From contig JAIBJH010000023.1 of the NCBI GenBank assembly GCA_020029455.1, forward strand, positions 1-33,048: a DNA stretch of 33,048 bases, given 5' to 3'. Source of the stretch: Hyphomicrobiales bacterium. GTDB lineage: Bacteria > Pseudomonadota > Alphaproteobacteria > Rhizobiales > Aestuariivirgaceae. Shown here one piece after another: positions 1 to 33,048 of this stretch. The first letter of the stretch is position 1; every line of letters starts with the position of its first letter. The position numbers and the translations under genes were made by a program. The notes under the pieces are model-generated. The model did not search any database. It was not told the DNA's origin and saw only the letters and a program-made list of their open reading frames with translations.

Positions 1-2
1 TT

Positions 3-539
3 CCCCTGCCCCATATTGCCGTCAGGATTGCGGATCCAGCAACGGGGCGATCATTGCCCAATGGTTCCGATGGCATGATTGAAGTGCGAGGCCCCAATCT
101 TTTCAAAGGCTATTGGCGCAATCCTGAAAAAACGGCGGAGGACATGTGCGCCGATGGTTTCTTCATCACGGGCGACCTGGGCCGCATCGATGAAGACGGC
201 TATTTCGTCATCTCCGGGCGCGCAAAGGATTTGATCATCACCGGCGGCTTCAATGTGTACCCGAAGGAAATCGAGAACCTGATTGATGGCAGGGATGGCG
301 TTATTGAAAGTGCGGTGATCGGCCTGCCCCACGCCGATTTCGGAGAGGCAGTGACCGCTGTTGTTGTTTCTGCCGACGGCATCGATGAAGCAGCACTCAT
401 TTCCGAGCTGCGAAAGAAGCTTGCGGGCTTCAAGGTGCCGAAACGAGTGATTGTGATCCCAGAGCTGCCGCGCAACGCCATGGGCAAAGTGCAGAAAGCG
501 GAGCTGCGCAAGCGCTATGCAGACCTGTACCCAGTCTAG
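3..539 (+). CDS. Acyl-CoA/malonyl-CoA synthetase (AMP-binding family), C-terminal part, 5' truncated by window edge
   Basis: Frame stays open to the left edge upstream of the listed TTG start. Motifs GYWRNPEKT, DGFFITGDLGRIDEDGYFVISGRAKDLIITGGFNVYPKEIE and PRNAMGKVQKAELR are typical of the AMP-binding enzyme C-terminus. Confidence 0.88.
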   Translation, partial: PLPHIAVRIADPATGRSLPNGSDGMIEVRGPNLFKGYWRNPEKTAEDMCADGFFITGDLGRIDEDGYFVISGRAKDLIITGGFNVYPKEIENLIDGRDGVIESAVIGLPHADFGEAVTAVVVSADGIDEAALISELRKKLAGFKVPKRVIVIPELPRNAMGKVQKAELRKRYADLYPV

Positions 540-543
540 GAGG

Positions 544-768
544 CTATCTGCCGGTTTGGACGCCCAGGAGATTGACTAGATGGACAATGGCCAAAAGAGC
601 CACGGTGCCTGAAAACAGTAGCAAGGGCGTTGCGGGCACCAGGCTGGGGTTGAGGCTCTGGCGGGGCCGCCGCTCGCGCCAGACGACGACTCCTACCACC
701 GTCATGGCCGCCACGGCGATGGCGAGAGTTATCAGGAAATTGCCGCTTGTCAGTAATTCTCTAGACAT
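544..768 (-). CDS. Small hypothetical membrane protein (74 aa)
   Basis: Two hydrophobic segments separated by a basic RERRPRQ loop; ORF is convergent with the upstream CDS. Confidence 0.5.
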   Translation of the reverse strand: MSRELLTSGNFLITLAIAVAAMTVVGVVVWRERRPRQSLNPSLVPATPLLLFSGTVALLAIVHLVNLLGVQTGR

Positions 769-879
769 TTCAGTTTGTTAGCTGTCAACAGCACCTGAGT
801 TGACAGGTCCCCACGCCATCACTATGAAGCGCCATCTCATTCATCCGGAAGGCCCACGGCTCTCCACATAGGTGTTACA

Positions 880-1005
880 ATGAAAGTTCGCAACTCGCTC
901 AAAGGCCTGATGAAGCGCCACCGCGATAACAAGATCATCCGCCGCAAGGGCCGGGTCTATATCATCAACAAAACCAACCCCCGCTTCAAGGCGCGCCAGG
1001 GTTAA
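880..1005 (+). CDS. rpmJ: 50S ribosomal protein L36 (zinc-free, cysteine-less form)
   Basis: Translation [41 protein letters not shown], recognisable as bL36. Absent from the ORF track because it is only 41 aa. Confidence 0.95.
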
Positions 1006-1029
1006 CTCCCGCTATCACCGAAAATTGCG

Positions 1030-1065
1030 CCGCGCCGGAGCCTCTCCGGCGCGGTTGCCGTTTTT
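1030..1065 (+). terminator. Rho-independent terminator after rpmJ
   Basis: Perfect 11-bp stem CCGCGCCGGAG / CTCCGGCGCGG with 3-nt loop, followed by TTGCCGTTTTT. Confidence 0.85.
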
Positions 1066-1095
1066 ATGCCCAGAAATCTGTGGCATGATCGAGCA

Positions 1096-1701
1096 ATGAA
1101 GGCCTTGGTCCTGCCTATCCTGTTTCTCGCCCTATGCGCTCCGGCTGCCGCGCAGGAGACAAACCGCGACAGCGATGGATCTCTTCAAGTTGTCGTGCCT
1201 GTTCAACCGCTCGATCCTGCCATGAAGGCGGCCCGTGAGCTTGACAGGCTGTTCGGGGCCTTGCGAGCAGCGAGTTTCGATGATGCCAAGCAGATCGAAG
1301 ACAAGATCTGGGCCAACTGGCATCAGAATCCTTCGCCTACAGCGGAACTCCTTCTGCGTCAGGCGAGTGTGGCGCTGACGGATGGCGCGCTTGATACATC
1401 TGAAACGATGCTGAACGAAATTGTCGGCACCTACCCCGAATATGTGGAAGCGTTGGACCGGCGCGCCACGCTTTATTTCAAGACGAAGCGCTATGACGAG
1501 GCCCTTGCCGATATCGAGCAAGTATTGGAGATGGAGCCCCGGCATTTCGGCGCACTGGCGGGACGGGGCGTTATATATGCGGCGCAAGGCAAAATCGGTG
1601 AGGCCAAGCAGTCACTGGAAGAGGCGCTCGCAATCAATCCTCACATGGAAACGGTAAAGGATGCATTGAAGCAATTGGCGCGCGACTATCCTGATATTTG
1701 A
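1096..1701 (+). CDS. Secreted TPR-repeat protein
   Basis: Start at internal Met (MKALVLPILFLALCAPAAAQ signal peptide); TPR-like helices (YPEYVEALDRRATLYFKTKRYDEALADIEQVLEMEPRHFGALAGRGVIYAAQGKIGEA). Confidence 0.75.
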   Translation: MKALVLPILFLALCAPAAAQETNRDSDGSLQVVVPVQPLDPAMKAARELDRLFGALRAASFDDAKQIEDKIWANWHQNPSPTAELLLRQASVALTDGALDTSETMLNEIVGTYPEYVEALDRRATLYFKTKRYDEALADIEQVLEMEPRHFGALAGRGVIYAAQGKIGEAKQSLEEALAINPHMETVKDALKQLARDYPDI

Positions 1702-1709
1702 TTGCGCTG

Positions 1710-2156
1710 TTACTTGGCGGATTGCAGTTTCCCTATCATCCACTCGCAGGCCATAGTGTAGCCAGCAATGCCGAAGCCGCAGAGCACGGCATCGGCTCTT
1801 CCTGAAACATAGGAGTGATGGCGAAAGGCCTCACGCTTGAAGATCTGTGAAATATGCACTTCGACGACAGCGCCATCAAAGGCATTGAGGGCATCGAGCA
1901 AGGCAATCGACGTGTGCGAGTAGGCGCCGGGATTGATGATGATGGCATCGGCATTGCCCCGCGCCTTGTGAATGCGTTCGATGAGCTCCGATTCCGAATT
2001 GGACTGGAATGTCTCGAGTGCGAGGCCGCCTTCCTTCAGGGCGGCGGCGCAAGCCTTCTCCAAATCCTGCAGGGTCTGCTTTCCATAAATCTCGGGCTGC
2101 CGCAATCCAAGGAGATTGAGGTTCGGGCCGTTGAGGAGAAGGACAGTCTTGGGCAT
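1710..2156 (-). CDS. aroQ: Type II 3-dehydroquinate dehydratase
   Basis: LLLNGPNLNLLGLRQPEIYG, NPGAYSHTSIALLDAL, EVHISQIFKREAFRHHS motifs. Confidence 0.95.
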   Translation of the reverse strand: MPKTVLLLNGPNLNLLGLRQPEIYGKQTLQDLEKACAAALKEGGLALETFQSNSESELIERIHKARGNADAIIINPGAYSHTSIALLDALNAFDGAVVEVHISQIFKREAFRHHSYVSGRADAVLCGFGIAGYTMACEWMIGKLQSAK

Positions 2157-2190
2157 CCGGGACCCTTAGCCGAATTCGGATAACAGGTCA

Positions 2191-2973
2191 CTAATCGCCA
2201 GATTGCCCTGTTTTCCGAGACATTTTCTGCACAAACTCGGCAGCATCACCGAGCCGCAGGCCGCCTGCCAAGTATGTGTCGATCAATTCAAGCATGCGGT
2301 CTTGGCCGAAACTCTCGTCATGACCAGCGTGGACCACTTCAACCGGAAATTCCCGGAGACGGCGTAGCGAGTGTTCATAGACGGCAGGATCGGAATGCCA
2401 TGCATTGTCGATCAGCCCGCCATCATAGATGACATCACCACTGAAGAGTGTGCGGATCTTTTTCTCATAGAGTGCAATGGAACCCGGTGCGTGGCCAGGA
2501 AGATGAAAGACCTGCAAGGCGCGGTCACCGAGATCGAGCACATCGCCCTCGTCAAGAAAGCCTGTGAGGGGTGCGGGGGTGATTGTGAACTTCTCCATTT
2601 CAAAACCCACATATGGCAGTGCGGTCAGCAGGTCTCCAATAATCCAGGCGCGGGCGCAGGTTCTGTCGAGATCGGGGTTCGCGTGAACATCGGCGTCGGC
2701 CCTGTGGCCGAGACGCACGTCGAATTCATGCGCCCCGCCGATGTGATCAAAGTGGCAATGGCTGCACACGCAAGCGACCGGCCTCTCGCGCAATCGTGCA
2801 ATCTCCGTCTTGAGCGGGCACAGGCCCATGCCAGTATCGACAAGAATATCACGGTCCCTGCCCTCGATGAGCCACATGTTACAGCGCATCCAATCCTGCG
2901 CGTAACGTTCGGAGATCAGCGAAATGCCATCGGAAAATTTCTGGATCTCGTACCAGTCAATCGGAATATGCAT
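2191..2973 (-). CDS. MBL-fold metallo-hydrolase
   Basis: SHCHFDHIGG metal-binding motif, LPGHAPGSIALY, SGDVIYDGG. Start placed at internal Met (MHIPIDWYEI) to avoid overlap with pepN. Confidence 0.85.
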   Translation of the reverse strand: MHIPIDWYEIQKFSDGISLISERYAQDWMRCNMWLIEGRDRDILVDTGMGLCPLKTEIARLRERPVACVCSHCHFDHIGGAHEFDVRLGHRADADVHANPDLDRTCARAWIIGDLLTALPYVGFEMEKFTITPAPLTGFLDEGDVLDLGDRALQVFHLPGHAPGSIALYEKKIRTLFSGDVIYDGGLIDNAWHSDPAVYEHSLRRLREFPVEVVHAGHDESFGQDRMLELIDTYLAGGLRLGDAAEFVQKMSRKTGQSGD

Positions 2974-3044
2974 GGGAGCACTATGACTGGCTTTGTGGAC
3001 GGCGCAAGCGGCACACTGTAGAACCCCGCTGCCGACATTTGGAT

Positions 3045-5419
3045 ATGAAGAAAATGACTGCCGCACCGAAGACCATCTATCTCAAGGACTATACACCCAC
3101 GCCCTATGCCATCCAGCATGTTGAGATGACGGTGAAGCTTGATGCACAAGACACGCGCATCACGACCAAGCTCTCGGTTGCACCGCGCAGCAATCATCCG
3201 AGCCCGCTTGTGCTTGATGGTGAAGGCCTTGCGCTGCATGGCGTTGCCATAGATGGCAAACCGCTGTTTGAGAGCGCATACAGTTGCAAGGACAACAAGC
3301 TCACCATCCACAATCCGCCCAATGCGGCATTTTCGTTGGAGATATCACAAGGCTGCAACCCCTCCGCCAATACGGCGCTTTCGGGTCTCTACGTGTCGAA
3401 CGGCATTTTCTGCACGCAGATGGAAGCAGAAGGCTTCCGGCGCTTTGCCTTCTTCTATGACCGGCCGGATGTGATGGCGACGTATCGCGTGCGGCTGGAA
3501 GCTGCGAGCGAACTCCCTGTGCTGCTCGCTAACGGCAACCCCGTCGAGAGCGGCAAGATTTCCGGCAGCAACCGCCACTTTGCAGTGTGGGATGATCCGC
3601 ATCCAAAGCCCACCTATCTCTTCGCGCTGGTGGGCGGAGATCTCGCCTCGATTCATGACAATTTCACAACGAGCGAGGGCCGCAAGGTTGCGCTCGGCAT
3701 CTATGTGGAGAAGGGCAAGGAAAATGCCTGCGCCTGGGCCATGGAAAGCCTCAAGGCCTCGATGGCCTGGGATGAGCGGCGATTTGGCCGTGCCTATGAC
3801 CTCGATGTCTTCAACATCGTCGCTGTTTCGGACTTTAATTTTGGCGCCATGGAAAACAAGGGCCTCAACATCTTCAACGACAAATACATATTGGCGCGCC
3901 CGGAGATTGCCACCGATTCCGACTACCTCAACATCGAACGCATCATCGCCCATGAGTATTTCCACAACTGGACAGGCGACCGCATCACTTGCCGGGACTG
4001 GTTTCAGCTCTGTCTCAAGGAGGGCCTCACGGTTTTCCGCGACCAGGAATTCACCGGCGACATGCGCTCCCATTCGGTGAAGCGCATCGAGGATGTGAAG
4101 TCACTGCGGATCAGGCAGTTCCCGGAGGATCAGGGGCCGCTCTCGCATCCGGTGCGCCCCTCTTCCTATATGGAGATCAACAATTTCTACACAGCGACCG
4201 TCTACGACAAGGGAGCCGAGCTTTGCCGCATGCTGCAGACGCTGATCGGCAAGGACACATTCCGCAAGGCGATGGACCTCTATTTCGCGCGTCATGACGG
4301 CGAGGCGGCAACCATCGAAGATTTCCTTGCCTGCATGGCAGATGCATCGGGGCGCGATCTTTCTCACTTCGCCCGCTGGTATCAACAGGCGGGAACACCC
4401 ATCGTCGAGGTGGAGGAAAGCCATGATGGCAAGTCGGACACGTTCCAGATCAAGCTGACACAGAAGACGCCACCAACGCCGGGGCAGCCTACAAAACTTC
4501 CTCAGCATCTGCCGCTCGCCTATGCACTTCTTGATGACGTGGGCCGCAACGTGAAGAATGGACTTATCGAACTTAGGCAAGAGTCGGAAGCTTTTACATT
4601 TGATGGATTGCCAAGGAGGCCCCATCTCTCCCTCAATCGCGGCTTTTCCGCGCCTATCGAACTGAAGGAGAATGTTTCGACGGAGGAGCTGCTCTTCCGC
4701 ATGGGACACGACAGCGACAGTTTCAACCGCTGGGATGCGGCACAGAAACTTGGCATGAAATTGAAACCGGAGAAACAGGCCCGTATACGCCGGATACCGA
4801 GGGAACGGCACGCCGCAGCCTGCGCTATGCCATCCTCTCGTTGCTTGCCATGACAGACAGGGATGGTGCGCTTGAAGTTGCCCGGACCGATCTTCGCGCG
4901 CCGCACAGCATGACGGCGGAGATAGGCGCCCTGTCCGCCATCCTCTTTGCCGAATTGCCGGAAGCTGAGGCGGAACTGCAATCCTTCTACGACCGGCACA
5001 GCAAGGAACATCTCTTGGTCGACAAGTGGTTTGCGCTGCATGGGGCCTGGCCGCGCGCCGATGCCGTCATCCATGTTGAGGCGATGTTGCGCCATGCAGA
5101 TTTCCGGCTCACGACGCCCAACCGCGTCTATGCTCTGATCGGCAGCTTCACCGGCAATCTAGCGAGCTTTCACCGCGCCGATGGCGACGGCTACCGTTTT
5201 CTGGCGGATACGGTCATCGCGCTCAACGCCATCAATCCGCAAGTGGCGGGGCGCATGGCAACGGCTTTTCGCTCATGGCAGCAATATGATGGCAAGCGCC
5301 AGAAGGTGGCGGACAAACACATGAGGCGCATCCTCGCTGCGCCACAGCTCTCATCCGACGTCTATGAGATCATTTCAAGAACGCTCGGTACTTCAAGGCT
5401 TGGAGCCACCGCCGCCTGA
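3045..5419 (+). pseudogene. pepN: Aminopeptidase N, disrupted (internal deletion plus frameshift near 4750-4790)
   Basis: First part carries GAMEN and HEYFHNW...KEGLTVFRDQEF. The second part in another frame (YTPDTEGTARRSLRYAILSLLAMTDRDGALEVA...DKWFALHG...NPQVAGRMATAFRSWQQYDGKRQ) is the PepN C-terminal domain. Track ORFs 3039-4853 and 4841-5419 are the two halves. Confidence 0.85.
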
Positions 5420-5520
5420 AACGGCTTGGCAAATCAGATTCGCGAGCGTTATTGAGGTCATAACGCTGCCCCGGCAACCGCAATCCTTGCGGTAAAGTCG
5501 AGTCCCTGCTGGACAGCCTC

Positions 5521-7842
5521 GTGCAAATCGAAGTCTGGGCTCTCATCTTGCAGCGATCGCATATCAAGGAACTGTTTCTGAGGGAGCGCGCCCTGCGCCT
5601 ACCATTGCCGGGCCTTTCCGGCATTGCGCTCAGCGAAAAACTTTTGGGCCGGCTAATCACGGCGCTCACCGCCATCTTCCTCATTGCGCTCGCCACGGCC
5701 ATTTCCCAACAACTCTACAAGAACCGGCAACAGCATGTCGCCGAGCACACGGCGCAGACGCTTCTGCATGCGGACTATGCAGTGCTCAACTTGCGGAACC
5801 TCGCCTTGTCGCTCCGTGATGCGAGCAGCACGCAATCTGTTCTGTCCCAGCCGGCACTGGCGCAGGCGCTGGCGCCGGATGCGTTCAATGGCGAGCGCAT
5901 CTACATTCTGGTCGATGGCGCCGGGCGGATCGCAGCTGCCGCGCCCGCTGATGCGCTAACCGGTTCAACATATCTATCAGATTTTGTGTCCGCATCCTTC
6001 TTCGCCTCCGTTGCGGTCAATGAACGGCACATGGCACGCACCAACCTTAAGAACGGAGATGGTGTCTATGCCGCTTTGCGAGATCTCGGCGCGGCGCCCG
6101 GCAATCTCGTTGTCCTGCAGAAAAGCGAGAGCATCTTCCGTGACTGGCAGAGTGGTGCGTTCAGGCTCGGCACGCTTTTTGGTGTGACCCTGTTTGTGCT
6201 GTCGCTTCTTGCCGGCGCCTTCCACTGGCAGTCGGCGAGGGCCGAAGAGGCGGATGGTGCGCTTGAAGTTGCAACTACTCGCCTCGACAAGGCGCTTGAT
6301 GGCGGCCAATGCGGCTTGTGGGACTGGAACCTCGCCGAGGGGCGCATATTCTGGTCCAAGTCCATGTATGACATCCTAGGCCTCAAGCCTGAAGCGCGGC
6401 TTCTGGGCTTTGCCGATGTGTCCTCGCGCATACATCCCGATGACGGCAGGCTCGATGACTTTGTGGAAGAGCTCCTTTCGGGCGGGCGCGATGCCTTCGA
6501 CCAGGAATTCCGCATGCGCCACGAAGACGGCCATTGGGTGTGGCTGCGGGCGCGCGCCGCCCTAGCGCCCGGCAGTAGCCTGGAGGCGCCGCATCTGGTC
6601 GGCATCGTTTTCGACATCTCGCGCCAGAAAATGCTCGACAAGCTCTCCAGCGATGCAGAGGTGCGCCTCAAGGACGCTATCGAGAACATCTCGGAAGCCT
6701 TCGTGCTGTGGGACACGGACTCGATGCTTGTGCTGTGCAATTCCAAGTACCAGCAATTTCACTCACTGCCGGCGTCGGTGTGTGTACCGGGCACGCACTA
6801 TAATGTGGTGGCAAGCGCCTCCAAGGAACCTGTGATCAAGCAGTATCTCCCTGGCCAGATCAACGACAAGTCGGGGGGGGCGCGCTCGGTTGAAGTGCAG
6901 TTGGGCGATGGCCGATGGCTGCAGATCAACGAGCGCCGTACCAAGGATGGCGGCTTTGTTTCGGTGGGCACCGACATCACGGCGCTCAAGCGGCAGGAGG
7001 AGAAGCTCCTGCGTTCTGAAAAAACGCTTATGGTTGCGGTGCGTGACCTGCAGCGGGAACGGCAGACCGCCGAAGAACAATCACAGCGCCTTGCCGAACT
7101 TGCCGACAAATATGCCAGCGAGAAAACCCGAGCCGAAGCCGCCAACCGTTCTAAGTCCGAGTTCCTCGCCAATATGAGCCATGAACTCAGAACGCCGCTC
7201 AATGCCATCATCGGCTTCAGCGAAATGATGACGGCGGAGCTTTTCGGCCCGATGGGCGCGCCCAAATACAGCGAATATGTCTCGGACATCCGCAAGAGCG
7301 GCCAGTTCCTGCTCGATGTCATCAATGACATTCTCGACATGTCGAAGATCGAGGCAGGCCGCTTTGACCTCGAATACAGCAAGGTCGACCTTGCCAATCT
7401 CATCGATGAGTCCATGCGGCTGATCGGCCCGCGCGCCACCAGTTCCAAAATCCGCATCAAGACGAACATCGAAGCGGGAACGGAACTTGAAGCCGACAGG
7501 CGAGCCCTCAAGCAGATCGTCCTCAACCTTGTCTCAAACGCTGTGAAATTCACGCCGGAGGGAGGCAAGGTCACTATCGTTTCGAAGGCCGATGACGGGA
7601 AGGTCAAGCTTTCGATCATTGACACCGGCATCGGTATACCGGCGCGCGACATTGAAAAGCTAGGCCGTCCCTTCGAGCAGGTTGAAAACCAGCTCACAAA
7701 ATCAAAAGGCGGCTCGGGCCTTGGCCTTGCGATTTCACGCTCTCTGGCTGAGCTTCACGGCGGTCAGGTCAGGATCAGCAGCGTTATCAGCAAGGGTACG
7801 ACGGTGGATGTCATCCTGCCTGTGCAGCGGCCGCAAGTTTAG
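5521..7842 (+). CDS. Membrane PAS-domain sensor histidine kinase (PleC/PdhS-like H-box)
   Basis: N-terminal TM segments, PAS/PAC region (WDWNLAEGRIFWSKSMYDILGL), H-box KSEFLANMSHELRTPLNAIIGFSEMM, HATPase motifs DTGIGIP and GGSGLGLAISRSL. GTG start. Confidence 0.9.
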   Translation: MQIEVWALILQRSHIKELFLRERALRLPLPGLSGIALSEKLLGRLITALTAIFLIALATAISQQLYKNRQQHVAEHTAQTLLHADYAVLNLRNLALSLRDASSTQSVLSQPALAQALAPDAFNGERIYILVDGAGRIAAAAPADALTGSTYLSDFVSASFFASVAVNERHMARTNLKNGDGVYAALRDLGAAPGNLVVLQKSESIFRDWQSGAFRLGTLFGVTLFVLSLLAGAFHWQSARAEEADGALEVATTRLDKALDGGQCGLWDWNLAEGRIFWSKSMYDILGLKPEARLLGFADVSSRIHPDDGRLDDFVEELLSGGRDAFDQEFRMRHEDGHWVWLRARAALAPGSSLEAPHLVGIVFDISRQKMLDKLSSDAEVRLKDAIENISEAFVLWDTDSMLVLCNSKYQQFHSLPASVCVPGTHYNVVASASKEPVIKQYLPGQINDKSGGARSVEVQLGDGRWLQINERRTKDGGFVSVGTDITALKRQEEKLLRSEKTLMVAVRDLQRERQTAEEQSQRLAELADKYASEKTRAEAANRSKSEFLANMSHELRTPLNAIIGFSEMMTAELFGPMGAPKYSEYVSDIRKSGQFLLDVINDILDMSKIEAGRFDLEYSKVDLANLIDESMRLIGPRATSSKIRIKTNIEAGTELEADRRALKQIVLNLVSNAVKFTPEGGKVTIVSKADDGKVKLSIIDTGIGIPARDIEKLGRPFEQVENQLTKSKGGSGLGLAISRSLAELHGGQVRISSVISKGTTVDVILPVQRPQV

Positions 7843-8363
7843 CGCCGCTTGCCCCGCTCGCGGATCGCCGCAGCAAGGGCTTGACGTTCTTCCGGAGTTA
7901 GAAGCCTCACAATATCGAGCACCACGGTGCCACCGCGTGCTGCCAGACTTTGCGTGCCAGTTGAAAACTCAGCGATCACCTTGGCCACCTCTTCTTCCTT
8001 GTAGTCGGAGGCGGCAAGCGCATCGGCAAGCTTGAGGCTCGTCTGGCCCGTGGCATCGCGCAGCACCCGGAGATCGGGCCTGTTGTTGTGAACGATGTCC
8101 ATGAGTTCCTTCCGCCGCTCGCGCGGCAGGTCATGGAAGAAGCGGCGGGGGATAAGCTGCACGTAGCTTGCGCCCATCAGCCTTTCGCGCGGGCCATGCT
8201 CCATGACGCTTCCGGCGATCATGCCGCCTATTGCGAGGTTCAGCATCAGCGAGAGACCGAGAAGCACAGTCCACCAGCGCGAGCGTAGAGCAGGCAGCCA
8301 GCGCGTCCACCTTGATGGCCCGTGCTCTTCCGACATTTGCGGTTGTTGCGTCATGTCGGTCAT
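7839..8363 (-). CDS. Periplasmic heavy-metal-sensor (CpxP/Metal_resist-like) membrane protein
   Basis: Single N-terminal TM; helical periplasmic part with RRFFHDLPRERRKELMDIVHNNRPDLRVLRDA and LTPEERQALAAAIRERGKRR. Confidence 0.65.
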   Translation of the reverse strand: MTDMTQQPQMSEEHGPSRWTRWLPALRSRWWTVLLGLSLMLNLAIGGMIAGSVMEHGPRERLMGASYVQLIPRRFFHDLPRERRKELMDIVHNNRPDLRVLRDATGQTSLKLADALAASDYKEEEVAKVIAEFSTGTQSLAARGGTVVLDIVRLLTPEERQALAAAIRERGKRR

Positions 8364-8704
8364 GTCTGGTTGTCCTCGGCCAGGGTTTCGGCCTCCTCAA
8401 TTCCGGTAAAAACATCCACATCCGCGGCGGCAACTGCATCTCCGCCAAGGCTTTCGGGCAGGATATCCGTGCCAATGCCCGCTGCCCCCAGCCAGATGCC
8501 GAAAGCCAGCGATGCGGCAAGCGGAAGCGCCGCAATCCAGGAAATGGCCGATTGCGCCTTCTTCTGTTTTAGCCTGAAGGCAACGACATTTTCCGGATTG
8601 ATTTTCGCCATCAGCCGGTCTTCTGCGCCGCGCGGCGGCGCTGGTTTGCTCGCCAATGCGAGAAGCCGGTCCAGCTCTTGATCACTCATGCTATCGCGGG
8701 TCAT
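8360..8704 (-). CDS. Small single-TM protein, candidate anti-sigma factor
   Basis: Cytosolic N-terminus plus one TM; overlaps both the ECF sigma gene (4 nt) and the downstream metal-sensor gene (4 nt). No HxxxCxxC zinc anti-sigma motif. Confidence 0.55.
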   Translation of the reverse strand: MTRDSMSDQELDRLLALASKPAPPRGAEDRLMAKINPENVVAFRLKQKKAQSAISWIAALPLAASLAFGIWLGAAGIGTDILPESLGGDAVAAADVDVFTGIEEAETLAEDNQT

Positions 8705-9315
8705 GATATTTGTCCTTCCACATTCACGGCCTCAAGCAGGGTTTCCCTGTCCGCGGCCAATTCTTCCTTCAAGGCGCGGCGCGCCCGTGCCAATAGCGAT
8801 TCAAGTGCGTCAACTGAAACTTCCAGCACAACGGCAGCAGCGCCGTTCGACATCTGCTCGAAATGGACCAGCGTCAGAGCGAGCCGCTGGCGTTCGGGCA
8901 ATCTGGCAATGGCGCTGTCAACCCTGCGCGCGGCCCATGATTTCATCTGCACCTCTTCGGCGTCCGGCCTTCCATCGGACACATCTGACGCGGCTTCGAG
9001 ATCCTTCATGGGCTTAGCGCGAAATCCATCCATGGCAAGATTGCTCGCCACCCGCATGAGCCAGCCCTTAAGGGCACCCGCCTCCCTGATCTGGCCGGGG
9101 TTGCTCCACAGCTTCAGGAAAGCCTCTTGCGTGATGTCTTCGGCGTGAGCGCCGCCGCCCGTCATTCGCCAGACCACGCGATAGACCGTTGCATAGTAGC
9201 GATCGACAAGCGCCCGGAAGGCTCTGTGGTCGCGGCGCGCGCACGCAGTCAAAAGGTCCGCATCACTTGCCTGATGCGGACCAGAGACAGACGTTGCCGC
9301 CGGTCCGATTGCCAA
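8701..9315 (-). CDS. RNA polymerase sigma factor, ECF (sigma-70 family)
   Basis: Region 2 (FRALVDRYYATVYRVVWRMTGGGAHAEDITQEAFLKLWSN) and region 4 (LPERQRLALTLVHFEQMSNGAAAVVLEVSVDALESLLARARRALKEEL). Probable TTG start with AAGGAG upstream; the longer ORF to 9510 overlaps the EF-hand gene. Confidence 0.88.
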   Translation of the reverse strand: MAIGPAATSVSGPHQASDADLLTACARRDHRAFRALVDRYYATVYRVVWRMTGGGAHAEDITQEAFLKLWSNPGQIREAGALKGWLMRVASNLAMDGFRAKPMKDLEAASDVSDGRPDAEEVQMKSWAARRVDSAIARLPERQRLALTLVHFEQMSNGAAAVVLEVSVDALESLLARARRALKEELAADRETLLEAVNVEGQIS

Positions 9316-9343
9316 ATATGCGCTCCTTGCTTCCTGCGCAGTG

Positions 9344-9787
9344 CTAGTTCGCCTGCCGCTCCAGATAGTTCTTGCGCCATTGCGCGCGCTTGAAATTCTG
9401 GATCTCGGCAAGACTGACAGAACCATCGTCATCCGTATCGGCCTTGTCAAACATGTCGTTGAGCACCTGGTCCATCTCCGCTTCCGTAATGATGCCATCC
9501 TTGTTGCCATCCATCAGAGACATGATACGGTCGCGCCTCTTTTCGAGCCGCTTCTGCATGGCCGCTTCGATTTCGGCAGCGGACACCTGTTTGTCGCCAT
9601 TGGCATCGATCACCCATTCGCGCTTCTTCACGACGACAGCGAGTTCTTCCGGTGCCAGCTTGCCGTCCTTGTTGGTATCAAGGCGCTGGAAGCTTTTCTC
9701 GGCGCGCGGGAAATAGGGCTCATTCGCCTGTGCTTCCACTAAAGCCAAGCCAAGGACGGCAGTTGTTGCCACGATCAGTATTCTCAT
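9344..9787 (-). CDS. Secreted EF-hand calcium-binding protein (four EF-hand loops)
   Basis: Signal peptide plus loops DTNKDGKLAPEE, DANGDKQVSAAE, DGNKDGIITEAE, DTDDDGSVSLAE. Confidence 0.9.
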   Translation of the reverse strand: MRILIVATTAVLGLALVEAQANEPYFPRAEKSFQRLDTNKDGKLAPEELAVVVKKREWVIDANGDKQVSAAEIEAAMQKRLEKRRDRIMSLMDGNKDGIITEAEMDQVLNDMFDKADTDDDGSVSLAEIQNFKRAQWRKNYLERQAN

Positions 9788-9812
9788 TTCATCTTCTCCG
9801 TTCTGAGGTTTC

Positions 9813-9828
9813 CAGAAGCGCGCTTCTG
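9813..9828. repeat. Perfect 16-bp palindrome upstream of the EF-hand/ECF operon
   Basis: CAGAAGCG/CGCTTCTG, extended by flanking GGTT...AACC with a 2-nt bulge. Confidence 0.6.
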
Positions 9829-9850
9829 AACCTTAGACGGGGCAGACCGC

Positions 9851-12778
9851 CTATTCCGTCGCTTTGTTCACGAAATATTCTGGCTTGCCGATCAGGTGGT
9901 CAAACAGGTGAGCAACCTGCCGTTGATTCTGTCGCAGGAGGTCCTCTGCTCCCCGGACATCCGGCATTCCAGCCGCCATAGCCACTGCCCGGTTCAGGCC
10001 CGGCAGGGCGGTTTCGGGAACGTATTCTCCGGAAAGGCAGAGCCGCAGAACCTGGGTCAGGCGGTGAAAAAGCTGGCAGGCCCCAGCCACCGCATCAGCA
10101 TCTGCAGGGGTGAGGAGGTTGGCAGCCCGCAACTTCCCGAAGGCTTCAAGCGTGTTGGTTGCGAGCACAGAAGTTTGGTGCGGTGCATGAATGAGCTGGA
10201 GGTACTGGGCGATGAATTCGGCTTCCACCAGCCCGCCACGCGTGCGCTTGATGTCCCAGCAGGAGGAAGGTTTGTGCTCGCGCAGCATCAACTCACGCAT
10301 GGCGAGAACATCCACTTTCGTCTTCTCTGCATCGCGTGGGGTGCAGAGCGCAAGCTTGATGGCGGCATTGAGCTTTTCTGTGAATTCCGCCGCGCCCGCC
10401 ACGACACGCGCACGGGTCAAAGCCAGCTTTTCCCAGGTCCAGGCGGACCCGCGCTGGTAAGATTGAAAGGCGGAAAAGCTCACCGCCACTGGCCCCTGGC
10501 TGCCGGAAGGCCTCAGCCGCATGTCAACTTCGTAGAGAGACCCTTCCGAAGTCGGCGCTGAGATTGCCGTGATCAGGCGTTGCGCCAGACGCGCATAATA
10601 TTGCGTTACCGAAAGCGGCTTTTTGCCATCCGAAGCATCGGCATCATTCGCGTGATCATAGACGATCATCAGGTCGAGGTCAGAGGCCGCCGTCATCTCC
10701 TGCCCGCCGAGTTTGCCCATGGCGATGACCGCAACATTGCCGCCGGGAATGCGTCCATGGTTGCGGGCCACTTCGTCCTCAGTGGCTGCGAGGAGCCGCG
10801 CAATGGCAGCATCGGCCACATTGGCGAAACCCCGCCCGGCATCCTCTGCAGTCACGGTTTCCGAAAGCACGCGCACACCGACACGGAACATCTGTTCTCT
10901 GCCAAAGACCCGTACTCTGTCCATCACATCATCAAGACCGGGCCCTTGCGGCGCCATCGACAGCAATGCTGATTGCAATGTTGCAAGATCAGGCAGAGGA
11001 CCAAAGAAGGCAGGATCGAGAACTGCTTCGAGAACGCGTGGGCGGTCGCTCAGGCCCTCGGCAAGCCGCGGGGCTGTTCCCAAGATTTGCGCCAAGAGAT
11101 CGAGCAGGCTTGGATTGGCGCGCAGCATAGCGAAGAGTTGCACACCAGCGGGCAAGCCTTTCATGAACTGATCAAAGGCGATGAAGGCCCGGTCACTATC
11201 GCCGGTTCGCGACAGCGCGCTGAGGAGCTTCGGCATCAGTTCGGTCAGGGCCTCTCGTGCTCTGCGATCACGAGTTGCGGCATAGCGGCCGAAATGCCAA
11301 CCGCGAATGGTAGCGGAGACTTCCGAGGCCTGGCGGAAACCCATGCGCTCCAGCGTCATGACGGTTTCCGGATCATCCTCGCCGCCGGTGAAGACCAGTG
11401 CGCCCTGCTCTCCCCCAAGGTCCTCAGACTTTTCAAACAGTCGCGCCGAATGCGCACGTACGGTCTCCAGCGCTTTTTTCAGCTCGCTGCGGAAGTTCGC
11501 GGCGCTCTCAAATCCACAAAACATTGCGTAGCGCTCAAGGGCATCCCTCTCTTGAGGTACAAGATGTGTCTGGCGGTCATCCTGCATCTGGCTGCGGTGC
11601 TCAAAGGTGCGTAGCAATCCGTAGCAACGCTTCAAATCCTCTGCCGTGTCAGTGGTGATCCATTTTGCCGCTGCCAGCGCATCGAGCATATCGCAAGTGC
11701 GCCTGCCCCGCAGCGCCGGATTGCGCCCTCCTGCAATCAGCTGTTGGGTCTGCACAAAAAATTCGATCTCGCGGATGCCGCCGCGGCCGAGCTTGAGATT
11801 GTGGCCTTCAACGGCAATCTCGCCATGACCCTTCACAGCATGAATCTGGCGGATCAGGGATTGCACATCGGTGATGGATGCGAAGTCGAGATACTTACGC
11901 CAGATGTATGGCACGAGGCGCTGCAGAAATTCTTCACCCAAAGCGATGTCACCGGCGATAGCGCGGGCCTTGATAAAGGCGGCGCGCTCCCAGTTCTGAC
12001 CCATATTCTCGTAATAGGTAGCGGCGGACTCAACGGCGATTGCAACTTGCGTGGCGCGGGGGTCGGGTCGAAGCCGCAAATCCACTCGCAAGACATAGCC
12101 ATCCACAGTCACGTCCTGCAACAGTGACGCAAGGCGCTGTGTCAGTTTCACATAGAAGGTGGGCGGTTCGACGCCCGGCGCGAGCGCCGCTGTTTCCGAG
12201 TCATAGAAAACGACGAGATCAATGTCGCTGGAGTAGTTCAGTTCGCCAGCGCCATGTTTGCCCATGGCGAGTACAACATAACCAGAGTCCTTCCCTGGTC
12301 TGTCTGCATTGAGAATTGAGAAGCGGCCTTTGGCATGGGCCTCGCACAGAAGGCTATCCACCACGGCATTGACGGCAAGATCGGCAAATCGCGTGAGGGC
12401 GTCTGTCACATCCTCAAGGGTCCACGCGCGGCCAAGGTCACAGAGCGCTATCAGCAACGCAACGCGGGGTTTGATGTGCCTGAGGCGCCTTCCTGTCGCC
12501 TCGGGGTCAAGAAGCCGGCCTGCCCCAACAATCTCCGCGCAGAGGTCAGCAAATATCCTTTCCGGTTCCCTGCCCAGCCATTGGCTCACGTCTTCAGCGT
12601 GCTGCAGCAGCAGGTCACAGAGATAGTCGGAGCCTGCAACAATGGCACTGAACAATGTCTCGTGAGCCCGAAAGGCGGGTTGCCAGTCTTCGGGAAGTTC
12701 CCGCCACAGGCGCGCATGTCCCGTCGAATCCACAGCATACCAAGGACCTTTGAGGCGGGCTGCAAGCGTAGCGGGCAT
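9851..12778 (-). CDS. glnE: Bifunctional glutamine-synthetase adenylyltransferase/deadenylyltransferase
   Basis: Two nucleotidyltransferase domains: VVLAMGKHGAGELNYSSDIDLVVFYD and VIAMGKLGGQEMTAASDLDLMIVYD; GRGGIREIEFFVQTQQLI and RGGLVEAEFIAQYLQL. Confidence 0.96.
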   Translation of the reverse strand: MPATLAARLKGPWYAVDSTGHARLWRELPEDWQPAFRAHETLFSAIVAGSDYLCDLLLQHAEDVSQWLGREPERIFADLCAEIVGAGRLLDPEATGRRLRHIKPRVALLIALCDLGRAWTLEDVTDALTRFADLAVNAVVDSLLCEAHAKGRFSILNADRPGKDSGYVVLAMGKHGAGELNYSSDIDLVVFYDSETAALAPGVEPPTFYVKLTQRLASLLQDVTVDGYVLRVDLRLRPDPRATQVAIAVESAATYYENMGQNWERAAFIKARAIAGDIALGEEFLQRLVPYIWRKYLDFASITDVQSLIRQIHAVKGHGEIAVEGHNLKLGRGGIREIEFFVQTQQLIAGGRNPALRGRRTCDMLDALAAAKWITTDTAEDLKRCYGLLRTFEHRSQMQDDRQTHLVPQERDALERYAMFCGFESAANFRSELKKALETVRAHSARLFEKSEDLGGEQGALVFTGGEDDPETVMTLERMGFRQASEVSATIRGWHFGRYAATRDRRAREALTELMPKLLSALSRTGDSDRAFIAFDQFMKGLPAGVQLFAMLRANPSLLDLLAQILGTAPRLAEGLSDRPRVLEAVLDPAFFGPLPDLATLQSALLSMAPQGPGLDDVMDRVRVFGREQMFRVGVRVLSETVTAEDAGRGFANVADAAIARLLAATEDEVARNHGRIPGGNVAVIAMGKLGGQEMTAASDLDLMIVYDHANDADASDGKKPLSVTQYYARLAQRLITAISAPTSEGSLYEVDMRLRPSGSQGPVAVSFSAFQSYQRGSAWTWEKLALTRARVVAGAAEFTEKLNAAIKLALCTPRDAEKTKVDVLAMRELMLREHKPSSCWDIKRTRGGLVEAEFIAQYLQLIHAPHQTSVLATNTLEAFGKLRAANLLTPADADAVAGACQLFHRLTQVLRLCLSGEYVPETALPGLNRAVAMAAGMPDVRGAEDLLRQNQRQVAHLFDHLIGKPEYFVNKATE

Positions 12779-12787
12779 GGCCCCGGT

Positions 12788-14179
12788 TTAGCTTGCCTCT
12801 TCCAGAAGCGGAAGTTCGATCACTGCCATGAGGCCGGGGCCTGCATCGTCCAGGCGGAACTGCCCGCCATGAAGCTTGACCACACTGGCAGCCAGGCTGA
12901 GCCCCAACCCGTTGCCGGGCTTGGAGCGGCTATCGTCAAGCCTCACGAAGCGTTCCAGCACGCGCTCCCGGTCAGCGTCCGCAATGCCCGGTCCGGAATC
13001 AGAAATCCTGATGACGGCATGGTTGCCTTCGCGCGTGCCGCTGATCCTGATCGTGGTCTTTTCATCGACACCGCTCGTTCCATATTTCATGGCATTGTCG
13101 ATGAGATTGCTGAAGCTTTGCGCCAAAAGCTGTCGATCGGCACGCACTGGCAGCGGCACTGTCGCCTCACAACTGAGTGTGCCGCCAGCCTCTTCCACCA
13201 GCGGTTCATAGAGCTCGGCGACTTCGCCCAGGATTTCCGACACGTCCGCCCTGACAAGGCCCTCGCGGGCATTGCCGGCCTCGGCGCGGGCAATCGAAAG
13301 CAGTGCATTGAAAGTGTCGAGCAGCCTTTCACTTTCCTCAAGGGTCTGGGTGAGGGCCGCGCGCTGTTCAGCTTCAGTGCCGCTGCGCAGCGCCGCCTCA
13401 GCCCGCGCCCGCATGCGGGTAAGCGGCGTCTTCAAGTCATGGGCCACGTTGCTCGAGACTTCTTTCATACCGGTCATCAGGCGCTCGATCTGGCCCAGCA
13501 TGTCATTCAGCGATTGCGCGAGGCGATCCAACTCATCGCTGGTACCCGCCACCGGCATGCGCTGCGACAGGTCGCCCGCCATGATGGTGCGGCTTGCGGC
13601 GGTGATGGCATCTACTCGCCTGAGGAAGTTGCGGCTCGTCAGGTAGCCGCCGCCAAGCCCGAAGATCAGGGACAAGCCCAGTGCCCAGATCAACGTGTTG
13701 GTGATCAATTTGCGGAAGGTGTGGATTTCCTCCACGTCGCGCCCCACCAGGAGGCGGAAGCCGTTGGTGAGCTCCACATGATAGGCCCGGGCGGTGTGGA
13801 AGAGTTTCTTCTGGCCCTTGCCGATGGTGATGGGAAAATCCACGAAGGTCTCATCTTCCGGCTTGGGGCTCGGCATGTTGCGGAGATTTCCCACCACAAA
13901 CTGTTCTTTTGCATCTACCAGCAGATAGAGCGTGCCCGTCTCCTCGGAAACACGGCGGTTGATGAGATCAGCAACGCCCGGAAGGCCGCGCTGGCCATAT
14001 TGATCGGCAAGCGCCAGCACTTCGGCGCGGATCGTTTCCTCCGCCTGCCGCTCGAGGAGATGAGCGGTGTTCCAGAAGACGTAAGCCAGAATGGCACCCA
14101 CCGAGAGGGCAAAGACGGCAAGATAGATCGCGGCCAGCCTAAAGGTGGATGACTTGAGGATTGAGACGCTAGTGGTCAC
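12788..14179 (-). CDS. Two-component sensor histidine kinase with HAMP domain
   Basis: Two TMs, HAMP, H-box NVAHDLKTPLTRMRARAEAAL, HATPase DSGPGIADADRERVLERFVRLDDSRSKPGNGLGLSLA. Confidence 0.92.
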   Translation of the reverse strand: MTTSVSILKSSTFRLAAIYLAVFALSVGAILAYVFWNTAHLLERQAEETIRAEVLALADQYGQRGLPGVADLINRRVSEETGTLYLLVDAKEQFVVGNLRNMPSPKPEDETFVDFPITIGKGQKKLFHTARAYHVELTNGFRLLVGRDVEEIHTFRKLITNTLIWALGLSLIFGLGGGYLTSRNFLRRVDAITAASRTIMAGDLSQRMPVAGTSDELDRLAQSLNDMLGQIERLMTGMKEVSSNVAHDLKTPLTRMRARAEAALRSGTEAEQRAALTQTLEESERLLDTFNALLSIARAEAGNAREGLVRADVSEILGEVAELYEPLVEEAGGTLSCEATVPLPVRADRQLLAQSFSNLIDNAMKYGTSGVDEKTTIRISGTREGNHAVIRISDSGPGIADADRERVLERFVRLDDSRSKPGNGLGLSLAASVVKLHGGQFRLDDAGPGLMAVIELPLLEEAS

Positions 14180-14843
14180 GGATCATGTAGCCTGCGCCGC
14201 GCACCGTCTGCAGGATGGGATCATCGAAGCCCTTGTCGATCTTGGCCCTGAGGCGCGAGACATGCACATCTATCACATTGGTCTGGGGGTCAAAGTGGTA
14301 GTCCCAGACATTCTCCAGCAGCATGGTGCGGGTGACGATATGTCCGGCGTGGCGCATGAGATATTCAAGGAGCTTGAATTCGCGGGGCTGGAGCGGAATG
14401 GGCTTTCCGGCGCGGGTGACAATGCGGCTCAGCAAGTCCAATTCGAGGTCGCAAGCCTTGAGGCGCGTGTCCTGGGCGCCAGAGGTTCCGCGCCGCGCCA
14501 GACCTTCGACACGGGCCAGCAATTCCGAAAAAGCGTAAGGCTTGGCCAGATAGTCATCGCCGCCGGCGCGCAGGCCCTTCACGCGCTCATCGACGTCCGA
14601 AAGGGCGCTCAGGATCAAGACGGGGGTCGTGACGCCATCGGCGCGGATAGAACGGATGACTGATAGCCCATCGCGCTTGGGCAGCATGCGATCGACGATC
14701 AAGACGTCATAGCTGGCGTCGGAGGCCATTTCGTAGCCCTGCTCGCCATCACTGGCGAGGTCGGCCACATGGCCGCTTTCCTTTAGGCCGCGCAGCAGCC
14801 AAGTGGCCGCATCACGGTCGTCTTCGATCACAAGGATTCGCAT
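14169..14843 (-). CDS. OmpR-family response regulator
   Basis: MRILVIEDDRDAATWLLRGL receiver and winged-helix C-terminus (RIVTRAGKPIPLQPREFKLLEYLMRHAG...VDVHVSRLRAKIDKG). Start at internal Met, 11-nt overlap with kinase. Confidence 0.93.
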   Translation of the reverse strand: MRILVIEDDRDAATWLLRGLKESGHVADLASDGEQGYEMASDASYDVLIVDRMLPKRDGLSVIRSIRADGVTTPVLILSALSDVDERVKGLRAGGDDYLAKPYAFSELLARVEGLARRGTSGAQDTRLKACDLELDLLSRIVTRAGKPIPLQPREFKLLEYLMRHAGHIVTRTMLLENVWDYHFDPQTNVIDVHVSRLRAKIDKGFDDPILQTVRGAGYMIRDH

Positions 14844-14887
14844 GGAAGTATTTGGATTGGTGCCATCGGTTGGCACCCTTAACGCGG

Positions 14888-14963
14888 CCCCTTCCCCGTG
14901 GAAAGGGGGCGGCGCGGAGACAGTTTCAGCGGTGGGAACGTCGGGGGATCCTGTCTCCGCGCC
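14888..14963. repeat. Palindromic element between Do protease and response regulator, dispersed-repeat-like
   Basis: 13-bp perfect inverted repeat GGCGCGGAGACAG (14911-14923) / CTGTCTCCGCGCC (14951-14963), plus adjacent CCCCTTCC...GGAAAGGGG hairpin. One frame reads LTRPLPRGKGA, a pattern common in alphaproteobacterial intergenic repeats. Confidence 0.55.
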
Positions 14964-14992
14964 TGTTGGGCGCTGTTGCGAGCGGGGAAGCA

Positions 14993-16303
14993 TCATGTCG
15001 CCCAAAGGCCCTTCTCGGCGGCAGCCGAATCTGGATCAAGGCCGCTGATCTTCAGGCCTTCGCCGTCTTCAGCTGGCGTTACTTCCAAGCCAAGGCTTGA
15101 AAGATCAAGCTTTTCCAGCGGCTTGCCGATGGCTGCCTGCTTCTGCGGTTCGCCCGGCATGGTGCCGATGGTCACCGAGATGGTTTCAGCCTTGCCGTCA
15201 CGGATGATCTCAAATGGCACCTTGGCGTCCGGGGCCAAAGCGGCGACTGTTTTGGACAAGTCACGGGCATCCTCGATGTCCTTGCCGTCGGCTTTGAGGA
15301 TAACGTCACCCTGCTTGAGGCCAGCCTTGAGAGCGGGCGAATCCGCCGTCACATCCGCGACAATGGCACCCTTGGTCTCCTTGAGGCCGAGGCTTTCTGC
15401 CAGGTCTTCCGTCACCGGCTGGATCTGCACGCCAAGCCAACCACGGACAATCTTGCCATCGCTCTTCAGGTCCTCAACCACCGTTTTCACAATGGAGGCC
15501 GGAATGGCAAAGCCGATGCCGACACTGCCGCCCGAAGGCGAGAAGATCGCCGTGTTCACGCCCACCACTTCGCCCTGCAGGTTAAAAGCGGGGCCGCCGG
15601 AGTTGCCCTTGTTGATGGAGGCATCAATCTGCATGTAGTCGTCATAGGGGCCGGAACCGATGTCACGGCCACGGGCGGAAACGATGCCCGCCGTCACAGT
15701 GCCGCCAAGCCCAAATGGATTGCCGACGGCCATCACCCAGTCGCCAACCTTGGCTTCTGCGGATGAGAAGTTCACATAAGGGAAGGTCTTGCTGGAATCG
15801 ATCTTGAGAAGCGCCAAATCCGTCTTCGGGTCGGTGCCGATCACCTTGGCATCATATTCCTCGCCGTTCTGGAAAGTGAGCTTCACCTGGTCAGCGTCGT
15901 TCACCACATGGTTGTTGGTGACCACATAGCCATCGGCGCTGATCACGAAGCCAGAGCCTTGCGCCATGCTGCGGCGGTGCTGCGGCATGCGGTCATTGAA
16001 GTGGTCGGGGAGTTGGTCGCGGAACTGCGGGAATTGTTCGAAGAAATCGCGGAACTGCTGGGGCATGTTCTGCATGCCACCATCGCCAGACGTCTGCTCG
16101 AAACGCACCTCGACACTGACCACCGCCGGCATCACATGTTCGGCAAGCGTTGAAAAGCCCTTGGTCGGGTCAATTGCCTCGATGGGCGCAATAACCTGGC
16201 CCGGCTGGGAGAGCGCGACTCCTCCCGTGAGCAGGGTCGAACCCAAAAGGCCTGCGGCCAAAAGACCGAGTACGGATTTCTTGCTGAAGCGGGTGGTGGT
16301 CAT
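14993..16303 (-). CDS. Do-family (DegP/MucD-like) serine endoprotease with truncated second PDZ domain
   Basis: Signal sequence, NNHVV, TDLALLKI, GNSGGPAFNLQGEVVGVNTAI, PDZ1 (GAIVADVTADSPALKAGLKQGDVILKADGKDI). PDZ2 stops after DPDSAAAEKGLWAT. Confidence 0.9.
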   Translation of the reverse strand: MTTTRFSKKSVLGLLAAGLLGSTLLTGGVALSQPGQVIAPIEAIDPTKGFSTLAEHVMPAVVSVEVRFEQTSGDGGMQNMPQQFRDFFEQFPQFRDQLPDHFNDRMPQHRRSMAQGSGFVISADGYVVTNNHVVNDADQVKLTFQNGEEYDAKVIGTDPKTDLALLKIDSSKTFPYVNFSSAEAKVGDWVMAVGNPFGLGGTVTAGIVSARGRDIGSGPYDDYMQIDASINKGNSGGPAFNLQGEVVGVNTAIFSPSGGSVGIGFAIPASIVKTVVEDLKSDGKIVRGWLGVQIQPVTEDLAESLGLKETKGAIVADVTADSPALKAGLKQGDVILKADGKDIEDARDLSKTVAALAPDAKVPFEIIRDGKAETISVTIGTMPGEPQKQAAIGKPLEKLDLSSLGLEVTPAEDGEGLKISGLDPDSAAAEKGLWAT

Positions 16304-16384
16304 CGGGGGTTCTCCAAATTGGGCGATGACCAGAAGATAGGTACTGGCGGCTTGCACCAACATTACAGCCGCATGAATTTCCTG

Positions 16385-16858
16385 TTAGGTTTGCGGCAGC
16401 TTTGCGGTTGGCCCGCTCTTATCATTGAGAAGTGCCGCAATTTCGGCCTTTTCCGCCTCTGTCAGCGGATCTGCCGCAGGCTTTGCCCGCTTCCTCACCG
16501 CCACGACCAGGACAATTCCCAGAATCAGGAAAGGGGCGAGCCACAGCACAATGGTCGTGCCCTTGAACCGCGGCTTCAGGAGCACAAAGTCGCCGTAGCG
16601 CGCCACCACGAAGTCCACGACTTCTCCGTCACTCTTGCCCTCAGCCAGCTGTTCGCGGATCAGGATTCTGAGGTCGCGGGCCATGGTGGCATTGGAGTCG
16701 TCGATGGATTGATTCTGGCAGACAAGGCAGCGTAGGCCCGTCGAGATATTGCGGGCGCGCGCTTCCAAGGTCGGGTCCTTGAGCATTTCATCGGGTTGCA
16801 CGGCAAGCGCAGGTGAAAGGCTTGCCAGCAGAAGCAGGGCTGCAACGACGTGTTTCAT
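16385..16858 (-). CDS. ccmH: Cytochrome c-type biogenesis protein CcmH/CycL
   Basis: Signal peptide, RCLVCQNQSIDDSNA motif, C-terminal TM. Start at internal Met overlapping ccmF stop. Confidence 0.92.
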   Translation of the reverse strand: MKHVVAALLLLASLSPALAVQPDEMLKDPTLEARARNISTGLRCLVCQNQSIDDSNATMARDLRILIREQLAEGKSDGEVVDFVVARYGDFVLLKPRFKGTTIVLWLAPFLILGIVLVVAVRKRAKPAADPLTEAEKAEIAALLNDKSGPTAKLPQT

Positions 16859-18846
16859 TCCGCAGGTTTCGCAAGTGCCATGGCCGGAGGCGCTGGTCTC
16901 GGTGGTGCGGGAACGCCAATTCGCAATCTGCGGTCGGTGAGCGAAAGCAATCCGCCCAAGAACATGATGGATGCTCCGAGCCAGATCCAACTTGCCAGTG
17001 GATTGTAGGAAATCCGCACCGAGCGCCCGTCCTGCATGGCATCGCCCATGACGATATAAACATCACCGAAGAAGCCCTGCACCAGCCCCACTTCCGTTGT
17101 CGGCATGTTGGAAGGCCTGAAGCTGCGCTTCTCGGATTTCACTGTTGCGACTTCGCTGTTTTGCTGCATAACGCGGAAGACGCCGCTGACGCCGTCATAG
17201 TTGGCGCCCTTGAGCGGTTCCTCATTCAGGAATGTGATGTCATAACCCGCAAGGGACTTTGTATCGCCAGGCTTCATCACTGTGATCAGTTCCTGCTTCC
17301 AGACAGAAAGCAGAATGACGCCAATGACGACGAAACCCAGACCTGCGTGCGCCAGCACAGCGCCATGAGCGGCGCGAGGCAAGCCCCGGAAGCGTGCCCA
17401 GGCCGTGTTCAATGACACTTTTCCAACACCTGCCTTCTGCATCCAATCCTTAAGGCCGCCGAAGATGGCCCAGCAGCCGATGGCGATACCAACAGGTGCA
17501 AGCCAGGGTCCGCGCTGCGTGAAGACGAGCACAAGAAGAGTCATGGCAATTGCAATGAGTGCGGCCCACCACAAGCGCTGCATCACGGCGTACGCATCGG
17601 CGCGCTTCCAGGTGAGCAAGGGACCCATGGGCATCAGGAGCAGCAGTGGCAGGATGATGGGGCCGAAGGTGAGATTGAAATAGGGGGCGCCGACAGAAAT
17701 CTTGTCGCCGGTCAATGTCTCAAGGGCGAGTGGATAGAGCGTGCCGATGAACACCGCCGCACATGCCGTGCAGAGAAGGATGTTGTTGAGCACCAGCCCG
17801 CCCTCGCGGCTGATGGGAGCAAACAATCCGCCTACCTTGAGGCTCGGCGCGCGCCAAGCAAAGAGCGACAGGCTGCCGCCGATGAAAGTTGCGAGAATGA
17901 GAAGAATGAAAAGTCCGCGCTGCGGATCAACAGCAAAGGCATGGACAGAAGTGAGAATGCCGGAGCGCACGAGGAAGGTGCCGACCAGCGACAGCGAGAA
18001 GGCAAGAATGGCGAGCAGGATCGTCCAGATTTTCAGCGCGCCGCGCTTTTCGACAACGATCGCCGAATGCAGCAGTGCCGTAGCAACGAGCCAAGGCATG
18101 AAGCTGGCGTTCTCCACCGGGTCCCAGAACCAGAAGCCGCCCCAGCCCAGTTCGTAATAGGCCCACCAGGAGCCCATGGCGATACCGATGGTGAGCAGCG
18201 CCCAGGAGAGCAGCGTCCATGGCCGCACCCATCTCGCCCAAGCCCCATCCACCTTGCCTTCAAGAAGAGCCGCCACGGCAAAGGCGAAGCTCACGGAGAG
18301 GCCCACATAGCCGCCATAGAGAAAGGGTGGATGAAAGGCGAGTGCGGGATCTTGCAGGATGGGATTAAGACCTTGGCCCTGGATGGGCGGCGGCACCAAG
18401 CGGAGAAATGGATTGGAAGCAAAGACAATGAACAGCAGAAAGGCCAGCCCGATTGCACCCTGCACACCCAGCACGCGAGCGCGAAGTGTTGCCGGCAGAT
18501 GATTGCCGAAGAGCGCCACCGTTGCACCGAAGAGCGCCAGGATGAGAACCCAGAGCAGCATGGAGCCTTCGTGGTTCCCCCAGACGCCGCTGATCTTGTA
18601 GAGCAGCGGCTTGGCGGAGTGGGAATTCTCGGCAACGTTCAGCACCGAGAAGTCGCTGGCGACATAGGCATTGGTGAGGGCGGCAAAGGAAAAAGCGATG
18701 AGCAGCAACTGTATCAGTGCCGCCGTGCGCCCCTGTTCCATCCAGCTCGTATAACCATTGTGTGCACCCACAAGCGGCACGGCAAACTGCCAGGCCGCTA
18801 CGGCAAGCGCCAGGATCAGCGCAAAGTGGCCAAGTTCAACGGTCAT
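16855..18846 (-). CDS. ccmF: Heme lyase CcmF/CycK
   Basis: [67 protein letters not shown]. Confidence 0.96.
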
Positions 18847-19292
18847 GGCCCTGCACCCTTGCCTTCCTGCCAGACGCCCTTTTCCTTCAACTTGTCGGCG
18901 ACATCCTTCGGCATGTAGTTCTCGTCATGCTTGGCGAGCACCGTGTCGGCGACGAAAACGCCATCAGTGCCTTGCGCACCTTCCGCCACCACGCCCTGCC
19001 CCTCGCGGAAGAGATCGGGAAGCTGGCCGTTGTAGCGCACCTTCATGATGCCGCTTCCGTCCGTCACGGTGAATGAAACTTCTGTGCCATTGGTTTTGAG
19101 CAGGCTTCCCTTTTCCACCAAGCCACCGAGGCGGATGCGCGTGCCGGGGGCGATATGTTTCTCCGTGACCTCCGATGGCGTGAAAAAGAAAACGATGGTG
19201 TCGCGGATGGCATAGAGAATCAATCCTGCCGCCGCCGCCACGAGGGCGAGCGAGACAAGAATGATGGTGAGGCGGGTCTGCTTGCGGGTCAT
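18843..19292 (-). CDS. ccmE: Heme chaperone CcmE/CycJ
   Basis: [12 protein letters not shown] start, [34 protein letters not shown]. Confidence 0.95.
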
Positions 19293-20374
19293 CAGAGGTT
19301 AAGTTCCTTGGCGAGTGCATCAATGGAGGCGGTTGCGGCGGTGTCACTTGCAAGAGCCGATTTCGCTTTGCCAAGCGCTTCGCGGGCCTTGTCCTGTTCA
19401 TTCAACACGGTACGGGCGCGAATCAGACGCAACCAGCCTTCAAGGTCATTGCCGTTCTCAGCAAGGCGCTCTTCCAGGCCATCGACCATGCCGCGGATCA
19501 TGGCCATGCGCTCTTCCGGCGACTGGCTCTCGGCGGCTTTCATCTGCTCTGCCGTCGGGCCGGGGGCGGCCGCACTCAGCGACCTGATCTGATCTTCAAC
19601 GGCGCTTTTCCAGGGCACGTCGGCAGCCGCCGTGGCCAACAGAGATTTGAATTTTGCGAGGGCTTCGTCGCGCCTGCCCTTTTGCGATGCCGAGAGCGCA
19701 TCATAGTAGAGTGCCTGTGCGTTCCTGGCATCCAGGCGCAGGGCCTCGGCCACGGCCATTTCGGCGCCAGCCGTCATCAGCCCCTGATTGCCCAACGTCA
19801 GCGCCTCGGCCAATGCTGCATAGAGGTCCGCTGTCGGGCCTTCCAAATCCATGACGCGGCCGATGGCAGCGGTGGCGTCATCAAAGCGGCCCATCGTCAT
19901 GTAACTCGGAATCAGCAGCTTCCATCCCGTCGCGTCATTGGGATTCTCTGCAAGATGCTCTTCAACTTGCACCAGCAGCGCTTCCGTATCGCCGGTTTGC
20001 TGGGCCATGGCGATGCGGGCGGCGCGCGGCACGTCCGGCAGTTGCGGCGCCCCGCGCGTTGCATAGACCGCGAAGGCCAGGAGCGGCACTAGCAGCACGA
20101 TGACAACCGGCATGGCGCGGGCCTCACTTGTTGCGGCCTGTCTTTCGCGTGCCACGGCAAGCAGACGGCGGCCCACTTCCGCCTTCTGTCCTTCCGCCTC
20201 TTCTGGCTGCAGTGCGCCCTGCTCCAGGTCGCGGTCAATTTCGGAGAGTTGATCCTTGTAAATGGCGAATGTGGCTTCGCCCGCCGTCGCCGCAGGCGCA
20301 TTGCGGCGGCCCGAGAGCGCCAGCGCCAGCACCGCCGCACCGGCGAGAATTCCTATCAAAACCCAGATGATCAT
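19292..20374 (-). CDS. ccmI: Cytochrome c-type biogenesis protein CcmI/CycH
   Basis: Two TMs, TPR-like C-terminus ([36 protein letters not shown]), position at head of the ccm operon. Confidence 0.9.
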
Positions 20375-20413
20375 GGCCCCATATAGCTTTGAGGGTTGGG
20401 CGAAAGAAGGGCA

Positions 20414-20442
20414 TGCGACAGTGGAGCAAATGGACTGTCGCA
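20414..20442. promoter_or_regulatory. Inverted repeat in the ccmI/soxB divergent intergenic region, candidate operator
   Basis: TGCGACAGT (20414-20422) - 11 nt - ACTGTCGCA (20434-20442), perfect 9-bp arms. Confidence 0.55.
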
Positions 20443-20519
20443 GGGGGTAATCTCCATGTCGGAAATCAATGGTGAAGCAGGATTTGCTTTGATAGATAGA
20501 GCGTTAGCAGGATTTCAGA

Positions 20520-21773
20520 ATGACGCAGCGCTATTCCATCTTTTCCCTCGCCCGGAATGCCATGGGCTATCACATGGATTGGGAAAAGGCCTGGCGCTCG
20601 CCTGCGCCGAAATCCGAATATGACGCAGTGATCGTGGGTGCGGGCGGCCATGGGCTCGCCACCGCCTATTACCTCGCCAAGAACCACAAGATGACCAACA
20701 TCGCGGTCGTCGAGAAGGGCTGGCTCGGCGGCGGCAATACAGGGCGCAACACCACCATCATCCGCTCCAATTATCTGCAGGATCCTTCCATCGCCATCTA
20801 TGAACTGGCGCGCTCGCTTTATGAGAATCTGTCGCAGGAATTGAACTTCAATATGATGTTCAGCCCTCGCGGCGTCATGATGCTATGCCAGACGGAACAT
20901 GAGTTCCGTGCCTTCAAGCGCACGGCGCATGCCAATAGGCTTGCAGGGCTTGATTGCCGCATGATCACGCCAGCGGAAGTCAAAGAGATCGTGCCGATCA
21001 TCAATGATGATCCCACCTGCCGTTATCCCATCCTCGGCGCCTATTACCAGCCGCGAGGCGGTACGGGCCGCCACGATGCAGTGGCCTGGGGCTATGCGCG
21101 CGGGGCGGATGCACTCGGCGTCGACATCATCCAGAACTGCGAAGTCACCGGCATTCGCCGCGAGGGTGGCAAGGTCGTGGGCCTTGATACGGCTAAGGGA
21201 ACGATCAAGACCAAGAAGATCGGCGTCGTGGCGGCGGGCCATGTCTCCACCATCATGGACATGGCGGGCGTGCGCATGCCGATCGAGTCGCTCTGCCTGC
21301 AGGCGTTGGTGTCTGAGCCCATCAAGCCTGTCATCGATTGTGTGGTGATGGCCAACACGGTGCATGGCTATATCAGCCAGTCGGACAAGGGCGAACTGGT
21401 GATCGGCGGCGGCACGGATCCCTACAACAACTACTCGCAGCGCGGCTCATTCACGGCGCTGGAGCATACAGTGACGGCGCTGGTCGAGACCTTCCCGATC
21501 ATTTCGCGGCTACGCATGTTGCGCCAGTGGGGTGGCATCGTCGACATGACAGGTGATCGCTCGCCCATCATCGGCAAGACGGATGTCGATGGCCTTTATG
21601 TCAACTGCGGCTGGGGCACAGGCGGTTTCAAGGCCATTCCGGGGTCGGGTTGGGTTTTTGCCGACACCATGGCCAATGACCGCCCACACCCGATTGCCGA
21701 GCCCTTTTCGCTCAACCGTTTCACCGAAGGCCGGTTGATCGACGAAAGCGTCGCCGCGGCGGTGGCGCATTGA
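20520..21773 (+). CDS. soxB: Sarcosine oxidase subunit beta
   Basis: YDAVIVGAGGHGLATAYYLAKNH FAD-binding start, ends SLNRFTEGRLIDESVAAAVAH; operon order B-D-A-G. Confidence 0.95.
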   Translation: MTQRYSIFSLARNAMGYHMDWEKAWRSPAPKSEYDAVIVGAGGHGLATAYYLAKNHKMTNIAVVEKGWLGGGNTGRNTTIIRSNYLQDPSIAIYELARSLYENLSQELNFNMMFSPRGVMMLCQTEHEFRAFKRTAHANRLAGLDCRMITPAEVKEIVPIINDDPTCRYPILGAYYQPRGGTGRHDAVAWGYARGADALGVDIIQNCEVTGIRREGGKVVGLDTAKGTIKTKKIGVVAAGHVSTIMDMAGVRMPIESLCLQALVSEPIKPVIDCVVMANTVHGYISQSDKGELVIGGGTDPYNNYSQRGSFTALEHTVTALVETFPIISRLRMLRQWGGIVDMTGDRSPIIGKTDVDGLYVNCGWGTGGFKAIPGSGWVFADTMANDRPHPIAEPFSLNRFTEGRLIDESVAAAVAH

Positions 21774-21792
21774 TGACGAAAGGTAGAGTAGC

Positions 21793-22140
21793 ATGCTCGT
21801 AGTCACCTGCCCCGTGTGCGGCGCCAAGGGCGATGAAACGGATTTCCACTATGGCGGACAGGCGCATATCCGCCGCCCGGCGACGCATGATCCCGTGAAC
21901 ATCAGCGATGAAGAGCAGCGCGACTATCTCTTCATCCGCAACAACCCCAAGGGCCTGCACTTTGAGCGTTGGCGCTGCGACCGGGGCTGCGGCAAGTGGT
22001 TTCACGCGGCGCGCGACACACAGAGCCTCGAATTCAAGGCCTTCTATGGCATCATCGAGCTTCCGCCGGAAGAGCTCCAGAAGGAAGCCAAAGGTCCGTG
22101 GGCTGACTATTTCAAGAAGCGAGCGAAGGCAAAGGCATGA
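21793..22140 (+). CDS. soxD: Sarcosine oxidase subunit delta
   Basis: CPVCGAKGDETDFHYGGQAHIRRP, HFERWRCDRGCGKWFHAARDTQSLEF. Confidence 0.95.
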   Translation: MLVVTCPVCGAKGDETDFHYGGQAHIRRPATHDPVNISDEEQRDYLFIRNNPKGLHFERWRCDRGCGKWFHAARDTQSLEFKAFYGIIELPPEELQKEAKGPWADYFKKRAKAKA

Positions 22141-25100
22141 GCGGCAAACCCTACAGGCTTTCCAAAGGCGGCAGCCGCATCGACCGCTCGCAGCCCATAA
22201 GTTTCTCCTTCGATGGCAAGACTCTCTCGGGCCTCGCTGGTGACACGCTGGCCACTGCCGTCATGGCTTCGGGCCAGAAACTTTTTGGCCGCAGCTTCAA
22301 ATACCATCGGCCCCGCGGCGTTGTGGGCCTCGGCGCGGAAGAGATGAATGCGCTCGTCGGCGTGGGCGCGGGGGCGCGGCACGAGCCTAACCTGCGCGCC
22401 ACGCAGGTTGAGCTTTACAGCGGTCTCACCTCCATCTCGCAGAACCGCTGGCCGTCACTTTCGTTTGATGTGGGCGCGTTCAACAGCCTGTTCTCGCGCT
22501 TCTTTCCCGGCGGCTTCTACTACAAGACCTTCATGTGGCCGCAGGCCTTCTGGAAACATGTCTACGAGCCCTTCATCCGCCGCGCCGCAGGCCTCGGCAA
22601 GGCGGCGGATGAGCGCGACCCAGACGCATATGAGCATATGCATATCCATGCCGATGTCGTGGTGGTGGGCGGCGGCATTGCGGGCCTCACCGCCACTGAG
22701 GCGGCTGCGGTTTCAGGCGCGCGCGTGCTGCTCATCGACGAAAATCCGGTGCTGGGCGGCATTGCCGACATCACGGCAGGCAAGGCTGGCGACAGCAGCG
22801 TTGCCGATCTCGCCAAGGAGATAGCGGCGCGTGTGGCGAAACTGCCTAACGTGCATGTGCTGACACGCACCACGGCGGCCGGGCACTATCACCATAACTA
22901 CATGCTGGCCTTTGAGCGCGTTGCTGACCATGATCCGGCGCTGCTAGCCGCAGGCGCGCCACGCCATCGTCTGTGGCGCATCCGCGCCGGACACGTCATT
23001 CTCGCCACGGGTGCGCTGGAGCGCCCCATCGCCTTTGCCAATAATGACCGCCCGGGCATCATGCTGGCGGCCGCCGCGCGGGCGATGGTTGAACGCTATG
23101 GCGTGGCGCCGGGAACCTCCGGTGTTGTCTTCACCAACAATGATGATGCCTATCTCACGGCCTTTGTACTGAAGAAGGCTGGGGTTGCAGTGCGCGTAGT
23201 TGACTCACGGGCGCGTCCTGAAGGCGATTTGCCCAAGCTCGCCATGGCGGATCGCATCGAGGTCGATGCGGGCTCGGTGATCTCCGTGGTCGAAGGTTCA
23301 TCAGGTGTGACTGCAGTGAAGATCGCCGCCTATCGCCGGGGCCAGGGCCGCGTCATCACCGAGAAAAAAGTCGCTTGCGATTTCGTCGCCATGTCAGGCG
23401 GCTTCAATCCGGTGCTGCATCTCTGGTGCCACAATGGCGGCAAGATCCGCTTTGACGACGCGCTTGCTTCCTTCCGCCCGCACACCCATGGCGATGCCAT
23501 CACCGCCGCCGGCGGGGCCAATGGCACGATGAGCGTTGCGGAAACTTTGACCGAAGCGGCGGCCGCAGGCGAAGCGGCGGCCAAGTCTGTCAATGGCAAG
23601 GTGAAGGCCAGCAAGATCAAGTTGCCCAAGGTCGAAGAACCGAAACGCGGCGCCCTTGAAACCCTGTGGTTCGCGCCAGCCACCGGCAAATACAATCAGG
23701 GCAACAAGCACTTCATCGACTTCCAGAATGACGTGACAGCGGCGGACCTCGAGCTTGCCCAGCGCGAAGGTTACGAAAGCGTCGAGCACACCAAGCGCTA
23801 CACCACTTTCGGCATGGCGACCGACCAGGGCAAGACGTCGAACATCAACGGCCTCGGCGTACTGTCAGAAGCAACGGGCAAACCCATCCCCGAGATCGGC
23901 ATCACCACTTTCCGGCCGCCCTACACGCCCTATTCCTTCGGCTCCATCGCGGGTGCCCTGACCAAGGACCTGTTCCTGCCGGTGCGACGCACGCCCATTT
24001 TCCAGTGGCATGTGGACCGGGGCGCGGTGTTCGAGCCGGTGGGCCAATGGCGGCGTGCCTACACCTATCCCGAGCCCGGTGAAGACAAGCACCGTTCCAT
24101 CAACCGGGAAATCCTCTGTGTGCGGAACAAGGTGGGGCTGCTCGATGCCTCGACGCTCGGCAAGATCGAGATCAAGGGGCCGGATGCGGCGGAATTCCTT
24201 GACCGCATGTACACCAATACCTTCTCGACGCTGAAGGTGGGCAAGTGCCGTTACGGCCTGATGATGAATGAGCTGGGCTTCCTAACGGACGACGGCGTTA
24301 CGGTGCGGCTCGACGAAGATCATTTCCTCATGCACACCACATCGGGTGGTGCCGACCGCATCGCTGCATGGCTTGAGGAATGGTTGCAAACGGAATGGAC
24401 GCAGTACAAGGTGTTTGTGACGCCAGTGACCGAACAATGGGCGCAGTTCGCCATTGCGGGCCCGCGCGCGCGCGAGGTGCTGGCGAAGCTGGAGCCCGAT
24501 TTCCACTTTTCCAACGAGGCCTTCCCGCATATGTCGTTCAAAACGGGAAAGCTTGGCGGCTATCCGGTTCGCATCTTCCGCATCTCGTTTTCGGGCGAGC
24601 AATCCTATGAAGTGGCAACGCCTGCCAATCTGGGTCGGGGCCTCTGGGATGCCATCATGGAAGCAGGCAAGGAATTCGGCATCGCGCCCTATGGCACGGA
24701 AGCGCTGCACGTGTTGCGGGCTGAGAAAGGCTACATCGTCATCGGTGATGAAACCGACGGCACGACGACACCTTATGACGTGGGTCTCGATGGGCTTGTG
24801 TCCAAGAAGAAGGCGGATTTCATCGGCAAGCGCTCGCTGGAGCAGGCCTATCTCAAGGGACCGAACCGTAAGCAGCTTGTGGGGCTTCTCACCGAAGATC
24901 CCAATGAGGTGCTGCCCGATGGTGCCTATGCGGTGCGCACGGTGAAGGACAAGCCGCCCATGGAGATGATCGGCCAGGTGACCTCGACCTACATGTCGCC
25001 GACGCTTAACCGCTCCATCGCAATGGCCTTGATCGAAAATGGCCGGGCGCGCATGGGCGAGGTGATTTCCTTCCCGCTGGAGGGCGGCAAGGTAGTGAAG

Positions 25101-25157
25101 GCCAAGATCACCGGCGCTGTTTTCTATGACAAGGATGGAGGCCGCATTCATGCATAA
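22137..25157 (+). CDS. soxA: Sarcosine oxidase subunit alpha
   Basis: FSFDGKTLSGLAGDTLATAVMASG, DVVVVGGGIAGLTATEAA, C-terminal GcvT-like folate domain; 1006 aa. Confidence 0.96.
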   Translation: MSGKPYRLSKGGSRIDRSQPISFSFDGKTLSGLAGDTLATAVMASGQKLFGRSFKYHRPRGVVGLGAEEMNALVGVGAGARHEPNLRATQVELYSGLTSISQNRWPSLSFDVGAFNSLFSRFFPGGFYYKTFMWPQAFWKHVYEPFIRRAAGLGKAADERDPDAYEHMHIHADVVVVGGGIAGLTATEAAAVSGARVLLIDENPVLGGIADITAGKAGDSSVADLAKEIAARVAKLPNVHVLTRTTAAGHYHHNYMLAFERVADHDPALLAAGAPRHRLWRIRAGHVILATGALERPIAFANNDRPGIMLAAAARAMVERYGVAPGTSGVVFTNNDDAYLTAFVLKKAGVAVRVVDSRARPEGDLPKLAMADRIEVDAGSVISVVEGSSGVTAVKIAAYRRGQGRVITEKKVACDFVAMSGGFNPVLHLWCHNGGKIRFDDALASFRPHTHGDAITAAGGANGTMSVAETLTEAAAAGEAAAKSVNGKVKASKIKLPKVEEPKRGALETLWFAPATGKYNQGNKHFIDFQNDVTAADLELAQREGYESVEHTKRYTTFGMATDQGKTSNINGLGVLSEATGKPIPEIGITTFRPPYTPYSFGSIAGALTKDLFLPVRRTPIFQWHVDRGAVFEPVGQWRRAYTYPEPGEDKHRSINREILCVRNKVGLLDASTLGKIEIKGPDAAEFLDRMYTNTFSTLKVGKCRYGLMMNELGFLTDDGVTVRLDEDHFLMHTTSGGADRIAAWLEEWLQTEWTQYKVFVTPVTEQWAQFAIAGPRAREVLAKLEPDFHFSNEAFPHMSFKTGKLGGYPVRIFRISFSGEQSYEVATPANLGRGLWDAIMEAGKEFGIAPYGTEALHVLRAEKGYIVIGDETDGTTTPYDVGLDGLVSKKKADFIGKRSLEQAYLKGPNRKQLVGLLTEDPNEVLPDGAYAVRTVKDKPPMEMIGQVTSTYMSPTLNRSIAMALIENGRARMGEVISFPLEGGKVVKAKITGAVFYDKDGGRIHA

Positions 25158-25196
25158 CCTTCTCCCGTCATTCGACGAATCTGGGAGCGTATAGCC

Positions 25197-25790
25197 ATGC
25201 TTGAAGCCAGGTTTGAATCGGCGCTGGCGCAGCGTAGCGCGCCGGAGAACATCTATATCGACATGCGCGAAATCTCTGAGCGCGGCATGATCGATCTGCG
25301 CGGGCAGACATCAGACCGCAAGTTCACGGCGGCGGCAAGGGCCGTGCTCGGCACCGACCTGCCGAAGGAGCCGCGTACTTCCGCCACCTGGGGCGATGCC
25401 AAAATTCTCTGGCTCTCGCCCGATCAGTGGCTCATCACCTGTCCGCGGGGAAAGGCGCAAGACCTCACAAATGCGCTGGTGAAAGAGTTGGGCGATACGC
25501 ATTCGCTTGCCATCAATGTCTCGGACATGCGCGCCATCATCCGGCTGGAAGGCGAGTTTGCACGGGAAGTGGTGATGAAGGGCTCGACGCTTGATCTCAC
25601 CGACGGCGACTATACGCCGGGCACGGTCAGGCGCATGCGCTTTGCCGAAATCGCGGCCCTGCTCCACATCGTGGAAGAGAAGACAATCGATATCTATGTC
25701 TTCCGCTCATATGCGCATTATGCCTGGGATTTCCTGGTGAAGGCGGCGCGCAAGGGCAGCGAAGTGAGGCTCTTCCCGAATAGTGGATAG
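25197..25790 (+). CDS. soxG: Sarcosine oxidase subunit gamma
   Basis: ISERGMIDLRGQTSDRKF, LWLSPDQWLITCP, end of soxBDAG operon. Confidence 0.9.
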   Translation: MLEARFESALAQRSAPENIYIDMREISERGMIDLRGQTSDRKFTAAARAVLGTDLPKEPRTSATWGDAKILWLSPDQWLITCPRGKAQDLTNALVKELGDTHSLAINVSDMRAIIRLEGEFAREVVMKGSTLDLTDGDYTPGTVRRMRFAEIAALLHIVEEKTIDIYVFRSYAHYAWDFLVKAARKGSEVRLFPNSG

Positions 25791-25823
25791 TTCTCTTCAT
25801 TTTCCTGCAGTCAAAATATCCGC

Positions 25824-25924
25824 CATCCCGTGCAAGCGCAGCGCGACATGGGACACCCTGAACCGATTCCGCCGGCACTCTGCCCACTGAAATTCTTCAA
25901 TGGGTCCCGGCGTTCGCCGGGATG
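25824..25924. repeat. Dispersed palindromic repeat-like element, about 100 bp
   Basis: Ends form inverted CATCCCG / CGGGATG; contains TCCCGGCGTTCGCCGGGA hairpin (25905-25922). One frame reads MGPGVRRDD, a classic signature of proteobacterial intergenic repeats. Confidence 0.6.
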
Positions 25925-26037
25925 ACGACCAGGCAGAATCCGTTGCTCACGGACCCGTGAACTCTGTTGAAAAACTGTTTATGCGGATGGTGAAACTAAA
26001 GTGGGGGCTCAACCCGTCTCCAGTACATCGAGCGGTT

Positions 26038-26049
26038 GGAAATCATTCC
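26038..26049 (+). promoter_or_regulatory. Leader motif GGAAATCATTCC, copy 1
   Basis: Starts 41 nt upstream of the ATG; counterparts GGAAATGATTCC (26468) and GGAAATCAATCC (26912) each start 40 nt upstream of the next paralogs' ATGs. Confidence 0.5.
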
Positions 26050-26078
26050 GACACCGAAGCAAAAACTGGAGACCCCAA

Positions 26079-26312
26079 ATGAAGAAGATCGCCCTTTCCC
26101 TCATCGCCCTCGCCGCTGTTTCGACGGCTGCTCTGGCTGACCGCAGCCAGGACCTGCGCGACATCGACACCTATATGGGCAAGTTCGCCGATGAGTCCGT
26201 CAGCTTCGAGAAGCTGTCGATCCCGGCCAGCGAATGGCAGATCCTTTACGGCCGCTACGGCACCACAAAGGACCCCATGGAACTGCGCCGCTGGGACGAG
26301 AAGAACGGCTAA
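26079..26312 (+). CDS. Small secreted protein, paralog 1 (77 aa)
   Basis: MKKIALSLIALAAVSTAALA signal peptide; RSQDLRDIDTYMGKFADE; C-terminus KDPMELRRWDEKNG. Paralogous to the next two ORFs. Confidence 0.8.
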   Translation: MKKIALSLIALAAVSTAALADRSQDLRDIDTYMGKFADESVSFEKLSIPASEWQILYGRYGTTKDPMELRRWDEKNG

Positions 26313-26330
26313 TCTCAATAAATGATGCAC

Positions 26331-26360
26331 AAGGCCCGACCTGTATATAGGTCGGGCCTT
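26331..26360 (+). terminator. Terminator hairpin after paralog 1
   Basis: AAGGCCCGACCT - GTATAT - AGGTCGGGCCTT, perfect 12-bp stem. Confidence 0.75.
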
Positions 26361-26423
26361 CGCTTGTTCAATTTACCGCACGGTTTCGTGAATCTTAATG
26401 AACAGGAATTAATGGGAAAATCG

Positions 26424-26448
26424 CGAACCTTTTCGGGAGCAGTCCGTT
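26424..26448 (+). promoter_or_regulatory. ECF/EcfG-like promoter, paralog 2
   Basis: CGAAC-N16-CGTT, one mismatch to GGAAC-N16/17-CGTT; same architecture and position upstream of paralog 3. Confidence 0.5.
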
Positions 26449-26507
26449 TCCTTTGCGCAGTGCAGTTGGAAATGATTCCGACAGCACCAAACACATGGAG
26501 AATTGCC

Positions 26508-26747
26508 ATGAAAAAGTTCATTGTTTCCATGATCGCGCTGGCGGCGGTTTCGACCACCGCATATGCGGCGAACCGGAGCCAGGATCTGCGCGATACGGAC
26601 ACCTACATGGGCAAATTTGCCGATGAAGGCGTCATTGTAGAGCCGTTCGCGATTCCGGACGTCTCAACCGGTGAGTGGCTCTTTGCGGACGGTGAGTATG
26701 TGAAGGATCCTAACGAGATCCGCCGCCTTGAAGAGAAGAACGGTTAG
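26508..26747 (+). CDS. Small secreted protein, paralog 2 (79 aa)
   Basis: MKKFIVSMIALAAVSTTAYA signal peptide; NRSQDLRDTDTYMGKFADE; KDPNEIRRLEEKNG. Confidence 0.82.
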   Translation: MKKFIVSMIALAAVSTTAYAANRSQDLRDTDTYMGKFADEGVIVEPFAIPDVSTGEWLFADGEYVKDPNEIRRLEEKNG

Positions 26748-26772
26748 ACAGGAGCTTCTCTTTAAAACGGAT

Positions 26773-26803
26773 GAGGCCTGGCTCGAAAGAGTCAGGCCTC
26801 TTT
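26773..26803 (+). terminator. Terminator hairpin after paralog 2
   Basis: GAGGCCTGGCTC - GAAA - GAGTCAGGCCTC followed by TTT. Confidence 0.75.
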
Positions 26804-26868
26804 GTTCGTGAAAAATTTCAGCGCACGTTTTTGTGAGTCTTGATGAACATGAATTAATGCAGGAGTTG

Positions 26869-26893
26869 CGAACCATTCGCAGGCCGGTCCGTT
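26869..26893 (+). promoter_or_regulatory. ECF/EcfG-like promoter, paralog 3
   Basis: CGAAC-N16-CGTT, aligned with the paralog 2 promoter. Confidence 0.5.
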
Positions 26894-26951
26894 ACCCCGG
26901 CGTCACCGGCCGGAAATCAATCCAGCCGGTCAAGCATAATGGAGATGTGAC

Positions 26952-27203
26952 ATGAAAAAGTTCATCATTTCACTCGCCGCTCTTGCAGCCTTTTCAACAG
27001 CGGCGGCAGCCGCATCGTATGGCAACCGTGACGAGGTTTTCGATAGCTCCGCACCTTCTACCGTTGATGAAGCGGGTTTGGTGATGCCGAATGCGAATAC
27101 TGACGCGGTTGCCATCGCCGAGATTGGTGACGGCTGGCTGCTTGGCAGCGGTGAAAATGTGAAGGACCCGATGGAGGTCCGGCGTTTTGATGAGAAGAAC
27201 TAA
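26952..27203 (+). CDS. Small secreted protein, paralog 3 (83 aa), divergent
   Basis: MKKFIISLAALAAFSTAAAA signal peptide; C-terminus VKDPMEVRRFDEKN shared with paralogs 1 and 2. Confidence 0.78.
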   Translation: MKKFIISLAALAAFSTAAAAASYGNRDEVFDSSAPSTVDEAGLVMPNANTDAVAIAEIGDGWLLGSGENVKDPMEVRRFDEKN

Positions 27204-27221
27204 GGTTCTTCTTGCAAGACA

Positions 27222-27250
27222 GGCCCGGCTCGCAAGAGCCGGGCCCTTTA
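27222..27250. terminator. Terminator hairpin after paralog 3, possibly bidirectional with the metF-like gene
   Basis: GGCCCGGCTC - GCAA - GAGCCGGGCC followed by CTTTAATTT. Confidence 0.75.
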
Positions 27251-27253
27251 ATT

Positions 27254-28153
27254 TCAGCGCGGCAGCTTTGCCTTCATCCAGGCGGAGAGTTTGTCGAAAC
27301 CGCCAAAGGGATAAAGATGGGGCGCGGCAATGCCAAGTTCCGGCTTATCGAAATGCAGCGTGGCGAGTTGATCGACAAATTCCGTGGGCTCGGAGACCGT
27401 CAACAGTTTCGTCACGTTCAGTGCCTGCTTGCGAATGAAGCGGGCGGAATTCCCGACGCCGCACATGGCGGCATATTTGACCAGCGTCTTGATAGTGGCG
27501 GGACCCGGCACACCCACATGGATGGGTAGATCAATGCCTTCGGCGCGTAACATCGACGCCCAGTGAGCCAGCGGCCCGGCATCAAAGAGAAACTGCGTGG
27601 CGATGAAGCCCGCAATGCCATTGCTCTTGAGCCAGGCATCCTTCTCTTTGAGAGTTGTGAGAAGCATGGCCTCGCCATGTGTCTTGGTGATGTCGGGATT
27701 TCCTTCGGGATGGCCCGCCAAGCCAATGCGGCGAATGCCCACCTTCTGGAATGCGCCCGTCTTCAGAATCTGGATCGCCGCATGATATTGCCCGATGGGT
27801 TGCGGCGCGCCGCCGCCCAATGCCAACACATCGGTCACGCCCGCCTCACCCGCAAAAGCGGTAAGGCGCTCCGTCAGGTCATTCACATCACGCACAAAGC
27901 GCGCAGGGATATGAGGGATAGGATTTAGACCTGCCTTACGCAGGGCTGCCACCGCGGCAATCTGCCCGTGCAAATCTGCTGCATCGATCAGCGCCACGAA
28001 AACGGAAGCACCTTTCGGCAGCAGATCCACAATCAGCGGCACCTTGTCCACCTGCCTGCCAGTGATTTCGATGGAGGCCTTGGCGAGGAAAGCGCCCAGT
28101 GGATTTTCCATCAAGGCAGAGGCAACAGGGCTGAGGGAGGTGATGGCGTTCAT
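27254..28153 (-). CDS. Methylenetetrahydrofolate reductase family protein (MetF-like)
   Basis: SIEITGRQVDKV start, HIPARFVRDVNDLTERL, VLALGGGAPQPIGQY, RIGLAGHPEGNPDI, FIATQFLFDAGPLAHW, HVGVPGPATIKTLVKYA. Start at internal Met. Confidence 0.85.
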   Translation of the reverse strand: MNAITSLSPVASALMENPLGAFLAKASIEITGRQVDKVPLIVDLLPKGASVFVALIDAADLHGQIAAVAALRKAGLNPIPHIPARFVRDVNDLTERLTAFAGEAGVTDVLALGGGAPQPIGQYHAAIQILKTGAFQKVGIRRIGLAGHPEGNPDITKTHGEAMLLTTLKEKDAWLKSNGIAGFIATQFLFDAGPLAHWASMLRAEGIDLPIHVGVPGPATIKTLVKYAAMCGVGNSARFIRKQALNVTKLLTVSEPTEFVDQLATLHFDKPELGIAAPHLYPFGGFDKLSAWMKAKLPR

Positions 28154-28344
28154 CAAAATACCTGGGAGAATCTTGTTGATTTTCAACACAGTGCCCAATC
28201 AGCAAAAAACCCGCCCAAGCATTTGCGACATGGGTTTTCGGTTTCCGACCAATTCCGGCCCCCATGGTCGTTTTTGGCATGCGGCATGGCGTTCATGGAC
28301 AAGTTGCCCGGGATATGCCATGTGCTCACCAGCAGAGGTTTTCC

Positions 28345-29346
28345 ATGTTCGGAGATAAAGCCAAAAGCCTGCCGCAGCGTGTGGCGCTCATCCTGGTGCC
28401 GCAGTTCACCATGATGCCGGTGACATCGGCCATTGAGCCGCTGCGCCTTGCCAATCGCATCAGTAACAAGAAGCTCTATGACTGGACGCTGCATTCACTC
28501 GACGGCAAGCCAGTTGCCGCGTCGAACGGTCTCGTCACCATGGTGACCGGCGATCTCGAGGCCATTCCCGCCGATGCTTCGGTGATTGTCTGCAGCGGCA
28601 TCGACGTGCAGCACAACACCGACAAGCGCCTGCTCTCATGGCTGCGCAAAACGGCGCGGCGCGGCGTCAACATCGGCGCGGTGTGTACGGGTGCGCATAT
28701 CCTGGCAGAAGCGGGATTGCTTGATGGCTACCGCTGCACCATCCATTGGGAGAACCTCCCAGGCTTCAATGAAGCCTATCCCGACATCGACGCCACGGGC
28801 GGCCTCTTTGAAATTGACGATGACCGCTTCACCAGCGCGGGCGGCACTACGGCCCTCGACATGATGCTGTCATTGATCTCCAGCCAGCATGGGCAGGATC
28901 TTGCGGCGCAAGTTGCAGAAGCGGTGCTGCATGCGCCCATTCGCCATCACAGCGAAAACCAGCGGCTCTCGCTCCCGGCGCGCATCGGGGCGCGGCACCC
29001 CAAGCTCATCGCCATTGTCGAGCGCATGGAGCAGAGCCTGGAAGAGCCACTGTCGCCTTCCATTCTGGCGCAGCAGGCGGGGCTTTCCACACGCCAGCTT
29101 GAGCGCTTGTTCCGGCGCTATCTCGACCGTTCGCCGAAGCGCTATTATCTCGAGCTGCGTTTGAAGAAGGCGCGCTCGCTTCTGCTGCAGACCGACATGT
29201 CGGTGATCAATGTGGCGCTGGCCTGCGGCTTCTCATCGCCGTCGCATTTCTCGAAATGCTATCGCGGCTTTTATGGCCGCACGCCTTACCGCGAGCGGGG
29301 CGTGCCCTTTTCCGCCGATCAGCCGCTGCAGCCGGCGGTCGGTTGA
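28345..29346 (+). CDS. GlxA-family (DJ-1/AraC) transcriptional regulator, GbdR/SouR-like by context
   Basis: N-terminal amidotransferase-like domain (GAVCTGAHILAEAGLLDGYRCTIHWENLPGFNEAYP), C-terminal AraC HTH (LAQQAGLSTRQLERLFRRYLDRSPKRYYLELRLKKARSLL...VALACGFSSPSHFSKCYRGFYGRTPYRER). Confidence 0.92.
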   Translation: MFGDKAKSLPQRVALILVPQFTMMPVTSAIEPLRLANRISNKKLYDWTLHSLDGKPVAASNGLVTMVTGDLEAIPADASVIVCSGIDVQHNTDKRLLSWLRKTARRGVNIGAVCTGAHILAEAGLLDGYRCTIHWENLPGFNEAYPDIDATGGLFEIDDDRFTSAGGTTALDMMLSLISSQHGQDLAAQVAEAVLHAPIRHHSENQRLSLPARIGARHPKLIAIVERMEQSLEEPLSPSILAQQAGLSTRQLERLFRRYLDRSPKRYYLELRLKKARSLLLQTDMSVINVALACGFSSPSHFSKCYRGFYGRTPYRERGVPFSADQPLQPAVG

Positions 29347-29355
29347 CCGCCGATC

Positions 29356-29381
29356 GCCCGCTCCGCAATTGGGGAGCGGGC
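29356..29381 (+). terminator. Terminator-like hairpin after the GlxA regulator
   Basis: GCCCGCTCC - GCAATTGG - GGAGCGGGC; no T-run, so Rho-independence is uncertain. Confidence 0.5.
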
Positions 29382-29744
29382 CTGACGGCCCACTCCCCTC
29401 AGCAAGCGGCCCGTGACCGGGGGTAGATACCGGGTTTCGCCTGCCATCTCGCCAATTGCAATTTGAAATTGTCCAGCGCAGAACTTGTTGGTATTACTTG
29501 TGCGCGAGCCCCTCAAAAGGCTTAGACCGAGTACACCTCCTTTTCAACTGCGTGGAAAATACTCAGGCGAATTGAATCGGTCGGGAAATGGCGCGGGCTG
29601 CAACCCTGTCGTTTACGCTGCAACCGCAAATTACAGCGCGGGAATTTTCTGAGGGCCGTCCTGCCTGTTTGGGGTGATTTTGCGCGTGCTGGACGCAGCG
29701 CGAGGGTTCCAGTTTGCAGAATTGACAAGAGCCAGAAAGTAGCC

Positions 29745-31121
29745 TCAGCCGACGGCCGGAAGCCGGAGGCGCACGCGAAGCCCGCCGAGCTTGGCGTCAT
29801 CAAGCTCGACACGCCCGCCATACATGGCCGCCGTCTCGGTGACGATGTTGAGGCCGAGGCCGGAGCCGGGCTTGCTCTCATCCAGGCGCTGGCCGCGCCT
29901 CAGGGCGGTAGCGCGCTGCTCGGGCCGAAGTCCCGGTCCGTCGTCATCCACCTCGATGTCGAGCCAGCGGCGGCCATCCTCGCCGGGCGTCGGCAAAAGA
30001 TGGGCGCGCACCTCCACCTTCGCCTTGCTCCACTTGCAGGCATTGTCCATCAGGTTACCGACAATCTCTTCCAGATCCTGACGCTCGCCCCGGAACTTTA
30101 GTCCCGGCTCGCTGGCAACGGCGATAGCCACGCCCTTGTCGCGGTTGATGCGCTCCAGCGTGCGGCCCAGCGATTGCAGCACGGATTCAATTTCGGTCAC
30201 GGCACCGATGCTTTGGGCTCTGGCGGCTCTGCGGGCGCGGTCGAGATAAAGGTTCACCTGGTCCCTCATCACCTCCACCTGCTCCTTCACCTTGTCGGAG
30301 AGATTGCCCGGTGCATCGCGCGCCTCATTGGTCAGTACACTGATGGGTGTCTTCAGGGCATGGGCAAGATTTCCCACCTGCATGCGGGCCCGGTCGATGA
30401 CCTCGATGTTGGCTTGCACCAAGAGGTTCAGTTCATCGGCGACAGGCTGGATTTCGCTGGGATAATCGCTCTCCAGCATTTCGATGCGGCCGCCGCGGAT
30501 ATCGTTGATGCGCCTTTGCAGATGCTTCAGGGGTTTGAGGCCGAAATTCACCTGGAAGGAAATGGCGCCCATAAGCCCTGCGCCGAGGAGGCCCAAGGTG
30601 ATGTAGAGAGCGTTGCGGAAGGCGCTCACCTCGTCCTTCAGTTCATCGAAGTTGCCGGTCACCATGAAGGAATATTCGCCGGGGCTTCCCTCGAAGGTCA
30701 CCTTCTGTTCGATGGCGCGAAGTTGAATTCCCTTCTCGTCCAGCATGGAGAAGGCGGCGATGCGGTTCTGATCGCGCGGCTGCCGGTCGGCGGCGGCGAC
30801 CGGCAAGGGCTCGTTAAGGCGCGATGCCGAGAGCAAAGGCCGTGCTCCCTGCTTGGGCGCCACCACCTGCCAGTACCAGCCTGAATCGGCGATGGCGAAA
30901 CGGTTGTCGGCAAGCGTTCCGGTGAGGATCGGGGTTCCGTCCGTGCCCGGCTCCACATTGGCGGAGAGGGCATCGATCGCCGCCCGGAGCCTGGCATCGA
31001 AATTGCGCTCGAGCGCCGACTGGAAAAGCTGATTGAGGAGAACGGCGGCCAGCGCCAGCAGGATCACGGCCACAATGGCCGATGACACCATCAGCCGGAA
31101 GGCAAGTGAGTTACTGTTCAT
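29745..31121 (-). CDS. Two-component sensor histidine kinase (PhoQ-like layout)
   Basis: MNSNSLAFRLMVSSAIVAVILLALAAVLL TM1, TM2, H-box GNLAHALKTPISVLTNEAR, HATPase DDDGPGL...KPGSGLGLNIVTETAAMYGG. Start at internal Met overlapping the RR stop. Confidence 0.92.
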   Translation of the reverse strand: MNSNSLAFRLMVSSAIVAVILLALAAVLLNQLFQSALERNFDARLRAAIDALSANVEPGTDGTPILTGTLADNRFAIADSGWYWQVVAPKQGARPLLSASRLNEPLPVAAADRQPRDQNRIAAFSMLDEKGIQLRAIEQKVTFEGSPGEYSFMVTGNFDELKDEVSAFRNALYITLGLLGAGLMGAISFQVNFGLKPLKHLQRRINDIRGGRIEMLESDYPSEIQPVADELNLLVQANIEVIDRARMQVGNLAHALKTPISVLTNEARDAPGNLSDKVKEQVEVMRDQVNLYLDRARRAARAQSIGAVTEIESVLQSLGRTLERINRDKGVAIAVASEPGLKFRGERQDLEEIVGNLMDNACKWSKAKVEVRAHLLPTPGEDGRRWLDIEVDDDGPGLRPEQRATALRRGQRLDESKPGSGLGLNIVTETAAMYGGRVELDDAKLGGLRVRLRLPAVG

Positions 31122-31782
31122 TCCCCGTCTCGGACATGCAATAGCCCATGCCGCGAATGGTATGGAGCACGTCGACGCCGAGTTTTTTGCGCAGGCGCCC
31201 CACGAACACTTCGATGGTGTTGGAATCGCGGTCAAAATCCTGGTCATAAAGATGTTCGACTAGTTCGGTGCGCGAGACAACCTTGCCGCCGTGGTGCATC
31301 AGGTAGGCAAGCAGCCTGTATTCCAGTGAGGTGAGCTTGAGCGGCATGCCGTTGACCAAGACGCGCGCGCCCTTGGTATCGAGGGAAACAGGCCCGCAGG
31401 TAAGCTCGCTTGTGGCATGGCCGGCAGTGCGGCGAACGAGGGCCCGGACGCGCGCCAGCACTTCTTCCATGTGGAAAGGCTTCGTTACGTAATCATCGGC
31501 GCCGGCATCGAAGCCCGCCACCTTGTCGCTCCAGCGGTCACGGGCGGTGAGGATGATGACAGGCATCTTGCGCCCTGCCCTCCGCCATTTTTCAAGCACG
31601 CTCACGCCGTCCAATACGGGAAGGCCGAGATCGAGGATCACCGCGTCATAGGGTTCGGTATCGCCGAGGAAATGCCCCTCCTCGCCATCGAGGGCCTTGT
31701 CGACCACATAGCCGGCATCCGTCAATGAAGTGACGATCTGCCGGTTGAGATCAGCATCGTCCTCGACAACCAATATGCGCAT
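31111..31782 (-). CDS. OmpR-family response regulator
   Basis: MRILVVEDDADLNRQIVTSL, DAVILDLGLPVLDG, winged-helix VFVGRLRKKLGVDVLHTIRGMGYCM. Confidence 0.95.
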   Translation of the reverse strand: MRILVVEDDADLNRQIVTSLTDAGYVVDKALDGEEGHFLGDTEPYDAVILDLGLPVLDGVSVLEKWRRAGRKMPVIILTARDRWSDKVAGFDAGADDYVTKPFHMEEVLARVRALVRRTAGHATSELTCGPVSLDTKGARVLVNGMPLKLTSLEYRLLAYLMHHGGKVVSRTELVEHLYDQDFDRDSNTIEVFVGRLRKKLGVDVLHTIRGMGYCMSETGNEQ

Positions 31783-31827
31783 AGTTGGGCCAACTCCAAG
31801 GGTGGGCGGAGTGTGTTTTGCGCTTTC

Positions 31828-32169
31828 CTACCGGATAGCGCCGGTCTGGGCGTTGACCCTGACCCGGTACACATTGCCGCCTTCCTTGAGAGTGACAGCA
31901 TAAACGCCCGAGGGCAAGAGTCTGACCCTCAGGACCCTTGCGCCGGGATATTGGGACTGGGCGATGTCGGCGGCATCGGCCGCGGTGATGGGAAATTCCT
32001 CGGCGGAATCATCATAGGATTCGGATTGCGACAGTTCATATGTGTCGTTGTTCTGCAGCCAGACCTTGAACTTCTGCTTGCGCCGGCCAGCATCGGCCGG
32101 GCCAACAAGCATGGCCGCAATCAACAGAATCGAAACCGCCCCCAGTATCGTCTTCACTGCCATCTCCAT
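31828..32169 (-). CDS. PepSY-domain periplasmic protein
   Basis: Signal peptide; ITAADAADIAQSQYPGARVLRVRLLPSGVYAVTLKEGGNVYRVRVNAQTGAI fits PepSY. Confidence 0.8.
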   Translation of the reverse strand: MEMAVKTILGAVSILLIAAMLVGPADAGRRKQKFKVWLQNNDTYELSQSESYDDSAEEFPITAADAADIAQSQYPGARVLRVRLLPSGVYAVTLKEGGNVYRVRVNAQTGAIR

Positions 32170-32329
32170 AGGTGAACTTCGTGCCGTTCATAGGGAATTG
32201 TAGCTGAATGGGGGATGAATACGGGGCGCGGCGGCAGGCGTTTCCGGGCCGGAAGCGCAATGGTTTACAAGAGGTTACCGCATTGCAAAAATTTCATCTG
32301 CGGGCCAGTGGAGAGTAAAGCAATTGAGG

Positions 32330-32355
32330 GCGCCAAAGTGGGGCCACTTTGGCGC
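32330..32355. repeat. Near-perfect 26-bp palindrome
   Basis: GCGCCAAAGTGG - GG - CCACTTTGGCGC. Confidence 0.6.
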
Positions 32356-32470
32356 GATAATTCCGCACCAAATATTGGCGAAGATCACGGCTTCTGGACG
32401 TTGAAGCTTCCGTCAAAGGCCAGGTGATCCAAACCGGCCGGCGGACCGCCGGCAAAGGACCCCAAACCGC

Positions 32471-32764
32471 ATGCGTACTCTCCAGTGGATCGGGAATTCA
32501 GGCACGACATATGTCTTTGAGGTTTACCCCAGTGACCTCAGATTCAACCGCGCGCCAGGCGTCTACATTCTTTGCGGAGAGACGCCCGAAGGGCAGATCG
32601 AAGCACTCTATGTTGGCGAGACGCGCTCCTTCCGCGACTGTCTTAACGGCAACAAGGTCCACCTTGGATTTTCTGAGGTTGCTCTCCTGCCCTGCGATGA
32701 CCCTGCCAAGCGCCACAGGATCCGGAAAGATCTCATGCAGACCCGCGCCGAAGCTGCGGAATAG
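32471..32764 (+). CDS. Small GIY-YIG-superfamily-like protein (97 aa), possibly degenerate
   Basis: LQWIGNSGTTYVFEVYP...APGVYIL...EALYVGETRSFRDCLN matches the GVY...YVGET core of GIY-YIG-like proteins; the downstream catalytic part looks short. Confidence 0.5.
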   Translation: MRTLQWIGNSGTTYVFEVYPSDLRFNRAPGVYILCGETPEGQIEALYVGETRSFRDCLNGNKVHLGFSEVALLPCDDPAKRHRIRKDLMQTRAEAAE

Positions 32765-32775
32765 CAATGGCCAAC

Positions 32776-33048
32776 CTACTTCCTTCCCTTCGGCGCTAGC
32801 ACCTGGGTGGCGATTTTTTCGAGGGAGCGGCGGCCGATGTAGCTGCCCCGCATCTGGCGGGAAGTGCAGAGCTGCTGGGCAAAACTTCCCTGCGCGAATC
32901 CCGGAGACAGAATGCAACCTGTACAATAAGATTGGCGAGTGGTTCTTAGTTGAGTTTCTACTAGAGGCCTCCAGTTGCTTGCGCGAATTGGGTCAATGCC
33001 ATGCTGAAACCTGCATAAAATGAAGAAACGCAGTTCTAACCCTTCCAG
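32776..33048 (-). CDS. Possible C-terminal fragment of an ORF entering from the right edge
   Basis: Minus frame open for 91 codons to the edge, ending ...AQQLCTSRQMRGSYIGRRSLEKIATQVLAPKGRK*. No start in window, so absent from the ORF track. Confidence 0.3.
   Translation of the reverse strand: MEGLELRFFILCRFQHGIDPIRASNWRPLVETQLRTTRQSYCTGCILSPGFAQGSFAQQLCTSRQMRGSYIGRRSLEKIATQVLAPKGRK

Follow-up and report, generated by a model that had tools for sequence, protein, structure and literature searches.

Three small genes arranged in tandem in the window (the whole stretch of 33,048 nucleotides that was analysed, contig C256 of genome G000, which is 2.93 Mb long and 83% complete) belong to an undescribed, fast-changing family that is restricted to Aestuariivirga (Hyphomicrobiales), a genus of soil and water bacteria. 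We tentatively propose that its members are Sec-exported, hydrophilic and largely disordered proteins, made from stand-alone genes that are duplicated and lost, and induced under certain conditions to act in the envelope. We regard this as the best of the explanations considered. Judged by sequence, the family is new to the libraries covered. Apart from signal-peptide noise, nothing was returned by sequence searches of Pfam, NCBIfam, PHROGs and PDB, and no characterised family matched, in agreement with the earlier note, where no family had been recognised. The family adds unnamed exported small proteins that are absent from these libraries.

The three genes, w1, w2 and w3 (Table 1), lie downstream of a gene for the alpha subunit of heterotetrameric sarcosine oxidase and a soxG-like gene, and upstream of a MetF-like gene on the minus strand. 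By a rule-based call, each product has an MKK-type signal peptide with an A-x-A site at residue 20, and none contains cysteine. The C-terminal ends of w1, w2 and w3 (KDPMELRRWDEKNG, KDPNEIRRLEEKNG and KDPMEVRRFDEKN, respectively) follow the pattern KDPxExRRxxEKN(G). The segment RSQDLRDxDTYMGKFADE is common to w1 and w2 and lost from w3, as had been read previously. When aligned without the signal peptide, the mature parts scored 160 (w1–w2), 65 (w1–w3) and 88 (w2–w3) against 22 ± 4, 21 ± 4 and 23 ± 5 for shuffled sequences, and 0 of 2000 shuffles scored as high in each case. The ORFs and these tests bear out the description in the earlier note of three small paralogs of 77–83 aa with an MKK-type signal peptide, no cysteine and a shared C-terminus. 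The dN/dS values of 0.15 (w1–w2) and 0.22 (w2–w3) indicate that the genes are coding and under purifying selection, and the dS near 2 among the window copies that the duplications are old. A fourth copy was observed on another contig of the same genome (G000:C110:21598-21840). At the DNA level, repeats of 44–80 nt in the array span gene starts, gene ends and parts of the intergenic DNA.

Every gene comes with a separate leader and a separate terminator hairpin, consistent with the previous proposal that these are separately transcribed duplicates, each with a terminator of its own. The 3' regions folded better than shuffled sequences (z = -4.7, -3.6 and -2.1 for w1, w2 and w3, respectively), and terminators are strong in most family members. 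The hairpin GUUGGAA-AUNA-UUCCGAC is common to the leaders of w1 and w2, and the leader stem of w3 shows a compensatory T-A to C-G change together with an extended outer stem. An ECF-like pattern, GAAC-N16-CGTT, was found three times in the window against 2.05 expected by chance; because chance gives about two per window, this promoter is kept only as a lead.

Table 1. Features of the array, in window coordinates
Feature	Position	Strand	Basis
Leader hairpin of w1 (GUUGGAA-AUCA-UUCCGAC)	26035..26052	+	isolated z -1.9; 75-nt leader z -4.7
Copy 1 (w1), 77-aa exported protein, no Cys	26079..26312	+	signal-peptide, dN/dS and shuffle tests
Terminator hairpin after w1	26331..26360	+	inverted repeat I2, 15-nt arms, 93%
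Weak ECF-like promoter match (GAAC-N16-CGTT) before w2, lead only	26425..26448	+	
Leader hairpin of w2, same core, stem extended	26460..26487	+	z -5.0
Copy 2 (w2), 79-aa exported protein, no Cys	26508..26747	+	signal-peptide, dN/dS and shuffle tests
Terminator hairpin after w2	26773..26800	+	hairpin and folding test
Weak ECF-like promoter match before w3, lead only	26870..26893	+	
Leader hairpin of w3, sequence changed, stem kept	26905..26930	+	sequence read by eye
Copy 3 (w3), 83-aa exported protein, no Cys; N-terminal motif diverged, C-terminus conserved	26952..27203	+	as for w1 and w2
Terminator hairpin after w3	27222..27245	+	hairpin and folding test

Conservation beyond this genome had been set in advance as a test of the array, and we observed clear relatives in four or more further species of Aestuariivirga; loose profile matches occur in 20 of the 37 genus genomes. 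From single-sequence and profile searches, up to six copies per genome were counted within the genus (six in G005, five in G023, four in G016 and up to four in G009). Full-length members of the DLRD type are found in G000, G005, G009, G016 and G023. Outside the genus, none of 242 sampled genomes of the order has a family member, and when the conserved segments were used to scan 85,462 species genomes, every contig returned came from an Aestuariivirga genome. The contigs returned with family members include those of Aestuariivirga sp. C15, Rhizobiales sp. RBC017 and Rhodobiaceae Bin_29_15; RBC017 is listed as Aestuariivirga sp902826365 (PMC8555084). A plasmid or phage origin was also considered, and plasmid and phage searches with the family gave no match.

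From the alignment, a family member is made up of a 20-aa signal peptide, an R-x-x-DLRDSDTYFGKYS segment, a variable linker rich in Ser, Thr and Asn, an A-[ILF]-A-V-like core and a charged C-terminal segment. The N-terminal segment after the cleavage site can be written as RxxDLRDSDTYFGKYS, and the C-terminal segment reads xFERMxxxxEEN-G in most members and KDPxExRRxDEKNG in the window copies. The R-x-x-DLRDSDTYFGKYS-like segment is present in w1 and w2 and absent from w3, which is nevertheless counted in the family because its C-terminus ties it to the other two. The mature part of w1 is homologous to those of w2, the C110 copy and the members in G005 and G016 (z 10–32). Across 12 pairs, dN/dS ranged from 0.15 to 0.49, which indicates purifying selection on the family, and in most of these pairs conservation is higher over the first 40 residues than over the remainder.

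Genes of G036, G021 and G015 are similar to the family at their C-terminal end. In tests of the mature part only against the window copies, those of G036 and G015 were significant, and that of G021 could be connected only through G036. Genes of G001, G003, G008, G012 and G020 have only the signal peptide and the leader or slot in common with the family, and their mature parts, where tested, did not score above shuffles against the core family; their membership is possible, not proven. In G012, we also observed three or more additional small exported proteins (NDGGNDNSTFNDGQ...) encoded in a cluster (G012:C67:68155-70295; L039, L053), where the conserved leader precedes one gene and the mature part, when tested, did not align to the family. 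In G009 (L074:98-310 and L132), a subfamily ends in GDDLGLGGSNRR and has another N-terminal motif, RDVTTPYGAQDT, with the AFAVP core kept; one copy resides in the soxG–metF slot and one elsewhere.

In other species, a subset of the family genes has a conserved leader, in which ATCGGGANCGCGATGANCGC comes after a promoter-like box (alignment A6, built from the upstream regions of slot and dispersed copies in ten genomes). No consensus pairs were predicted by RNAalifold for this alignment. The ATCGGGANCGCGATGANCGC hairpin was named by hand after that null result, and the pairing count is supporting rather than blind: 77% of cells pair against 62% ± 4 in shuffled alignments (0 of 500 as high), changes occur on both sides in three of the four pairs, and the signal became weaker when the partners were shifted. 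A sequence-only leader model, R1, was searched against the 37 genomes and recovered its training genes and three genes outside the training set, namely the first slot gene of G009:C213 (E 2.6e-5), the slot gene of G022 (E 0.004), not detected by the protein profile, and a gene in G009:C210 (E 0.012). The leader element is therefore a cheap handle for finding more such genes. Most other R1 matches fell within coding sequence, in a conserved stretch of rpsA or elsewhere; those in rpsA, seen in many species, were judged to be chance similarity. R1, which detects the promoter-like box and ATCGGGANCGCGATGANCGC in other species, gave no match at E <= 0.1 in the window's own genome. The window copies have diverged leaders that retain a hairpin, different from the ATCGGGANCGCGATGANCGC element of other species.

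The soxG–metF gap was read, or partly read, in 31 genomes, including that of the window. It holds one to three family-type genes in ten of them (three in G000; two each in G003, G005, G009, G016 and G023; one each in G020, G021, G022 and G036), is empty, at 44–160 bp, in several (G011, G014, G019, G028, G029, G032 and G035), and in the remaining genomes is longer or occupied by other genes; in about two thirds of the genomes surveyed, no such gene is present there. In the G016 slot, an inserted 287-aa ORF splits the two copies. Most of the copies in G005 and G023, and half of those in G016, lie away from the slot. From the survey and the dispersed copies, we concluded that genes are repeatedly gained and lost at the gap, and that the position is not evidence of a role in sarcosine or betaine use; as one fixed chromosomal place, the gap offers a natural experiment in how genes arise and disappear. 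The slots of G008 (L090) and G021 (L072) contain an ORF of 130 aa that resembles, by eye, a VapC-like PIN-domain toxin, indicating that the slot takes up unrelated small genes. A short extragenic palindrome, GGGTCCCGGCGTTCGCCGGGATGAC, is present upstream of w1 (window 25901-25927) and was found again, in both orientations, in the soxG–metF gaps of G001, G010, G017 and G031; it resembles a REP-type repeat of the genus.

A signal peptide of ~20 aa with an A-x-A-like site was called by rule in 30 of the 30 members examined, and cysteine is absent from w1–w3 and from 28 of the 30. The mature parts are about 40–73 aa long and hydrophilic (GRAVY -0.5 to -1.4), and those of the window copies are acidic (pI 4.1–4.7). 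AlphaFold2, run on a 25-row alignment (pLDDT 65, pTM 0.23), placed helices only in the signal peptide and at residues 50–57 and 66–76. Outside these predicted helices, either the protein would be disordered or an alignment of 25 rows is too shallow for AlphaFold2.

In the explanation that we prefer, each gene would be a compact unit of promoter, short hairpin leader, Shine-Dalgarno site, signal peptide, mature protein and intrinsic terminator, and the size of the family would be set by birth-and-death duplication at the recurrent soxG–metF site and at dispersed sites. Carrying a hairpin close to either end, the short mRNAs would be stable and abundant, and signal peptidase I would cleave the proteins, which would then stay in the envelope or be released. 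It is probable that they are abundant small envelope or secreted proteins. From their composition and the two conserved segments we infer a protective or surface-binding role, in which condition-induced envelope proteins would be hydrophilin-like or would bind a cell-surface partner via the DLRDSDTYFGKYS segment and the C-terminal helix, and the copies would diverge in the linker to suit different conditions. The hydrophilin-like protective role, in which the proteins would shield enzymes or membranes against drying or osmotic stress, is a guess from composition. The only hints of a stress link of the array are the weak ECF-like match, for which chance suffices, and the DUF1127 genes beside a few dispersed copies.

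The main rival holds that the copies are precursors of secreted signalling or antimicrobial peptides, whose released part acts on neighbours and whose divergence is driven by specificity. The conserved N-terminal half with its faster-changing remainder, the multi-copy birth and death, the patchy distribution among species and the standalone transcription are all consistent with it. However, no gene for immunity, a dedicated transporter or a modifying enzyme was found to recur beside the copies in the neighbourhoods, and the sole MNIO neighbour has a cysteine-containing BufA-like precursor of its own. Moreover, dN/dS stays below 0.5 in all pairs, without whole-gene positive selection, and the mature parts, which are hydrophilic, are for the most part not cationic. 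With the lack of recurrent partner genes and of positive selection counting against it, we consider a peptide signal or bacteriocin unlikely. The earlier note had raised a link to methylamine/betaine nutrition. The proposal that the copies serve sarcosine, betaine or methylamine use together with the surrounding soxBDAG, metF and AraC-type regulator draws on the use of the slot in ten species. It fares poorly against the two thirds or so of surveyed genomes that have soxG and metF without such a gene between them, the many copies at unrelated places away from the sox genes, and the leader and terminator that each gene has for itself; we find it very improbable.

Two further readings give the leader a larger part. 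It is rather doubtful that a genus-wide, lineage-specific exported-peptide system exists in which the leader RNA element and signal peptide are constant, the mature sequences diverge beyond recognition so that the cargo is free to vary, and the leader gates expression. Still less probable, in our opinion, is that the leader is a real control element that folds over the Shine-Dalgarno site, in a thermometer-like or ligand-controlled manner, and gates translation across the array. In w1 and the C110 copy this site is almost fully paired (0.00 unpaired; 0–3% of shuffles as low), its accessibility is low also in w2, G12, G20, G36 and G21, and the whole leader folds with z -4.7 in w1 and -5.2 in G21. 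Yet occlusion was rejected as a family rule, since the mean rank over 30 members was 0.40 against 0.5 by chance and several sites are open, and an Rfam search of the region gave nothing above chance and no Rfam family. The finding would matter more if the leader did gate translation or if the proteins acted outside the cell. The notion that the ORFs are non-genes, which resemble each other as a DNA repeat alone, could appeal to their shortness and to the 44–80 nt repeats; it is in effect refuted by codon selection, full-length homologs in other species, Shine-Dalgarno sites and terminators, and its likelihood is negligible.

Lineage-restricted, multi-copy small exported proteins are known in other lineages of Proteobacteria, for example DUF680 (PF05079) in Mesorhizobium. 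The DUF680 proteins are like the present family in size and signal peptide and, like it, are expanded within one lineage of the same order; their function is unknown. However, no family member matches Pfam at the cut-off, and the DUF680 profile had no match in 37 of the 37 genus genomes, the control genomes being silent too. The BufA-type bufferin precursors, which occur with MNIO enzymes (PF05114), are likewise small exported proteobacterial proteins, but they have conserved cysteines and a partner enzyme, and the family members lack both. An MNIO gene is absent beside the window copies and lies near one family copy only, in G005 (L060:6600-7878), where the copy is just upstream of a bufA-bufB-like pair with a bufA-like precursor gene and a gene of the MbnB/TglH/ChrH (MNIO) family. 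An MNIO link was rejected on this single case, in which the neighbour has its own precursor. NCBIfam NF050142 (PG1828 family lipoprotein) matched the family weakly over the signal peptide (E 0.0018-0.055, 14-18 bits against a cut-off of 50), whereas the family has no lipobox cysteine.

Finally, DUF1127 (PF06568) proteins, which are small and lineage-rich in alphaproteobacteria, are encoded directly downstream of some dispersed family copies. They differ in having neither a signal peptide nor any sequence relation to the family, and represent an adjoining gene of a separate family. Two of these neighbours (L023:1858-2076 and L058:6339-6563) were confirmed by Pfam, and those in L021, L019 and L009 were recognised by eye from their first residues.
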